DNA of 64,000 nt from assembly GCF_948472415.1 (NCBI RefSeq), contig NZ_OX419519.1, positions 1,054,001 through 1,118,000 on the forward strand, read 5' to 3'. Position numbers and translations under genes: made by a program. Each line of letters starts with the position of its first letter. The stretch's first letter is position 1. The stretch is from Kitasatospora fiedleri (GTDB lineage: Bacteria; Actinomycetota; Actinomycetes; Streptomycetales; Streptomycetaceae). Positions 1 to 64,000 of the stretch are shown here, piece after piece. The notes below the pieces were generated by a model. The model searched no databases and had not been told where the DNA came from. It saw only the letters and a program-made list of their open reading frames with translations.

Positions 1-2121
1 CTGCTGGTGCTGGTGGGGGCGCAGGTCGCGAACCACGCCGTGGGCGGCGCGTACTCGGACGACTTCTCGCTGCCGGGCACCCAGGCGCAGGACGGCGCGG
101 ACGTGCTGTCCGCGCACGAGCCGGCCGTGGGCGGGACGGGCGCGCAGGTGGTGCTGCACGACGGGCAGCCGCTGACGCAGTTCCAGGCGCAGGTCGACCA
201 GGCGGTGACCTCCCTGCAGCACCTGCCGCACGTGCTGTCGGCGCAGAACCCGCTGCCGCCGCCGGGGCAGGCCCCGCAGCCGGGCGGGCCGCTGGCCGCG
301 GACGGGCTGACGGGGTACGTCACGGTGCGTTTCGACGGCGTACTGGCGACCTTCGGCGACGACTACCTGGACCGGGTGGACGCGGCGGTGGCGCCGCTGC
401 GGCAGGCGGGCGTGGAGGTCGAGTACGGCGGCCCGCTGGGCGAGTTGGCGCGGCCGGAGCCGAGCGACCTGGTGAGCGAGCTGATCGGGTTCGGGGTCGC
501 GGTCGTGGTGCTGCTGGCCGGGTTCGGCAGCGTGGTCGCGGCGGGGCTGCCGCTGGTGAGCGCGCTGGTCGCGGTGGTGCTGGGCCTGGGGCTGCTGGGT
601 CTGCTGGCGGCGCTGACCACCTTCGCGACGGTCGCGCCGACGCTGGCGACGATGATCGGGCTGGGCGTCGGCATCGACTACGCGCTGTTCCTGCTGACCA
701 GGCACCGGCAGAACCTGATGGACGGCCGGGACCCGGGGGCGGCGGCCGGGCACGCGGTGGCGACCAGCGGCCGGGCGGTGCTGATCTCCGGCACCACGGT
801 GGTGGTCGCGCTGGCGGGCCTGTCGGTGTCGGGCATCTCGTTCATGGCGAAGCTGGGCCTGGCGGCGGCCGTGACGGTGGTGACGGCGGTGTGCGGCGCG
901 CTGACGCTGCTGCCCGCGCTGCTGGGCGTGGTCGGCCGCCGGATGGACCGCTTCACGGTGCGCCCGCCGGTGGCCGAGGGCACCGGCCCGGGCGGGGCGT
1001 CGGCGAGCGGCCTGTGGCACCGGTACGCGCGGCGGGTCGAGCGCCGGCCGTGGTGGTACCTGGCGGCGGGCCTGGTCACGGTGCTGGTGCTGGCAGTGCC
1101 GCTGCCGTCGATCCAGCTGGGGCACGTCGGGGACGGCGCCGACCCGACCTCGTTCACCGACCGGCGGGCGTTCGACCTGATGTCGGCGGCGTTCGGCCCG
1201 GGCTCCAACGGCCCGCTGACGGTGGTGGTCGACCAGAGCGCGGTCGCCGCGTCCGACCGTCCGGCGCTGGCCACCGCCGTCCAGCAGGCGCTGACCGGCG
1301 TGCCGGACACGGCGGGCACCGCGCCGCTGCAGACCAGCGCGGACGGCGACGTGCTGTTCACCACCGTCACGCCCGCACAGGCCCCGCAGAGCCGGCGGAC
1401 CACTGACCTGGTCGGCCACCTCTCCGACACGGTGCTGCCGGACGCGGTCCGGGGCACGCCCGCCACCACGTACGTCACCGGCACCACCGCCGCCCAGGTC
1501 GACTTCCTGGACCTGATCGCCGCCCGGCTGCTGCCGATCATCGCGGTGGTGGTCGCGCTGGCCTTCCTGATCATCCTGCTGGTGTTCCGGGCCCCGCTGG
1601 TCGCGCTGAAGGCGGCCGTCCTCAACCTGGTGTCGATCGCCGCCTCGTACGGGGTGCTGGTCGCCGTGTTCCAGTGGGGCTGGGGCGGGCCGGCGCTCGG
1701 GGTGGCGGGCAAGGTGCCGATCGAGAGCTACGTCCCGATGATGATGTTCGCCATCGTCTTCGGCCTGAGCATGGACTACGAGGTGTTCCTGCTCTCCCGC
1801 GTCCACGAGCACTGGCGGCGGACCGGCGACAGCCGCGGCGCGGTCGCGCACGCCCTGGAGACCACCGCGCGGGTGATCGGCTGCGCGGCCCTGATCATGG
1901 TCAGCGTGTTCGCCGCGTTCGTGGTCAGTGACGACGTGGTGGTCAAGATGATGGGCCTGGGCCTGGCCGTCAGCGTGCTGATCGACGCCACCGTGGTCCG
2001 CCTGCTGATGGTCCCCGCCGCGATGACGCTGCTCGGCGAAGCCGCCTGGTGGACCCCGCGGCTGCTGGACCGACTCCTCCCGGACATCGACGCCGAGGGG
2101 AGTAACGTCTCTTCCAGGTAA
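1..2121 (+). CDS. MMPL/RND-family exporter, 5' end outside window
   Basis: Large inner-membrane transporter of the MMPL branch of the RND superfamily, which uses the proton gradient to export lipids, peptides or drugs. The frame is open to the window edge, so the first membrane segment is missing. Visible are an extracytoplasmic domain (about residues 10-150), a first helix bundle (about 155-310) with the motif GLGVGIDYALFLLTR, a second extracytoplasmic domain (about 370-490) and a second bundle (about 505-690) with FGLSMDYEVFLLSR. The paired Asp-Tyr residues are the usual proton-relay positions. It sits upstream of the lanthipeptide locus in the same direction and could export its product, but nothing in the sequence proves the link. 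Confidence 0.9.
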   Translation: MLVLVGAQVANHAVGGAYSDDFSLPGTQAQDGADVLSAHEPAVGGTGAQVVLHDGQPLTQFQAQVDQAVTSLQHLPHVLSAQNPLPPPGQAPQPGGPLAADGLTGYVTVRFDGVLATFGDDYLDRVDAAVAPLRQAGVEVEYGGPLGELARPEPSDLVSELIGFGVAVVVLLAGFGSVVAAGLPLVSALVAVVLGLGLLGLLAALTTFATVAPTLATMIGLGVGIDYALFLLTRHRQNLMDGRDPGAAAGHAVATSGRAVLISGTTVVVALAGLSVSGISFMAKLGLAAAVTVVTAVCGALTLLPALLGVVGRRMDRFTVRPPVAEGTGPGGASASGLWHRYARRVERRPWWYLAAGLVTVLVLAVPLPSIQLGHVGDGADPTSFTDRRAFDLMSAAFGPGSNGPLTVVVDQSAVAASDRPALATAVQQALTGVPDTAGTAPLQTSADGDVLFTTVTPAQAPQSRRTTDLVGHLSDTVLPDAVRGTPATTYVTGTTAAQVDFLDLIAARLLPIIAVVVALAFLIILLVFRAPLVALKAAVLNLVSIAASYGVLVAVFQWGWGGPALGVAGKVPIESYVPMMMFAIVFGLSMDYEVFLLSRVHEHWRRTGDSRGAVAHALETTARVIGCAALIMVSVFAAFVVSDDVVVKMMGLGLAVSVLIDATVVRLLMVPAAMTLLGEAAWWTPRLLDRLLPDIDAEGSNVSSR

Positions 2122-2363
2122 AGAGATTGATGCACCATCAGCACTGCGCCGGACGCCCCTTCCGCTCCACCCGCCCCGCCCGCCCCACCGCTCCCGCCGG
2201 TCGGCCGCCGGTGCGGAAGCGGTCCGTCCGCCCCCTTGTCAGGTGCGGCGTTCCTGCCTACCTTCGTGCCCCAGGACTTCGGCCCGACCGGGCCGGGCGG
2301 TCCACGGCGCCGGGCGCAGACCCGCGGCCGCGCCGGACGCGCGACAAGACCTGGAGGCGTCAC

Positions 2364-2530
2364 ATGCCCGTTGCCACCCCACCGCGATCCGCGACGCCGG
2401 CCCGCTGGCCGTGGACGACGAGACCCTGGTGTTCGAGGACGACGACCGCACCGACCACGGCCCCACCGCCTGTCTGTCCGACCCGTGGGTGACCGCGACC
2501 ACCCGCGTGGCCTGCGACTTCAACTCCTGA
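2364..2530 (+). CDS. Candidate lanthipeptide precursor peptide (needs one frame correction)
   Basis: ATG at 2364 follows a GGAGG-type ribosome binding site and starts MPVAT. One frame over, the sequence reads PTAIRDAGPLAVDDETLVFEDDD and ends ACLSDPWVTATTRVACDFNS, stop at 2528-2530. Adding one base in the C-rich stretch at 2376-2383 joins the two into a peptide of about 55 residues: an acidic leader followed by a core rich in Cys, Ser and Thr. This is the standard layout of a lanthipeptide precursor. The stop lies 2 bp before the GTG of the synthetase. I see no LxLQ leader motif of class III. Without the correction, only an internal GTG would open this frame. Confidence 0.5.
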
Positions 2531-2532
2531 CG

Positions 2533-5291
2533 GTGACCGGCCCCATCGCCGGCCGCCGCCCCTGGTCCGACGACACCTGGTCGTACCTGAACGATCCGCG
2601 GATGCCGGCGATGGAGCACGGCTGGAAGCTCCACGTCTCCGCCCGCCCCGGCACCCTGGACGCCGTCCTCGCGCTCGTCCTGCCGGTGCTGGCCCGACAC
2701 GTCTGCCACGCCAAGTGGGCCCGCGACCCCGAGGTGCTGCGGACCCTCAACTCCGGCGCCCGGGACGCCGCCTCGGTCGGCAAGGCGATCACCGTCTATC
2801 CGCCGCCGGACGAACTCCTGCCGCTCGCCACCGAGTTGGCCACCGCCCTGCGCGGCCGGGAGGGGCCGCCGGTCACCGGCGACCGCCGCCTCGACCCCGA
2901 CGCGCCCGTCTACTACCGCTACGGGCCGTTCACCGGCGACTACCGCACCGGGCGCAGCGGGCGCCTCGAATCCGTGATGACCGGCCCCGACGGGCGCCTC
3001 TTCGACGGCCTGGCGGGCACCGCGTACCGCTGCCCGCCGTGGGCCGCGGACCCGTTCGCCCGCCCCGCGGACGCCACCCCGGCCGGGATCGGCGAGTCGT
3101 CCGGGCGGGTGGACGGGCCGTCCGGGCCGGCGGGGGCACAGGCGGGGCGGCCCGGGTTCGGCGGCGGGCGCTACCGGGTGACCGGCGGGATCGCCCGCAA
3201 GGCGCAGGGCAACGTCTACCGGGCCCTGGACCTGGCCGGCGGGCTGGCCGTGGTCGTCAAGCAGGCCCGCGCCCACGTCGCCGAGGACGCGGACGGCTCC
3301 GACGCCCGCGACCGGCTGCGCAACGAGCACGCCGTGCTCACCGCGCTCGACGGCGCCCCCGGCGTCCCGCGCGCCGTCGACTACTTCCGCCACCGCGCCG
3401 ACGAGTACCTGGTCACGACCAGTTGCGGCAGCCGCGACCTGCGCCGCGAGGTGCAGGACCACGGCCCCTTCGCCGCGGCCGGACCGGACCACCCGCGCGC
3501 GCCCGGCCCGCTCGCCGTCCGGCTGCTGCGGGTGCTGGACGGCGTCCACCGGCGGGGCGTGGTGGTGCGCGACCTCAAGCCCGACAACGTCGTCCTCGAC
3601 GCCGAAGGGCGCTGCCACCTGGTCGACTTCGGCATCAGCGCGCACCACGGCACCGGCCCGGACGGTTCCACCCCCGGCTACAGCGGGCCGGTGCACCGGC
3701 CCGGCGTCCCGGCCGAACCCGCCGACGACTACCACGCGTTGGGCATGACCCTGCACTTCGCCGCCACCGGCCTGGACCCGGTCGTCCTCGACCCCGACCC
3801 GGCCGTCAACCGCGAACGCACCCTCGCCTGCCTGGAGTTCGCCCTACCCGGCCACGCCCACCGCCGACTCCGGACCCTGATCGGCGAGTTGACCAGCCCC
3901 GACGCGGAGACTCGGGCCGCCGGCGCGGAGCGGCTGCGCCAGGGCAGTCTGTCGTCCACCGGCCACCACCCTTACCGGCCGGCGGAGTTCACCCCGAAGG
4001 CCGCCGCGTCCGACCCGTCGCGCCCTCCCGAGCCCGCACCCCGCACCGCGCCGACGGCGGTGGCGGCGTTGACGGTGGGGCGTTGGCGGTGGGGGTCCCG
4101 CCCGACCGGGACCGGCTGGCGGAGATCGTCGAGCACACCGTCGCCCGCTGCGTCGCCCAGGCCCACCGGATAGCCGACCCGGCGCGCGCCGACCGCTCCG
4201 GCGTCCCCACCCCGCTCGACGTCTACGGCGGGAGTTCCGGTCTCGGTCTGGAACTCCTCCAGCACCTGCACCGCCCCGGCGTCCCGGCCGCCGTCGCCGC
4301 GCTCGCCGACTGGACGGCCCGCCAGAACCGCACGCTCCCGCCCGGGTTCTACTGCGGGCGGGCCGGTGTCGACCTGTTCCTGACCGCCGCCGGGGCCGCC
4401 GCCGGGACCCCGCCCCCGGAACGTGCGACGGACCGGCCGGACCTGCGGAACCTGCCGGGTCTGCCGGACCTGCCGGACCTGCCGGAGCAACGCCCCGGCG
4501 GCGGACCGCCGGAGGCCGACCTGATCGACGGCGTCGCCGGGACCGGCCTCGGCCACCTGCTCCTGGCCCGCCTCCTCGCGACCGCCACCGCCACCGCCGC
4601 CGCCGCCACCGCCGCCGACCGGCACCTCGCCGCCGCCACCGCCTGCCGCGACCGACTGACCACCGGCCGCGCCCGCCTCACCCCGCCCGCCGTACCGCGC
4701 CCCGGCGACGCCGCCCTCACCCGGGGGATCGCCCACGGCGACGCGGGCGTCGCCCACTTCCTGCTCGCGCACGCCCGCGCCACCGGCGACCCGGACTCCC
4801 GGCGCCACGCCGCCCGGGCCTGCGCACGCCTCGCCGAGGCCGTCCCCGCACTGCTCACCGCCGCCGCCCGACCCGGCGCCACCCGACGCTACGGCTCCTG
4901 GTGCCGAGGGCTGGCCGGGATCGGCGCCGTGCTGGCCCGCGCCGCCGAACAGCTCGACGTCCCCGCCCACCGCGCCCTCGCCGAACGGTGCGCCCGCGCC
5001 TGCCTGGCGCTGGCCCCGCGCATGCCACTGGTCACCCAGTGCTGCGGCCTCGCCGGAGTGGGCGACCTGATGCTCGAACTCGCCCCCGGAGCAACGGAGT
5101 TCCACACCGCCGCAGGAACTGTCGCCACCCTCGTCCTGGCCCGCTCGGCCGGCCCCGCCACCCACCCGGTCTTCCCCGACGCCGGCCTGCTCCGCGAGTC
5201 CTTCGGCCACGCCACCGGCACCACCGGCGTCCTCTCCTTCCTCCGCCGCCTGCACTCCCCCGGCGGCCCCCCGCTCGGCGTCTTCCCCTGA
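2533..5291 (+). CDS. Class IV-like lanthionine synthetase (lyase-kinase-cyclase), one frameshift
   Basis: Three-domain enzyme that would phosphorylate Ser/Thr in a precursor, eliminate phosphate, then cyclise with Cys. The N-terminal lyase region (about 1-210) is followed by a protein kinase domain with VVVKQ (ATP lysine), VVRDLKPDNVV (catalytic loop) and VDFGIS (Mg site). The reading frame changes near 4075; from about 4080 a LanC-like cyclase continues to 5291 in another frame with GSWCRGLAGIG and TQCCGLAGVG. These supply likely zinc ligands, as in class IV (LanL), whereas class III cyclases usually lack them; the third ligand is Cys where His is normal. The start is the GTG at 2533, 2 bp after the precursor stop. 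The break could be a sequence error or a true inactivation. Confidence 0.8.
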
Positions 5292-5360
5292 CATCCGCAG
5301 AACGCCGGAGCGGCTGGTGCCGCCGCTACGCCGGGGCCGGACCAGCCCCCTGACCGGACG

Positions 5361-5789
5361 TCACCCCGCGTCTCCGGCCGCCGCCGCCATCATCCGCAGC
5401 AGGGGTGTGACGTCCCGCTCGAAGGTGAACTCCCGCAGCAGGGTGGCCCATCGGCCGTCCGCCCAGCGCCAGACGAAGGTGTAGCGGGCCGGCACGCCGT
5501 CCTCGCAGCGGTGCACGACGACCGTGCCCTGGTCGCCGTGCCGGGTGGTGGCCAGGAACCGGACGTCCTCGGTGCTGCCGCCGACCGCCTCGCCGCGGGC
5601 GGCCAGGGCCCGGAACCGGGCCATGAAGTGCGCCTTCGTCAGCCGCGCCACCTGGCCCGCCTCGTCGATCCGGAGGTTCTCGAACTCCTCGTCGTACAGC
5701 GCCTCCAACGCCTCCAGATCCGTCGCCGCGCCCGCCGCCAGGTACTCCCGCATCCGCGCGACCAGCGTCCCGTCCAGCTTCTCGTCCAT
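5361..5789 (-). CDS. NTF2-like / SnoaL-type nuclear transport factor 2 family protein
   Basis: A 142-residue protein with the pattern of the NTF2-like fold (DUF4440/SnoaL-like): an N-terminal helix, LEALYDEEFENLRID, then alternating strands with TVVVHRCEDGVPARYTFVWRWADGRW. Such proteins are small cytoplasmic cone-shaped proteins that act as enzymes or bind small ligands; the sequence does not show which. It is convergent with the lanthionine synthetase (70 bp apart) and divergent from the amidase. The start ATG at 5789 is the only good one in frame. Confidence 0.65.
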   Translation of the reverse strand: MDEKLDGTLVARMREYLAAGAATDLEALEALYDEEFENLRIDEAGQVARLTKAHFMARFRALAARGEAVGGSTEDVRFLATTRHGDQGTVVVHRCEDGVPARYTFVWRWADGRWATLLREFTFERDVTPLLRMMAAAAGDAG

Positions 5790-6013
5790 CGTCCCGCCCC
5801 GCTCCCGCTCGTTCCCGCTCGTTCCCGCCCACGCTCTCCCGTGCCGGTGCCTCCATCGTGACGGCCCTCACCGGCAGATCGCTCTCGGCACGCTCTCGGT
5901 CCGCTGTCACCGCACCGCCGTCGCGCCGTCACGCGGTCGCGGCCGTCCCGCCGATCCGGTTGCCCCGCACGGCATTTCGTGCCCCTCGCCGGGGGCACGT
6001 ACGGTCCCGTTCC

Positions 6014-7468
6014 ATGGAGAAGTGGACGCACGCGACAGCGGAAGAACTGACGGCGGCCCTGCGGTCCGGGGAGGTCAGCTCGGTGGAGCTGACCGAGGAC
6101 GCGATCGGCCGGATCGAACGGGAGGACGGGGCGCTGAACGCGATCTGCGTGCCGGACTTCGAGCGGGCCCGGGACGCCGCCCGGGAGGCCGACCGGGCCC
6201 GGGCGCGGGGGGAGGAGCGGCCGCTGCTGGGCATCCCGGTGACGGTCAAGGAGTCGTACAACGTGGCGGGCCTGCCCACGAGTTGGGGCATGCCGCAGTT
6301 CCGGGACCACGTCCCGGCCGAGGACGCCCTGCCGGTGGCCCGGGTCAGGGCGGCGGGCGCGGTGGTGCTCGGCAAGACCAACGTGCCGCTCGGGCTGCAG
6401 GACATCCAGACCTTCAACGAGATCCACGGCACCACCACCAACCCGTGGGACCGCACCCGCACCTGCGGCGGCTCCTCCGGCGGCTCGGCCGTCGCCCTGG
6501 CCGCCGGGTTCGGCGCGCTGTCGCTGGGCACCGACCTCGCCGGTTCGCTGCGCACCCCCGCCCACTTCTGCGGCGTCTACGCGCACAAGCCCACCCTGCA
6601 CTTGGTGCCCACCCGCGGCATGGTCCCGCCGTCGGCCCCCGCGCTGCCCGCCGACATCGACCTGGCCGTCGCCGGGCCGATGGCCCGCTCGGCCCGCGAC
6701 CTGTCCCTGCTGCTCGACGTGATGGCCGGGCCCGACCCGCTGACCGGCGGCCTGGCGCACACCCTGCGCCTGCCGGCCGCCCGGCACGACCGGCTGCGCG
6801 ACTTCCGGGTCCTGGTCCTGGACGAGCACCCGTTCATCCCGACCGGCGCCGACGTCCGCGCGGGCCTCGCCCGGGTCGCCGACGCGCTCACCGCGGGCGG
6901 CGCCCGGGTCGAGCGGCACAGCCCGCTGCTGCCCGACCTCGCCGACGCCGCCGAGCTCTACACCCTGCTGCTGTTCTCCGGCCGCACCGCCCACTTCCCC
7001 ACCGGCCTGCAGAGCGAACTGGCCGCCCGCGCGGCCGGGTTGAGCGAGGACGACCACAGTCTGGACGCCGCCCGGCTGCGCGGCATGACGCTCTCCCACC
7101 GCGACTGGCTGGCCGCCGACCACCGCCGCGAACTGCACCGCCACGGCTGGCGGGAGTTCTTCGCCGAGTTCGACGCCGTGGTCGCCCCGATCACCCCCAC
7201 CCCGGCCTTCCCGCACGACCACGACCCCGACCTGATGCGCCGCCGGATCACCGTCGACGGCACCGACCACCCCTACTTCGACCAGCTGGTCTGGGCCGGG
7301 CTCGCCACCATGCCGGGCCTGCCCGCCACCGCCGTCCCCACCGGCCCCTCCGCCGGGGGCCTCCCGGTCGGCGTCCAGCTGATCGGCCCGATGTACGAGG
7401 ACCGCACCCCGCTGCGCCTGGCCGAACTCCTGGAGGAACGGCTCGGCGGCTTCCGTGCACCGCACTAA
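6014..7468 (+). CDS. Amidase signature family hydrolase
   Basis: Cytoplasmic serine amidase of 484 residues, hydrolysing C-N bonds in amides. The Ser-cisSer-Lys triad is visible: Lys79 in GIPVTVKES, the cis-Ser in CGGSSGGS (about 154-155) and the nucleophile Ser178 in TDLAGSLR. The normal family motif has GGS where this protein has AGS. The frame is open further upstream, but ATG 6014 gives the usual amidase N terminus and avoids a basic, low-complexity leader. A stand-alone enzyme of this type can be annotated as GatA-like, but there are no gatB/gatC neighbours, so a catabolic or detoxifying role is more likely. Substrate unknown. Confidence 0.88.
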   Translation: MEKWTHATAEELTAALRSGEVSSVELTEDAIGRIEREDGALNAICVPDFERARDAAREADRARARGEERPLLGIPVTVKESYNVAGLPTSWGMPQFRDHVPAEDALPVARVRAAGAVVLGKTNVPLGLQDIQTFNEIHGTTTNPWDRTRTCGGSSGGSAVALAAGFGALSLGTDLAGSLRTPAHFCGVYAHKPTLHLVPTRGMVPPSAPALPADIDLAVAGPMARSARDLSLLLDVMAGPDPLTGGLAHTLRLPAARHDRLRDFRVLVLDEHPFIPTGADVRAGLARVADALTAGGARVERHSPLLPDLADAAELYTLLLFSGRTAHFPTGLQSELAARAAGLSEDDHSLDAARLRGMTLSHRDWLAADHRRELHRHGWREFFAEFDAVVAPITPTPAFPHDHDPDLMRRRITVDGTDHPYFDQLVWAGLATMPGLPATAVPTGPSAGGLPVGVQLIGPMYEDRTPLRLAELLEERLGGFRAPH

Positions 7469-7584
7469 GCCAGCGCGCCGAGCCACCGGCGGACCGCCCG
7501 CCGGACCCCCGCCGCCCGCCGCCCGCCGCCCGCCGCCCGCGTGCGCAACGGGTCGGCGGGCGGAACGGCGTCACGGCGGAGCCG

Positions 7585-9651
7585 TCAGCGGGCGGCCTGG
7601 TACGCGCGTCCGGCGGCGGTGGCGGTCGTCCCGTCGGTGAACAGGCCGCTGCTGAGCTTCGCCGGGTCCGCGCCGAGGCCGAACCAGGCGTAGCGCTGGA
7701 GGTAGGGCAGCGCGTCGAGGGCCTTGGTGGAGGCGGTGACGAAGGCGGCCTGCTGGTCGGCGGTCGGAAAGCGGGTGCCCTGGGAGAAGTCGATCAGGGC
7801 GTACTCGGTGAGCCAGATCGGCTTGTGGTAGCGCTGGTGGACCGCCTCCAGGTAGGAGGTCAGCTGCTGGACGGCCTGCGGGGTGCGGAAGTCACCGCCG
7901 TACCAGTGCAGCGTGATGAAGTCGACCCGGTAGCCCTTGGCGGCGGCGCCGGTCATGAAGCGGTCCAGCCAGCCGCCGGGCGTGTCGGCCCCGTACGCGA
8001 CGGCCGGGCTGCCCAGGGTCTGCCCGGCCTGCATCAGCTTCGGCCACAGCTCCAGCGCCTGGTCGACCGTCATGTTCGACTGGGCGGCCATGTCGGGCTC
8101 GTTGAACCCGAGCAGGTAGGGGCCGTTGGCGCGGGCCTGGGCGAGGGCGGCGTCGGTGACCGAGGACGCGCCCCAGATCATCGGGACGAAGGAAGCCGAG
8201 GCGGGCGTGGTGATGCCGGGGTGCTGCGGGGCCCAGGTGTAGTACCAGCCCGCGCCGGAGGCGGCGAGCGCCTGGTTCACCCCGGTGAAGGACCACACGC
8301 CGACGCCCTTGCGCGCGGAGGTGGCGACGGGGTTCTGCTGCGCCGGGGCGGCCGCGGGGGACGACGCGGACACGGACGCCGACGCCGACGCGGAGCCGGA
8401 CGGCGAGGACGAAGGCGAGGACGAGTCGGACGGCAAGGACGAGTCGGACGGCGAGGGCGAGTCGGACGGCGAGGGCGACGGTGACGTTCCGTCGAGGACC
8501 GGCAGCGCCGTCGCCTCGGCGGCCGTGGGCGGCGCGACGGCCCCGGCCGGTACGGGCGCCGCCGCCGGGGCGGCGCCCTGCCCCGGCACCAGCTCGGCCC
8601 CGGTCAGGACGGCGGCGGCCACCAGCGCCACCGCCGCCACCCCGCCCAGCACCGGCTTGGAGAGCAGCGGCTTCGTCCGGGCGGAGCGCGGCCGCCGGTG
8701 GCCGGAGCCCCGCCGGGGCCGCTGCCCGCCCGGAGCGCCGCCGGAGGAGCCGGAGGAACCGGAGGAACCGGACGGGCCGTCACCGGCCGGGCCGGAGGGA
8801 CCGGCAGGATCGGAGGGCGCGCCGGGGTGCGTGCCGTCCAGGGCGAGCGCGGCGAGGATGCGGGCCGAGTCGAGGCTCGGCGGGACGGCCAGCAGCGGCA
8901 GGCCGTACAGCAGCCGTTCGGCGGGGAGCAGTTCGCTGCGTCCGCCGGTGCAGCGTTCGCAGTCGCGCACGTGCCGGGCCAGGCGCTTGCGCCACAGCGG
9001 GCCGGGGGTGCCGTCCCAGGTGGCGGCGGTCTCGGCCAGTCCGGGGCAGCGCGGGTCGGCGGCCAGGGCGCGCACCAGCAGGCGGGAGAGGTCCAGTTGC
9101 TTCTTCATCCGGCCGGTCCGGACGGCGGCGTGGCCGGAGCTGAGGCCGAGCGCGGCGACCAGGTCGGCCTGTTCGAGTTCGCCGGTCTCCTTGAGCCACC
9201 AGAGCGCGAGCAGTTCGCGGTCGTCGGGGTCGAGCCAGCGGGTGGCCTCGGCGATCTCGCGGCGCTGTTCGGTGAGGCCCAGGCGCAGGACGGTCAGCCC
9301 GGCGAAGTCGAGCGCGGGGTCCGGTATCGCCTCGGCCTCCTCCAGCCGGGCGGACCGGTCGAGGGCCGCGGCCCGGTCCTGCTGGCGGTTGCGGACCTGC
9401 CGGACGGCGATGGCCACCAACCAGGACCGGAAGGCGGCCGGGTCCCGCAGGTCGGGCAGTCCGCGGACCGTGCGCAACAGCGTCTCCTGTACGACGTCGT
9501 CGGTGTCGGCGTGGCCGTTCAGCGCGCGGCCGACGATGTTGTAGACCAGCGGCAGGCTCTGGGCCACCAGGTGTTCCAGCGCCTGCCGGTCCCCGGCGCG
9601 CGCCGCCGCCACCGTTGCGGCGTCGGGTCCACTGCGTCTGGTGTGCGGCAT
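7585..9651 (-). CDS. ECF sigma factor fused to zinc-binding module, TM helix and GH128-like glucanase domain
   Basis: Single 688-residue protein with an unusual order. Sigma region 2 lies at about 15-90 (DTDDVVQETLLRTVRGLPDL) and sigma 4 at about 130-190. A zinc anti-sigma type motif follows, H227-x3-C231-x2-C234. After a Gly/Pro/Ser linker come one membrane helix (about 332-353), a long Ser/Pro extracytoplasmic stalk, and a C-terminal Asl1-like glycoside hydrolase domain (about 440-688). The latter has GFNEPDM and IWLTEYALID, where the two glutamates fit the acid/base and nucleophile of GH128-type beta-1,3-glucanases. Sigma factors with built-in anti-sigma and carbohydrate domains are known in actinomycetes (ECF53-like), so this is probably a one-protein sensor that releases its sigma domain when the outer domain meets glucan. 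Confidence 0.8.
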   Translation of the reverse strand: MPHTRRSGPDAATVAAARAGDRQALEHLVAQSLPLVYNIVGRALNGHADTDDVVQETLLRTVRGLPDLRDPAAFRSWLVAIAVRQVRNRQQDRAAALDRSARLEEAEAIPDPALDFAGLTVLRLGLTEQRREIAEATRWLDPDDRELLALWWLKETGELEQADLVAALGLSSGHAAVRTGRMKKQLDLSRLLVRALAADPRCPGLAETAATWDGTPGPLWRKRLARHVRDCERCTGGRSELLPAERLLYGLPLLAVPPSLDSARILAALALDGTHPGAPSDPAGPSGPAGDGPSGSSGSSGSSGGAPGGQRPRRGSGHRRPRSARTKPLLSKPVLGGVAAVALVAAAVLTGAELVPGQGAAPAAAPVPAGAVAPPTAAEATALPVLDGTSPSPSPSDSPSPSDSSLPSDSSSPSSSPSGSASASASVSASSPAAAPAQQNPVATSARKGVGVWSFTGVNQALAASGAGWYYTWAPQHPGITTPASASFVPMIWGASSVTDAALAQARANGPYLLGFNEPDMAAQSNMTVDQALELWPKLMQAGQTLGSPAVAYGADTPGGWLDRFMTGAAAKGYRVDFITLHWYGGDFRTPQAVQQLTSYLEAVHQRYHKPIWLTEYALIDFSQGTRFPTADQQAAFVTASTKALDALPYLQRYAWFGLGADPAKLSSGLFTDGTTATAAGRAYQAAR

Positions 9652-9810
9652 GGGTCCATTCCTCTACGTGGGGTGGGAGCTGCGGCGGGATCGCGCTCCG
9701 TCCTGGGAGACCGGCCCCGGGGGTGGCCGCCAACAGAAATTCTCCGCCCGGGCCGGAATTTGTGTTGGCGGGCGCCCCCGGCCGCGGTCTCCGATACGTG
9801 CGCGACGCAC

Positions 9811-9872
9811 CCCGGGAACGTCCCGGGAACGTCCCGGGAACGTCCCGGGAACGTCCCGGGAACGTCCCGGGA
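9811..9872. repeat. Tandem 11-bp repeat, five and a half copies
   Basis: The unit CCCGGGAACGT is repeated perfectly at 9811, 9822, 9833, 9844 and 9855 with a partial sixth copy. Each GGGAACGTCCC register is a near-palindrome, so the block is also a ladder of imperfect dyads one helical turn apart. It lies about 160 bp upstream of the sigma-glucanase gene on the minus strand and is not coding in any convincing frame. Confidence 0.9.
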
Positions 9873-10108
9873 GCACCCCGCCGAGCGCCCCGAGGAACAG
9901 GAGGAGGACCGAGGATGGCACGCCGACCCCGCCGCCCCGCCTCCGGCACCCCTGAACCAGGCGGCCGGGCGGCCCCCACCGCCCGTCCGCCCCCACCCCT
10001 GCCGGCCCGGGCCCCACCCGGTCCCACCCCGGCCCGGCAGGGCACGCCGGGCACCGCGCCCTTCCCCCTGCACGGGGCGCGGTGCCCGGCTTCTCCGCGT
10101 TCGCGCCC

Positions 10109-10180
10109 GGTGCGATCGGCCCGGTCCGCCCGGTCGACGCGGTCAGCGCGGTCGGCGCGGTCCGCGCGATCGGCCCGGTC
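10109..10180. repeat. Degenerate 9-bp tandem repeat, eight copies
   Basis: Eight consecutive 9-mers of the type GGCCCGGTC / GACGCGGTC run from 10109 to 10180 between the beta-helix protein gene and the sigma-fusion gene. In one plus frame they read as Ala-Val/Pro-Val triplets, but no credible gene contains them. Confidence 0.7.
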
Positions 10181-10197
10181 CGCGGGACAAAAACGGT

Positions 10198-10234
10198 GGC
10201 GGCCACCGCCCCGGGCATGGGGACGGTGGCCGCC
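10198..10234 (-). terminator. Hairpin terminator after the CBM32/beta-helix gene
   Basis: Perfect 11-bp stem GGCGGCCACCG / CGGTGGCCGCC with a 15-nt loop, starting 27 bp beyond the stop codon at 10261 of the minus-strand gene. On the minus-strand transcript it is followed by a T-run (AAAA at 10189-10192 on plus), which supports intrinsic termination. Confidence 0.6.
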
Positions 10235-10260
10235 GGTTCCGTACTGGCCGTGGTTTCCGG

Positions 10261-12869
<2,609 letters not shown>

Positions 12870-12917
12870 GGCTCCTCCTGCTGTGAGCGGTGGGTGGGGT
12901 GGGGTGGGGAAAACAGC

Positions 12918-12931
12918 GGAGAGCGCTCTCC
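12918..12931. promoter_or_regulatory. Palindromic operator, copy 1
   Basis: Perfect 14-bp palindrome GGAGAGCGCTCTCC, 49 bp upstream of the start of the CBM32/beta-helix gene. The central GAGCGCTC is the core of LacI-family sites such as the Streptomyces CebR box, which controls polysaccharide use. No lacI-type gene lies in this window. Confidence 0.6.
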
Positions 12932-13093
12932 AGGCGGAGTGTCACGCCAGGATGCACCGGGCGTCAAGCCTGCCGTGGGGGTGGCTTGAAACCTCGGCTT
13001 CACCTGGGGGAAACGCCGCCGCATCAGGTTAGTTCATGGCGAGAGAAAAGTAGAGACCCTGACGCCAACATCTCGATTTCCCGGGATCACGCC

Positions 13094-13107
13094 GGAGAGC
13101 GCTCTCC
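13094..13107. promoter_or_regulatory. Palindromic operator, copy 2
   Basis: Second perfect copy of GGAGAGCGCTCTCC, 176 bp (centre to centre) from the first, in the same intergenic region between the secreted hydrolase and the antiporter genes. Two identical copies could allow looping or shared control of both directions. Confidence 0.55.
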
Positions 13108-13172
13108 CATATCGCGGTTCGGGGAGCTCCACTGGAGCCGACGCCCCGCCCCGGCCCGCCACCGACCGGGAC

Positions 13173-13237
13173 CGGACGGGAGACCCGGTCCCAGGCCGAA
13201 CGGGAGACCCGGCCCGGACCGGACGGGAGACCCGGCG
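13173..13237 (+). repeat. Three direct repeats ahead of the antiporter operon
   Basis: The sequence ACGGGAGACCCGG occurs at about 13175, 13200 and 13223, spaced 25 and 23 bp, each holding the partly self-complementary CGGGAGACCCGG. The block is upstream of the khtT-like gene; function unknown. Confidence 0.6.
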
Positions 13238-13274
13238 TGGGGAAGGTCACCCTCTTGGGAATACCTTTACCTTT

Positions 13275-13316
13275 GGTGGGCCCTTACGATCTCGGGCCCA
13301 CCTCTGAAAGGGTGGG
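13275..13316 (+). promoter_or_regulatory. Two mutually exclusive hairpins in the khtT-like leader
   Basis: GGTGGGCCC at 13275-13283 pairs perfectly with GGGCCCACC at 13294-13302. The CCCACC of that second arm can instead pair with GGTGGG at 13311-13316. The alternative pairing lies 28 bp before the coding start, the layout of an attenuator or riboswitch expression platform. I do not recognise a known aptamer. Confidence 0.4.
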
Positions 13317-13344
13317 ACGACCGCCCCGACCTGCACCCGAAGGA

Positions 13345-13835
13345 ATGCACCGTGCCCGTCTCGCGCATGCAATCGACCCGCTGCCCGGCATCGGCGTGCG
13401 GTACGACCTGACCACCCGAGAACGCCAACACGTCTCGGTCATCGCCCACCGCGACGGCACCCGCACCGTCAACACCTACCGGCGCGAGGACCCGGACGCC
13501 TGCGCCCACTCCCTGCACCTGACGGAGGGTGAGAGCGCCGCGCTCATCGACGCGCTCACCCCCACCCACCACAGCCCCAACCTGCTGCACACCTCCGGCC
13601 TCGGCCTGGTCGCCGAACGCGTCGAACTGACCGGCTCCTCGCACTGGAACGGACGCGCCTCGGCGAGACCCGGATGCGCACCGAGACCGGCGTCTCCATC
13701 GTCGCCGTCCTGCGCCGCACCGGCGCCGTCCCCTCCCCCACCCCGGACTTCCGGCTGGCCGGCGGGGACACCCTCATCCTGATCGGCACCCGCGAAGGCG
13801 TGGACGCCGCCGCCGTGATCCTCGGAAGGGAGTGA
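13345..13835 (+). CDS. KhtT-like regulatory subunit of cation:proton antiporter (TrkA-C domain), frameshifted
   Basis: Small cytoplasmic regulator that gates the adjacent CPA2 antiporter by ligand binding to its TrkA-C (RCK-C) domain. Visible are DPLPGIGVRYDLTTRERQ at the N terminus and, after a frame change near 13,660, TGVSIVAVLRRTGAVPSPTP and FRLAGGDTLILIGTREGVD, the hallmark of RCK-C domains. The start is uncertain: ATG 13345 is in frame but its GAAGGA site is too close; a GTG at 13352 has better spacing but would need another frame correction. The stop is 4 bp before the antiporter start, so the two are co-transcribed. Confidence 0.75.
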
Positions 13836-13839
13836 ACGC

Positions 13840-15054
13840 TTGCACACCGCCACCGTCTTCATCGAACTCGGCGCGATCATCCTCACCCTGGGGCTGCTCG
13901 GCCGAATAGGCTCCCGCTACGGTCTCTCCCCCATCCCGCTCTACCTGCTCGGCGGCCTCGCCTTCGGCCACGGCGGCCTGCTCCCGCTCAGCGCCAGCGA
14001 GGAGTTCGTCGCCACCGGCGCCGAGATCGGCGTCATCCTGCTGCTGCTGATGCTCGGCCTCGAGTACACCGCCGCCGACCTGGTCACCAACCTCAAGAGC
14101 CAGTACCCCGCCGGACTGGTCGACTTCGTCTTCAACGCCCTGCCCGGCGCCGCGATGGCCCTGCTGCTCGGCTGGGGCCCGGTGGCCGCCGTGGTGCTGG
14201 CCGGCGTCACCTGGATCTCCTCCTCCGGCGTCATCGCCAAGGTCCTCGGCGACCTCGGCCGGCTCGGCAACCGCGAAACCCCGGTCATCCTCAGCATCCT
14301 GGTCCTCGAGGACCTCGCCATGGCCGTCTACCTGCCCATCCTCACCGCCCTGCTGGCCGGGGCCGGACTCCTGGTCGGCAGCGTCACCCTCGCCATCGCC
14401 CTGGCCACCGCCGGCGCCGTCCTGTTCGTCGCCCTGCGCTACGGACGGCTCATCTCCCGCTTCGTCTCCCACGACGACCCGAGAAACTGCTCCTCGTCGT
14501 CCTCGGCCTGACCCTGCTGGTCGCCGGCATCGCCCAGAAACTCCAAGTCTCGGCCGCCGTCGGCGCGTTCCTCGTCGGCATCGCCCTGTCCGGCGAAGCC
14601 GCCGAGGGGCCCACACCCTGCTCAGCCCGCTGCGCGACCTGTTCGCGGCCGTCTTCTTCGTCTTCTTCGGCCTCAACACCAACCCCGCCAGCATCCCGCC
14701 CGTCCTGCTGCCCGCCCTCGCCCTGGCCCTCACCACCGCCCTCACCAAGATCGCCACCGGCTACTGGGCCGCCCGCCGGGCCGGCATCGCCACCAAGGGC
14801 CGCTGGCGCGCCGGCGGCGCACTGGTCGCCCGCGCGAGTTCTCCATCGTCATCGCCGGACTCGCCGTCACCGCCGGCATCGAACCCTCCCTCGGCCCGCT
14901 CGCCACCGCCTACGTCCTGCTCCTCGTCATCATCGGTCCCCTCGCCGCCCGCTGGACCGAACCCCTCGCCGCCCGCCTCACCCGCCGCGATCGGACCGCC
15001 ACGACCGAACCCCACCCCCACCCCGAAACCGAAGAACCCGGCATCCGGGTCTGA
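13840..15054 (+). CDS. KhtU-like CPA2 cation:proton antiporter, three frameshifts
   Basis: Integral membrane antiporter expected to exchange K+ (or Na+) for H+. The TTG start at 13840 follows a GGAAGGGAG site. Helices with GLSPIPLYLLGGLAFG, GAEIGVILLLLMLGLEY, VTWISSSGVIAKVLGD and NRETPVILSILVLEDLAMA are typical CPA2 elements. Frame changes near 14,485, 14,605 and 14,832 are needed to read on through LQVSAAVGAFLVGIALSG, FFVFFGLNTNPASIPP and EFSIVIAGLAVTAGI to GIRV-stop at 15054. All conserved parts are present once corrected, which favours sequence indels over an old pseudogene. The two-gene operon with the KhtT-like subunit is a common actinobacterial arrangement. Confidence 0.78.
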
Positions 15055-15180
15055 CCACCCGCGCCGCCGACGGCCACGTGCCGCCGCCCGCCCGCCGCCC
15101 GCCGCCCGAAGGGGCCGCGGGCGGTCGGCGTCTGACGTCCCGTCGGCACCCACCGCCCCCGACGGCCCGCCCGCTGGGCC

Positions 15181-15217
15181 GAGTTCGGCGACCGCCACCC
15201 TGGCCCGAGCACAGCGC
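15181..15217. repeat. Duplicated fragment of the methyltransferase 3' end (left copy)
   Basis: GAGTTCGGCGACCGCCACCC and the following 17 bases match 20126-20161, the last codons (RVAVAEL) of the SAM methyltransferase on the minus strand, with one indel and few substitutions. It lies just outside the left inverted repeat of the Tn3-like unit, in the same orientation as the other copy. Confidence 0.7.
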
Positions 15218-15247
15218 GACGCGCCCCCACCGGAACCCCCCGGCACC

Positions 15248-15287
15248 GGGGGTTGAGGAACATCGGAACGAAAACCGGCGCCAAGCC
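15248..15287 (+). repeat. Left terminal inverted repeat of Tn3-like unit
   Basis: Starts with GGGGGTTGAGGAACATCGG, length about 38-40 bp as usual for Tn3-family ends; preceded by the target duplicate GCACC. The transposase fragment starts about 90 bp further in. Confidence 0.85.
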
Positions 15288-15375
15288 CTCCGTGCTCTTC
15301 GGAGCCCGTTGACCTGCGGTTCCGTGGTGGTTGAACCTTCGGCAGTCGTGTTGATCAACTGCCTGGAGGTCCGGG

Positions 15376-16030
15376 GTGCCGGTCGAGTTTCCGACGGATG
15401 AGCAGGCCGCGGGGTACGCGGCGTTCCGAGGGGCGTCGGCCCGCGCGGAGCTGGAGCGGTTCTTCTTCCTGGACGACGCGAACCGGGAGCTGGTGGAGTC
15501 GAAGCGGCGCTCGCACAACCGGCTGGGCTTCGCCGCTCAGCTGACGACGGTGCGCTACCTCGGGGCGTTCCTGGACGACCCGACCGACGTACCGGTGGAG
15601 GTCGCGGACTACCTGGCCGAGCAGCTGGACATCGAGGACGCCTCGGTGCTGGAGGCGCACGGCGAGCGGGAGAACACCCGGCTCGACCACGTGCGTGAGC
15701 TGCGGCGGCTGTTGGAGTACCGGGAGTTCGCCGAGGTCGAGCCGGAGCTGCGGGCGTGGGTGGACGCGCGGGCCTGGACGACCGGGGAGGGGCCGAAGGC
15801 GCTGTTCGACGCCGCGGTGGGGTGGCTGCGCGAGCGGAGGGTGCTGCTGCCGGGGGTGACGACGCCGGCCCGGCTGGTGGCGTCGGTGCGGGAGACGGCG
15901 AACCAGCGGCTGTGGGAGACGCTGCACGGCCTGCTGACGGCCTGCTGACGTCCGGCCGGCGGGCGGTGCTGGACGAGTTGCCGGCGGTGCCGGCCGGGGC
16001 GCGGGTCTCGGAGCTGGACGGCTGCGGCAC
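15376..16030 (+). pseudogene. tnpA: Tn3-family transposase N-terminal fragment 1 (DUF4158)
   Basis: GTG at 15376 after a GGAGG site opens a 190-residue frame with ELERFFFLDD, NRLGFAAQLTTVRYLG and DVPVEVADYLAEQL, the DUF4158 DNA-binding region of Tn3-family transposases (full length about 1000 residues). After the stop at 15946 the homology continues one frame over (RRAVLDELPAVPAGARVSEL) and ends abruptly near 16,030. The catalytic domain is absent. Beyond the break, minus-strand sequence belongs to the PadR partner gene, so this end results from a deletion or recombination. Confidence 0.85.
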
Positions 16031-16093
16031 GGGCCGGTGCGGGTGTCGGGCCCGCCGGAGAAGCCAGGCGTTCAGGGGGTGCTTCGAGGTCAT
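16030..16093 (-). pseudogene. Truncated PadR-partner gene, 5' remnant
   Basis: ATG 16093 with an AGGAGG site starts MTSKHPLNAWLLRRAR, placed directly after (and overlapping) the PadR gene, where actinobacterial PadR operons usually encode a membrane protein or transporter. Only about 20 codons remain before the transposase fragment replaces it. What the gene encoded cannot be told. Confidence 0.5.
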
Positions 16094-16434
16094 GCCGAGC
16101 CTCCTGCGGAATGGGTCCGGGTGCCGCCAGGCGGCGGTCCGCCTCGCGCAGGGCGGAGCGCAGACGGTCGGCCTCGGTCCTGAGCGACTGTTCTCCGTCC
16201 GGGGTGAGGGTGAACACGCGTCGGGGCGTCCGTCCACCGTCTCCTCGCGCTCGACGCGGATCAGCCCCTCGGCCAGCAGGCAGCAGGCAGCAGGCGGCCA
16301 AGGGTGCCGTAGAGACTGCCTGCGCCCAGTCGCACCCGACCGTCGGAGATCGCGGCGACCTCGTCCCCGAGCGCGTAGCCGTGGCGCGGCCGGTCGGCGA
16401 GCGCGGTGAGGAGGAGGAAGGTCGGCTCCTGCAT
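16090..16434 (-). CDS. PadR-family transcriptional regulator, frameshifted
   Basis: ATG 16434 starts MQEPTFLLLTALADRPRHGY, the canonical PadR winged-helix N terminus, followed by VRLGAGSLYGTLGRL (recognition helix and wing). The frame breaks near 16,290 inside a short GCAGCAG repeat, then continues with GRTPRRVFTLTPDGEQSLRT and the C-terminal dimerisation helix. PadR proteins are dimeric repressors that respond to small molecules and often control an adjacent transporter. Its partner gene is cut off by the transposase remnant. A perfect dyad 33 bp upstream probably serves as its own operator. Confidence 0.75.
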
Positions 16435-16466
16435 GGAGCGTTTGTTCTTCACCCGGCGCACCGCAG

Positions 16467-16479
16467 TACGGTCACCGTA
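16467..16479. promoter_or_regulatory. Dyad upstream of padR
   Basis: Perfect 13-bp palindrome TACGGTCACCGTA centred on 16473, 33 bp before the PadR start codon and in the shared region with the plus-strand sigma gene. Likely autoregulatory site (inference from position). Confidence 0.45.
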
Positions 16480-16715
16480 GTATCCGGCAAGAGGCGCCCC
16501 CCGTTCTTCTCGGCCGACTGCGGGCCGCCCGCCCGGCGGCCCTCCGCTTCGCCGGGCCCCGCCCGCACCCCGGGCGGCAGCGGCGCGAGGTCCTGGGGCA
16601 CCCTTCCGTCCCGGCTGTGATTCACGTCACTTCCAGCGGCTCGGTGCAGCACCCGGCCCCGTTCCGCCGTCATGGGGGCAGTGATCGGGACGGGACGAGG
16701 AGAGGAGGTCGGCGG

Positions 16716-17266
16716 GTGAGGTTTCGCAGGAGCGGTCCGGGCATCGGATTCACGGAGTTCGTCGCACAGCGGTCGGGAGAGTTGTTCCGCGCCGCGTATG
16801 CGCTGACCGGTGACGTGCACGTGGCCGAGGATCTGGTGCAGGAGGCGCTGGAGCGGGCGTGCCGACAGTGGCGGAAGGTCGCGGTGGCGGACTCGCCGGA
16901 GGCGTACGTGCGCAAAGTGCTGGTCAAACCTGGCCAAACGACCGCTGGCGGCGGCTGTCGCGCCGGGGCGAGCGCCCCGGGCTGTCGGGGGTGCCCGAGA
17001 CGGCCGACCCCCGGGACCGGTTCGGGCAGGTGGATCTGCGCGCGGAACTGATCGAGGCACTGCTCGGGCTGCCGATGGGCATGCGCAGCGTGGTGGTCCT
17101 GTACTACCTGCACGATCTGGACGTCCGGCAGATCGCCGACGTCCTGGACATCTCTCCGAGTGCGGTGAGGTCCCAGCTCGCCCGCGGCCTGGCCAAGCTG
17201 CGCGATTCCGTATCGGGCGCCCAGGCGCCGCACACGCCGTCGGCCGCTTTCGGAGGTACGAAGTGA
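16716..17266 (+). CDS. ECF sigma factor (SigE-like group), two single-base insertions
   Basis: GTG 16716 follows GAGGAGAGGAGG. The protein has sigma region 2 (GFTEFVAQRSGELFRAAYAL, VAEDLVQEALERACRQW) and region 4 (LRAELIEALLGLPMGMRSVV, DVRQIADVLDISPSAVRSQL). Between them, at 16925-16940, two AAA runs stand where the family sequence VLVNLANDRWRRL needs AA. These two extra As within 13 bp shift the frame by two and then the rest reads normally to the stop at 17266. Either the sequence has two errors or the gene is dead. It overlaps the next gene by 4 bp (GTGA), as usual for sigma/anti-sigma-like pairs, and it is cargo of the Tn3-like unit. Confidence 0.75.
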
Positions 17267-17842
17267 GGAACACGTCGTCAGGACCGGCCCCCGTTCGAGC
17301 CCGGCCTCGAAGCCGAGCTGCGTGCCGCGGTGGCCTCCTTCGCCGACGGGCCGACGGCGCCGGTCGTCGACGCGGCCGCGATCGAGCGAGCCGTCAGCCG
17401 CAGCCGCACCCGCCGGGCGCTCCTCGGCACCGCTGCGGCGTGCTGCGTGCTGGCGTGCGCCACGGTGGGGTTCTTCGCGCTGAAGCCCGTGCCGCCCGCG
17501 CCCGGTTGCCTCCCGTCCCTGTCCCCACCGGCGAACGGGGCGTGCACCCCGCTCGCCACCGGCACCCCCAGGAGCGGAAGCGCCGATGCGACTCCGACAC
17601 AGGAGCAGGAGCAGACCGCGGGAGGGGGCATCGCGCTGCCCGACCTGGCCGGCATGCCGGTCGAACAGGCCGGAAGTCTGCTGCGCGGACTCGGACTGAG
17701 CTGCACGATCATGCGGCACACGGACTGGAACGCTCCCGCCGGGCAGGTGATCAGCAGTCAGCCCCGGGGCGGCGCAGAACCGGTGGCACCGGGCTCGTCC
17801 GTCCTCCTGCTGGTCTCGACGGGCAAACCCGGCGGAACCTGA
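17263..17842 (+). CDS. Single-pass membrane protein with PASTA domain, partner of ECF sigma, frameshifted
   Basis: GTG 17263 overlaps the sigma stop. After a frame change in the C-run near 17,285 the protein has a cytoplasmic part (EAELRAAVASFADGPTAPV), one membrane helix (RRALLGTAAACCVLACATV, about 45-68) and an extracytoplasmic PASTA domain (LPDLAGMPVEQAGSLLRGLG to VLLLVSTGK). PASTA domains sense cell-wall muropeptides. In this position it could act as an anti-sigma or signal input protein, although I see no zinc-binding anti-sigma motif. Confidence 0.6.
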
Positions 17843-18160
17843 TCGACCGGGCCCTTCGGCCCGCGCACCGGCCGAGTGACCCAGGGGCCGGTGCCGGGCA
17901 GTCCGTCGACCGCGGCGCACCGGCTGGATGCCCGCCCCTCCGGGCCGCTGCTGGACTTTTCCGAGGGGCGCATGCGGGGAGGGGAGCGGGGGGCTCCTGC
18001 CGGTGGGGCGCAGGGCCGTGGCGTCGGCGGAGCATGCGCGCACAGACGCTCCGCCCGTGCGCGGCCGACCGCCGACTCCCCGTCCCGGCCGCGCCATGGC
18101 CTCGTCACGGTCCAGCGACAACGGCACCGCCATACCCTCGCTGCTGACACCGTGTCAGTC

Positions 18161-18622
18161 ATGAGACTCCGACTTCTCACGGTCGGCCTGACCGCCGCCG
18201 CACTCCTCACCCTGACCGCCTGCGACGACGACGGCAGCGGCAGCGCCTCCGCCACCAGCAGCGCCCCCGTCGCGCCCCCACCCGCCACCACCAGCGCGGC
18301 CCCGGCCGGCAGCGCCGCCTCCCCGGCATCCAGCGCACCGACCGCCGCCGGCGCACCGGCCATCGGCAGCGTCCCGTCGCCCAACGTCGCCCGGACCGCA
18401 GGGCTGATCGCCGCCCTTGAGGCCGTCGACCCCGCCCTCGCCGCCGACCAGGCCAAGGCCATCGGCAAGGCCCTCGACGTCTGCCAGGAGATCAAGGCCG
18501 GAAAGGACGACACCACCCTCGCCGACAACGCCGCGCAGCGCTTCAGCGGCGGCAGCGTCACCCTCACCCCCGAGCAGGGAGCCGTCATCGTCGCCGCGGT
18601 GAAGGCGTCCTTCTGCCCCTGA
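18161..18622 (+). CDS. Secreted lipoprotein, unknown function
   Basis: ATG 18161 starts a lipoprotein signal peptide, MRLRLLTVGLTAAALLTLTAC, with the lipobox Cys at residue 21. A Ser/Ala/Pro-rich linker (about 22-75) leads to an alpha-helical domain (ARTAGLIAALEAVDPALAAD, VCQEIKAGKDDTTLADNAAQ) with two further Cys that may form a disulfide. The domain resembles DUF732-type mycobacterial/actinobacterial secreted domains, but this is a weak match by eye. It is the last gene of the cargo region before the second transposase fragment. Confidence 0.6.
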   Translation: MRLRLLTVGLTAAALLTLTACDDDGSGSASATSSAPVAPPPATTSAAPAGSAASPASSAPTAAGAPAIGSVPSPNVARTAGLIAALEAVDPALAADQAKAIGKALDVCQEIKAGKDDTTLADNAAQRFSGGSVTLTPEQGAVIVAAVKASFCP

Positions 18623-18763
18623 CCGCCCGACACCGACGAGCCTTCGGGGGTGTCCCTATGAGTAGGTGTGCATCGTGACCTGCCACTTCACGATGCACAC
18701 CACTCAAAGGCGCGCCGCGGTCCGCCGGCGCGGGGATGGCCCCTTGTCCGGCAGCAGCACGGC

Positions 18764-19080
18764 CACTACGGCAGCCTGCTCCCCGCCTGCGCGGAGCTGG
18801 AGCGGTTCTTCTTCCTGGATGACGCGGACCGGGAGAAGGTGCAGGCGAAGCGGCGGGCGCACAACCGGCTGGGATTCGCGGTGCAGCTGACGACGGTGCG
18901 CTTCCTGGGGCGGTTCATGCCGGACCCGCGGCAGGTGCCGCACGAGGTGGCGGAGTACTCGGCCGAGCAGCCGGGAATCGAGGACGCCTCGGTGCTGGCG
19001 GAGTACGGAGAGCGGGACGGCACGGCCCACTCGCACGCCGGGGAGATCCAGCAGGACGGCGGCTGGCGGGACTTCGCCCA
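18764..19080 (+). pseudogene. tnpA: Tn3-family transposase N-terminal fragment 2
   Basis: Contains CAELERFFFLDDADREKVQA, NRLGFAVQLTTVRFLGRFM and VPHEVAEYSAEQPGIEDASV, the same DUF4158 region as the fragment at 15,376 but clearly divergent from it, so it comes from another element rather than a recent duplication. Both ends are degenerate and there is no good start. It ends at a block of 8-bp tandem repeats. Confidence 0.8.
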
Positions 19081-19125
19081 GCACCGCATCGATACGGCGA
19101 CGCACGTCCCGCACGTCCCGCAGGT

Positions 19126-19165
19126 CCAGGGGGTCAGGGGGTCAGGGGGTCAGGGGGTCAGGGGG
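19126..19165. repeat. 8-bp tandem repeat TCAGGGGG
   Basis: Four perfect copies (19134-19165) and one degenerate copy (19126-19133), at the broken end of the second transposase fragment. Two shorter CGCACGTCC repeats precede it. Probably slippage in decaying DNA. Confidence 0.75.
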
Positions 19166-19208
19166 CAACCGCACGACGTTCACGCTCCTCCGGCCAGCCT
19201 GTGGCCCG

Positions 19209-20040
19209 TCACCGGGTAGCCGGTGTCGGCGTGAAGGGCGGTGCACCGCGGGGCCTGGCCGTGAACCAGTTCACCAGCCCCGTCACCAGGACGAACAGCC
19301 CTGCCGGGGTGCGCGCTGGAGCGCACACCAGCGCGCACCGCTCCGCGCGCGGGTCAGCGGCGGGCGTCCCGGGTGCGAGCAGAGCGGTGACGTCCGCGAT
19401 GGCGTCCGCCGAGGGTTTGAAGTACCGGCGGACGTTCTCGACCTTCTTGTGCCGGGACTTGGCCATCAGCATCAGCTCGGAGGCGCCCTGCTCGCCGAGG
19501 TGGGTCAAGCCGGAGTGGCGGTACTCGTGCAGGTCCCAGCCGGTGCCCGGCCCGGCGTGCGCGGTGTGCTGGTCGAGCAGCGCGCGGGCCTGGCCGTAGG
19601 AGAGGCGGGCTGGGCCGGTGTCTGGGCAGACGTCCCGGGCTGAGAGCATCTTGCCGGGTCCGGGGCGGCGGTGGGTGACGAACACCGGCCCGCGGGTGCG
19701 GCCCTTGAGCAGGCGCGGCAGCAGCCGGGCGGTACCGGCGTCCCAGAACACCGTCTCCAGCACGTAGTCGGCGCGAACCGTGCCGCGCCGGCGCACCAGC
19801 CGGTCCAGGAGAGGACCGCGCCGCGGCGGGCGTTCCAGGTGTTCACCGCCGAGCTGCCCCAGAGGAGTTCCAGCGCCCCGCCGATCTCGTCGTCCGCGAC
19901 GGCGGCCAGCGGGCGGCCCTCGCCGAGGTGCTCGGCGGTCTTCTCGAGGGCGATGCCGTAGTTCCGGACGGTGTTCGGGTTGGTGAGCGGGTAGAGGAAG
20001 GCGTCGGCCGCCGTCCGGACGGTCAGCTGCCGACCAGCGG
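19209..20040 (-). pseudogene. Tyrosine recombinase/integrase, truncated and frameshifted
   Basis: Reading from 20,040: core-binding region [20 protein letters not shown] and [17 protein letters not shown], then a frame change near 19,800, then [31 protein letters not shown] (HxxR box) and [16 protein letters not shown] with the nucleophile Tyr. The N terminus runs into the right inverted repeat without a start codon. Some Tn3 relatives resolve cointegrates with a tyrosine recombinase, and the place next to the terminal repeat fits that role. Confidence 0.75.
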
Positions 20041-20047
20041 CGATCCG

Positions 20048-20087
20048 GGCTCAGCGCCGGTTTTCGTTCCGATGTTCCTCGACCCCC
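20048..20087 (-). repeat. Right terminal inverted repeat of Tn3-like unit
   Basis: Inverted copy of the left end, differing at position 7 (C for T) within the first 34 bp and then diverging. It is followed directly by the target duplicate GCACC at 20088-20092. Confidence 0.85.
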
Positions 20088-20119
20088 GCACCCCTCCCCT
20101 TCCCACTTCCTCCCACCCC

Positions 20120-21034
20120 TCAGGCGAGTTCGGCGACCGCCACCCGGCCCGAGCGCAGCGAAGCGCGGGTGGCGGCCGGGGTGTCGAGGGACCGGGCGAG
20201 GGTGAGCAGGTCCTGGTCGGAGCGCGTCCGCAGGCCGTGTTCGGCGAGCAGGGCGGTCATCCGTTCCGGCTTCCACAGGGAGCGCCAGGGTTCGCCCGCG
20301 GTGATGGAGTTGCGCAGCAGCCGGGTCAGCAGCCGTCCGGCGGTCGCTGCGGCCGAGGGTGCCTGGTAGTTGAGGACGAGTGCGCTGCCGGGGGCGGAGC
20401 GGGCGGTGAGCGCGGCGAGGGTGGCGCGGACCTGGTCGCGGGTGAGGTAGGGGACGACGCCCTCCCAGAGCCAGGTGGTCGGGGCGGCGGCGTCGTGTCC
20501 GGCGGCGGCCAGGGCCGCGCCGAGGTCGTCGACGGCGAAGTCGACCGGGGTGAAGCGCACCGACCGGGCGACGGGCCGGACTTCGGCGTCGGCCAGGCGG
20601 CGGCGCTTGTCCTGCTGGGAGGCGGGGTGGTCGACCTCCCACACGTCGGTGCCGGCGAGTGCGGCGAGCCGCCAGGCGCGGGTGTCCAACCCGGCGCCCA
20701 GGACGACGAGCTGACCGTCGGCCCGTTCCCGGAGGGCTTCGTCGATGGCGACCGTCCGGGGCACCGCCACCTCGGCGCAGGCCCGTACGCTCTCGTAGCC
20801 GGTGCGGGCCTGCCAGCCCTGCGGCGGGGTGCCGGCCCGTACGGCGTCGACCACCGCCCGTTCCGCGGGGCGCAGCAGCCGGACGGCGACCGGGTCCGCG
20901 AAGTGTCCCGTCGCGGTGCGGCCGTCGGCGACCGCCCGGCCCTGGCAGACCAGCACCGCGGTCCGGCTGGCGGCCCGTCCGTTCCCGTCCGTGGAGTCTC
21001 TGGAGTCCCTGGAGTCCATGGGCCCATTGAACAC
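20120..21034 (-). CDS. SAM-dependent methyltransferase, leucine carboxyl methyltransferase/TIGR00027-like
   Basis: Class I methyltransferase of about 300 residues. Seen are [15 protein letters not shown] (SAM-binding loop GxGxDTR, typical of the PPM/TIGR00027 group), [15 protein letters not shown] (ribose-binding acidic residue) and [15 protein letters not shown]. The family methylates small carboxyl or hydroxyl groups, often in secondary metabolism. An ATG at 21019 is a reasonable alternative start; neither has a strong ribosome binding site. Its last 35 bp are duplicated at 15,181 on the far side of the Tn3-like unit. Confidence 0.85.
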
Positions 21035-21080
21035 GCCGGGCCCCGCCCCGGCGGGGGGCGGGGCCCGGTGGACGGGGCGG

Positions 21081-21443
21081 TCAGTCGTCGGAGTAGCTGA
21101 GGTCGCCGACCGACCAGGCGCTGATGTCGGCGATGGCGATCCGGTACATACCGCCGGTGTGGGGCAGTCCGAAGTCGCCCTGGAGGATCTTCGCCCGGTG
21201 CAGGTGGAGGTGGGTGGGCGGGGAGGGCGCGGGCTCGGCGGGGTGGCTGAACAGGGTGGCGAACGGTTTCAGGTGGTCGGACGTGCGCAGGACGTCCGCC
21301 ACCCGCTCCCACCACAGGGCGGCCGGCGCGAGCCTGCCGGTGATCACCGCACCGGGAACCACTACTGTCACGGACATCTGGTTGCTGTGCTCGGATTCGA
21401 CCGTCGCGGCGATATCGACGAGCAGCCCGTCGGGGTTCGACAT
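21081..21443 (-). CDS. GvpU-like small protein
   Basis: Protein of 120 residues from ATG 21443. MSVTVVVPGAVITGRLAPAA, THLHLHRAKILQGD and MYRIAIADISAWSVGDL follow the pattern of GvpU, a small gas-vesicle-associated protein often found alone in streptomycetes. No other gvp genes are in the window, so a gas vesicle role here is doubtful. The frame is open upstream to 21494, but the ATG fits the family better. Confidence 0.5.
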   Translation of the reverse strand: MSNPDGLLVDIAATVESEHSNQMSVTVVVPGAVITGRLAPAALWWERVADVLRTSDHLKPFATLFSHPAEPAPSPPTHLHLHRAKILQGDFGLPHTGGMYRIAIADISAWSVGDLSYSDD

Positions 21444-21565
21444 GCCTCCGAGCCTAGGCCACCGCCCGGCCCCGCGGTACGCGGTCGCGCGCATCTCCGG
21501 TTTTCGAGTCGCCGTCCGGGTCCGGAGGGGCGGGGCGGGTCCGGAGGGGCAGGGCGGGGCGCCGG

Positions 21566-21620
21566 CTACCGGTGCTCGGGGTTCTCGAAGTCGAAGCAGC
21601 AGCCGGCGTCCTTGAGCATC
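21566..21620 (-). pseudogene. Partial second copy of the flavodoxin 3' end
   Basis: Reads MLKDAGCCFDFENPEHR-stop on the minus strand and matches 23,813-23,922 except that 45 bp between two CCGGCGTCC repeats are missing, an in-frame deletion of 15 codons. It may now be joined to upstream sequence in a short ORF starting at ATG 21727, but that ORF is probably accidental. Confidence 0.75.
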
Positions 21621-22153
21621 GTGGACGCCTCAGATCCGGCCCCCTTCGTCGACTGCCGAGGAGCGGTCACCACAGGATGTCGTGAGGGTCGGGTCAGGAG
21701 GGCACCACGACGTCGGCCTTCATACATGATCTTGCTCCAAGCCAGTTATTAAGGATCATCCTATAAGCGACGTGCGCGAATCGCCCTCCGGGCGGAACCG
21801 ACGGACCCTCCCGCCACCGCCTCCGGCCCCGGGCGATTGCACCCCGGTCCTCGTCCTTCGGGAACGCGTTCTCCGGGCGAAGGCGACCAGCGCTGTCAAC
21901 GAGGAGAAGGAGAACGATGGGTTCCCCAAGGCCCGATCCGCCCGGCCACGAGCGCCGGAGTGCGGAAGGTGCAGGCGGAGGCGGTCGAGGCGCTCCCGAC
22001 GTCCGGACCGGGTCGGCCCGGGTGCGCCCGCAGCGAGGCGGTCGCACGCGTCCCGGCTGCGGGCCGGGCATCACGCCGTCCATCGGGGGTACGCGCCGAC
22101 GGACCACGGCCCATCGGCACGGTGCGGTCGGCCATCCGGCGACGGAGAGTGGC

Positions 22154-23401
22154 ATGAGCGTGACAACAGAGGACACCGGCGGCACGGCGCTGTTCGCCGA
22201 CCGGTACCGGATCGAAGGCACCCTCGGCGAGGGAGGCGCCGCCGAAGTGCTGCGGGCCGTCGACCTGCGCCTGGGCCGGGACGTCGCGCTGAAGGTCCTG
22301 CGCCACGGCGTCCCCGAGGACTTCGCTCGTCGGTTCACCGCCGAAGCACGGACACTGGCCGGCCTCCAGCACCATGGCGTGGTCGCGGTCTACGACCACG
22401 GCAGCACCGGCGACCGCCCCTACCTCGTCCTGGAACTCGTGGACGGACGACGCTGGCCGAGGTGCTGCGCACGTCACCGCTGTCCCCCTCCACCACGCTC
22501 CGGCTCGGCCGGGAACTCGCTCGAACCCTCGCCTTCGTCCACGCCCACGGCGTCGTCCACCGCGACGTCAAACCGTCCAACGTCCTGATCGACGCGTCCG
22601 GAACCCCCCGGCTCACGGACTTCGGCATCGCGCGCCGCCCCTCGGACGAGTACGCCGAGGACGCCGACGCGACCAGGACCGGCTTCGTCGTCGGCACGCC
22701 CGCCTACCTGGCACCGGAGCAGATCCGTGGCGAGGGCGCCCGGCCGCCCGCCGACGTCTACGCCCTGGGCCTGCTGCTGATCGAGTGCCTCACCGGACAG
22801 CGCGCCTACCCGGGCGGCCCCATGGAGGCGGCGGTGGCCCGCCTCCTGCACTCCCCCACCGTTCCCCCGGGCACACCCGCGCCACTCGCCCGGACCCTAC
22901 GCGCCATGACCCGGACGGACCCCGCGGCCCGCCCGACCGCCGCGGCCTGCGCGGACCTGCTCGACCCCCGAACGGCCACCGCCCCGACGCCGAACACCGA
23001 ACCCCCGCGCGCCGGTACACCACCCGGCGCAAGCGCATCGCCCTGTCCGCGGGAACGGTCGGCCTGCTGCTCGCCGCCGGAGCCGGAAGCATGGCCTTCG
23101 GCACGGGACACCCTGCGGGACCGTCCGCACAGCACCCGCAGAACACCTCCCCCTCCGCCCCGACACCCCCGCCCACCCCTACGCCCTCCCCCTCCTCCCC
23201 GACACCCGTGCCCACCACCGCACCCGCGCCGGCACCGGCGGCCGACACCACCGTTGACCGCACGTCATCCGGGTCGGCCCCGCGGGTCGCGCCACCGCCC
23301 GGGCCCGCCGCACCGGCCGGACCTGCGGAAGCACCCCACGACAAGGGCCCGAAGAAGGAGAAGAAGGACGAGAAACCGCCCCACAAGGGGCAGAAGCCGT
23401 G
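22154..23401 (+). CDS. Membrane-anchored Ser/Thr protein kinase (PknB-like), two frameshifts
   Basis: Start ATG 22154, then RYRIEGTLGEGGAAEVLRAV (glycine loop), VALKVLRHG (ATP lysine), a frame change near 22,455, GVVHRDVKPSNVLIDASG (catalytic loop), LTDFGIARR and VGTPAYLAPEQIRGE. The kinase ends at about residue 270. After another frame change near 23,015 come one membrane helix (IALSAGTVGLLLAAGAG) and a Pro/Thr/Ser-rich extracytoplasmic tail ending in Lys-rich sequence, with no recognisable sensor domain. All catalytic residues are present. An AT-rich stretch at 21,725-21,770 probably contains its promoter. Confidence 0.8.
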
Positions 23402-23478
23402 ACAGGACACCGGTGACCCCACCCGTCCCGCCCGGAACGCGGCGCGCCGGACATCTCCACGCCCCGGCGCCCCGTCAG

Positions 23479-23772
23479 GTGAGCTCTTCACCCCGGTACT
23501 CGGCCCGGCCCCCCACCACGAGGTACCGCGCGCTCGGCTCGGCCGTCCTGGACGAGCTGCTGCGCGCCGTCGCCGACGAAGCCGCCCTCGGCGACGGCCT
23601 GACCGTCCCGCTCGCCGGCCTCACCGCGAACAGCGCCGACCGCGCCGACGTCCACCAGTGGCTGAGCGACATCCGGGTCTTCGACGGGGCCCGCGCCCTG
23701 ACCGTCGCCGATCTCGCCACCGCCGTCATCACCAACGCAGCCGCCGATTCTCCCTCGCCGTCGCGGCCGTGA
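23479..23772 (+). CDS. Unrecognised 97-residue ORF
   Basis: From GTG 23479 the sequence LGSAVLDELLRAVADEAALG ... VHQWLSDIRVFDGARALTVA ... VITNAAADS has balanced, protein-like composition and good third-position GC, unlike a shadow frame. I do not recognise a family. It may be the 3' remnant of a longer gene, because the first 25 residues look non-coding. It lies between the kinase and the broken flavodoxin gene. Confidence 0.35.
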   Translation: MSSSPRYSARPPTTRYRALGSAVLDELLRAVADEAALGDGLTVPLAGLTANSADRADVHQWLSDIRVFDGARALTVADLATAVITNAAADSPSPSRP

Positions 23773-23812
23773 GCGCATCGCCGGCCAGGACCACCAGGTC
23801 CGACGAAGAGCC

Positions 23813-24252
23813 CTACCGGTGCTCGGGGTTCTCGAAGTCGAAGCGGCAGCCGGCGTCCCACGCGGAACGCTGGTTGCCGTGGGCCGGGAGGCCGCCGGCG
23901 TCCTTGAGCATCCGGGCCAGGTGCAGCTGGTTCCAGTCATGAAGGTCACGTTGCGATTGGTGAAGTCGTTCTCGGGGCCGCCGGAGCCCTCGTCCAGGTA
24001 GGACGGCCCCGGCCCGGCCTCGCCGACCCAGGCCGCGTCGGCCTGCGGCGGGATCGTGAAGCCCAGGTGCTGGAGGCTGTAGAGCACGTTCATCGCGCAG
24101 TGCTTGGCCCCGTCCTCGTTACCGGTGATCAGGCAACCGCCGACCCGGCCGTAGTAGGCGTACTGGCCACGGTCGTTGAGGACGGACGAGCAGGCGTAGA
24201 GCCGCTCGATCACCCGCTTCATGACGGAAGAGTTGTCGCCGAGCCAGACCGG
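23813..24252 (-). pseudogene. NAD(P)H-dependent FMN reductase/flavodoxin, 3' half
   Basis: C-terminal half of a flavodoxin-fold oxidoreductase: PPVWLGDNSSVMKRVIERLY, YYGRVGGCLITGNEDGAKHC, then after a frame change near 23,935 NQLHLARMLKDAGGLPAHGN and FDFENPEHR-stop. The N-terminal half lies 10.8 kb away at 35,058-35,329 on the same strand and in the right order. The break falls inside the codons for PVWLGD at the shared 8-bp sequence CCGGTCTG (minus strand). The gene is therefore interrupted, not simply truncated. Confidence 0.88.
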
Positions 24253-24738
24253 CGGAACACTCTGGCACCTTACCTGACCTGCAGAGTAGAAGGTGCAGAG
24301 CTACGCACGCCGCTTCCGTATACCGAGAGGCAGACTCATGCGGCGAACGAGCAACGCACCTCACGCATCGACGCCGGTCCGGAGCCGAGCCAGCGAAGGA
24401 ATCCCCGCACGGGAGCAGGACATCATCGGCGGCAACTTCTCCTTCATCGTGGGATCATCCCGCGCGCGGTCCCCTTCCACCTTCTACAACGGATCGCCGA
24501 GCGACGCCGCAGCGAGGTGATGGTCACCTTTCAACCTTCGTTCCTCGTCCGCTTCGCAGAGACGGGTCAGGTGGCGATGCAGTACTCGGCATGAGCCAGC
24601 GTGTTCCGGAAGTTCCCGGACCCGGGCGCCGATGGAGCGGAGCAACTCCGTCACCGCGTCGGCGGTCCGGGTGCCGAAGTCCTCAGGTCCGTACGGGCCG
24701 CTCGGCCGTTAGGAGGAGACAGCGACGTCGGTCCGAAG
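24253..24738. other. Left end of island, no gene recognised
   Basis: About 485 bp between the flavodoxin junction and the stop of the SAV_2336 gene. Its GC content is visibly lower than the surroundings in places. Short open frames exist on both strands, none with a family pattern. A recombinase remnant was looked for and not seen. Confidence 0.6.
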
Positions 24739-27700
24739 TCACGCGCCGCTCGGGGCAGCGTCGTCCAACCATGTCCCGATCCGTTGGGAGGCCTGGAACG
24801 CATCACCGTGTCGGTGGTCCGGCGTCCCGGTCAGCGCGCGCCAGATCGCCAGACCTTCCGCGTGCGCCACGCGGGCGTCCTCGTATCGGCCCATGGAGCC
24901 GAGCCGAACGGCGAGGTTGTCGAGGGCCGTGGCGAGTTCGGGCAGTCCGGCACCGCGCTCCTGCTGCACTGCCTCCCGGTACAGCGCCACAGCTTCCGTG
25001 GCTGTGTCGAGAGCGTCCGTCGCGAGCCCTGCGTCGCCCAGTCGGTTCGCGAGGTTGTTCAGCGCCCTGGCCCGGTCCGACCGGATTCGCCACACGTCGG
25101 GCAGGGACGGCGAGCGGTACAGGTCCTCGGCTTCGCGGGCCAAGTCTAAGGCCTCCGCCGTTCGCCCCGCCTCGGCCAGCAGGTTCGAGCAGTTGGTCAG
25201 GGCGAGCGCGAGGTCGGAATGGTGCGACTCCGGTTCTGACAAGCGCGCCTCCCGGTGAAGGGCGACCGCCTCGGCGATGGCCTCCTGCGCCTCGCCCAAG
25301 CGGCCTGCGGCACCCAGGCGGACCGCCAGGTTGTTCAAGGACCGTGCAAGCTCGGACCGGAAGACGTGGGGATCGCGTTCGGCGAGCCGGCGGAAGATCC
25401 CGATGGCTTCGGCACCGGCGGCTTCTGCCGCCTCCGGTCGACTCGCCTCGGCCGAGCGGTCGGCCAAGGCGTTCAGTGCTCGGGCCAGCGCAGGCTGGAA
25501 GCGCTGCGCGTCCTGGCTCGCCAGCGTCCGCAGCCGGTCCACCTCCCGTTGCACGCCTGCGAGGCAATCCACTTGGGGACCCGACTCCGGCGGGGCCGCG
25601 GTGACCCGGTCGAAGTCTGCGATCAGGTCGGCGGCGGGCGGGCGGGCCGCCGGGTCGTCGCTCAGGCACCTCCACAGGAGCCAGGCGAGGTCGGGGTCGA
25701 CGTCTGAGTCGGCGAGGGCCGCCATGGTGGCGGAATCGGGCCGGACCTCGTGCCACCGGCCGGTGGCGAGAGCGATCAACACCGCACCCACCGAATACAT
25801 GTCCCCCTCAACCGTCGGGCCCGGCCCGACCGCGACAATCACCTCCGCTGTCCGATCGCGCGGGTTCTCCGGGTACTGCGTGAGGGGCCCGTCCTTCACG
25901 TACAGCCGGTTCCGTTGGAAGCCCGGCCGGTAGCGGCTGTGCGCACCGTCGACCGAGGCCGTGATCCAGCCGATCAGCTGGACTCCGTCGTCGGTTGCCA
26001 GTACGGCCCTCGGGGTCAGGGCGCCGTGCACCAGACCCAATCGGTGAGCCCGGTGCACGGCGGCGGCCAGGCTGCGGCCGATCTGCCCGAAGCGTTCGGC
26101 CGTGACGGGACCGCGGCTTCTCTCGTACACGTCCTGCAGGTTCGGCGCCGGCGCCATGATGGCACCGGTGCTGGCCTGGAGGCAGGCGGCGGCCAGCCAC
26201 GGGGCGTCCCGGCCCGGGGCCGCGTGCCAGTCGAGCAGCGCAGGGGCGGAGACTCCCGCCATGCGATGCAGGCAGGCGGCCTCGGTGCGGATGAGTTCGC
26301 GGGCCTGCTCCGGGTCGTCCTCGAACAGGCGCTCCGTGGTGCGTACGGTGGCCAGCTCGCCGTTCGGTCCCCATGCCAGGTAGAGCGACAGCGCGCCCCA
26401 CCCGCTGTGGTTGCGTGCGAAGAGGTCGAACGCACCGAGGCGCGCGGGGTCGGTGGGCGAGGTCGGCGACCAGTCGGGCGACAACGCGCTCAGCTCGTGG
26501 TCGGGGCCCGCGGCCCCGTCGGCGGCGGCTGTGGTCCTGGGCCCGATGGGTTCGACGTCGGCCGTCGGGCCAGCCGGGGGTACCCCGAGGTGGACGAGCA
26601 GGCGGTCGGTCATCCAACCGAAGGACGGCTCGCCGTCCGTGATCAGCGCGGAGCCGCCGGGGTGGCCGACCCAGGCTGGGAAGTCCGGGGACCGGCCGAC
26701 GGAGGCTTCCAGGAGGTCCGCGACCGTCCGGGTGGTGCGCAGTAGTTCGTGCGGCGCGAGTGCTCCCAGCAGTCCGCGCCGGATGTGCGGCGCGAAGTCG
26801 AACTGGCGCTGATGCGGAAGCAGTTCCGTCGCGGGCGGGTTGGTCTGGTGCATCAGTCCGCCGAGGAAGACCTCTGCCAGGTGTCCGCCGTCGGTCGGTG
26901 GGCCCAGTGCGCTGCGCACCAGTCGCATTACCGGTGGGGTGATGGGTGCGACGGCCGCGAGATGCGCGGCGAGCCGGTAGGCCTCCGGCGATGCGGCGGC
27001 CCTGAACCGCAGGACGGGGTCCGTTTCGCCCTCGGACGGTACGGCGGAGCCCGGCGCCGGCGTATCGCTCCACAGCGGGAGCAGCGCCGAGGCGCCCGGC
27101 GCGGCGAGGAGCCGCGCCCAGGTGGCGATCGCGGCGGGCGCCGGTTCGAGGACCGGTACCGGGACGGGGGCGAAGTCGGCCAGCCCTGGAGGAAGGATCG
27201 GGTCGGCGACCTGCCACTGGGCGGTCGGGCCGCCACGGCGGTGCGATCTCACGTGCCACGTTCGGGCGGCGATTCCGGAGCCGCGCCAGAGGCGAGTGGG
27301 CAGCACGTGCACGATGGCGGTCGGGCCGCGGCGGGCCCACAGGTCGACGGCCTGTCGCATCCGACCGTCCCGCCAGGCCTCGCCGACGCCGTCGCTGACG
27401 ATCAGCACCAGGGTGTCTCCCGTGGGGTCGCTCAGGCTCACGGGTGGCCGGTGCGGCCCGCTGTCCCGGTAGGGTCGGGCGCTGAGCAGCGGTGCCCTGC
27501 TGGTCCGGGTGTCGAGTCCGTAGACCCTAACGTCGCGGAACGCGCCCGCTCGTTCCATCAGTTTGCGGAGGTCCGAGGCCAGTCGCTGCCACAGGAACAT
27601 GGAGACACCGTCGTCGATGACCAGCGCGAGGGAGAGCCAGCGGTCTCGTTGCGGTCTGGTGGTCGTGATCGGCAGTCCGGTCTCCGCCATGGCGGCCACT

Positions 27701-28127
27701 GTCCGGGCGAGGTCGAGTTCGGGTCGGCGGTGGTTCGGGAAACGCTGACGCAAGGGACGCAGCGACCGGCCGGAGCGGCGTTCGCCGACGTCTACCGAAG
27801 GGGTGTCCGGCACGCGGACGCCGTGTGCCGTGGTAGGCACGACGACCGGTGGGCGCTGTTTCGCGCCGACGTGCAGCGGCCGTTCGGGCGAACTGGGTTC
27901 GAGTTCTGGGGTGGGGCGCGGGTCCGTGTCCGGCGGGTCGGGGGCACGGGTGTGGTCACCTCGGAGCGGGGGTGGGTGACGGGCCCGGGGTCAGTGCCGG
28001 CGGCTGCCCTGGCCACGGGGCCGGTGCCCCTTGGCAGTGTTCTGGCGAGCCAGAGCGCGTCGAGGAGTTCTTCCGCGGCGAGGTCCACGCCGCTGTTGGC
28101 CAGTACCTCCGTCAGCCGTCCGAGCAT
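24739..28127 (-). CDS. SAV_2336-type vWA protein with pseudokinase and TPR domains, one frameshift
   Basis: ATG 28127 starts with DLAAEELLDALWLARTLP, typical of SAV_2336 N termini. The frame changes near 27,920 and goes on with PTPELEPSSPERPLHVGAK, VRVPDTPSV and the vWA-like core LALVIDDGVSMFLWQRL, which has a degenerate MIDAS motif. A kinase-like domain follows (about residues 560-830), but it lacks the ATP lysine, has VHGALTPRAVL in place of HRDxKxxN and IGWIT in place of DFG, so it is a pseudokinase. The C terminus holds TPR repeats such as ARSLNNLAVRLGAAGRLGEA. It starts 3 bp after the MoxR stop. In vWA-MoxR-VMAP systems this component is thought to sense or transmit the threat signal. 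Confidence 0.85.
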
Positions 28128-28130
28128 GTG

Positions 28131-29113
28131 TCAGACCGCTCCGCCGAGCTGGTGCAGTACGGCCTCCAGCAGGCGTCCGGCGTCGAGGTCGACGCCGCTC
28201 TGCCGCAGGAAGACGGCATTCAGCAGCTGGTCTGTGGCGAGCTCGCCCGGTGCTCGGCGGCCGAGGAACTGGGCGATGAGGTCGTCGATCTCGCCCAGGG
28301 CGTTCGGGCCGAGATGAGCGGTGACGATGTCGCGCAGGCGCTGCTCGTCGGGCTCGGGCAGGTCGAGCCGGACACAGCGTCGCAGGAAGGCGGGCGGGAA
28401 GTCGCGCTCCCCGTTGCTGGTGATCACCACGACGGGGAACTCGGTGCAGCGGATCCGTCCGCGGCTGACCGCGACCGGGCGGTCGAGGTCGTCGGTCTGG
28501 ACGTCCACGGGGGCGTTGCCGTCGATCAGGCGGACGAGTTCCGGGATGGTGAACTCGCCTTCCTCGAACACTGTCAGCAGGTCGTTGGGGAGATCGACAT
28601 CACCCTTGTCCAGTTCGTCGATCAGCAGGACCCGCGGGCGGTCCTGCGGCACGAGGGCGTTGCCCAGCGGGCCGAGCTGCAGGTACTGGCCGACGTCGGG
28701 TTCCCGGCCCTGGCCGTCGCGTCGGAGATTGGCCTCGCGGAGGCGGCCGACGGCGTCGTACTGGTAGAGGGCGTCCTGCAGGGTGGACCGGCTGTTCACG
28801 GGCCAGTGGAGGACCCGTCCGAGGCGGAGCTCGTGCGCGATGGCGTAGGCCAGCGAGGACTTGCCGGTGCCCGGGTGCCCAGTCACCAGCAGTGGCCGGC
28901 GCAGGTGGAGGGCCGCGTTGACGATATCCACCTCGTCGGGGCCGATGAGGTACGGCCGAGGTGCGGGGGCGGCGGACTCCGCCGTCCCGAACCGCCGCCA
29001 CGGCGGGGCCGGGGGAAGGCAGTCGCCCTGATCGTTCCGTCGCCCCGAAACAGCTTCCAGGCGTTTTCGGGCCTGTCGGCCCCGCCGCTGGCACCGGGTT
29101 CAATGATGGTCAT
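28131..29113 (-). CDS. MoxR-type AAA+ ATPase of conflict system, one frameshift
   Basis: ATG 29113 overlaps the VMAP stop by 4 bp (ATGA). The N-terminal part ENAWKLFRGDGTIRATAFP is followed by a one-base loss in a C-run near 29,012, after which PPAPPWRRFGTAESAAPAPR and YLIGPDEVDIVNAALHLRRP lead into Walker A GHPGTGKSS, Walker B VLLIDELDK, sensor-1 VVITSNGERDFP and the arginine-rich AFLRRCVRLDLPEPD. MoxR ATPases are hexameric remodellers working with vWA proteins, here the SAV_2336 gene 3 bp downstream. In the conflict model it uses ATP to license or assemble the response. Confidence 0.88.
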
Positions 29114-31269
29114 GTGGCGTGTGTCCTTCCAGGGTCCGTCAGATGCAGCGGTTCGGGCTGTGGGGTCCCGTTGCCGTCCTCCCAGACGAGGGACGGGCGG
29201 GCCGGGGCGGCTTCGGGTCGGACGAAGGTCGCGCCCCGGAAGGCCCGAAGGCGCTCGGCAAGGTCGGGCAGCGGACCGACCGGTTCGAGTCGGCCGAGTT
29301 TGTCGGCGTCCTCGAAGCAGGCGGCCTGGCGGTCCCACAGGATGACCGGTACGCCCAAGGCCAGACAGTACGTCAGCATGGTCGTGCGCTGTTCGGGAGG
29401 ACCGTGCAGGACCACCCGGGCGGTGTCCCGGTGGTCCGTCTCGAGACGGTGGCGAAGTTGGTCGGCGGTCGCGGTGGTGTGGTCGGTGGTGAGCGCCGCT
29501 GACGATCCGGCGGCCCACCGGCGCCGCTGGTCGGCGTCGCGCCGCCTGACGATCTCGCTGATCTCCGGACAGCTCATCGTGACGCGGTAGTCCACGCCGA
29601 TCGGCTGGCCCGGGAGCAGCTCGTTGGGCGCGCCCGGGTTCCACTCGTCGACGGCGACGTGCAGCCCCTGCCGGTCGACGACGACGGTCACCCAGGGCAC
29701 GCCCATTCCCCAACTGGGTTCGGCGTCCACGGACTCCACCGCGTCCTGCAGGCAGCGGGCGATCTGCTCCGGGGTCCGCGGCACCGTCTCCGGCTCGTGC
29801 AGGACGGTGCGCGTGCCGTCCTGTCGGACCAGCAAGATCCGGCAGGTGTAGCGCTCGTCGGCGGACCCGGGGACCCCGGTCAGCTCCATGACCACTCGGC
29901 TGACCGGTGACAGCGACCTGGCCGCCCACTGGCGGGCGTCGGCACGGCGCTCACCGAGCGCCGTCAGGTGGATGCCGGTGCGGCGCGCCACCGTGTCGGA
30001 CCAGGTACGCAGTTGGTCGCCGGTGGCCGCGTCGACGGCGGCCGCGACGTACTCGACCACCCTCACCAGGGCTGGCACCGACGGTGTGCCCACCGGCCCC
30101 TGTTCGCCGTCGGGCATCGCCTCCAGCCCCTCGACCGCGGCCCTCAGGTCGTCGGCCGAGAACCCGGGCCGGGTCAGCGACTCCGGGAGGACCGCGTAGC
30201 GCAGCGCCTCGCGCGACGCGTGCGGCAGCAGCGCGGGACGCTCCTTGGCGACCCGGCCCAGCAAATCCAGCAGGCGGTCGTGCTCATCGATCGACAGCAG
30301 GGGGGAGCCCTGCAGCGCCCGGGCTCGGACCAGTAGCCGGGCCACCTCCTCGCGGTGGTCCGGGCGCAGCGCCGCCACCAGAGTGCCGCTGAGCGAGGCG
30401 AGTCCGCGCGGGTGCGCGGTGACCATGGCTGTCAGGCGTTCGATCGACGGCTGCTCGCCGTACGGGATCCGGTAGCCGAACTTGTCGGCCAGCGAGCGGT
30501 ACTGGGCGACCTGGGCTGCCGCCTCGGGGACCCACTGCCACAGAGCCCGCTCGATCTCGCGCTCCCAGTCCGTGTACTGGGCCGCCGGGCGCTCCGCGGG
30601 CAGCGCCGCCCCGATGTCGACCAGCTGCGGCGGTCCGGCGGCGTACTCGGCTAGCACCGGTCCGAAAAACCCGTCCGCCAGGAGGGCCTGAGCCGAGCAC
30701 GCACGCAGCCGCCCGGTTCCAAACGATCCGCCCGCCCGGACCACCACACCGACCAGGTGGTCCTCGCAGAACACCGCGGCCCCGGAGGCCCCCGCCCACG
30801 GTGTCGTCCGGTCGGCCCGGGAGTCGGGCACCGGATCCTGGTCCAGCACGTAGTGGCGCTCGGAGCCGGAGGAAAGTGGCGGGAGCTCCCCGCGCAGGTG
30901 CTCAACCTCGCGCTCGTCAACGAGACTGGCCAGCGGGAAGCCGAGCCCTTCGTACCGCAGCGGGGCCTGGCCGACGGGCCGGCCCCAGCTCACGGTTCCC
31001 TCGATGCCGGTGTCCGCGTCGAGCAGCACCAGGGCGACGTCCAGGCTCGGGTGCTTCCAGACCTCCGCCGCCGCGCCGTTCAGCATCCCGCCGCGGTTGG
31101 GATGCCCCACCCGCACGCGGACCTCCGGCCAGCGCGAACCGCTCTCGCCGTCGACCAGGACATGACGGGCGGTCAGTACCAGTCGAGGGGCGACCAGGTA
31201 ACCGGACCCCACGCTCCGTTGCTGCCCCGCCGTACCGGTGCGGATCAGCGCCAGTCTGCGCGGATCCAT
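29110..31269 (-). CDS. Trypsin-like protease fused to VMAP domains
   Basis: Start ATG 31269, one base after the trypco2 stop. The N-terminal trypsin fold has a full triad: His36 in VLTARHVLV, Asp in SLDVALVLLD (about 79) and Ser in WAGASGAAVF (about 165). A helical middle region (about 250-420) and a C-terminal VMAP-C-like domain follow, with VTVVVDRQGLHVAVDEWN, GVPVILWDRQAACFEDADK and RPSLVWEDGNGTP. VMAP (vWA-MoxR-associated protein) is the signature component of these conflict systems. The protease is the probable effector or processing activity. It lacks a signal peptide, so it acts in the cytoplasm. Confidence 0.88.
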   Translation of the reverse strand: MDPRRLALIRTGTAGQQRSVGSGYLVAPRLVLTARHVLVDGESGSRWPEVRVRVGHPNRGGMLNGAAAEVWKHPSLDVALVLLDADTGIEGTVSWGRPVGQAPLRYEGLGFPLASLVDEREVEHLRGELPPLSSGSERHYVLDQDPVPDSRADRTTPWAGASGAAVFCEDHLVGVVVRAGGSFGTGRLRACSAQALLADGFFGPVLAEYAAGPPQLVDIGAALPAERPAAQYTDWEREIERALWQWVPEAAAQVAQYRSLADKFGYRIPYGEQPSIERLTAMVTAHPRGLASLSGTLVAALRPDHREEVARLLVRARALQGSPLLSIDEHDRLLDLLGRVAKERPALLPHASREALRYAVLPESLTRPGFSADDLRAAVEGLEAMPDGEQGPVGTPSVPALVRVVEYVAAAVDAATGDQLRTWSDTVARRTGIHLTALGERRADARQWAARSLSPVSRVVMELTGVPGSADERYTCRILLVRQDGTRTVLHEPETVPRTPEQIARCLQDAVESVDAEPSWGMGVPWVTVVVDRQGLHVAVDEWNPGAPNELLPGQPIGVDYRVTMSCPEISEIVRRRDADQRRRWAAGSSAALTTDHTTATADQLRHRLETDHRDTARVVLHGPPEQRTTMLTYCLALGVPVILWDRQAACFEDADKLGRLEPVGPLPDLAERLRAFRGATFVRPEAAPARPSLVWEDGNGTPQPEPLHLTDPGRTHAT

Positions 31270-31270
31270 C

Positions 31271-31585
31271 TCAGCCCTCGGTCCAGGCCCTGGTGTCGTT
31301 GTGGCTGATCTCCGGGTTGGCATCACCGGCGGCACGGTCGCGGATCGCGAGCTTCAGCGTCAGCTTGTGCGTCCGGACCGTGGCATGCTCGCCGGCTGCC
31401 CCCACAGCGGCGACGCCGAATGTCAGCTTTCCATCGGCCTTGCCGGTGTTCCGCAGCTCCAGCAGGAGTTCCAACTGGGCCTCGTTCACGACGAAACCGA
31501 ACTGCTCACCAGCACTCCGGTCCTGAGCCTCGTAGAGCTCCTGCCGCAGCTCCTCGAGCGCCGCAGCCAACCCGATCTCCGTCAT
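31271..31585 (-). CDS. Trypco2-family protein (trypsin-co-occurring domain 2)
   Basis: A 104-residue protein with ALEELRQELYEAQDRSAG, FVVNEAQLELLLELRNTGKA, KLTFGVAAVGAAGEHAT and THKLTLKLAIRD, the pattern of trypco2 domains that accompany trypsin-like proteases in bacterial conflict operons. It is first in the minus-strand operon, 1 bp from the protease. Its role is thought to be adapter or control of the protease. Promoters for it and the divergent hsdM lie in the 124 bp at 31,586-31,709. Confidence 0.85.
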   Translation of the reverse strand: MTEIGLAAALEELRQELYEAQDRSAGEQFGFVVNEAQLELLLELRNTGKADGKLTFGVAAVGAAGEHATVRTHKLTLKLAIRDRAAGDANPEISHNDTRAWTEG

Positions 31586-31709
31586 TCCCGCCCCCAGTGG
31601 TGCATGCCGCTCCGCGGCGGAGCCTGACCTGGCGCCACGTTACAGCGCGTCCGAAGGGTATCGTCAAGCGGCGGTCGGAGGTCCTGACGGCGTGAGGAGG
31701 TACCCGTCG

Positions 31710-33293
31710 ATGCCCGCTTCCCCTGCGGACCTGAACCGCTTGTTGTGGTCGGCAGCGGACGCCCTCCGCGGCAGCTTCAACGCGAGCCAGTACAAGCACA
31801 TCATCCTGTCGGTGGTCTTCCTGAAGTCCCTCTCCGAGGCCTTCACGGAACGACGCGCCGCCGTGGCGGCCGAGCTCCACGCGCTCGGGATCGAAGGGGA
31901 ACAGTTCGACGAGTTCCTGGAGGACCCGGACGAGTACACCTCAGTCGGCGTCGCCTGGCTCCCGCCCGCCGCGCGTTGGTCGGAGATCACCGCCGGGCGG
32001 CCGGCCGCCGAGACGGGCACCCGGCTCAACGAGGCGCTCGCAGCCATCGCTGTGGCCGTGCCCGCACTCGCCGACGCGTTGCCGCGGCCCTTCCCGCTCG
32101 GCAGCGCTGAACAGCGGGCCCTGGCCGAGGTCGTGCGACTGGTCGGCGGAGCGCGGTTCAACACCGCCGCGGCCTGGTCATCGCGGGACGACTACGCTCT
32201 CCCAGACTTCTATTCCGACCTGCTGGCTGGCTTCGCGGAGGCCGAGGGCCGTCAGGGCGGCGAGTTCTTCACCCCGGCTGGATCGGCCAATGGCTCGTGG
32301 AGCTCCTGGAACCGGTCCGTGGAGAGGTCTACGACCCGGCCTGCGGCGCGGGCGGCATGCTGCTCCAAGCTGCATCCTTCGCCCGGGCCCATGGCGCGGA
32401 TCCGGCGGACATCACCCTTTTCGGTCAGGAGGTCAACGAGCAGACCGCGCTGCTGGCCCGGATGAACCTCACCGTTCACGGCTTCGAAGGCACCAGCCAG
32501 CGGATTTCCCGGGGCAACTCACTGACGGACGACCGTCATCACGACAGGCAGTTCGACTTCGTCTTGAGCCATCCGCCGTTCGATCTCCGCCACGTGCAGG
32601 TCCACCGGGACGATCCCCGGTGGGAGTTCGGCGTCCCCCGACAAGCAACGCCAACTACGCCTGGCTCCAGGACGCGGTCTCCAAACTGAACAGCCAGGGA
32701 ACGGCGTGTGTGGTCCTGACGGACAACTCCCTAGTACCCACGACCGACAACGAGCGCCGGATCCGGCAAGGGCTGATCGAAGCGGACCTGGTGGCAGCGG
32801 TCGTGGCGCTCCCCGCCGGCGTGTTCATCAGCACCAAGGCTCCCACCTGCTGCTGGATCCTGGCGAAGGACAAGTCCCGGATCGGCGGGCACCGCACGGA
32901 CCGCAGGGGCCAGGTCCTCCTCGTCGACGCGCAGTACATGGAAACGCACACCTCGCCTGCCCTACGTGAGCTGCGCACAGACGAGATCTCACGGATCTAC
33001 CACTCCTGGCGGGGCACCGGGTCCGGACCGGATCCCGACGGGCCGTACCGCGATCTGCCGGGCCGCTGCGTCTCGGTCAGCACGCCGACACTTCGCGACC
33101 GCGGCTATGCCCTCACCCCTGCCCACTATGTCCTCCCCGGCAGCACGGCGCCCGCAGGCATCTACCGGTCCCGGCGACCAGGAATCTTTATGGGCTGTTC
33201 AACTGACCCGCCGGACATCCGGGCGGTGGGCTGCGGTGCCGAGGTCCGGGCGCGTGGCCATCGGGGTCAGTCCTGGCGGCGCGGTGGAGGCTA
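31710..33293 (+). CDS. hsdM: Type I restriction N6-adenine methyltransferase (HsdM-like), orphan, two frameshifts
   Basis: ATG 31710 with a GAGGAGG site. The N-terminal helical domain is ADLNRLLWSAADALRGSFNA and YKHIILSVVFLKSLSEAF. A frame change near 32,285 precedes LVELLEPVRGEVYDPACGAG (SAM-binding motif I). The catalytic motif reads DFVLSHPPFD, with His where Asn/Asp is normal in (N/D)PPF. A second change near 32,630 precedes NANYAWLQDAVSKLNSQGTA and GVFISTKAPTCCWILAKDK. No specificity (HsdS) or restriction (HsdR) gene follows. It is either a decayed modification subunit or a member of the conflict island. The last 40 residues look random, so the true end may be nearer 33,150. Confidence 0.75.
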
Positions 33294-33557
33294 GCTCATC
33301 CGGTTGGCGGCGGCCGGCGCCGCCTCGACGCAGGCAACCGAAGCGGACATCTGGGACACCGTCCGCCACTTTCCAGGCAGTGGCTGACGTGGCTCACCAG
33401 CCCCAGCTCGGATAGCTGCGCCACTGATCAGCTCTCAAGCATTTGCCAATCTTCACCTTGACCTCGACGATCAACGGCGTCAGCTAGCCTCGGCTACCAC
33501 TGGTAGCCTCGGAACCGGAACCACAGGGCCGCATGACGTCTTACCCGAGGTGACCGG

Positions 33558-34879
33558 ATGTTCGACCTCCGCCTGCGCACCCTGCTCGGTGTCCATCGCC
33601 TCCAGGACGCGACCTGGGAGCAACTGCTCAGTCTGAAGGACAACGAGAACGCCGCCGAGGGCCCGGACATCGACTACAAGGCCGGCCCCGTGCCTTACGG
33701 GCGGGGCACCGAGGGCGCAGGCGAGTTCGTCAAAGACGTCTTGGCGCTCGCCAACACCTCGGGCGGAGTCCTGGTCCTCGGGATGGCAGAGGATCGCACT
33801 ACCTCCATCCCCACAGTTCCGGTGCCGGTCCAGCTGACCGACCAGGCCCGCAAGCAGTACAACGAGTACCTCGCCCAGCGGGCCGAACCGAACGTCGAGT
33901 GCGTCATCCACTTCGTCCCGAAGGAACCCGGAGGCACGGAAGGCATCATGCTGGTCGCCGTGCCGCCGAGCGCGCATGCCCCACACGCGGTAATCGGCAC
34001 GCGCGACCTGCGGGACGGCACACTTCGCTACCCCTGGCGCAATGACAACCAGGTAGCTTTCATGAACCCAACCAGGGTGAAGAGCACCATCATGGCCTCC
34101 ATGACTGCCACTGCTGCCCGCCAGGACGTCCTCCGAGGAGCGGAGCACGACATCCGCAATGCCGCATACCTCGGCTACCCGATCATGTCGGTGACCCTTA
34201 TCCCCGACATTCCCGGCTCCTTCTCTGTCAACAAGGCGAGCCTGGAAGACTTCGCCCAAGAGACTAAGGGTCCGTTCATCTGGAACGGGGCCGATCTCTT
34301 GCCACACACCTCTGTCGGCCCCCGACGGCTCACAGCGTCCGACGCCGAGATGAAGGGCCGTCACATCGTCCACTTGCACTCGGACGGCAGCGGCGCATGG
34401 GGTTCCAAGGTGCGGCTGGCGCACATCCTCGACCGCTTTGATGACGAAGCGACTGATTCTGTCCCTTGCTGGGACAGCCGACGCATCGCCGAGGCAGCCC
34501 TGGAAAAAACCTGGTACCTCGCTCGTCACGCGGTTGATCGTGCTGGTGCGGCTGGCACCGCCACCCTCCAGATCACGCTCTTCTGCGCCCCTGCAGAGCG
34601 CATGCCTCTGGGCGGGGGCAGCCATCCGGTTACCCTTGGCCCCCACGCCCACAGTGATGTCACTGGCAGCGCCAGTATCCTCCTGGACAACGTCGTCGAA
34701 GGCGGCCGCGACCTGGTTGCAGGAACTGCCGCAGCCCTCGCTGACCTCTACCAACACTTCGGGTTGTTGAAGCCGAGGAGATCACGCTGGACGGCAAGAT
34801 CATCCCCTCGAAGTGGCCCGAGCACGAACGGGTATACGTCGAAAGGTGGGCAGCTTCAGCGGGCGTCGAGGCCGTCTGA
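33558..34879 (+). CDS. AlbA_2 (Schlafen-type) domain protein
   Basis: ATG 33558, about 440 residues. ENAAEGPDIDYKAGPVPYG and EFVKDVLALANTSGGVLVLG are the signature of the Schlafen AlbA_2 domain, which binds nucleic acid and occurs widely in defence genes. The rest (RYPWRNDNQVAFMNPTRV, SVTLIPDIPGSFSVN) has no domain I can name. The frame shifts near 34,770 in a TTGTTG stretch; corrected, it ends EITLDGKIIPSKWPEHERVY to GVEAV-stop at 34879. GC content is lower here than in most of the window, in keeping with acquisition. Last gene of the island. Confidence 0.72.
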
Positions 34880-35057
34880 CAGGGTCAGGCGGCGCAGCAC
34901 GCCCCGGCTTCCCAACGTCAGCACCGGGTTGGTCCGGCCGAAAATCCCGTCTACTGTCTCGCCTCGTTGAGCAGATTGACCGAACGCTGCGCCAACGGCG
35001 GCGAATTCGGCCCCCGATCACCCGCATGGCCAGCACCGATAACAGGTATCACCGAAT

Positions 35058-35329
35058 CAGACCGGGCCGGCCAGGGTGAGGATGTCGGCGTCCATGAGCC
35101 GGGAGTAGAGGACGGGCCACTCGTCGGTGTCCCAGCCGTGGTCGGTCATGTCGGGCCAGACGCCGGTGGCGATGTCGTGGTCGACGGCGCGGATCTCGTC
35201 GACCCGGACGCCCTGGCGGCGCAGGATGCCGGCGCTGAGGTCGATGAGGCCCTGGGTGTGGCTGCGTTCGGGGCTGCGCTTGAGGGTGCAGTTGAGGAAG
35301 ACCGCCCGCAGGTCGGAGTACTAGGTCAT
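35058..35329 (-). pseudogene. NAD(P)H-dependent FMN reductase/flavodoxin, 5' half with stop codon
   Basis: ATG 35329 ACC TAG: the third codon is an amber stop, probably from CAG. After it come YSDLRAVFLNCTLKRSPERS (phosphate loop of the flavodoxin fold), GVRVDEIRAVDHDIATGVWP and LMDADILTLAGPV, where the gene meets the island. Joined to the half at 24,252-23,813 it would give a normal protein of about 200 residues. The nonsense codon suggests decay after interruption. Confidence 0.85.
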
Positions 35330-35515
35330 CGCCGTCCGTCCGTTCGTCTCGCCGCTGTTCCGGTGGCCCATCGGACCACGCGGGCCGCCGTCCGGCGGGG
35401 ACCCTCCGCCGGACGGCGCAGCGGCCGAGGTGTCGGGCGTCCCGGCGTCCGGGCCCGGACGGGGGGTAGGTTCGGGGGCGTTGGTGTGTCGTCGTACAGG
35501 AAGCAGGTTCAGGTC

Positions 35516-36010
35516 ATGGTGGATTCGCTGTTCGATCTCCCGATCCGGACGCTGGCGGGCGAGCCGTCCTCGCTGGGCGAGTACCGGGGCAAGGTGCTGC
35601 TGCTGGTGAACGTGGCGTCCAAGTGCGGTCTGACGCCGCAGTACTCGGGTCTGGAGCAGTTGCAGAAGACGTACGGGGAGCGCGGGTTCACCGTGCTCGG
35701 GTTCCCGTGCAACCAGTTCATGGGGCAGGAGCCGGGGTCGGCGGAGGAGATCCAGGAGTTCTGCTCGACCACGTACGGGGTGTCGTTCCCGCTGTTCGAG
35801 AAGATCGACGTGAACGGGGCGGAGCGCCACCCGCTGTACGCGCGGCTGACCGAGGTCCCGGACGGGGCGGGCGAGGCCGGGGACGTGCAGTGGAACTTCG
35901 AGAAGTTCCTGGTGTCGGCGGACGGCGAGGTGGTCGGGCGGTTCCGGCCGCGGACCGAGCCGGAGTCGGCGGAGCTGGTGGCCGCGATCGAGGCGCAGCT
36001 CGGCGGCTGA
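35516..36010 (+). CDS. Glutathione peroxidase-family thiol peroxidase
   Basis: Cytoplasmic peroxidase of 164 residues that reduces peroxides with thioredoxin or mycothiol-type donors. Motifs are NVASKCGLTPQYSGLEQLQ (peroxidatic Cys, not selenocysteine), VLGFPCNQFMGQEPG with the resolving Cys and Gln, and QWNFEKFLVSADGEVVGRF with the catalytic Trp and Asn. ATG 35516 is chosen because everything upstream in the open frame is antisense to the flavodoxin remnant. Length and motifs are normal for the family. Confidence 0.93.
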   Translation: MVDSLFDLPIRTLAGEPSSLGEYRGKVLLLVNVASKCGLTPQYSGLEQLQKTYGERGFTVLGFPCNQFMGQEPGSAEEIQEFCSTTYGVSFPLFEKIDVNGAERHPLYARLTEVPDGAGEAGDVQWNFEKFLVSADGEVVGRFRPRTEPESAELVAAIEAQLGG

Positions 36011-36081
36011 GCGGGGCGGCCGGGGCCGGGCGGCGCCCGGCCGGACGGCAGGTCCGGGGCCCGGACGGTCCGGCGGTTCGA

Positions 36082-36104
36082 ACTGTACAGGTAACCTGCA
36101 CAGT
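36082..36104. promoter_or_regulatory. 23-bp inverted repeat upstream of isochorismatase-like gene
   Basis: ACTGTACAGGT-A-ACCTGCACAGT, 10 of 11 positions paired, 67 bp before the start of the hydrolase. Size and symmetry suit a TetR- or MarR-type dimeric repressor. A related half site, GAACTGGACAG, follows at about 36,107. Confidence 0.55.
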
Positions 36105-36170
36105 GGAACTGGACAGTCCGGGCTCCGGCCTGTCCGCACGCCCTCCCGCCCCTCCCCCGAAAGGTCCGCC

Positions 36171-36755
36171 GTGTCCGTCACCGCGCTCGACCCGACCACC
36201 GCCCTGGTCGTCATCGACCTCCAGCAGGGCATCCTCGCCATCCCCGGCGCCCCGTACCCCACCACCGAGGTGCTGGAGCGCAGCGTCGCGCTCGCCCGGG
36301 CGTTCCGCGCCGCCAAGCTGCCGGTGGTGCTGGTGCGGGTGTCCTTCGCCGCCGACGGCGGGGACGTGCCGCCCGGCCGCACCGAGCAGAACCGTTCCGG
36401 CGGCGGGGCCGCCCGCCCCGAGGACTGGGACCGGCTCTCCGCCGAGCTGCACGACCCGTCCGACCTGGTCGTCACCAAGCACAACTGGGGCGCCTTCCAC
36501 GGCACCGACCTGGACGTGCAGCTGCGCCGCCGGGGCGTCACCCAGATCGTGCTGACCGGCATCGCCACCAGCATGGGGGTCGAGTCCACCGCCCGGGCCG
36601 CGCACGAGCACGGCTACCACGTGACGCCGGTGGTGGACGCGATGACCGACATGGACCCGGAGGCCCACCGCAACAGCGTGGAGCGGATCTTCCCGCGGCT
36701 GGGCGAGACCGGCACCACCGAGGAGGTCCTGGCGCTGCTGGCCGCGGGCCGCTGA
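36171..36755 (+). CDS. Isochorismatase-like hydrolase, catalytic Cys not conserved
   Basis: A 194-residue cysteine-hydrolase-fold protein. The family Asp (TALVVIDLQQGI) and Lys (LVVTKHNWGAFHGTDLD) are present. At the nucleophile position the motif reads VLTGIATSMGVESTARAAHE, with Gly where Cys is standard, as in a subgroup of isochorismatase-like proteins. GTG 36171 follows CCGAAAGG; the upstream dyad suggests inducible control. Substrate unknown; possibly a non-hydrolytic or binding role. Confidence 0.82.
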   Translation: MSVTALDPTTALVVIDLQQGILAIPGAPYPTTEVLERSVALARAFRAAKLPVVLVRVSFAADGGDVPPGRTEQNRSGGGAARPEDWDRLSAELHDPSDLVVTKHNWGAFHGTDLDVQLRRRGVTQIVLTGIATSMGVESTARAAHEHGYHVTPVVDAMTDMDPEAHRNSVERIFPRLGETGTTEEVLALLAAGR

Positions 36756-36762
36756 CGTCCGG

Positions 36763-36824
36763 ACGCGGCGGAGCCCGCACCCGCCGACCCCCGCGAGGGC
36801 CGGTGGGTGCGGGCTCCGCCGCGT
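36763..36824 (+). terminator. 20-bp perfect stem terminator after isochorismatase-like gene
   Basis: ACGCGGCGGAGCCCGCACCC at 36763-36782 pairs perfectly with 36805-36824 around a 22-nt loop, 8 bp after the stop codon. It is followed by further GGGTCGGGCTCCGCC copies that can extend the structure into the end of the convergent small gene, so it probably serves both directions. Confidence 0.75.
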
Positions 36825-36867
36825 CGGGTCGGGCTCCGCCGGGGCGGGTCGGGCTCCGCCGCGTCGG

Positions 36868-37110
36868 TCAGGCTTCGCCGGGGCGCCAGGCGGGCCACTC
36901 CCAGGGGCGGTCGTCCCAGTGCACCCGGGCGGGGTCGCGCGGGTCGAGGTCGGGGAAGTGGTGGCGCACCTCGGGTTCGAACTCCTCGGGGGCGAGCGGC
37001 TTCCAGCCCTCCCCCTGGAAGTGGACCAGCCGGTAGCGGCTGTCGGTGCGGAACTCGGCGACCCGGACCAGGGGCTCCTCGGTGCTGCTGCTGTTCGTGT
37101 GGCTCGTCAT
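36868..37110 (-). CDS. Small acidic hypothetical protein (80 aa)
   Basis: ATG 37110. The sequence includes VRVAEFRTDSRYRLVHFQGE, PLAPEEFEPEVRHHFPDLDP and VHWDDRPWEWPAW, with many aromatic and charged residues, no signal peptide and no membrane helix. This looks like a real, conserved-type small soluble protein; I do not recognise the family. It is convergent with the hydrolase gene and divergent from the DUF1232 gene. Confidence 0.65.
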   Translation of the reverse strand: MTSHTNSSSTEEPLVRVAEFRTDSRYRLVHFQGEGWKPLAPEEFEPEVRHHFPDLDPRDPARVHWDDRPWEWPAWRPGEA

Positions 37111-37348
37111 GCGGCCAGCATCGGCCGGGCCGCGGCGCGACGCACGCCCGCTCCGCCACCCGCAGCGTGTCGCGCCACCCCGAGCGCCGCCGCGGGCGCC
37201 TTCGCGGGCACCGCCCCGAGCGCCGTCGCGGGCACCGCCCCGAGCACAGCCCGAGCGCCCCCGGAGCGTGGGCGGCGTCCCGTACCGTGGAGGGTCGGCA
37301 GCGGAACGGCCCGGCAGCGGAGTCGGCCGGACGTGCGGGGAGGACCGG

Positions 37349-37741
37349 ATGGGCAAGGGACGGGGCAAGGGCGGCACCGGCGGCGGGGCCCGGGTGCGCG
37401 GACTGGACGGGGTGGCGGTGACACGCTCGGCGTGGGGGCTGTACCGGGAGACCCGGCGGCCGGGCGCGCCCGGGCTCGGGGCGCGGGTGCGGGCGCTGCC
37501 GCGGCTGCTGCGGGACGCGCTGACCGGCCGCTACCCGGGGGTCGGGCCGGGGAAGCTGGCGGCGCTGACGGTGGCGGTGGGGGTGTACCTGCTCAGCCCG
37601 GTGGACGCGGTGCCGGACTTCCTGCCGGTGATCGGCTGGGGTGACGACACGGCGCTGCTGCTGTGGTTCCTGATGGGGCTGACCCGGGAGTCGGGCCGGT
37701 ACGTGGAGTGGGCCGGGAGCCGATCGCATCGCAATGATTGA
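37349..37741 (+). CDS. DUF1232 (YkvA-like) membrane-associated protein
   Basis: A 130-residue protein with a Gly/Lys/Arg-rich start and the DUF1232 core LAALTVAVGVYLLSPVDAVP, DFLPVIGWGDDTALLLWFL. This core forms a short hydrophobic hairpin around YLLSPxDxxPD. The biochemical function of DUF1232 proteins is not established. ATG 37349 follows GGGGAGGACC. Confidence 0.85.
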   Translation: MGKGRGKGGTGGGARVRGLDGVAVTRSAWGLYRETRRPGAPGLGARVRALPRLLRDALTGRYPGVGPGKLAALTVAVGVYLLSPVDAVPDFLPVIGWGDDTALLLWFLMGLTRESGRYVEWAGSRSHRND

Positions 37742-37862
37742 CCTTCGCTCCGCAAGAATCTGACATCTGTAAGAAATTTCTACGCAACTCTCTTGTGGTG
37801 GTGCGGCGCGTCCCCCTACTGTCGGCTCACTTCCACCACGCCTTTCAGAGAGCCGGTCCCCG

Positions 37863-39929
37863 ATGACTGCTGCCCCCGCATCCCCCCACCGTTCCGTGCT
37901 GTCCCGTCCGGCCCGCGCGGGAGCGGTGGTGGTCGCCTCCGTGCTCGGGCTGGGGTGGCGCTGTGCGCCCCGGCCGCGCAGGCCGCGTCCGCGTCCGCGT
38001 CCGGCTCCGCCGGGAGCGCCGCCGCGGTGACCCGGGCCGGGATCGACCCGGCGCTGACCGCGGGCCGCGGCGCGCGGGTGGACTTCCTGGAGCAGGAGGC
38101 GGAGCACGCCGCCACCAACGGCAGCGTGATCGCCGCCGACCGCACCGCGTACACCCTGGCCGCCGAGGCGTCCGGCCGCAGCGCGGTGAAGCTGGCGCCC
38201 GGCCAGTACGTGGAGTTCACCCTCCCCAAGGACGCCAACGCGATCACCGTCCGCTACAGCCTGCCGGACGCGGCGAACGGCGGCGGCCTCACCGCGCCGC
38301 TGGACGTCACCGTCAACGGCAAGGACCGCCGGCAGCTCTCGGCCACCAGCCAGTACTCCTGGCTGTACAACCAGTACCCGTTCAGCAACGACCCGAAGGC
38401 CGGGCTGCTGCACCCCGACTGGTGGATCACCGAGTGCGGCTGCGTGCCCGCCGCGACCACCCCCGCCCCGGCGATCTCCACCCCGTTCCGGCCCGGCCAC
38501 ATGTACGACGAGCAGCGGCTGCTGCTGGGCCGCACCTACAAGGCGGGCGACAAGGTCCGGATCGCGCTGCCCGCCGGGTCCAAGGCCCCTGGGCGGCGAT
38601 CGACCTGCTGGACTCCCAGCTGGTGGCCGCGCCGCATGTCGAGCTGAAGGCCGTCAACGTGCTCGCGCTGGGCGCCGACCCGACCGGGCGGCGCGACTCC
38701 GCGGACGCCATCGACCGGGCCGTCCAGCTCGCCAAGCTGCTGCACCTGCCGGTGTACCTGCCGCCGGGCGTCTTCCAGGTCAACCGCCACCTGGTGGTCG
38801 ACGACGTCACGCTGATCGGCGCGGGCAGCTGGTACACCGTGCTCAAGGGCAGCCAGCAGACCCTGTCCGCCCCCGCGCGGACGGCAGCGTGCACACCGGC
38901 GTCGGCCTCTACGGCAAGGACGCGGCGCAGGGCGGCAGCCGCAACGTCCACCTGTCCGGGTTCGCGATCGAGGGCGACGTCCGGGAGCGGATCGACACCG
39001 ACCAGGTCAACGGCATCGGCGGGGCGTTCAGCGACTCCAGCATCGAGGGCCTGTACATCCACCACACCAAGGTCGGCATCTGGCTGGACGGCCCGATGAA
39101 GAACCTGCGGATCACCGGCAACCAGATCGCCGACCAGATCGCCGACGGCATCAACTTCCACACCGGCGTGGCCGACTCGGTGATCCGCGACAACTTCCTG
39201 CGCAACACCGGCGACGACGGCATCGCGCTCTGGTCGGAGAAGACCGAGGACGCCCGCACCGTCATCGACCACAACACCGTGCAGTCGCCGACCCTGGCCA
39301 ACGCCATCGCGGTGTACGGCGGCACCGACACCACCGTCTCGAACAACCTGGTCGCCGACCCGGTCCGCGAGGGCTCCGGCCTGCACGCCGGTTCCCGCTT
39401 CGGTGCCGAGCCGTTCACCGGCTACCTGCACTTCACCGACAACACCACGGTGCGGGCCGGCACCTACGAGCTGAACTGGAACATCGGCCTCGGCGCGATC
39501 TGGTTCGAGGTGCTGGACCGGGACATCGACGCGGACGTCAAGGTCACCGGCGACCACTACCTGGACTCCACCTACAACGCGATCATGGCGGTCGCCGAGT
39601 GGGGCGTGAAGGACCAGTACAAGCTGTCCAACCTGGCCTTCAAGGACGTCCGGATCGACGGCACCGGCACCTCGGTGCTCAGCGCCCGGGTGGCCGGCTC
39701 GGCCAGCTTCCAGAACGTGGTGGCCCGCAACGTCGGCGCCGTCGGCGTCAACAACTGCGGCACCTTCCACTTCACCCCGGCCGGCTCCGAGTTCTCGGTC
39801 GCCGACCTGGGCGGCAACTCCGGCGGCGGCACCACCGGCGACTGGCTGGCCTCCTGGGAGCTGCCCAACACCCTCACCTGCGACGACCGCCCGCCGGTGG
39901 TCGCCCCGCCCGCCCCCTCCGCGTGGTGA
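37863..39929 (+). CDS. Secreted GH87-like alpha-1,3-glucanase (mycodextranase type), three frameshifts
   Basis: ATG 37863 begins a signal peptide (RAGAVVVASVLGLG). Frame changes near 37,955, 38,588 and 38,878 must be corrected to read the whole. An N-terminal carbohydrate-binding-like domain (YTLAAEASGRSAVKLAPGQY) precedes a beta-helix with DSADAIDRAVQLAKLLHLPV, VDDVTLIGAGSWYTVLKG, IADGINFHTGVADSVIRDN, NTGDDGIALWSE and LNWNIGLGAIWFEV. This strip is characteristic of GH87 enzymes, which cut alpha-1,3-glucan of fungal walls and dental or bacterial polymers. The final 350 residues (38,889-39,929) are intact. With the GH128-like and CBM32 proteins it suggests a mycolytic set. Confidence 0.8.
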
Positions 39930-39936
39930 CGGACCG

Positions 39937-40505
39937 TCACTCCCCCTGCGGCTCCAGCGGCTTGACCAGCCTGGCGAACCGCAGGTCGGGGCGGAGCGGC
40001 ACGCCGAAGCGCTCGTTCCCGTAGGGGAAGGGCTCGAACTCGCCGGTACGGGCGAAGCCCCGCCGCTCGTACCAGGCGATCAGGTCGGCGCGCTGGTCGA
40101 TGACCGTCATCTCCATCGCGGTCGACCCCCACGCGGCCCGGGCCCACTCCTCGGCCCGGGCCAGCACCCGCCGCCCCAGCCCGCCGCCCTGGACGGCGGG
40201 CGACACCGAGAACATCCCGAAGTACGCGGCCGGGCCGCGCCGCTCCAGGTGGCAGCAGGCCACCGGGGCGCCGTCCCGCTCGACCAGCAGCACCACCGAG
40301 TCCGGACGGCCCAGCAACTCGGCCACCGCGGCCTCGTCCGTGCGCTGCCCCGCCAGCAGGTCCGCCTCGGTGGTCCACCCGGCCCGGCTCGCCTCCCCCC
40401 GGTACGCCGACTCCACCAGCGCCACCAGCGCCGGCACGTCCGCGGGCCCCGCGGGCCGCAGCGCCAGGTCGGTGGCCGGGCGGACGTCGGCTCGGCGGCG
40501 GTCAT
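39937..40505 (-). CDS. GNAT-family N-acetyltransferase, frameshift near start
   Basis: Acetyl-CoA binding motif YFGMFSVSPAVQGGGLGRRV (V/I-x-P-x-x-Q-G-x-G-x-G/A) and IAWYERRGFARTGEFEPFPY place it in the GNAT superfamily, in the group with C-terminal PLRPDLRFARLVKPL. The gene start is ATG 40505 behind a GAGGAG site, but the conserved frame is one base off for the first 15 codons (LALRPAGPADVPALVALVES is in the shifted frame), so one indel is needed near 40,460. Substrate unknown. Convergent with the GH87-like gene. Confidence 0.75.
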
Positions 40506-40795
40506 CGGTGCTCTCCTCGAAACGGGGTGCGGTGGTACGGGCGCGGCCCAGGCGGACACCGCGCCACGGCGGGACGCCGGAACCGCCATGGTGCCACAGC
40601 ACCCACCCCGCCGGGCCACCCCCACGGCCCGGCGGGGACCCCCCGACCGGCGCGGTCGACCCCGGGCCGGGGGCCGACCGCGCCGCACCCCTCCCCCGCC
40701 GGGAGGCCCGGCCGTCGCCGCGCACCCCATGAGACCGGACCCTCCACCCGCGCGGGGAAGACGCCCGCACCACGCCCGCGTTTTCCTCCTTCGAC

Positions 40796-40950
40796 GGCTG
40801 ACCCCCGCTCGCGCGGGGGTCAGCTGGCGCGTTCGTGATCCCGCCGGGACAGTCCGTCGTCCTCCCCGCGTGAGCGGAGGGGTCAGCCGGCGTACACCGA
40901 GCGCCCCGGCCAGGCCGGGGCGCCCTGCCAGCGGGAGCGGGGTCAGCCGG
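40796..40950. CRISPR. Degenerate type I-E-like CRISPR remnant (three repeats)
   Basis: Repeat-like units start at 40796, 40859 and 40922, exactly 63 bp apart, each with the CCCCGC...GCGGGG-type hairpin and ending GGTCAGCYGG (32, 32 and 29 bp). They are separated by unrelated 31-bp spacers (40828-40858, 40891-40921). A poorer unit may lie near 40,737. The repeats differ from one another, so the array is dead; no cas gene is in the window. The first unit by itself is also a perfect 11-bp hairpin. Confidence 0.5.
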
Positions 40951-40959
40951 CCATCGACG

Positions 40960-41339
40960 TCGTCGGCATGCAGGTCTGCTGGTTCACCCTGGAGTCGCTG
41001 ACCACCACCCTCGGCCGGGCCACCGTCGACAACTCCGTGGCCCGGGCCGTCACCAAGATCACCCGATGCGACCTCATCGTCGACGACATCGGCATGCTGC
41101 CCCGCGGCCAGATCGCCGCCGAGGCATTCTACTGGGTGATCGATGCAGCCTACGAACGCCGCTCCGTGATCGTGACGTCGAACCTTCATTCGTCAGGATT
41201 CGACTCGATCATGCCCAAGACGCTCGCCACCGCGGCCGTCGACCGGCTCCTGCACCACGCCCACATCATCCTGACCGAGGGCTCCAGCCTCCGCCTCACC
41301 CAGGCCACCACCGGCAAGCGCGTCGTCCCGCTCGCATAG
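40960..41339 (+). pseudogene. istB: IS21-family IstB-like ATPase, C-terminal fragment
   Basis: FTLESLTTTLGRATVDNSVA, CDLIVDDIGMLPRGQIAAEA (Walker B), VIDAAYERRSVIVTSNLHSS (sensor region) and KTLATAAVDRLLHHAHIILT match the AAA+ helper IstB. The Walker A half is absent: the frame begins immediately after the third CRISPR-like repeat. No transposase IstA is present. The insertion sequence probably entered a CRISPR array and then decayed. Confidence 0.85.
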
Positions 41340-41380
41340 GGGCGCAGACGCCAACGGCCCGGTCAGTGCCCTGAAGGCAG

Positions 41381-41521
41381 CTACTTCTGTAGGGGAGGCA
41401 GTCCGTCGACAAGCTCACACAGCACCCAGCCTGCAAGTGTCCACAGCAGGGCGAAGAGCACGATACAGGCGGCCGCCGAGATGGCGAACTGCCCCGTCAC
41501 ACTTTTCGCGAACCGTTTCAT
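41381..41521 (-). CDS. 46-residue single-pass membrane peptide
   Basis: ATG 41521 follows GGAGAGCAC. The product starts MKRFAKSVTGQFAISAACIV, continues with a hydrophobic helix (LFALLWTLAGWVLCELV) and ends GLPPLQK. Positive-inside charge, a clean helix and a good ribosome binding site support a real gene. Small membrane peptides near mobile DNA are often toxins or regulators, but nothing here proves either. Confidence 0.55.
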   Translation of the reverse strand: MKRFAKSVTGQFAISAAACIVLFALLWTLAGWVLCELVDGLPPLQK

Positions 41522-41793
41522 GTGCTCTCCTCGCCGTCCGTCCTGCATCGGTCACAGGGACGTCTTCTGTGTCCGGACGGTTCCTCGCAGGCCCGGTGCC
41601 GCATGCTTCGTCAGCGGAAGGCGTCTCCGATGCCATCGACACGTCCGCCTTCTCCACACCGATGCAAACAGCTACCACCAGGCCCGATCGGGTGACAACT
41701 CGTCATACCGGGCAGGGAGATCAGATGTCCGCAGGGAGAGACCTGAAATGTCCGAGAAGAGGAATTCGGGCGTGTCCGTTGACAGTCCGGGGC

Positions 41794-41890
41794 GCCGTCC
41801 CCGCGCGAGCGGGGTTGGCTCCTCGTGCGCGATCTCGCCGTAGACGTCGACCGCTTCTCTTCTCCCCGCGCCGACGGGAATGCAAGGCCG
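41794..41890. CRISPR. CRISPR repeat-spacer-repeat remnant
   Basis: A 29-bp unit at 41794-41822 with TCCCCGCGCGAGCGGGG is close to the usual streptomycete type I-E repeat. A 32-bp spacer-like segment (41823-41854) follows, and then a degraded repeat with TCCCCGCGCCGACGGGA at 41,863. Same general repeat type as the 40.8-kb remnant, on the other side of the IS21 fragment. Confidence 0.5.
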
Positions 41891-41958
41891 AGCTGTGTTG
41901 TCCGCGGACAACACGGTGCCCTTCTCTAAGTCTGGGAGCAGTGGCCGTTGATGGGTGA

Positions 41959-43116
41959 TCAGGTCGGGTTAGGCCAGCGTGGGCCGTGGTCGGGGTCGGT
42001 GTGCCAGATCCACTGCCGGTCCGGGGTGACGGTCATGCCGTAGTCGTAGACCGTCGGTCGGCCGAGCTGCTCCCATTGTGTCCAGGCGTCGTCGAGCAGG
42101 TCGGCGAGATGTCGGGGGCCGCCCTGGGCGCGGTAGACGCCGTCGGGCGTGGAGGACAGGGTGGCCCAGGACTCGTGGCCGTCGTGGATCCAGGCGCTGG
42201 TTCCGTCCTGGTCGACGGCGGTGGTGATCACCAGCTCGGGCAGGACGACGCGCAGGTGGAACAGCAGGCCCCAGTCGGTGCGCAGGTCTTCGGGGTCGCG
42301 GGTGGTGTGCTGTTCGGGGCCGGAGGGCGGGGTGTGGGTGCGGATAGCGGTGAAATCGGGAGAGGACGGCGGGATGGCGGTGCGGTCGGGCATGAACTGG
42401 GCGAGGCCCTGCATCCAGCCGGTGGCGTGGGTGTGGTCGGGTGCGACGGTGAGGGCGGCGTGGCCGAGGCGGCCCCAGGGGAGGACGAGGCGTCCACCGG
42501 GGCGGGTCTGCTCGATCCAGGCCCAGGGCACCCGGTCGACGGCGTAGGTGGCGATGGCCCGGTCGTACGGGGCGCCGGCCGGGTGGCCGAGGCTGCCGTC
42601 CCCGGCTACTACGTCGACGTCGAGGCCGGCTGTCTTGAGCCGGGTGGCGCCGGCGGCCGCGAGGCCGGGGTCAACCTCGACGGTGGTCACCCGGCCGGGC
42701 CCGGCCCGGTGGGTGAGCAGGGCGGCGTTCCACGCGGAGGGGCTGGTGCCGAGTTCCAGGACGCGCTGCCCGGGTTCGAGGCGGAGGGAGTCGAGCATGT
42801 CGACGACCAGGGCCTGGGCCGAGAGGCTGGACGTCGGCAAGCCTGCGGTGACCTGGGTGACCGCGGCGCGGTGCGGGTCCACGTACAGCAGCTCCAGCCA
42901 CCGGCCCGGGTCCGATCCGCGATCAACCGGCTGCCAGGCACAGCCGTCCCAGTCCCACAGCCGCTCCGGGGCGAATTCGTCGCGCGGGAAGCGGGCGACC
43001 GCGTCACGGAGCCACGGTGAACGCTGCGGCCACAGCCCTCCGGCCACCATCGCCTGGTCCAAGCGCACCCTGGCCTCGGCTGTGGCCCGAGCGGTGGCAT
43101 CGTCGGCCGCGGTCAC
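41959..43116 (-). CDS. PIMT-like methyltransferase of peptide-maturase type
   Basis: A 385-residue protein. The N-terminal two thirds have the protein-L-isoaspartate methyltransferase fold: LSAQALVVDMLDSLRLEPGQ, RVLELGTSPSAWNAALLTHR (motif I), VTTVEVDPGLAAAGATRL and APYDRAIATYAVDRVPWAWI. The C-terminal extension (LLFHLRVVLPELVITTAVDQ, WIHDGHESWATL) is seen in methyltransferases that accompany ATP-grasp or FxLD-type modified peptides, not in housekeeping PIMTs. No ATP-grasp gene is adjacent here. GTG 43116 is preferred; an in-frame GTG at 43125 is also possible. A small Pro-rich ORF ends just upstream. Confidence 0.75.
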   Translation of the reverse strand: MTAADDATARATAEARVRLDQAMVAGGLWPQRSPWLRDAVARFPRDEFAPERLWDWDGCAWQPVDRGSDPGRWLELLYVDPHRAAVTQVTAGLPTSSLSAQALVVDMLDSLRLEPGQRVLELGTSPSAWNAALLTHRAGPGRVTTVEVDPGLAAAGATRLKTAGLDVDVVAGDGSLGHPAGAPYDRAIATYAVDRVPWAWIEQTRPGGRLVLPWGRLGHAALTVAPDHTHATGWMQGLAQFMPDRTAIPPSSPDFTAIRTHTPPSGPEQHTTRDPEDLRTDWGLLFHLRVVLPELVITTAVDQDGTSAWIHDGHESWATLSSTPDGVYRAQGGPRHLADLLDDAWTQWEQLGRPTVYDYGMTVTPDRQWIWHTDPDHGPRWPNPT

Positions 43117-43127
43117 CCGGTGCACCC

Positions 43128-43289
43128 CTACTTCTTGTGCTTGCCGTCGCCGGGCGGCGGCGGGGGGACCTGGCCGTCGGAGTTTCCCGGCGGTGGTGTC
43201 CCTGGCCCGGATCCGGCGCGGGCTTCTCGTGCTCGCCCAAGGCGTGCTCCCTCCCCGATCGGCAGCCGGACCGCCCGGCTGCCCGCCAC
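43128..43289 (-). CDS. 53-residue Pro/Gly-rich small ORF before the methyltransferase
   Basis: GTG 43289 after GGGAGG opens an ORF ending TPPPGNSDGQVPPPPPGDGK-HKK, stop at 43,128, 2-11 bp before the methyltransferase start, so the two are translationally linked. Arg-rich first half, then Pro/Gly-rich tail with no Cys, and one Ser and one Asn in the tail. It could be a modified-peptide precursor for the neighbouring methyltransferase, or the remnant of a longer gene. Unrecognised. Confidence 0.45.
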   Translation of the reverse strand: MAGSRAVRLPIGEGARLGRAREARAGSGPGTPPPGNSDGQVPPPPPGDGKHKK

Positions 43290-43738
43290 TCATCCTCCCG
43301 CCCCTACTACGTACGCGGTAGTACGCGTCAGAACGGATGACAGGTCGGCACGTTGACGCCAACCTTCCGCACTCCGCCCAGCGGAACCCACCTCACACCG
43401 TCGTACCACCATGCCAAGACGCACCCACACCGCTCCTTGACTTCTGAACGCATCACGCAAGCATGCGTGGCGAAGAAACGGCAGAGCCGTCACAACGCCG
43501 CAGGTCGCGAAGGGTCGTCCCCGCACCGCCCGCGCGGGGTACCGGGCGGGCGGGTCAGGGGTGCGGGCCGACGCGTACCGTCTTGATGGCACCGCCGCTG
43601 CTCCAGGTGCGGTGGATGCGCCGGCCGTTACCGGCGCGATGCGGCTGCCGTGGACAAGCTCGCCGAGGTAGCCGGGCAGAGCATGGTGGCGGTGAGTGCG
43701 TAGTCCAGGGGGCGGAGGCCGATGGGGTGCGGAACGGG
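43290..43738. other. Intergenic, nothing supported
   Basis: About 450 bp between the small ORF and the terminator of the PRC-barrel gene. It probably carries the promoter of the small ORF/methyltransferase pair (TACGTACGCGGTAGTACG at about 43,309 is partly palindromic), and one isolated CRISPR-like hairpin near 43,515. No gene seen on either strand. Confidence 0.5.
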
Positions 43739-43773
43739 CGGGGCCCCGCGTCCTGTGCGGACGCGGGGCCCCG
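43739..43773 (-). terminator. 15-bp perfect stem terminator after PRC-barrel gene
   Basis: CGGGGCCCCGCGTCC (43739-43753) and its exact complement (43759-43773) with a 5-nt loop, 20 bp past the stop codon of the minus-strand gene at 43,794. Confidence 0.75.
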
Positions 43774-43793
43774 ATCGGTGCGGGTGCGGCAGG

Positions 43794-44147
43794 TCAGATG
43801 CCGGTGCCGTTGCCGTAGTAGTCGCCGACCTGCTGGCGGTAGGCCGGGTCGTCGGCGTGCTGGTCCTTGTCGTACTCGGGCGAGTTCTTGACCTCGTCCC
43901 GGGTGCGGTTGACCCACACCGTCTTCTCCTGGTCGTCGACCCGGGTGACGGTGCCCGCCGGGAGCAGCACCTCGCGGCCGAAGATCCACGGGCCGGTGTC
44001 CACCACGAGGTAGCCGGCGCCGACGTCCACGGTGTGCTTGTCGACCTTGCCGATGTGGCCGTCCGTCGCCTCGACCCGGTAACCGGTCAGGTTCGCGCCT
44101 GCGACGTAGCCCTCGGCACCCTCGTAACCCCACATAGCCTCGGTCAT
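43794..44147 (-). CDS. PRC-barrel domain protein
   Basis: A 117-residue protein from ATG 44147 after a GGAGG site. NLTGYRVEATDGHIGKVDKH, VDVGAGYLVVDTGPWIFGRE and VLLPAGTVTRVDDQEKTVWV are the PRC-barrel pattern, followed by an acidic tail (KNSPEYDKDQHADDPAYRQQ). PRC-barrel proteins bind RNA or protein partners; in actinomycetes this short type is common and of unknown role. Stand-alone gene. Confidence 0.85.
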   Translation of the reverse strand: MTEAMWGYEGAEGYVAGANLTGYRVEATDGHIGKVDKHTVDVGAGYLVVDTGPWIFGREVLLPAGTVTRVDDQEKTVWVNRTRDEVKNSPEYDKDQHADDPAYRQQVGDYYGNGTGI

Positions 44148-44365
44148 CCACTGCCTCCTCGTCGGCGTACCTGGTCCTGCGTGCGACAGGCCGCCTGCCC
44201 CGGTCCCCGGCGAACATGCCACGCATCGGACGCGCTCTCCGGGAGGCTCCGCGTCGCCACCCGCTCTCGGGCCGGGCGGTACCGGCAGGAGTCCGGACTG
44301 CCGGACCGGGCATGCGCTGCCCGCGGACACGGCGGGACAATTCCGGGAAGCAGGAGGAAGAGACG

Positions 44366-45106
44366 TTGGAAGAAGAGCGGAAGAAGCGGAGCCGCGGGGC
44401 CCCCGCCGCCCCTGGCAGGAACTCCGGCAGGAACTCCGGCGGGGGCTCCGGTGGGAGGAGTGCCCGCCCGGGACGGGGGGATTTCCCTGCGCACCTGCCG
44501 GACGGGCTCGTCCGCCTGGCCCTGTACCTCGGCTACGGCGCGTTCTGGGCGCTGGACTCCCGGCTGCTCCTCGGTCACGGAATCTGGAGCGCCCTCGTCG
44601 CGGTCGGCGCGCTCGCCGGCGCGGCGGCCCTGTGGTTCGTCCCCTCGTGGTGGAGGAGGGCACGCCGTCGCGAGGGCGGCAGGTCGCCTTCCGCCGGAGG
44701 TCCGCACGGTCCGCGCGGCGGCAGGACGGGGCCGGGCTCGCGGCGCCCGCCGCTCCCGCCACGGCCCCGGGCGGGACGACGCCCGCAGCCCGGTCAGGTC
44801 TGGTACGCGTACGTCCCCTTCGAAGAGGGCGGCGGCGGCAAGGACCGGCCCTGCCTGGTCGTCGGCGCGGGACCGACGGGTGCGACCGTCCTGAAGATCA
44901 CCAGCCAGGACAAGAGCGACTTGCCCGAGCACTACTGGCCGATCGCCAACACGGGGTGGAACCGTTCGGGGCACGAGAGCAGTTGGCTCCAGAACCACAC
45001 GCCGCTGCGCGTACCCTACGACGGGTTCCGCCGACCGCTGGGGCTCTGCCCGGCCGACCTGTGGCGCGAGGTCACCGACCGTCTAGACCTGTCGGCGGCC
45101 CGCTGA
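44366..45106 (+). CDS. Membrane-anchored MazF/PemK-like protein
   Basis: TTG 44366 follows AGGAGGAAGAG. A Lys/Arg and Gly-rich N terminus leads to a hydrophobic segment (LVRLALYLGYGAFWALDS, then GIWSALVAVGALAGAAALWF, about 50-95), a basic Pro-rich linker and a C-terminal PemK/MazF-type domain (about 145-246): PQPGQVWYAYVPFEEGGGGK, DRPCLVVGAGPTGATVLKIT and WPLADLWREV-like ending. PemK/MazF toxins are soluble endoribonucleases; a membrane-tethered copy without an adjacent antitoxin is unusual, and it may be a non-toxic relative. Confidence 0.7.
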   Translation: MEEERKKRSRGAPAAPGRNSGRNSGGGSGGRSARPGRGDFPAHLPDGLVRLALYLGYGAFWALDSRLLLGHGIWSALVAVGALAGAAALWFVPSWWRRARRREGGRSPSAGGPHGPRGGRTGPGSRRPPLPPRPRAGRRPQPGQVWYAYVPFEEGGGGKDRPCLVVGAGPTGATVLKITSQDKSDLPEHYWPIANTGWNRSGHESSWLQNHTPLRVPYDGFRRPLGLCPADLWREVTDRLDLSAAR

Positions 45107-45274
45107 CCCGGGCCCGCCCGGGCAGCCCCCCTACGGAGTGAAAAGCCGTTCCATGGACCGGGTGAGGGTTGGGCCGGGAGCCAGGGGAGAGACGGTGTCT
45201 GTGCATCTGAGCCCCTCCGGCCGGGCCTGCCCGCGCTCAACCGGTCCGTGGGGACGACCGAAGGAGCGAACCGC

Positions 45275-45868
45275 ATGGCCGCCGACCCCGTCACCGCCGC
45301 CGAAGTCTCCGCCGACATTGGTGGTGACGGCCTGGCCCACTGGCTGCTGCGCGCCTGCGCCGAGGACGCGGCCGCCCGGAGCACCACCGCCGCCGAGCTG
45401 CCCGACTGGCGGATCGTCGACACGCTCACCGCCGTCCTGAACGGCTGGGAGCGGCGTGCCGTCCTGGCGACGGAGGCGACACTGGCCACCGCTGTCCTGG
45501 CCCTGCAGTCGACCGCCTGTCTGCTGCGCCGCTTCGACAACGATCACGACCTCGCCCGGGAGTGGCTGCTCGACTTCGGCCACCGGTTCGCCGGGAAGCA
45601 GGGCCACCCGCACTCCGCCGGCCCCACCGCGATCGAGGTGCTGGACATCGCGGTCCTCGAGGTCCGGCAGCACCCCGGGGCGCCGTCGGCCGCCGCGCTG
45701 GTGCACATTGGTGCGCCGGTGCTGGATCACATGCGTCCGGCGTCCCGGGCGGAGGATGCCCGCGAACTGCTGCTGACCCTGGGCCTGTGGGCGGGCAACG
45801 ACCTCGCCCGGCTCGCAGACTGGGACGGCACCCGGATCGCCGCCCACACCCGTCCGAGGACCGGCTGA
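45275..45868 (+). CDS. Hypothetical protein, 197 aa
   Basis: ATG 45275 after AAGGAGCG. All-alpha look: LAHWLLRACAEDAAARSTTA, VDTLTAVLNGWERRAVLATE, LQSTACLLRRFDNDHDLARE, ELLLTLGLWAGNDLARLADW. No signal peptide, membrane helix or motif I can name. Good codon bias supports a real gene. Function unknown. Confidence 0.65.
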   Translation: MAADPVTAAEVSADIGGDGLAHWLLRACAEDAAARSTTAAELPDWRIVDTLTAVLNGWERRAVLATEATLATAVLALQSTACLLRRFDNDHDLAREWLLDFGHRFAGKQGHPHSAGPTAIEVLDIAVLEVRQHPGAPSAAALVHIGAPVLDHMRPASRAEDARELLLTLGLWAGNDLARLADWDGTRIAAHTRPRTG

Positions 45869-45911
45869 CATCGGCCGATGTCGCGCGTCGGACGGCGGGT
45901 GCGGGATCGGT

Positions 45912-46137
45912 CAGCAGCCTCGGGCGCCCTTGGCGGACTTGGCGGACTTGGCCGGGCTGTGGTGCAGGAGTCGGACGAAAGAGGACCAGGACGTCCGGCC
46001 GCACCTCCGCCCGGCCAGCCCCAGCGGTAGCCGAACGTCCGCTCCTCGACCGGGATGCTGACGTCCACGCCCCGGGGCAGGCCGCGCAGCACCAGGCCGC
46101 ACGGCAGATCCACCACCGCGGCCGGCGCGGCGGACAT
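45912..46137 (-). pseudogene. Possible small gene or remnant
   Basis: ATG 46137 starts VVDLPCGLVLRGLPRGVDVS, IPVEERTFGYRWGW, which looks protein-like. One frame change near 46,015 would let it run to a stop at 45,912 through a Lys/Ser-rich tail. Unrecognised, and could be chance. The rest of 45,869-46,255 shows nothing. Confidence 0.3.
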
Positions 46138-46255
46138 GCCGGTCGAGACCCTCTCCGCACTCGCCCGCCGCCGGCACGAACACCGCGCCCGCACCGACTC
46201 CCGTCACGGCATGCAGAGCGTCACCGACAGCACCAGCCGCCTCGGCGGCACCGAC

Positions 46256-46996
46256 TCAGGCCAACGGTCGGCCGCCGGACTGCGCGTCGATCAACTTCCT
46301 TGCACTCCTCACCAGTTCGGCATTGTCACGAGCGGGAGATCCGTCCGGCAGGTGGAGGACGTCCTCCAAGCCGATCCGGGTGTCCAGGCCCCGGGCGGCG
46401 GCCATCGCCAACACCGGCCAGGCCGAGCCGTCCTCCCCGTGGAGCAGGACCGGCAGATCCGTTCCGGCCCGCAAGGTGTCCAGTAGCGTCTCGGCACCGA
46501 CCAGGGCGGCTGCCGGTTCCGTCTCGGTGATCTCGGCCAGCACCCGCAGCGCGCGGTGGGCCCTCGGCCAGGCGAGGAAGCGGCGGGCTGCGTCGGTGCC
46601 GGAGAAGATCCCGACCTCGATGCCGACCCCCCGGGCCAACAGCGCGTCGGCGACCAGGTCCGCGCCGTCCTCGTGCCAGTTCACCGAGGCGTGGTCGGGC
46701 AGCACGGTCCAGGCCCGCACGTGCGCGGCGCGTCGCTCCGGGTCCGGCGCGGCCCACGCGCCTGTGGTCACACCGATCCGGACGCCGGGCACCGCCGCGC
46801 GCACCGCCGCGACGGCGGCAGCCACGTGTTCCGGCTCCAGCGTGTCCCGGCCCGCGGAATCCTTGGGGTGCAGGTGCGCGTCCTCGGCCCCGGCGCGCAC
46901 CGCCGACCGGACCTCGGCCGCCAACTCCGTTGCGGTCAGGGGGAGACGATCGCACTCGACGCGGCTCCTGGCCCCGTTCGGGCATACCTGCAGCAT
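46256..46996 (-). CDS. BKACE-family (3-keto-5-aminohexanoate cleavage enzyme-like) protein
   Basis: A 246-residue TIM-barrel enzyme that would condense a beta-keto acid with acetyl-CoA. The start MLQVCPNGARSR (ATG 46996) is the usual N terminus, followed by GAEDAHLHPKDSAGRDTLEP (zinc-binding HxH-like motif HLHPKD), IGVTTGAWAA, VNWHEDGADLVADALLARGV and LPVLLHGEDGSAWPVLAMA. BKACE proteins have diverse beta-keto acid substrates; this short form lacks the long C-terminal part of Kce proper. Lone gene. Confidence 0.85.
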   Translation of the reverse strand: MLQVCPNGARSRVECDRLPLTATELAAEVRSAVRAGAEDAHLHPKDSAGRDTLEPEHVAAAVAAVRAAVPGVRIGVTTGAWAAPDPERRAAHVRAWTVLPDHASVNWHEDGADLVADALLARGVGIEVGIFSGTDAARRFLAWPRAHRALRVLAEITETEPAAALVGAETLLDTLRAGTDLPVLLHGEDGSAWPVLAMAAARGLDTRIGLEDVLHLPDGSPARDNAELVRSARKLIDAQSGGRPLA

Positions 46997-47223
46997 GCGG
47001 ACGATCCTCTCGGAAAGTGCTGGGTGGCTGATCAACCGCTTGGTGCGATGCGGGACCATCCCCGCTCACCCGGGGAGGACGGTGTCCACCCCGTACGTGC
47101 CGGTGCTGGGCGGGGCAGACCTCCGCGCGAGCCGGGGGCGGCCTTGGTGCTGTAGCGGTGCTGGTGGGGACGGGGCGTCAGCTCTTGGGCCGTGGAAGCG
47201 TTCCGGCAAGCAGCGCTGCCCTG

Positions 47224-48354
47224 CTAGCCGTCGGTGGACCAGCGGACGGTCAGGTCCGGGGTGTTCGTGGCGGTGGCGAGGCGGGTGAGGGCCGGGGTGA
47301 GGGTTTCGGTGGGTGGGCGGTGGGTGAAGGGGGTGAGGGTGAGGGTGGGGCCGTCCTGGTGCCAGGTGCCGGTGATGCGGCCGTCGACCAGGAGGAGCGG
47401 GGCGATTCGGCCGGCGGTGCGGCTGACTGCGGGGCGGTGGGCGGGTGGGAGGATTTCGGTGGCCTTGGTGCCGGGGCCCAGGACGTACTGGTCGAACGGG
47501 CCGAGCAGGTGGACCGAGCCGGTGGTGGGGGCGGGGGCCGTGAGGTCGTCGAGGTGTTCGGTGAGGGTGTAGGCGGGGGTGCCGTCGACGGTGACTTCGG
47601 TCAGTCGGTCGCCGAGGGCGGCGGCGAAGTTCTTGAGGACGCTCCGGCGCAGGCTGTTGCGGGAGAGCCAGGCGTCGAACCGGTCCAGGTCGGCCGGGCC
47701 GTACGCGCCGAGGTAGGCGGCGAGCAGGCGCGGGCCGGCCTGGTCGACCGGGGGGAGGCCGGGCCAGGTGGGGCTGTGGCCGGCCGGGTGGGTGAAGGCG
47801 GTCCGGCCGTGGGGGGCGGGCGCGTGGCAGAGCACGCCCTGCCAGGCGAGCGGTTTCAACAGCGTTCCCCAGCCGGAGCGCAGTTGTTCGGCCAGCGGGG
47901 CGAACCGGGGGTCGGCGGCGAGGGCGGCGGTCAGCTCCTCCCTGGTCAGCACGGTGCCGTCGAGCAGTTCGGCGACGGCTTCGACCAGGTGGGCGACCTG
48001 GGCCGGGGTCGCGCCGAACTCCCTGGTCCAGGCGGGCTTCTCCCAGGTCCGGGCGGAGCCGATCAGGGCCAGTGCGTCGGCGGCGGTGGCGGGGTCGAGC
48101 AGGTGCAGGGTGCCGCGCTGGGCCCAGGTGCGCAGCAGGCGGCCGTCGGCGAGGGCGGTGCGCAGTTGCGCGGTGGCGCCGGGGCCGGTGCGCAGGGCGA
48201 CGGCGAGTTCGGCGGCGGCCGGGACCTGGGCCTGCACCCCGGCGAGGCGTTCGACCACGGCGACCGGCCCGTCCGGGGGCGGTGCCGTGCCGAGGTGTTG
48301 GCGGCGCAGGCGCCAAGCCAGTACCTGGTCCGTCGTCAGTTCGACTCCGCCCAC
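47224..48354 (-). CDS. AlkZ-like winged-helix DNA glycosylase (HTH_42)
   Basis: A 376-residue protein with tandem winged-helix folds. LRRQHLG near the start, VERLAGVQAQVPAAAELAVA, LLRTWAQRGTLHLLDPAT, SGWGTLLKPLAWQGVLC and VHLLGPFDQYVLGPGTKATE are typical of the AlkZ/YcaQ (HTH_42) family. These enzymes remove bulky alkyl-purines and unhook interstrand crosslinks. The QAQ triad matches the Q-x-Q catalytic motif reported for streptomycete AlkZ. In producers such genes give self-resistance to DNA-alkylating metabolites; whether it belongs to the locus at 50-62 kb is open. Confidence 0.82.
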   Translation of the reverse strand: MGGVELTTDQVLAWRLRRQHLGTAPPPDGPVAVVERLAGVQAQVPAAAELAVALRTGPGATAQLRTALADGRLLRTWAQRGTLHLLDPATAADALALIGSARTWEKPAWTREFGATPAQVAHLVEAVAELLDGTVLTREELTAALAADPRFAPLAEQLRSGWGTLLKPLAWQGVLCHAPAPHGRTAFTHPAGHSPTWPGLPPVDQAGPRLLAAYLGAYGPADLDRFDAWLSRNSLRRSVLKNFAAALGDRLTEVTVDGTPAYTLTEHLDDLTAPAPTTGSVHLLGPFDQYVLGPGTKATEILPPAHRPAVSRTAGRIAPLLLVDGRITGTWHQDGPTLTLTPFTHRPPTETLTPALTRLATATNTPDLTVRWSTDG

Positions 48355-48436
48355 CGCGCGTCCCCCTCCGTGCCGGTTCCCGAGGGCGCCGATCCTAGCC
48401 GCCGGTACTGTCAGCGGCCGTCCGCGGCAGGGGCGT

Positions 48437-49324
48437 TCAGGGCGCGGGCGAGGCGGGCGCGGGCGAGGCGGGGACGGGCTGCTCGGGCGGGCCGGGGTAG
48501 GGGAGGATCTGGCGGAGCAGTCCGCGCGGGTGGCCGCGGCGGCGCCACTCGCGGGGGTAGCCGATCGAGACCTCCTCGAAGCGGACGTCCTCGTACCAGG
48601 TGGTGCGGGGGATGTGCAGGTGGCCGTAGACCACGGCGGCGACGTTGAAGCGGCGGTGCCAGTCGGCGGTGCGGTCGGTGCCGCACCACTGGGCGAAGTC
48701 GGGGTAGTGCAGGATGTCGGTGGGGCGGCGGTCGAGCGGCCAGTGGCTCGCCAGGACCAGCGGCAGGCCGGGGTCGTGCGCGGCGAGCGCCTTCTCGGTG
48801 GCCTCGACCCGTTCGCGGCACCAGTCGTCGACGCCGGCGTAGGGCGCGGGGTCGATCCGGTACTCGTCGGTGCAGACCACGCCGTTCTCGTGGGCGCGGG
48901 CGAGCGACTGCTGCTTGTCGGTGACGCCGGGCACCCGCCAGCTGTAGTCGTAGAGGGTGAAGACGGGGGCGACGGCGTACGGTCCGCCGGGGCCCCGCCA
49001 GACCGGGAACGGGTCCTCGGGGGTGTGGACGCCGAGGGCGCGGCAGCGTTCGACCAGGAGCTGGTAGCGGGCGGGGGCGGAGAGGTCGACCTGGTCGTGC
49101 GCGGTGCTCCACAGTTCGTGGTTGCCGGGCGTCCAGATCACCTGGGCGAAGCGGCCGGTGAGGAAGCGCAGCGCCGCCTCGACGTCGCGGACCTGTTCGG
49201 CGACGTCGCCCGCGACGATCAGCCAGTCGTCGGGACCGGTGGGGTGGAGCGCTTCGAGGGTGTCGCGGTTGTCGGCGATGCCGACGTGCAGGTCGCTCAC
49301 CGCGAGCAGGCGTCCGTCCGGCAC
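48437..49324 (-). CDS. Calcineurin-like metallophosphoesterase
   Basis: A 295-residue enzyme with all metal-binding blocks: LLAVSDLHVG (D-x-H), DWLIVAGDVAE (GD), VIWTPGNHELW (GNHE), LVLASHWPLD (H) and VVYGHLHIPR (GHxH). ATG 49324. The group, with WCGT, RFNVAAVVYGHLH and IGYPREW, is conserved in actinomycetes, often beside phosphopantetheinyl transferase genes, and may hydrolyse phosphopantetheine or nucleotides. The tail is Pro/Ala-rich. Confidence 0.9.
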   Translation of the reverse strand: MPDGRLLAVSDLHVGIADNRDTLEALHPTGPDDWLIVAGDVAEQVRDVEAALRFLTGRFAQVIWTPGNHELWSTAHDQVDLSAPARYQLLVERCRALGVHTPEDPFPVWRGPGGPYAVAPVFTLYDYSWRVPGVTDKQQSLARAHENGVVCTDEYRIDPAPYAGVDDWCRERVEATEKALAAHDPGLPLVLASHWPLDRRPTDILHYPDFAQWCGTDRTADWHRRFNVAAVVYGHLHIPRTTWYEDVRFEEVSIGYPREWRRRGHPRGLLRQILPYPGPPEQPVPASPAPASPAP

Positions 49325-49600
49325 CGTTCCCCCGTCCTCGTCTCGGCCCGGCGTCCCGGCAGCGGGACGCGCGTTGACACGCTACCGCCGAGGCGGTGGG
49401 GCGCGCCAGCGGGCCGTTCTCCGGTCGGCGCGTCAACGCCCGGCGGAACCACGGGCGTTCAGTTGTCACATGTATGGCTGTTCGCTCTACATACGGTCAT
49501 TCGATGTGTAGTTTCAACACTCTGTTGACTGACGGGGCCATGACTATATCTTCTCGGCATGCGGCCGATCCGGCCGCCACCACCGGATTGAGGAGTCGTC

Positions 49601-50452
49601 ATGCCCGCTTCCGGCACCACCCGGATGCTCCGTCGCGCCGCCACCGCGGCCGCCTCCGCCGCCCTGCTCGTCGGCGCCGTCGCCGCCGTCCCCGCCCAGG
49701 CCGCCGCGCCGGGCACCCCCGCCGGCTTCCACCCCGAACGGGACTTCGCCGGCTCGACCGTCGCCGGCCACGAGGGCCGCGCCGACACAGCCGACACCGC
49801 GAGCACCTTCGCAGCACTGGCCGCCACCCAGACCAAGGGCATGGACGTGTCCAGCTACCAGGGCAACGTCGCCTGGAGCACCGCGTACGCCAACGGCGGC
49901 CGGTTCGCCTACGTCAAGGCCACCGAGGGCACCAGCTACACCAACCCGTACTTCTCCCAGCAGTACAGCGGCTCGTACAACGTCGGGATGATCCGCGGCG
50001 CCTACCACTTCGCGCTGCCGAACGTCTCCAGCGGCGCCACCCAGGCCACCTACTTCGTCGGCCACGGCGGCGGCTGGTCCAAGGACGGCAAGACCCTGCC
50101 GCCCGCCCTGGACATCGAGTACAACCCGTACGGCGCCACCTGCTACGGCCTGAGCCAGGCCGGGATGGTCAGCTGGATCCGCGACTTCTCCAACACCGTG
50201 CACAGCAAGACCGGCCGCTACCCGACGATCTACACCACCACCGACTGGTGGACCACCTGCACCGGCAACAACTCCTCCTTCGGCGCCACCAACCCGCTCT
50301 GGATAGCCCGCTACGCCTCCGCCGTCGGCACCCTGCCGGCCGGCTGGTCCTACCAGACCATCTGGCAGTACTCCGACTCCGGCACCCTGCCGGGCGACCA
50401 GAACTACTTCAACGGCGCGCTCGACCGGCTCAAGGCCCTCGCCAACGGCTGA
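49601..50452 (+). CDS. Secreted GH25 muramidase (lysozyme)
   Basis: A 283-residue protein with a signal peptide (MLRRAATAAASAALLVGAV, cleavage after AQAA), a short propeptide and a GH25 domain: TKGMDVSSYQGNVAWSTAYA, FAYVKATEGTSYTNPYFSQQ, MIRGAYHFALP, PALDIEYNPYG (catalytic Asp/Glu), SWIRDFSNTVHSKTGRYPTI and TIWQYSDSGTLPGDQNYF. It cleaves the MurNAc-GlcNAc bond, as in cellosyl-type enzymes of Streptomyces. ATG 49601 has GAGGAG upstream; the 49,380-49,600 leader is notably AT-rich and holds its promoter. Confidence 0.93.
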   Translation: MPASGTTRMLRRAATAAASAALLVGAVAAVPAQAAAPGTPAGFHPERDFAGSTVAGHEGRADTADTASTFAALAATQTKGMDVSSYQGNVAWSTAYANGGRFAYVKATEGTSYTNPYFSQQYSGSYNVGMIRGAYHFALPNVSSGATQATYFVGHGGGWSKDGKTLPPALDIEYNPYGATCYGLSQAGMVSWIRDFSNTVHSKTGRYPTIYTTTDWWTTCTGNNSSFGATNPLWIARYASAVGTLPAGWSYQTIWQYSDSGTLPGDQNYFNGALDRLKALANG

Positions 50453-50500
50453 CCCACCGCTCCCCCGCCCGCTCCCGCCCGCCCCCGCCCGCCCGCAGCC

Positions 50501-50537
50501 GTCCGCAGCCGGACTCCGCCCCGCACCGGCTGCGGAC
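50501..50537 (+). terminator. Hairpin after the GH25 gene
   Basis: GTCCGCAGCCGG (50501-50512) pairs perfectly with CCGGCTGCGGAC (50526-50537), 49 bp after the muramidase stop and between convergent genes. Confidence 0.6.
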
Positions 50538-50602
50538 GGACGGGCGGACGGGCAGACGGACGGACGGGCGGACGGACGGGCAGACGGACGGACGGGCGGA
50601 CG
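50538..50602. repeat. GGAC/GGGC tandem repeat between convergent genes
   Basis: GGACGGGCGGACGGGCAGAC and close variants recur over 65 bp. The block ends just before the stop of the minus-strand methyltransferase. Simple repeat; may aid termination. Confidence 0.75.
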
Positions 50603-50609
50603 GGGGTGC

Positions 50610-51355
50610 TCAGTCGCGGCGCAGCACCAGCAGGTCCATCCAGCTGACGGCCTCCTCCTCCGGCCGCTCGGCCGCCGCCCGGCGCAGCCGGTCGAGCCCG
50701 GCCTGCCACGCCTCGTCGGGCAGGGCGCGCAGCTTGCTGTCCGCGTCGCGGCGCAGTCCGGCGGCGAACGCGGCCAGGGTGGGCGCGGAGCGCTGCGGCA
50801 GTGAGCGCAGGGCGACCGGGGTGAACCCGGCCGCCTCGAACGCCGTCGTGACGTGCTCGACGGTCGGGTAGTCGGCGATCCCGGCGGCGGTCTCCGGGAA
50901 GTACCGCACCCGCAGGTCGCGTTCGCACCGGCCGGGGAAGGCGTTGCGGATCAGCACCGTCCCGCCGGGGCGCAGCACACGGTGCAACTCCCGTGCGGCG
51001 GCGGTGAGATCGCCGATGTGGTGGACCACCGAGCCGAGCCAGGCGGCGTCCGCCCCCGCGTCCGCGACCGGCAGCTGCTCGGCCCGGCCGTCCAGGACCG
51101 TGATCCCCTCCCCACGGGGATCAACTCCCGCATGGCCGGGGCGGGTTCGACGGCCACCACGTGGACGCCGAACCAGTCGCGCAGTGCGGTGGCGAAGGCC
51201 CCGGTGCCCGCCCCGACGTCGAGGACGGTGGCGCCGGGGCTCGGCGCGGCGTGCTCCGCGATCGCCTCCCGCCAGGCGGTCAGCCCCTCGCGGGGGATCT
51301 CGCGGGCCGCCCGGTAGTCGGCGGCGGTGCTGGCGTCGTACACGGTGTCGGCCAC
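50610..51355 (-). CDS. SAM-dependent methyltransferase of the biosynthetic locus, one frameshift
   Basis: GTG 51355 starts VADTVYDASTAADYRAARE. Motif I is ATVLDVGAGTGAFATALRDW and the acidic ribose binder is VHVVAVEPAPAMRELIP. A frame change near 51,115 then allows GSVVHHIGDLTAAARELHRV and LRPGGTVLIRNAFPGRCERD to the stop at 50610. It is a class I small-molecule methyltransferase of about 247 residues (UbiE/Methyltransf_11 type), last in the minus-strand run and 14 bp after the ATP-grasp gene. It probably methylates an O or N of the pathway product. Confidence 0.8.
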
Positions 51356-51369
51356 GGCGGGCTCGCTCC

Positions 51370-52569
51370 TCAGGTGAGTCGTTCCAGGACGGGGGTGAGC
51401 GGGGCGGGGTCGGCGTCCCCGAGCGCCGCGAGGAACAGCCAGCCGCGCGGTGCGGCGAGCGTACCGGCGGCCAGCGGGAGCAGGCCCGGCCCGCCGGCGG
51501 CGGGCAGCAGCCGGGCCTCGTCCAGGGCGTTGACCAGCCGCTCGAACCAGCCCTCGCCGTCGATCGGGACGAGCCGCAACTCCAGCCGGGCGTCCAGCTG
51601 CTGGGCGATCATGCCGGGCGAGAGCCGGGCGTTGGCCTCCAGCACGGGGACGAGTGCGCCGTCGGCGGTGGTCATCGAGTCCACCGACAGCGGCCCCCGG
51701 TAGCCGGCCGCGGCGGCGGACTCGGCGACGGACTCCGCGGTCTCCCGGTAGCCCGCCCGGTCCAGCCGGGCCAGCAGTTCGGGGCTCGGCCGGTCCGAAC
51801 CCCGGTACGCGTGGCCGTCGTTGAGCACCTGCCGGATGCCGTGCCAGTGCGGCCGGCCGGACGGGTCGATGGTGAAGTGCGCGGCGAAGTCCTCGGCGGG
51901 CCGGTGCAGCGGCTCGACGATCAGCTCGATCCGGGCCGAGCGCCGCTCCACCTCCCGGGCCAGGTGCCGTTCCAGGAAGGCGAGCCGCTCGGGCGACTCG
52001 ACCACCAGGTTGCCCTGGCCGGAGACCCCGTACGGGTCCTTGACCACGCACGGGCCCAGCGCCCCGGCTGCGGCCCGCAGTTCGGCGAGGCCGGTGACGA
52101 CGGTGCCGGCGCCGGGGTGGCCCAGTTCCGTCGTCCAGGTCTTGGAGTTGACCAGCCGGACGGCGTCCGGCTCCGGCAGTCGCCCGGCCAGCCCCTGCCG
52201 GGCGAGCGCCGGCGCGGTGCCGGGCAGCACCGCGTACGGCGCGGCCACCGCCCCGGCCAGGCCGGGGACGGGGTGCGCGGCGAGCCGCCGCTCGACCGGC
52301 TCCGCCGGGTCGCCGGGGACGGCGAGGTGCCGGGCCCCGAAACCGGCCGCGTGCATCAACTCGGTGAACGCGGAGGGTGGTTGGCGGTTGGTCAGCAGGA
52401 CGTCGCCGGGCCCGCAGAGCACCGCCTGGAGCTGGTCCATCTCCCGGGTCAGGCGTTCGCTGTGCGGGTTGCGCAGCGCGGGCAGGGTGGCCAGCTCCGC
52501 GGGGCGCCAGTGGGCCTCGGCGTCGCAGCTGCCGAACCGGACGGTGCCGGACCGGACGGTGCCGCTCAC
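51370..52569 (-). CDS. ATP-grasp ligase
   Basis: GTG 52569 overlaps the carrier-protein stop (GTGA). The 399-residue protein has the ATP-grasp fold: GPCVVKDPYGVSGQGNLVVE (glycine-rich loop and lysine), IELIVEPLHRPAEDFAAHFT (hinge), GYRGPLSVDSM and VPVLEANARLSPGMIAQQLD (metal-binding E-x-N-x-R). Such enzymes form amide, ester or peptide bonds through acyl-phosphates. In this locus it could join the carrier-built or N-oxidised amino acid to a second amino acid or amine. Confidence 0.85.
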   Translation of the reverse strand: MSGTVRSGTVRFGSCDAEAHWRPAELATLPALRNPHSERLTREMDQLQAVLCGPGDVLLTNRQPPSAFTELMHAAGFGARHLAVPGDPAEPVERRLAAHPVPGLAGAVAAPYAVLPGTAPALARQGLAGRLPEPDAVRLVNSKTWTTELGHPGAGTVVTGLAELRAAAGALGPCVVKDPYGVSGQGNLVVESPERLAFLERHLAREVERRSARIELIVEPLHRPAEDFAAHFTIDPSGRPHWHGIRQVLNDGHAYRGSDRPSPELLARLDRAGYRETAESVAESAAAAGYRGPLSVDSMTTADGALVPVLEANARLSPGMIAQQLDARLELRLVPIDGEGWFERLVNALDEARLLPAAGGPGLLPLAAGTLAAPRGWLFLAALGDADPAPLTPVLERLT

Positions 52570-52805
52570 GCGGCGCCTTCGGCGGGGGCGAGGAAGCGCT
52601 CCTCGATCCGCTCCAGCGTCCGGAAGTCGTCCACGGTGACCTCGGCGAGGTCGATGGGTCGGCCGGAGACGCTCTCCAGCAGGTAGATGAACTCCAGGAA
52701 GTCGAGCGAGTCGATCAGCCGGCCCTCGATGAGGTCCTCGGCGGGTTCGACCTCCCGGCCGAGCTTCGGGTTCTTGCCCTGGATCCAGTCGGCGATCTGC
52801 TGCAC
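52566..52805 (-). CDS. Acyl/aminoacyl carrier protein
   Basis: A 79-residue acidic carrier from GTG 52805 behind a GAGGAG site: QQIADWIQGKNPKLGREVEP, then LIEGRLIDSLDFLEFIYLLE with the phosphopantetheine Ser33 in the DSL motif, and helix IV DFRTLERIEERFL. It lies between the phosphopantetheinyl transferase and the ATP-grasp gene and is the obvious partner of the amino acid:carrier-protein ligase. The frame is open into the upstream AcpS coding sequence with no stop, so an AcpS-ACP read-through fusion is also possible. Confidence 0.88.
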   Translation of the reverse strand: MQQIADWIQGKNPKLGREVEPAEDLIEGRLIDSLDFLEFIYLLESVSGRPIDLAEVTVDDFRTLERIEERFLAPAEGAA

Positions 52806-53332
52806 GGGGTGACTCCTCGGTGGGATGGTCGGGGACGGGCGGAGGGTGTCGGACGGGCGGGGGGTGGTCGGGGAGGGAAGGGGGGTGTCGGTCAGGGCGG
52901 CGGCGACCGCGATCGCCCACTCGCCCTCGTGGGTGATGCTGAGCGTCCACTGCGCGAGGCGTTCGGCGCGCAGCCGGCGCAGGGCGGTGCCGTGCGGGTG
53001 GACGGCGGGGGCGCCGCCGGGGCCGCGGAGCACTTCGATGTCCCGCCAGCGGATCAACTCGTCGACGGGGGTGAGCAGTTTGAGGAACGCCTCCTTCGCG
53101 GCGAGCCGCCCGGCCAGGGTGGCGTCGGGGTGCCGTCGGCAGCGGCGAGCTGTTCGCGCTCCCGGGGGGTGAACTGGTCGGCGAGCCAGCGTTCGCCGTG
53201 GCGGCGGGCGACAGCGGCGGCGCGGGGGACGTGCACCAGGTCGACGCCGACCCGCAGCCGGGGGTCGGCCCCGTCGGGGGTGTCGCCGAGCATCCGGTGC
53301 AGGGCCGCCCGCAGGGCGTCCTCCCCGGTCAC
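52806..53332 (-). CDS. AcpS-type 4'-phosphopantetheinyl transferase, one frameshift
   Basis: GTG 53332 overlaps the upstream gene (GTGA). LRVGVDLVHVPRAAAVARRH with the Mg-binding Asp, then a frame change near 53,140, then ATLAGRLAAKEAFLKLLTPV (the W/K-E-A motif) and RLAQWTLSITHEGEWAIAVA. It would activate the adjacent carrier protein. After AIAVAAAL the sequence becomes Pro/Ser/Thr-rich and runs without a stop into the carrier-protein frame. It may therefore make a two-domain protein or rely on internal initiation for the carrier. Confidence 0.78.
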
Positions 53333-54465
53333 CGGGCCGCGACCGGGGCCGCCCCCGGTCCGGGCGGCGCGTCCTGTGCCGCGTCCCGTGCCGCATCCCG
53401 TGTCGCGTCCCGCGCCCGCGCGTACTGCTCGCGCAGCCGGGCGAGGATCGCCGCCGCGGGTTCGACGGCGGTGACGGCGCCGCAGCCGAGTCCCGCGTAG
53501 CGGGCCATCTCGCCGACCCGGCCCTCGGCCTCCGCGGTGGGTGCGGCGGCGGAGCCGCGCGGGACGGGACGCCGGCTGCCCATCACGGTGGTCCAGGCGA
53601 TCAGTGCGGAGGGCAGCGGGGCCGGCGCCTCGGTGACGGCGCTGCGCAGGACGCGGTGGGTGCGGCCGGGCCAGCCGATCGAGAAGCGGTCGGTGATGAC
53701 GGTGTCGGCCGGTCCGGCGGCGATCAGGTCGCGCCGGTAGTCGGGGTGGGCGGCGGACTCGGCGGCGGCGACGAACAGCGTGCCGCACATCGCCCCGTTC
53801 GCCCCGGCGGCCAGGACCCGCAGCAGGTCGGCACCGGTGCCGACGGCGCCCGCGGCGAACACCGGCAGGTCGAAGCCGGGGTCGGCGCGCAGTTCGGCGA
53901 GCAGGTCGGCGAGCGGCCGCTCGCCGAGGTGGTGGCCGCCGGCCTCGGTGCCCTGGACGGTGACGGCGTGCGCGCCGAGCCCGGCGGCGGTGCGGGCGTC
54001 GTGGTGGCTGCCGGTCTGCACCAGCAGCCGGTGTCCGGCGGCGCGCACCCGTTCGGCGAAGGGGCGCGGCGGCAGGCCGTAGCTGTTGACGGTGAGCTGC
54101 CGGTCGGCCCGGTCGAGGACGGCGTCGAGCTGCTCGTCGAGCAGCCGGTCGGCGACCTCGGGGATGACGTTGACGCCGAAGGTGCGGGTGGTGCGGGCGG
54201 CGGTCCGCTCGACCAGGGCGGCGGCCAGGGCGCGGTCGCTCTTGTAGAGGGCGACGGTGCCCAGGGCCCCGGCCTCGCTGACGGCGGCGGCCAGCTCCGG
54301 TCCGGCGATGCCGCCCATCCCGGCCTGGACCAGCGGGAGTTCGACGCCGAGCGCGGCGGCGCCCACTGCGGCGGCGGCGTCGACGGCGGTCAAGGCGGCG
54401 TCGACGGCGGCACCGGCCAAGGCGGCGGCACCGGCCAAGGCGGCGTCGGCGTCAGCGGCGCTCAT
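53329..54465 (-). CDS. Nitronate monooxygenase-like FMN enzyme
   Basis: A 378-residue TIM-barrel flavoprotein of the 2-nitropropane dioxygenase/FabK-like family. ATG 54465 gives an Ala-rich leader, then VELPLVQAGMGGIAGPELAA, TFGVNVIPEVADRLL, VQGTEAGGHHLGERP (EAGGH, phosphate/FMN and the His), FAAGAVGTGADLLRVLAAGA and GAMCGTLFVAAAESAAHPDY. Nitronate monooxygenases oxidise alkyl nitronates. Next to an AurF-type N-oxygenase it may either process a nitro intermediate or protect the producer from it. Confidence 0.82.
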   Translation of the reverse strand: MSAADADAALAGAAALAGAAVDAALTAVDAAAAVGAAALGVELPLVQAGMGGIAGPELAAAVSEAGALGTVALYKSDRALAAALVERTAARTTRTFGVNVIPEVADRLLDEQLDAVLDRADRQLTVNSYGLPPRPFAERVRAAGHRLLVQTGSHHDARTAAGLGAHAVTVQGTEAGGHHLGERPLADLLAELRADPGFDLPVFAAGAVGTGADLLRVLAAGANGAMCGTLFVAAAESAAHPDYRRDLIAAGPADTVITDRFSIGWPGRTHRVLRSAVTEAPAPLPSALIAWTTVMGSRRPVPRGSAAAPTAEAEGRVGEMARYAGLGCGAVTAVEPAAAILARLREQYARARDATRDAARDAAQDAPPGPGAAPVAAR

Positions 54466-55302
54466 CGCGCACCTCGCGGACGCGTTCGAGCGCGGCGTCG
54501 GCGCTGCCGTGGGTGAGGATCGCGGCGTGCACCCACCGCTCGGCGCCGAACGCGGTGCAGCCGCTGTGCGCGGCCTCGCCGCCGGAGGTGATGCCGAGGC
54601 GGTCGCCGAAGAAGTTGCGGTGCCGGTTGACGGAGGCGATGGCGGTGCCGTCGACGGCCAGGAACTCGTACTTGACCGGGTCGAGGGCCATCAGCTTGGC
54701 GCGCGAGCCGGTGCGGTCGTAGAACGGGTCGTTGGCGGGCTGGTAGTCGAGGACGATGCCGAGGGCGGCGGCGAGGTCGAGGACGAACTCCTTGGAGCGG
54801 GCGAGGTGGTCGCGCACGCCGTCGGGGGTGCCGAGGTAGAGCACCTCGCGCATGTGGAAGCCCCACAGGCGGCGCAGCCCGTCGTAGTGGTCCTCGTTGC
54901 GGAAGCAGCGGCCGATGGCGGTGACCCGCTGCCCGTCGCCGACCTCGGCGCCGGAGAGCGAGAGCAGCAGGCCGTAGCAGGTGGCGGAGGGCAGCAGGTA
55001 GCCGGTGGGGTGGACGCCCTGCTCGGCGGGGGGCTCCCCGGCGGCGAGGGCGTCCAGGGTGTCGCCCTGGTAGCGGCGGCGGCGACGCCGAGGTGCGGGA
55101 AGTTGCGAAAGTAGTCGAGCTTGGCGAGCCCTTCGGCGGGCAGCAGCGGCGGGCCGATCACGGCGGGGGCGTGCAGGTGCTCGGCGAGGCCGGTGAACAG
55201 CGCGTCGAGTTCGGTCAGCAGCGCGGCGTGGACGGGGTCGAGGACGACCAGGCCGGGGCCGGGCTCGCGCAGCGGGGGCAGGTCGGTGGTGCGGGTGCTC
55301 AT
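54452..55302 (-). CDS. Amino acid:carrier-protein ligase (truncated SerRS-like), one frameshift
   Basis: ATG 55302. After LDYFRNFPHLGV a frame change near 55,082 is needed; the rest reads YQGDTLDALAAGEPPAEQGV, LLPSATCYGLLLSLSGAEVG (zinc Cys), GRCFRNEDHYDGLRRLWGFH, MREVLYLGTPDGVRDHLARS, NFFGDRLGI and AHSGCTAFGAERWVHAAIL (second zinc Cys, class II motif 3-like Arg region). This is the pattern of class II aaRS homologues without a tRNA-binding arm. They adenylate an amino acid (Gly or Ala in characterised ones) and attach it to a carrier protein. It overlaps the nitronate monooxygenase gene by 14 bp. Confidence 0.85.
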
Positions 55303-55339
55303 GCGGGTTCCCTTGCTGGGCGCGGAGGTCGGCGGGTTC

Positions 55340-56236
55340 TCAGGCGGCGTCGAGCACGCCGATGCGGCGGTAGAACGCGGTGGTGCGGGAGGTGATGGCG
55401 GCGTGCGCGGCCTGCCGGGCGGGGTCGGCGATGACCCGGGCGCGGAAGGCCAGCGGGTCGGGGATGCCGGCGTCGCGGTAGGCGTCGACGCTGTACAGCT
55501 GCTGGATCGAGGACTGGACGTACTTCTCGACGTACTGCCGGCCGCGCTCGGTCTCCCGCTCGTCCCCGGCCTCGACCAGGCGCTGCCACAGGGCGCGCAC
55601 CAGTTGGGCGCCGAACGCGATGTGCCGGGACTCGTCCTGGTGGTGGACCCGGTTGATGGCGCGGATGGTCTCGGGCAGCGCGGTGTCGGCGGCCATCCTG
55701 CTGTTGAAGTGGTCGACGATCTGCTCGAAGATCAGGATGCGGCTGAACACCACGAAGTTGTCGAGCCGCGCGGAGTGCTTCTCGGCGGAGAAGGCCATCG
55801 ACCGGTCGGGGAACAGCCGGCCGCCGTAGCGCAGGCAGAACTCGGCGAAGAACCACATGTGTTCGTTCTCCTCGCCGAGGAAGTGGTGGAAGAACGGGGT
55901 GGGGATCTCGTAGCCGGGGGCGTGGATGCGCCGGACGACCTCCTGCATCAGCTCGCGGATGCCGTGCACGTTGAGGCTGTAGAAGTTGATGCTCTCCCAC
56001 TTCGACAGCGCCAGGTACTGCTCGCGGCTCAACTCGGCCGCGGCGGCGGTGCCGTGGACGGTGAGCAGGTCCTCGCTCATCCACAGGGCGCCCTCGGGGA
56101 TGCGCTCGGGCCAGTCGAAGGTCTGGTAGGGGTTGTAGTACTCGTTCTCGGCGGCGGCGGTCAGCCGGGTGACGGCGGCGGCCACCTCCTCGTCCCAGAC
56201 GGGCGCGGTGTCGGCGGTCGGGGCGGCGGTGGTCAT
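55340..56236 (-). CDS. AurF-like di-iron N-oxygenase
   Basis: A 298-residue all-helical protein. Predicted di-iron ligands are in SKWESINFYSLNVHG (Glu81; Glu95 is an alternative), GEENEHMWFF (Glu123-x2-His126), ILIFEQIVDHF (Glu171) and RVHHQDESRHIAFG (His198-x3-Glu202-x2-His205). The H-x3-E-x2-H spacing, with a seventh histidine ligand, is that of AurF/CmlI p-aminobenzoate N-oxygenases, which turn amines into hydroxylamine, nitroso or nitro groups. Here the likely substrate is a carrier-bound amino acid made by the next gene. Intact frame, ATG 56236. Confidence 0.88.
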   Translation of the reverse strand: MTTAAPTADTAPVWDEEVAAAVTRLTAAAENEYYNPYQTFDWPERIPEGALWMSEDLLTVHGTAAAAELSREQYLALSKWESINFYSLNVHGIRELMQEVVRRIHAPGYEIPTPFFHHFLGEENEHMWFFAEFCLRYGGRLFPDRSMAFSAEKHSARLDNFVVFSRILIFEQIVDHFNSRMAADTALPETIRAINRVHHQDESRHIAFGAQLVRALWQRLVEAGDERETERGRQYVEKYVQSSIQQLYSVDAYRDAGIPDPLAFRARVIADPARQAAHAAITSRTTAFYRRIGVLDAA

Positions 56237-56354
56237 GCGGGGGTTCCTCTCGGTACGACGGTCGGAGGGGGTGACGGCCGGGGGGTGACGGCCCGCGCTC
56301 GGCGGCTACGCGGCTCAGCGGCCGAAGGCGACGGCGACGACGGGCTGGACCGGC

Positions 56355-57725
56355 TCAGCGGTCGAAGTCGAAGGCGACGGCGGCGAGTTCGACCGGCTCG
56401 GCGGCGGCGGCCACCAGCAGGCCCTCGAAGGCGCGCAGCACCCGTTCGATGTCCTGGCGGGGGATCAGTGCGGTGTCGGCCATCAGGTACAGCAGTGCGG
56501 TGTCGGGCGCGTAGGTGGTGTGGACGAAGAACAGCGCGTCCTGGCGCTCCCAGGAGCCGACGTGGAAGATCCGGGTCTTCGCGGTGAGCGGCGCGAGGTC
56601 CTCCGGGGTCGCGGGCACGTCCGGCAGGTCCTCCCAACGGTCGTGCATCCGCTTGTCGTTGAAGAAGTGGCCGAGTTGCAGCACGCCGCCGTTGCGCTCC
56701 CGGGCGGCGTCGAGCACCTCGTCGACGGCGATCGGGTCGTAGTGGGCGTGCCGGTAGGCGTTCATGCCGGCCAGGAAGGCGCGCTTGACGGCCTGGTCGA
56801 AGGTGCCGGTGCCGACGTCGAGGGAGAACAGGGCGTTCTCGGCCATCGCGGCGACCAGCCGGCGGGTGCGGTCGTCGTGCCGGTTCACGGCGATGAGTTG
56901 CAGCGGGACGAGGGGGTGCCCAGTCCAGGCGCCGAGCACCGCGGCGGTGGCGGCGAGCAGCACGGTGCCGGTGGAGACCTGGCAGCGTTCGGCGATCGCG
57001 GTGGCGGCGACGGCGGCGGCCGGGGAGTCCATGCCGAGGCGGACGAAGCGCTCGGGCGCCCCTGGTCGTCGACCGGCGGGAACAGCGCGGGCGGGGTCTT
57101 CTCCAGGGTGCGCCGCCAGTGCTCGACGGCGGCGGCGCCGCGTTGGGCGCCCTCCCCCTCGCTCTCGTACCCGGCCTGGTCGAGCGGCTGCCAGTCGGGG
57201 CGGGGCCCGGCTCCCCGGCGAGCAACTCCCGCAGGTCGCGCTCCAGTTCGCGCACCGCCCAGAAGTCCACGCCGAGGTGGGAGAAGACCAGCACCAGGTG
57301 GGCGGGGCGGCCGCCGTCGCGCACCAGGGCGCAGCGGAACGGGATCTCCTCGGTGTGCCGGAACGTCCGGGCGACCAGCTCGTCGGCGACCCGGGCGGCG
57401 GTGTCCGCGGCGGTGCCGGGGCGGCGTCGACCACGGGGTAGCGCAGGGTGCCGGTGTCGGTGAGGTGCTGGCGCCAGCCCTCGGCGCCCTCGTGGAAGGT
57501 GGTGCGCAGCGCCTCGTGCCGCTCCAGCAGCGCGGCGATCGCCGCGTCCACCTGCAACTGGCTGGTTCCGTACGGCAGTTGGGCGATCCGGCGGATGTTG
57601 AAGTAGTGGGCGCCCTCGTCCAGCCAGCGGATGGACTTCCAGATCGCGCGCTGGCCCCAGGTCATGGGCGCGGTGCCGGTCCTGGCACCGCGGTAGGCCA
57701 CCGTACGGGTGTCAACGCTCTCCAC
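56355..57725 (-). CDS. Free-standing condensation-domain enzyme, several frameshifts
   Basis: GTG 57725. APMTWGQRAIWKSIRWLDEG matches condensation-domain core C1; AAIAALLERHEALRTTFHEG matches C2. After a frame change near 57,425 the active-site motif reads LVFSHLGVDFWAVRELERDL, a SHxxxDF variant of HHxxxDG in which the second His and Asp remain. More changes near 57,180 and 57,070 lead to STGTVLLAATAAVLGAWTGH, PLQLIAVNRHDDRTRRLVAA (C5-like) and GTFDQAVKRAFLAGMNAYRH. No adenylation or carrier domain is attached. It would form an amide or ester from the loaded carrier protein. First gene of the minus-strand run. Confidence 0.8.
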   Translation of the reverse strand: MESVDTRTVAYRGARTGTAPMTWGQRAIWKSIRWLDEGAHYFNIRRIAQLPYGTSQLQVDAAIAALLERHEALRTTFHEGAEGWRQHLTDTGTLRYPVVDAAPAPPRTPPPGSPTSWSPGRSGTPRRSRSAAPWCATAAAPPTWCWSSPTSAWTSGRCANWSATCGSCSPGSRAPPRLAAARPGRVRERGGGRPTRRRRRRALAAHPGEDPARAVPAGRRPGAPERFVRLGMDSPAAAVAATAIAERCQVSTGTVLLAATAAVLGAWTGHPLVPLQLIAVNRHDDRTRRLVAAMAENALFSLDVGTGTFDQAVKRAFLAGMNAYRHAHYDPIAVDEVLDAARERNGGVLQLGHFFNDKRMHDRWEDLPDVPATPEDLAPLTAKTRIFHVGSWERQDALFFVHTTYAPDTALLYLMADTALIPRQDIERVLRAFEGLLVAAAAEPVELAAVAFDFDR

Positions 57726-58286
57726 AGCAGCGGGTTCCTCTCCGGTACGCGCCGGTGGGACGGCGCGCGGACGAGGGCCGTCGGCGGGAAGGAGGCGACG
57801 GCCGGGCGGAAACGGGGCGTGCGACCGGGGGATGCGTTCCGGGCGGCCTGCCTGATGGGCGCGGCGGCGCGGCGGAACAACCCTCCCGGCAGCGGGCCTG
57901 CCGCAGCCCGGGAACATGCGCCAACCCCCGTCGAGCGCAAGGAGAACGAGTACCGGCGGTGTCCGGCCGGCCCCGATCCGGACAGGACGCTAGCCCGGAT
58001 GTCGATCAAATGTCTAGACCAAATGGAAGACCCACCCACGCTTCCGCCGTCGTTCGCAACCAACTCCGAGTGACTGTCAGGTGAATTCTTGACGGACTTG
58101 ACGGCCCTGCAGCAGACTCGGGGACCCGTGCCCCCCGGCGACATCGACGTCCCGGCTGTCGGGCACCCTCCCGCGTTCCCGCCCCGCGCCGCCCCTCCGC
58201 CCCGCGCCGCCCCTCCGCCCCGCGGCGCTCCCGGGCGCACCCCGTCCCGTTCGACGAGACCCACCGAAACCCGGAGGCACCCGCCC
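57726..58286. promoter_or_regulatory. Divergent control region of the biosynthetic locus
   Basis: Separates the condensation gene (minus) from the ABC exporters (plus). The stretch 57,930-58,090 is the least GC-rich part, with CTAGACCAAATGGAAG and TTCTTGACGG (58,085), and probably holds promoters for both directions. No regulator gene lies nearby. The frame into the exporter is open from 58,089 but Pro/Ala-rich and unlikely to be translated before 58,287. Confidence 0.5.
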
Positions 58287-60377
58287 GTGCCCTCTCCCGC
58301 CCCGCCGTCCGCATCCGCGCCCGCCGCGCCTCCCCCGCTCGCCGCACCCTCCCCGCCCTCCGGGCCCGCGCCGACGGCGGCCGGAGCCCCGCCCGCCCCC
58401 GGCCTGCCGGAACGGCTGCGCCGCCGCGTCCGGCACCGGCTGGCCGCCGCCCGGCTGCTGCGCCTGCTGCACCCGGCCCTGCTGGTCGGGGCGACCGTGC
58501 TGCACCTGGCGGTCGGCCTGCTGCCGATCGGCTTCATCGCCGCCACCAGCCACCTGATCGCCGCCCTGCCCGCCGCCCGCACCGGTGGTGGCGGGCCGAC
58601 CGCGGCGCTGCTGATCGCCGCCGCCGCGTTCGTCCTGCACCAGGCGCTCGCCCCGTTCCAGTCGCTGGTCGGCGAACTGGTGGCCCGGCAGGTCGACGGC
58701 GCCCGGATCGCCGACCTGATGGCCTGCGCCCTGGACGGCCTGGACAGCGCCGCACTGGAGGAGCAGGACGTCCTCGACCTGCTCGCCGAGGCCCGCGGCG
58801 GCTTCGACCGCCTCTCGCCCACCCCGGGCGAGGCCGCCGCCGGGACGCTGGCCCTGCTCGCCCGCTACGCCCAACTGCTCGGTGCGGCCACCGTGGTGGG
58901 CATCGCCCTGGGCTGGCTCCCGGCCCTGCTGGTGACCGCCGCCGCGCTGGTCATCCGGGCCGGGCAGCGCGGCGCGCTGAGCCGCTTCGGCGCGGCCCGC
59001 GCCACCATGACCGGCCGCCGCCGGCGACTGGCGTACCTGCGCAGGACCGCCACCGGCACCGGCATCGCCAAAGAGGCCCGGATGCTCGGCCTGGTCCCCT
59101 GGCTGCGCGAACGGCACACCGCCGAGGCCCGCCGCTACCTCGAACCGCTCTGGGCCACCCGCCGCCGCCTGCTGTTCCGCCCCTTCCTCGGCCTGGCCGC
59201 GGTCGGCCTGCTCGGCGGCGGCGCGGCCCTCGCCCTGCTCGCCCGGGGCGGCGCGGCGCACACCCTGACGCTGTTCCAGCTCTCCGCGGCCCTCCAGGCG
59301 GTGCTGGTGCCGATGCGGTTCGGCGTGTTCTTCCCCGAGAGCGACATGCAGACCCTGTACGGGCTGACCGCCGAGGACGCCCTGCGCACCCTCGAACAGC
59401 GCCCGTCCCGCGTACCGGCACCCGCCGACGCCACCGCCGGTGCCGGTGCCGGTGCCGGTGGTGGTGAACCGCCGGCCGACGGGACGATCCGGCTGGAGGA
59501 CGTCTCCTTCCGCTACCGCCCCGACGGCCCCGACGTGCTGCACCACCTCGACCTGGAGCTGCCGCCCGGCCGCTCCACCGCCGTGGTCGGCCTCAACGGC
59601 GCGGGCAAGACCACCGTGGTGCGGCTGCTCGCCCGGCTGCGCGAACCCGGTGCCGGACGGATCACCGTCGGCGGCGCCGACCTGGCCCACCAGCCGGTGG
59701 CCGACTGGCACCGGCGGATCGCGGTGATCTTCCAGGACTTCGCCCGCTACGAGCTCACCGGCGCCGAGAACATCGCCCTCGGCCGGCCCGCCCTGCTCAC
59801 CGACCGGGCCGCGCTGCGGGCCGCCGCCGACCGGGCCGGGGTCCTCGACGTGCTCGACGCGCTGCCCGACGGGCTGGACACCGTGCTCAGTTCGCACTAC
59901 CGGGGCGGCAGCGACCTGTCCGGCGGGCAGTGGCAGCGGGTCGCCCTGGCCCGGGCCATGCTGGCCCTCGCCGACGGCGCCTCCCTGCTCGTCCTGGACG
60001 AACCCACCGCCCAGCTCGACGTCCGCGCCGAGGCCGCGTTCTTCGACCGCTTCCTGGAGATCACCCGCGGCGTCACCAGCGTCATCATCGCGCACCGCTT
60101 CTCCAGTGTCCGGCGCGCCGACCACATCGTCGTCCTCGACGGCGGCCGGGTCGCCGAGTCCGGCACCCACGACGAACTGCTGGCCCTGGACGGCGAGTAC
60201 GCCCGCCTGTTCCGCGCCCAGGCCGAACGCTTCACCGCCGACGCCGACGCCGACGCCAGCCTCGTCACCCCTGCCACCGGCGCCGCTGCCACCACTGCCG
60301 ACGCTGACGCCACCATCCCCGACTCCCCGGACGCCACCGGCGCCGACACCCCGCCCGCCGAGGAGGCCCCGCGGTGA
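58287..60377 (+). CDS. ABC exporter subunit 1 (membrane and ATPase domains fused)
   Basis: GTG 58287 follows CGGAGGCAC; a Pro/Ala-rich leader precedes the first helix (LLHPALLVGATVLHLAVGLL). The TMD has about six helices, then the ATPase with VGLNGAGKTTVVRL (Walker A), SDLSGGQWQRVALARAMLAL (signature) and LLVLDEPTAQLD (Walker B), IIAHRF. The tail after residue 650 is Ala/Asp/Thr-rich. It overlaps the next gene by 4 bp, so the two probably form a heterodimer. Placed divergently to the biosynthetic run, it is the likely exporter of the product and a self-resistance determinant. Confidence 0.9.
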   Translation: MPSPAPPSASAPAAPPPLAAPSPPSGPAPTAAGAPPAPGLPERLRRRVRHRLAAARLLRLLHPALLVGATVLHLAVGLLPIGFIAATSHLIAALPAARTGGGGPTAALLIAAAAFVLHQALAPFQSLVGELVARQVDGARIADLMACALDGLDSAALEEQDVLDLLAEARGGFDRLSPTPGEAAAGTLALLARYAQLLGAATVVGIALGWLPALLVTAAALVIRAGQRGALSRFGAARATMTGRRRRLAYLRRTATGTGIAKEARMLGLVPWLRERHTAEARRYLEPLWATRRRLLFRPFLGLAAVGLLGGGAALALLARGGAAHTLTLFQLSAALQAVLVPMRFGVFFPESDMQTLYGLTAEDALRTLEQRPSRVPAPADATAGAGAGAGGGEPPADGTIRLEDVSFRYRPDGPDVLHHLDLELPPGRSTAVVGLNGAGKTTVVRLLARLREPGAGRITVGGADLAHQPVADWHRRIAVIFQDFARYELTGAENIALGRPALLTDRAALRAAADRAGVLDVLDALPDGLDTVLSSHYRGGSDLSGGQWQRVALARAMLALADGASLLVLDEPTAQLDVRAEAAFFDRFLEITRGVTSVIIAHRFSSVRRADHIVVLDGGRVAESGTHDELLALDGEYARLFRAQAERFTADADADASLVTPATGAAATTADADATIPDSPDATGADTPPAEEAPR

Positions 60378-62158
60378 CCGACCTGATCCCGGCCCTGCGC
60401 CACCTGCTGGTCCTCGCCTGGCGGTGCGACCCGCGCCGACTGCTGCGCGCCGCCGCCATGATGGCGGTCGGCTGCCTCGCCACCCCGCTGATCGCCCTGT
60501 GCCTGAAGGGCCTCACCACCGAGACGCTGGCCGGGCACGGCGGCAGCGCCGTCCTGCTCGGCCTGGCCGCCGCCGTCCTGCTGGTGCTCGAACTGATGAT
60601 GGGCCACTTCGCGCACCTGGCCTACTTCGAGCTCGGCGACCTCGGCGAGGTCGAGCTGCAGAACCGGCTGGTCGCCCTCGCGCACGGCGCGCCCGGCCTG
60701 GAGGACCTCGACACCCCCCGGTTCGCCGACACGCTCGCGCTCGTCCGCGACGACCTGCCGCGCACCCGGGCCTCGCTCGAAGCAGCCCTGCAACTCGCCG
60801 GTCTGGCCATCCAGTTGGGCCTGACGGCGGTGCTGCTCGGCCTGCTCGACCCGTGGCTGCTGCTGCTCCCGCTGCTGGGGGCCGTCCCGGTGCTGGCCGG
60901 CCACCGGGCCCAGCGCCTGCTGGACGCCGCCAAGGAGTCCGCCGCCCCGCACCAGCGCCTCGGCCGCCACCTGCTGGACGTCGCCACCGGCCACGCCACC
61001 GCCAAGGAGGCCCGGCTGGCCGGTGCCGCGCCCTTCCTGCTCGACCGCCACCATCGCGAGTGGCGCGCCACCACCCGCCTGCTCGGCGGCGCCCACACCC
61101 GGGCCGCCGCCCTGCGCGCGGGCGGCCAGCTCTGCTTCGCGCTCGGCTACGCCGCCGCGATCTGGCTGGTGGTCCGGCAGGCCCGGCACGGCGTCTCGCC
61201 GCTCGGCGACGTCATCCTGGTGATCACGCTGGCCGCCCAGCTCTCGCTCCAGGTCGGCACCGCGATCCAGCTGCTCACCGTCCTCCAGGACGCCGGCCGC
61301 ACCGCCCACCGCCTCGACGCCCTGAAACCCTCGACTCCCTTCCGCTCCAAGCTTCCTGACGGCACGTCAGCCCCGCTCGTCCTGGCCCGCGGCATCCGGC
61401 TCGAACACGTCTCCTTCCAGTACCCGGGCAGCACCCGGCGGGTGCTGGACGACGTCACGCTCGACATCCCGGCCGGCACCGCGCTCGCCGTGGTCGGCGA
61501 GAACGGCGCCGGCAAGAGCACCCTGATCAAGCTGCTCTGCGGCCTCTACCGGCCGACCGGCGGACGCGTCCTGGTCGACGGCGTCGACCTGACCGCCGCC
61601 GACCCCGCCGACTGGCAGCGCCGGATCGCCACCCTGTTCCAGGACTTCGCCCGCCTCGAACTGCGCCTGCGCGACAACACCGGCATCGGCGACCTCGACC
61701 GGATCGACGACGACGCGGCCCTGGCCGCCGCCCTGGACGCCGCCGAGGCCGCCCCGGTGGCCGCCGCCGTCCCCGGCGGCCTGGACGGCCTGATCGGGCG
61801 CAGCTACGGCGACGGCGTGGACCTGTCCGGCGGGCAGTGGCAGAAGCTCGGCCTGGCCCGCGCCCTGCTGCGCCGCGACCCGCTGCTGCTGGTCCTGGAC
61901 GAGCCGGCCTCCGCACTGGACGCGGCGGCCGAGCAGGCCCTGTTCGAACGGTTCGCCCGGCTGGTCGCGGACTCCCGCTCCCGGACCGGCGCGGTCAGCG
62001 TGCTGGTCTCGCACCGCTTCTCCACCGTCCGGATGGCCGACCTGATCCTGGTCCTGGAACACGGCCGCCTCGCCCAGGCCGGCACCCACGAGGACCTGCT
62101 CGCCGCCGGCGGCCTGTACGCGGAGCTGTACCGCCTCCAGGCCCGGGTGTACGCCTGA
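60374..62158 (+). CDS. ABC exporter subunit 2 (membrane and ATPase domains fused)
   Basis: GTG 60374 overlaps the stop of subunit 1. A 594-residue half transporter: membrane helices such as AAMMAVGCLATPLIALCLKG and LGLTAVLLGLLDPWLLLLPL, then VVGENGAGKSTLIKLLCGLY (Walker A), VDLSGGQWQKLGLARALLRR (signature), LLLVLDEPASALDAAAEQAL (Walker B) and VSHRFSTVRMADLILVLEHG. Both ATPase sites look complete. The sequence is clearly related to subunit 1, in keeping with an ancient tandem duplication. Confidence 0.92.
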   Translation: MTDLIPALRHLLVLAWRCDPRRLLRAAAMMAVGCLATPLIALCLKGLTTETLAGHGGSAVLLGLAAAVLLVLELMMGHFAHLAYFELGDLGEVELQNRLVALAHGAPGLEDLDTPRFADTLALVRDDLPRTRASLEAALQLAGLAIQLGLTAVLLGLLDPWLLLLPLLGAVPVLAGHRAQRLLDAAKESAAPHQRLGRHLLDVATGHATAKEARLAGAAPFLLDRHHREWRATTRLLGGAHTRAAALRAGGQLCFALGYAAAIWLVVRQARHGVSPLGDVILVITLAAQLSLQVGTAIQLLTVLQDAGRTAHRLDALKPSTPFRSKLPDGTSAPLVLARGIRLEHVSFQYPGSTRRVLDDVTLDIPAGTALAVVGENGAGKSTLIKLLCGLYRPTGGRVLVDGVDLTAADPADWQRRIATLFQDFARLELRLRDNTGIGDLDRIDDDAALAAALDAAEAAPVAAAVPGGLDGLIGRSYGDGVDLSGGQWQKLGLARALLRRDPLLLVLDEPASALDAAAEQALFERFARLVADSRSRTGAVSVLVSHRFSTVRMADLILVLEHGRLAQAGTHEDLLAAGGLYAELYRLQARVYA

Positions 62159-62234
62159 CCGATCCCCCGGCGCCGACGGGGACGGGAGCCGCCGACCGAC
62201 ATGCCCCCGTCCCCGCACCCGCACCCGTCGGCCG

Positions 62235-63182
62235 TCAGGAGGTGGGCAGGACCAGGGCCCAGGTGTCGACGGAGAAGTCGACCTCCATGCCGTGCTTGCG
62301 GTACAGCTCCGGTGCGCCGGTCGCGTTCTCGGTGTCGACGCCCAGGCCGACGGCGGAGCGGCCGTCGGCGGCGTGCACCGCGAAGAAGTGCCGGAGCAGG
62401 TAGCCGCCGAGGCCGCGGCCGCGGGCGGCGGGCAGGACGCCGATGTTGAACGCCCAGGCCAGGGTGGGGAGTCGGACGCCGGTGCGCAGCACACCGACGT
62501 CGCCCTGGCCGTCGAGTTCGGCGACCCAGACCCGGGACCAGTCGACGGTGTCGGCGTGGATGTCGGCCAGCCACTGCTCGTAGCCGCGGGGCTTGAAGTC
62601 GTAGTGCTCGGCGAAGGTCTGCTGGAGCAGCCGGTGGGCGATCCGCCGGTCCTCCTCCCGGGCGCAGTCGCGCAGCCGCACTCCGGCGGGGGGTTCGGGC
62701 AGCGGGTCGGTCTCCGGGGAGACGTCGCGCCGCAGGGCGTGGTGGCGGCGGGCGAGCCGCCAACCGCGGGCCCGCATCGCGTCGGTGTCGGTGGTGGGTT
62801 CGGCGTTGAGCAGCAGGTGCAGGACGGCGCGGTCGGCGCCGTTGCGGCGGGCGAGTTCGGTGGCGCGGGCCTCCATCAGGTCGAACAGGTGCAGGCCGCC
62901 CGCGAGTTGGCCCGGCAGCAGGTACTGGTCGAGGTCGATCCGCTCGCCGCCGGAGCGGTCGCGGACCAGCCCGTACCCGACCAACTGCCCGTCGGCGTCG
63001 TGCAGGAGCCAGGTGTCGCGCGCCAAGTCAACGTCTGGTCGGCCGAGTTCGGACTCCACCTCGTCGGGTTCGGTCTCCGCCCACCCGATCTCCATCTCGT
63101 CCACCTGGTTCAGCAGCGCGCAGACCGCCGCCGCGTCCCCGGCCGCCGCGGGCCGCACCGTCATACCGTCCGGGAGTGCCAT
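62235..63182 (-). CDS. Tandem GNAT-domain acetyltransferase
   Basis: A 315-residue protein with two GNAT folds: MTVRPAAAGDAAAVCALLNQ ... TWLLHDADGQLVGYGLVRDR in the first (acetyl-CoA loop weak), and AGVRLRDCAREEDRRIAHRL ... AFNIGVLPAARGRGLGGYLL (R-G-x-G-L-G) with NATGAPELYRKHGMEVDFSV in the second, catalytic one. The layout resembles mycothiol synthase-type double GNATs, but this is one of many actinobacterial paralogues; substrate unknown. Convergent with the exporter genes and possibly a resistance acetyltransferase. Confidence 0.85.
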   Translation of the reverse strand: MALPDGMTVRPAAAGDAAAVCALLNQVDEMEIGWAETEPDEVESELGRPDVDLARDTWLLHDADGQLVGYGLVRDRSGGERIDLDQYLLPGQLAGGLHLFDLMEARATELARRNGADRAVLHLLLNAEPTTDTDAMRARGWRLARRHHALRRDVSPETDPLPEPPAGVRLRDCAREEDRRIAHRLLQQTFAEHYDFKPRGYEQWLADIHADTVDWSRVWVAELDGQGDVGVLRTGVRLPTLAWAFNIGVLPAARGRGLGGYLLRHFFAVHAADGRSAVGLGVDTENATGAPELYRKHGMEVDFSVDTWALVLPTS

Positions 63183-63381
63183 CGCCGCTCCCCCTCCTCC
63201 GTCGTCGACTTCTCCGGCAAACCCACCCTTTCTATCCGGCCGACCGACTCCGCCTCACGGCTTTCCCGTTTCCCGCCCACGATCGCCCGTCATCGTCCCC
63301 GTCCGTCCACCGGATCCGCGTAGCCGTCGACGATGATCCCCACGGCCGCACCGGCGTGCAGTTCTCCCCCGGTGCTTGCGG

Positions 63382-64000
63382 CTAGCGGCGGACCTGGATC
63401 AGCGCGTGCCGCCCGTCCGTGCGCCACGGGGTGCCGGTGGCGTCGAGGCGGGGCGGGAGGTCGGGGGCGAGGCCGACGGCGACGTCGGACTTGAGGGTGC
63501 GGAGGGTGGCGACGGGGGTCGGGAAGTAGGCGGTCAGGGCGGCGAAGGGGGTGGTGGGGGCCAGTGGCGGTCGCCCACCAGGCGGCGGTGGTTGAGGTCG
63601 CCCTTGAGGATGGTCAGGGTGGCGCCGGAGAGTTCGTCCCGCAGGTCGGCGGGCATCGCGTCGAAGGGCAGCGGGGCGCAGAAGAACGGGTGGGCGCCGA
63701 TCGTCAGGGTGCCCGCGCCCATCGCCCGCCACAGCCGCTCGCCGATCGCGGCGGCGGCGCTGCCGGGGGCGGTGCGCAGCCGGGTGAGGGCGGCCAGGGT
63801 GTCGGCGGTGGTGGCGTCCGAGACGAAGTGGGGCTGTGGTTTGACGTGCAGGGTGACGCGTCCGGCCAGGCCGGAGGTGAGCAGGTGGTCGATCAGGACC
63901 AGGTCGGGGAGGAGTTCGCGTCCGGCGTTGTCGGCGACGAGGTCGACCCGACCGCCCCGGCCGTGTTCGAGCACGGACCAGAGCGCCGCGCTGTCGTCGG
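63382..64000 (-). CDS. ARMT1/DUF89-type damage-control phosphatase, 5' end outside window, one frameshift
   Basis: VDLVADNAGRELLPDLVLID carries the D-N-A-G-x-E motif of DUF89 metal-dependent phosphatases, and ATLTILKGDLNHRRLVGDRH the G-D-x-N-x-R-x-L-x-x-D signature. A frame change near 63,560 is needed to reach TPFAALTAYFPTPVATLRTL and the stop at 63,382. Members hydrolyse reactive sugar phosphates and other damaged metabolites. The gene runs off the right edge; only about 200 C-terminal residues are visible. Confidence 0.82.
   Translation of the reverse strand, partial: RRQRGALVRARTRPGRSGRPRRRQRRTRTPPRPGPDRPPAHLRPGRTRHPARQTTAPLRLGRHHRRHPGRPHPAAHRPRQRRRRDRRAAVAGDGRGHPDDRRPPVLLRPAALRRDARRPAGRTLRRHPDHPQGRPQPPPPGGRPPLAPTTPFAALTAYFPTPVATLRTLKSDVAVGLAPDLPPRLDATGTPWRTDGRHALIQVRR

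What the first reader, a model, noticed from the sequence alone, without database searches (positions are those of the whole stretch)
7585..9651. Sigma factor, anti-sigma-like zinc motif, membrane helix and glucanase in one polypeptide
An ECF sigma factor whose own C terminus crosses the membrane and ends in a GH128-like domain with both catalytic glutamates would couple outside beta-glucan to transcription without a separate anti-sigma factor. The HxxxCxxC motif sits between sigma 4 and the helix, where an anti-sigma domain would be.
Basis: partly seen in the sequence, partly recalled or inferred. Interest (0 to 1): 0.7.

Follow-up and report, generated by a model that had tools for sequence, protein, structure and literature searches.

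The report
Membrane-tethered sigma factor with glucanase sensor
A soil actinobacterium has one gene that joins a transcription-switch protein to an outside-facing enzyme domain for fungal-type glucan; the general design is already known, but DNA signals in related genomes suggest that it turns on its own gene and, in some relatives, separate copies of the same enzyme.

Summary
One 688-codon ORF (9651-7585, minus strand) encodes an ECF sigma factor, a zinc anti-sigma-type motif (C-x24-HxxxCxxC), a positively flanked hydrophobic helix, a Ser/Pro linker and a GH128 subgroup I domain, 58% identical to the solved AmGH128_I, with both catalytic glutamates (E518, E616). All 66 fused ORFs, from 65 of 80 actinobacterial loci, keep these motifs. 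The architecture is published (ECF52/ECF53 'one-component' sigma factors), so the protein is a new member of a known kind. What I add is a predicted regulon. A promoter, TGTTRTCC-N14/15-[CG]GTCTCC, scores well before 45 of 66 fused genes; it also precedes 8 of 10 stand-alone GH128 genes and several DUF1996 genes, and a variant faces thaumatin-like genes. Versions with a CAP sensor share it with a neighbouring CAP gene. In the window the strict form occurs twice, back to back before this gene, and not before the neighbouring GH55 glucanase gene. Best reading: a glucan-gated membrane sigma factor, released by proteolysis, that amplifies itself and, in relatives, secreted glucan-active proteins. 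Inhibition, ligand binding and release are inferred.

The parts
7585..9651 (-). Whole fused gene: ECF sigma / zinc anti-sigma-like segment / TM helix / Ser-Pro linker / GH128, 688 aa
   Evidence: single ORF in 65 of 80 related loci
9331..9621 (-). Sigma region 2 (residues about 11-107)
   Evidence: Sigma70_r2 at 28-92; helices; local match to E. coli sigmaE region 2, 4lup_A, TMt 0.86
9061..9270 (-). Sigma region 4 (residues about 128-197)
   Evidence: sigma70-ECF profile runs to residue 186; helices 128-197
8902..9060 (-). Zinc anti-sigma-like segment (residues about 198-250) with putative ligands C202, H227, C231, C234
   Evidence: invariant in 54 of 54; C-x24-HxxxCxxC in 66 of 66
8596..8652 (-). 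Predicted membrane helix (residues 334-352), N-in/C-out by the positive-inside rule
8323..8595 (-). Ser/Pro/Ala-rich linker, presumed extracellular
   Evidence: composition; pLDDT under 50 over most of it
7588..8322 (-). GH128 subgroup I domain (residues 444-688) with catalytic E518 and E616
9706..9735 (-). Predicted sigma-dependent promoter of the fused gene: -35 TGTTGGC, -10 GGTCTCC; -35 box begins 84 nt upstream of the ATG
   Evidence: same form in close relatives L015, L016, L018, L019
9763..9792 (+). Divergent copy of the same promoter; in Streptomyces relatives a -10 variant (GGTCACC) in this arrangement faces a thaumatin-like gene, here no convincing gene follows
10261..12869 (-). Upstream neighbour: two F5/8C domains plus GH55 beta-1,3-glucanase, split between two reading frames in this assembly; not a predicted target
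12919..13106 (.). Two GAGAGCGCTCTC palindromes upstream of the GH55 gene (12919-12930 and 13095-13106), LacI-family-like operators (label recalled)
   Evidence: expected 0.00 in the window

Best explanation
A single-chain signalling protein of the ECF52/ECF53 kind. Shown by sequence: an ECF sigma factor, a zinc anti-sigma-like segment, a predicted membrane helix, a flexible linker and a GH128 domain with both catalytic glutamates. Inferred: the zinc segment folds back on sigma and holds it inactive at the membrane. The GH128 domain, outside, engages beta-1,3-glucan (fungal or oomycete walls, callose, laminarin), which leads to regulated proteolysis near or in the helix and then removal of the zinc segment. 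Free sigma then drives TGTTRTCC-N14/15-[CG]GTCTCC promoters. Predicted by comparative genomics: the first target is its own gene (positive feedback). In relatives the targets also include stand-alone GH128 enzymes, DUF1996 proteins and probably thaumatin-like proteins, all apparently exported. In this genome only the gene's own divergent promoter pair is a convincing site.
For: Conserved architecture, 66 ORFs. Invariant zinc-ligand pattern. GH128-I fold and catalytic residues. Promoter: score >=13.5 in 45 of 66 upstream regions against 1 of 3262 flanking windows. Strict pattern: 3 sites in the 8.07 Mb genome, 2 of them here, control 1; the third lies inside a 594-codon frame of GC3 0.94. In the window 2 found, 0.03 expected. 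In 20 relatives: 49 sites against 6 for the reversed control. By my tally, 34 of these 49 lie before the fused gene (19), divergent from it (5), before stand-alone GH128 genes (6), DUF1996 genes (3) or a second sigma fusion (1). The same sigma/zinc/TM chassis carries CAP, AbfB, beta-helix or Lcl_C modules elsewhere, as expected of an interchangeable sensor.
Against: No expression, binding or proteolysis data. The window's own promoter (TGTTGGCG) scores only 11.5, a level reached by 165 of 3262 background windows; its support is the strict pattern, its divergent twin and the same form in close relatives. Two of 66 fused genes (second gene of L005, L076) lack the promoter, and L045 and L071 of the 10 stand-alone GH128 loci do too. 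15 of the 49 sites have no convincing target, and the 20 genomes were chosen by me. Pfam does not call the zinc finger in this protein. The AlphaFold models do not show the segment docked in a known inhibited pose: whole-length sigma matches among the top rows have rmsd 11-17 A. In this genome no second GH128 domain was found, and no site outside the own intergenic region looks like a promoter.
Confidence: 0.68

Rival explanations
1. The GH128 domain is not the sensor but a surface-tethered enzyme; the signal is something else (redox or zinc state of the C202/H227/C231/C234 site, envelope stress), and the glucanase is carried along.
For: Both catalytic glutamates are kept in 66 of 66, as expected for a working enzyme. 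The three cysteines are all in the zinc motif.
Against: Relatives with the same sigma/zinc/TM chassis carry modules that are not glycosidases, such as AbfB, and a GH128 sensor goes with GH128 targets while a CAP sensor goes with a CAP target in the cases read.
Confidence: 0.15
2. Two working proteins: the sigma part and the outer domain are made or processed separately and constitutively, so the fusion is not a sensor.
For: In L032 (Streptomyces sp. P3) sigma and GH128 lie in different frames, and in the own-genome paralogue the CAP domain lies in another frame than sigma. PMC5826349 reports that in S. clavuligerus a stop codon separates the outer module of the SCO4117 orthologue, perhaps a sequence error (passage read).
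Against: Leaving out the 10 stand-alone GH128 loci, 65 of 70 loci have one ORF; of the other 5, 4 are cut by contig ends and 1 is frame-split. The frame breaks lie in low-complexity GC-rich linkers, where sequence errors are likely.
Confidence: 0.1
3. The sigma factor acts broadly in development, like SCO4117, and glucan sensing by GH128 concerns the cell's own polymers rather than food or fungal prey.
For: The studied ECF52 protein SCO4117 controls secondary metabolism, aerial mycelium and sporulation (PMC5826349, abstract and passages).
Against: The predicted regulon is narrow and mostly of exported proteins, not developmental genes.
Confidence: 0.12

Closest known systems
ECF52/ECF53 sigma factors of Actinobacteria (SCO4117 of Streptomyces coelicolor is the studied ECF52 member)
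   Same: ECF sigma with C-terminal zinc finger, membrane helix or helices, Pro-rich region and an outer carbohydrate-related domain; one review says some ECF52/ECF53 proteins have predicted glycosyl hydrolase domains (PMC8999054, PMC10766802, PMC5826349; passages read); autoregulation proposed for SCO4117
   Different: The outer domain here is GH128 subgroup I with intact catalytic residues, where SCO4117 has a carbohydrate-binding module. Group membership could not be scored because the ECF group models are not available here. A GH128/thaumatin/DUF1996 regulon is not in the passages I read.
SigI/RsgI of Clostridium thermocellum
   Same: Outer CBM or GH sensor domains (CBM3, CBM42, PA14, GH10 and others) on RsgI control a sigma factor for cellulosome genes through stepwise proteolysis (PMC12203970, abstract and passages read)
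   Different: There sigma and anti-sigma are two proteins, and SigI is not an ECF sigma (recalled); here sigma, anti-sigma-like segment and sensor are one chain. I did not look specifically for a counterpart of RsgI's self-cleaving periplasmic domain; Pfam shows nothing between sigma and GH128 above cut-off.
IutY of Pseudomonas putida (ECF243)
   Same: Sigma fused to its membrane anti-sigma domain and activated by proteolysis (Prc, RseP) (PMC8999054, passage read)
   Different: It serves iron-siderophore cell-surface signalling; no enzyme domain outside is described in the passage.
AmGH128_I, endo-beta-1,3-glucanase of Amycolatopsis mediterranei (6uaq)
   Same: Same fold (Z 37.8, rmsd 1.3, 58% identity over 240 residues), same two catalytic glutamates
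   Different: Solved as an isolated enzyme domain; here it is the outer end of a sigma factor.

Membership tests
ECF sigma factors | sigma 2 and sigma 4 regions without region 3 | tested here: met
   TIGR02937 sigma70-ECF 57.8 bits, cut-off 42.9; sequence and fold matches to sigmaE, AlgU, SigW
ECF52/ECF53 group | domain order sigma, zinc motif, membrane helix, Pro/Ser-rich region, outer carbohydrate-related domain | tested here: met
   definition from PMC8999054, PMC10766802 and PMC5826349
ECF52/ECF53 group | score against the group's own sigma model | not testable with these tools
   group models and the founding papers are not held; ECF53 is my best guess, not a test
Zinc anti-sigma (ZAS) domain | upstream Cys/His about 25 residues before HxxxCxxC | tested here: met
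   C-x24-HxxxCxxC in 66 of 66; the definition of the spacing is recalled
Zinc anti-sigma (ZAS) domain | match to the zf-HC2 profile | tested here: inconclusive
   not in the window protein; 2 of 54 members at E<0.01
Zinc anti-sigma (ZAS) domain | binds and inhibits its sigma | not testable with these tools
   needs biochemistry
GH128 subgroup I | fold and both catalytic glutamates | tested here: met
   Z 37.8 to 6uaq; E518 and E616
GH128 subgroup I | beta-1,3-glucanase activity | not testable with these tools
   needs an assay
SigI/RsgI | anti-sigma RsgI as a separate protein | tested here: not met
   one polypeptide; filed as an analogue only

The most novel reading that the evidence does not exclude
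A general rule for this class: the outer module of each membrane-tethered sigma is a copy of the exported protein that the sigma controls (GH128 sensor with stand-alone GH128, CAP sensor with CAP), under one shared promoter type with positive feedback. The cell would thus use a tethered, catalytically intact sample of its own enzyme to test whether substrate is present before secreting more, perhaps with catalysis itself as part of the signal.
Probability: 0.4. Interest if true: 0.68.

Novelty: new member of a known kind. Interest (0 to 1): 0.45.

Why it matters
It would make one-protein polysaccharide sensing by a sigma factor directly testable: a named ligand class, a named promoter, named catalytic residues, and relatives with swapped sensors as ready controls. 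In soil actinobacteria it points to how beta-1,3-glucan, a main polymer of fungal walls, could switch on glucan-active proteins. As an architecture it is already in reviews; the predicted regulon and the sensor-target likeness are what is added here.

Tried and rejected
GH55 neighbour as target: rejected for this genome, because no match to TGTTNNC-N15/18-GTCTCC lies before it, the loose score there is at most 11 with a gap of 16-17, and palindromes of another type are present. Of the window and loci L001-L079, GH55 is found only in the window and in four Kitasatospora loci (L015, L016, L018, L019).

Thaumatin gene in this genome: none by tblastn in the window or by PF00314 in the genome. In one search nothing rang in the control genomes either; the same search found it in 3 of 5 genomes, so it works. 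The open frame at 9915 (+) behind the divergent promoter, 137 aa of Arg/Pro/Ala, is not a convincing gene.

A hairpin reading of the promoter region (DNA fold, z -2.4, 3 of 200 shuffles as good) is better explained by two back-to-back promoters. Weaker sigma hits in the own genome (E 1.4e-7 to 5.8e-5; loci L083-L085) were read and set aside. ECF205 was considered because its named example is from S. hokutonensis, as is L001; rejected because the review gives ECF205 a SnoaL-like extension. The structural second look lists only glycoside hydrolases because that domain fills the list; sigma was therefore modelled alone.

Literature: ten searches plus one malformed query. None showed a GH128/thaumatin/DUF1996 regulon for such a sigma in its listing, but the founding ECF papers are not held, so I do not claim it is unpublished.

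Rows dropped before counts: of 80 loci, 10 hold a stand-alone GH128 gene, 4 are cut by contig ends and 1 is frame-split; the 66 ORFs come from the other 65. itself kept the best 80 of 141 relatives (79 loci). Of 143 sites against 24 control sites in 61 genomes of the window's genus (site total recounted, control total added by hand) I read 20 regions of my own choice with 22 sites: 7 sigma fusions, 2 adjacent CAP genes, 2 CAP-like lipoproteins (by eye) and 11 others or none. This sample is not random. Genome names are withheld there; I call the genus Kitasatospora from the near-identity of L015.

Full report
What is there. On the minus strand, 9651 to 7585, one open frame of 688 codons encodes, in order, an ECF sigma factor, a segment with C202-x24-H227-x3-C231-x2-C234, a hydrophobic helix at 334-352 with nine K/R in the 33 residues before it and none in the 33 after it, a Ser/Pro/Ala linker and a GH128 domain. 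The three cysteines named are the only ones in the protein. The GH128 domain is 58% identical over 240 residues to the endo-beta-1,3-glucanase AmGH128_I (Z 37.8). Its E616 aligns with the residue exchanged in the E199Q crystal entry, and E518 falls at E102 by the residue offset of the structure alignment.

Is it real? A genome scan kept 79 loci of relatives (the best 80 of 141 matches). With the own genome's copy, 65 of 80 loci hold 66 uninterrupted fused ORFs. The other 15 are 10 stand-alone GH128 genes, 4 contig-end truncations and 1 frame split. All 66 keep HxxxCxxC, NEPD and [LVI]TE[YF] and the C-x24 spacing. A hydrophobic span of mean hydropathy 1.6 or more is found in 65 of 66, with more positive charge before it than after it in 57 of 66. 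Carriers include Streptomyces, Kitasatospora, Planotetraspora, Acrocarpospora, Actinoplanes relatives, Cellulomonas and Actinosynnema. Against: Pfam does not name the zinc finger here, zf-HC2 reaches E<0.01 in only 2 of 54, and AlphaFold leaves the membrane span at low confidence.

Structure. The full-length model has pLDDT 74 and pTM 0.43, with the GH128 domain at high confidence. A model of residues 1-265 (pLDDT 81, pTM 0.53) matches sigmaE/RseA, AlgU/MucA, CnrH/CnrY and SigW/RsiW sigma chains, but with rmsd 11-17 A over the whole length in the top rows; region 2 alone fits well (4lup_A, rmsd 1.7). The single domains are therefore clear and the inhibited arrangement is not shown.

Promoter. 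Upstream regions of the fused genes share TGTTRTCC, a gap of 14 or 15, and [CG]GTCTCC. A simple consensus score reaches 13.5 in 45 of 66 and 11 in 64 of 66; in those 64 the -35 box begins 55-126 nt before the start. The level of 11 is weak by itself (12% of mononucleotide shuffles reach it). In 3262 windows from the same loci away from the gene, 13.5 is reached once, 12.5 by 18 and 11.5 by 165. The window's own site (TGTTGGCG, GGTCTCC) scores 11.5, which alone would be weak. Its stricter support: TGTTNNC-N15/18-GTCTCC occurs twice in 64 kb with 0.03 expected, the two copies standing back to back at 9706-9735 (-) and 9763-9792 (+). A close form of the pattern has three sites in the whole 8.07 Mb genome, two of them here (control 1), and the third lies inside a 594-codon frame of GC3 0.94.

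Who else carries it. In 20 genomes reached through my loci the strict pattern gave 49 sites against 6 for the reversed control. My tally of these 49: 19 before the fused gene, 5 divergent from it, 6 before stand-alone GH128 genes, 3 before DUF1996 genes, 1 before a second sigma fusion, and 15 unassigned or inside genes. Of the 10 stand-alone GH128 loci, 7 score 13.5 or more (scanned over 550 nt) and an eighth, L048, has the strict pattern; L045 and L071 do not. The stand-alone protein of L043 has an F5/8C domain by Pfam; L035 and L132 look alike by eye, and export is judged by eye from their N-termini. Five Acrocarpospora genomes and one Sphaerisporangium genome hold both the fused gene and the stand-alone GH128 gene. 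Divergent genes are thaumatin-like in Streptomyces and Planotetraspora (tblastn; PF00314 for L020 and in three genomes; L002 and L003 by eye), with a -10 variant GGTCACC in Streptomyces. They are F5/8C-DUF1996 proteins in four of five Acrocarpospora loci and in Sinosporangium (Pfam for L051, L062 and L058; L052 and L053 by eye; L056 differs).

Interchangeable sensors. The same sigma/zinc/TM chassis, 46-63% identical to ours in the sigma part, carries CAP (own genome at G000:C1:960242 by Pfam; L140 by eye), AbfB (seven loci by eye, one of them by Pfam), right-handed beta-helix (two loci, one by Pfam), Lcl_C (one, by Pfam) or an unassigned module (L141). In the window's genus, CAP-sensor sigma genes carry the promoter, and in two regions they sit beside a CAP gene with the same promoter (L181 by Pfam, L182 by eye). 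A genus scan found the pattern in 54 of 61 genomes, 143 sites against 24 control sites (totals added by me, sites recounted). I read 20 chosen regions only, and 11 of their 22 sites precede other genes or none. Sensor-target likeness is therefore a pattern with clear cases and not yet a measured rule; thaumatin-like and DUF1996 targets do not resemble the GH128 sensor.

The neighbour. 10261-12869 encodes two F5/8C domains and, in a second frame, a GH55-type domain closely matching 4pew (2.6e-213; listed as a putative secreted protein, the GH55 beta-1,3-glucanase label is recalled). It lacks the strict promoter (loose score at most 11) and has two GAGAGCGCTCTC palindromes upstream, which I read, from recall, as LacI-family operators.

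Mechanism. Shown: the anatomy and its conservation, and a conserved promoter-like element. Inferred: inhibition by the zinc segment, glucan as ligand, proteolytic release. The proteolysis model is the one proposed for ECF48/ECF52/ECF53 and shown for IutY (PMC8999054, passages), and resembles RsgI signalling, where outer CBM and GH10 domains report on polysaccharides (PMC12203970, abstract and passages). For SCO4117 a truncated sigma part had a lesser developmental defect than the knockout and a 1.3-fold higher transcript, which its authors read as autoregulation (PMC5826349, passages).

Novelty. PMC10766802 (passage) states that some ECF52 and ECF53 proteins have predicted glycosyl hydrolase catalytic and carbohydrate-binding domains, citing papers not held here. 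The protein is therefore a new member of a known kind. The predicted promoter and regulon were not seen in ten literature searches (listed under Tried and rejected), which does not prove that they are unpublished.

Noticed in passing
window 10261-12869: The F5/8C-GH55 glucanase gene is split between two reading frames at about 11.5 kb in this assembly; sequence error or a broken gene.
   Followed up: partly
window 9811-9872: Perfect 11-bp tandem repeat CCCGGGAACGT, 5.6 copies, just behind the divergent promoter; helical-turn spacing, function unknown.
   Followed up: no
window 12919-12930 and 13095-13106: Two exact GAGAGCGCTCTC palindromes upstream of the GH55 gene, perhaps operators of a LacI-type repressor.
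   Followed up: partly
L082 (own genome C1:960242-960982 and downstream): Paralogous sigma/zinc/TM protein whose CAP domain lies in another frame than sigma; promoter-like CGTTATCC-N14-GATCTCC upstream.
   Followed up: partly
L005 5986-10129: Two fused sigma-GH128 genes in tandem in a Frankia MAG; the second lacks the promoter.
   Followed up: no
L001, L020-L027, L030, L031, L039: Thaumatin-like genes beside the fused gene in Streptomyces, often a second one downstream as well; of 5 genomes searched with PF00314, 3 have hits, and every hit lies on the contig of the fused gene.
   Followed up: partly
L186, L188, L189, L197, L198, L193, L199: In the window's genus the same promoter pattern also precedes alginate-lyase-like, ricin-repeat-like and metalloprotease-like proteins (by eye), perhaps targets of sigma factors with other sensors.
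   Followed up: no
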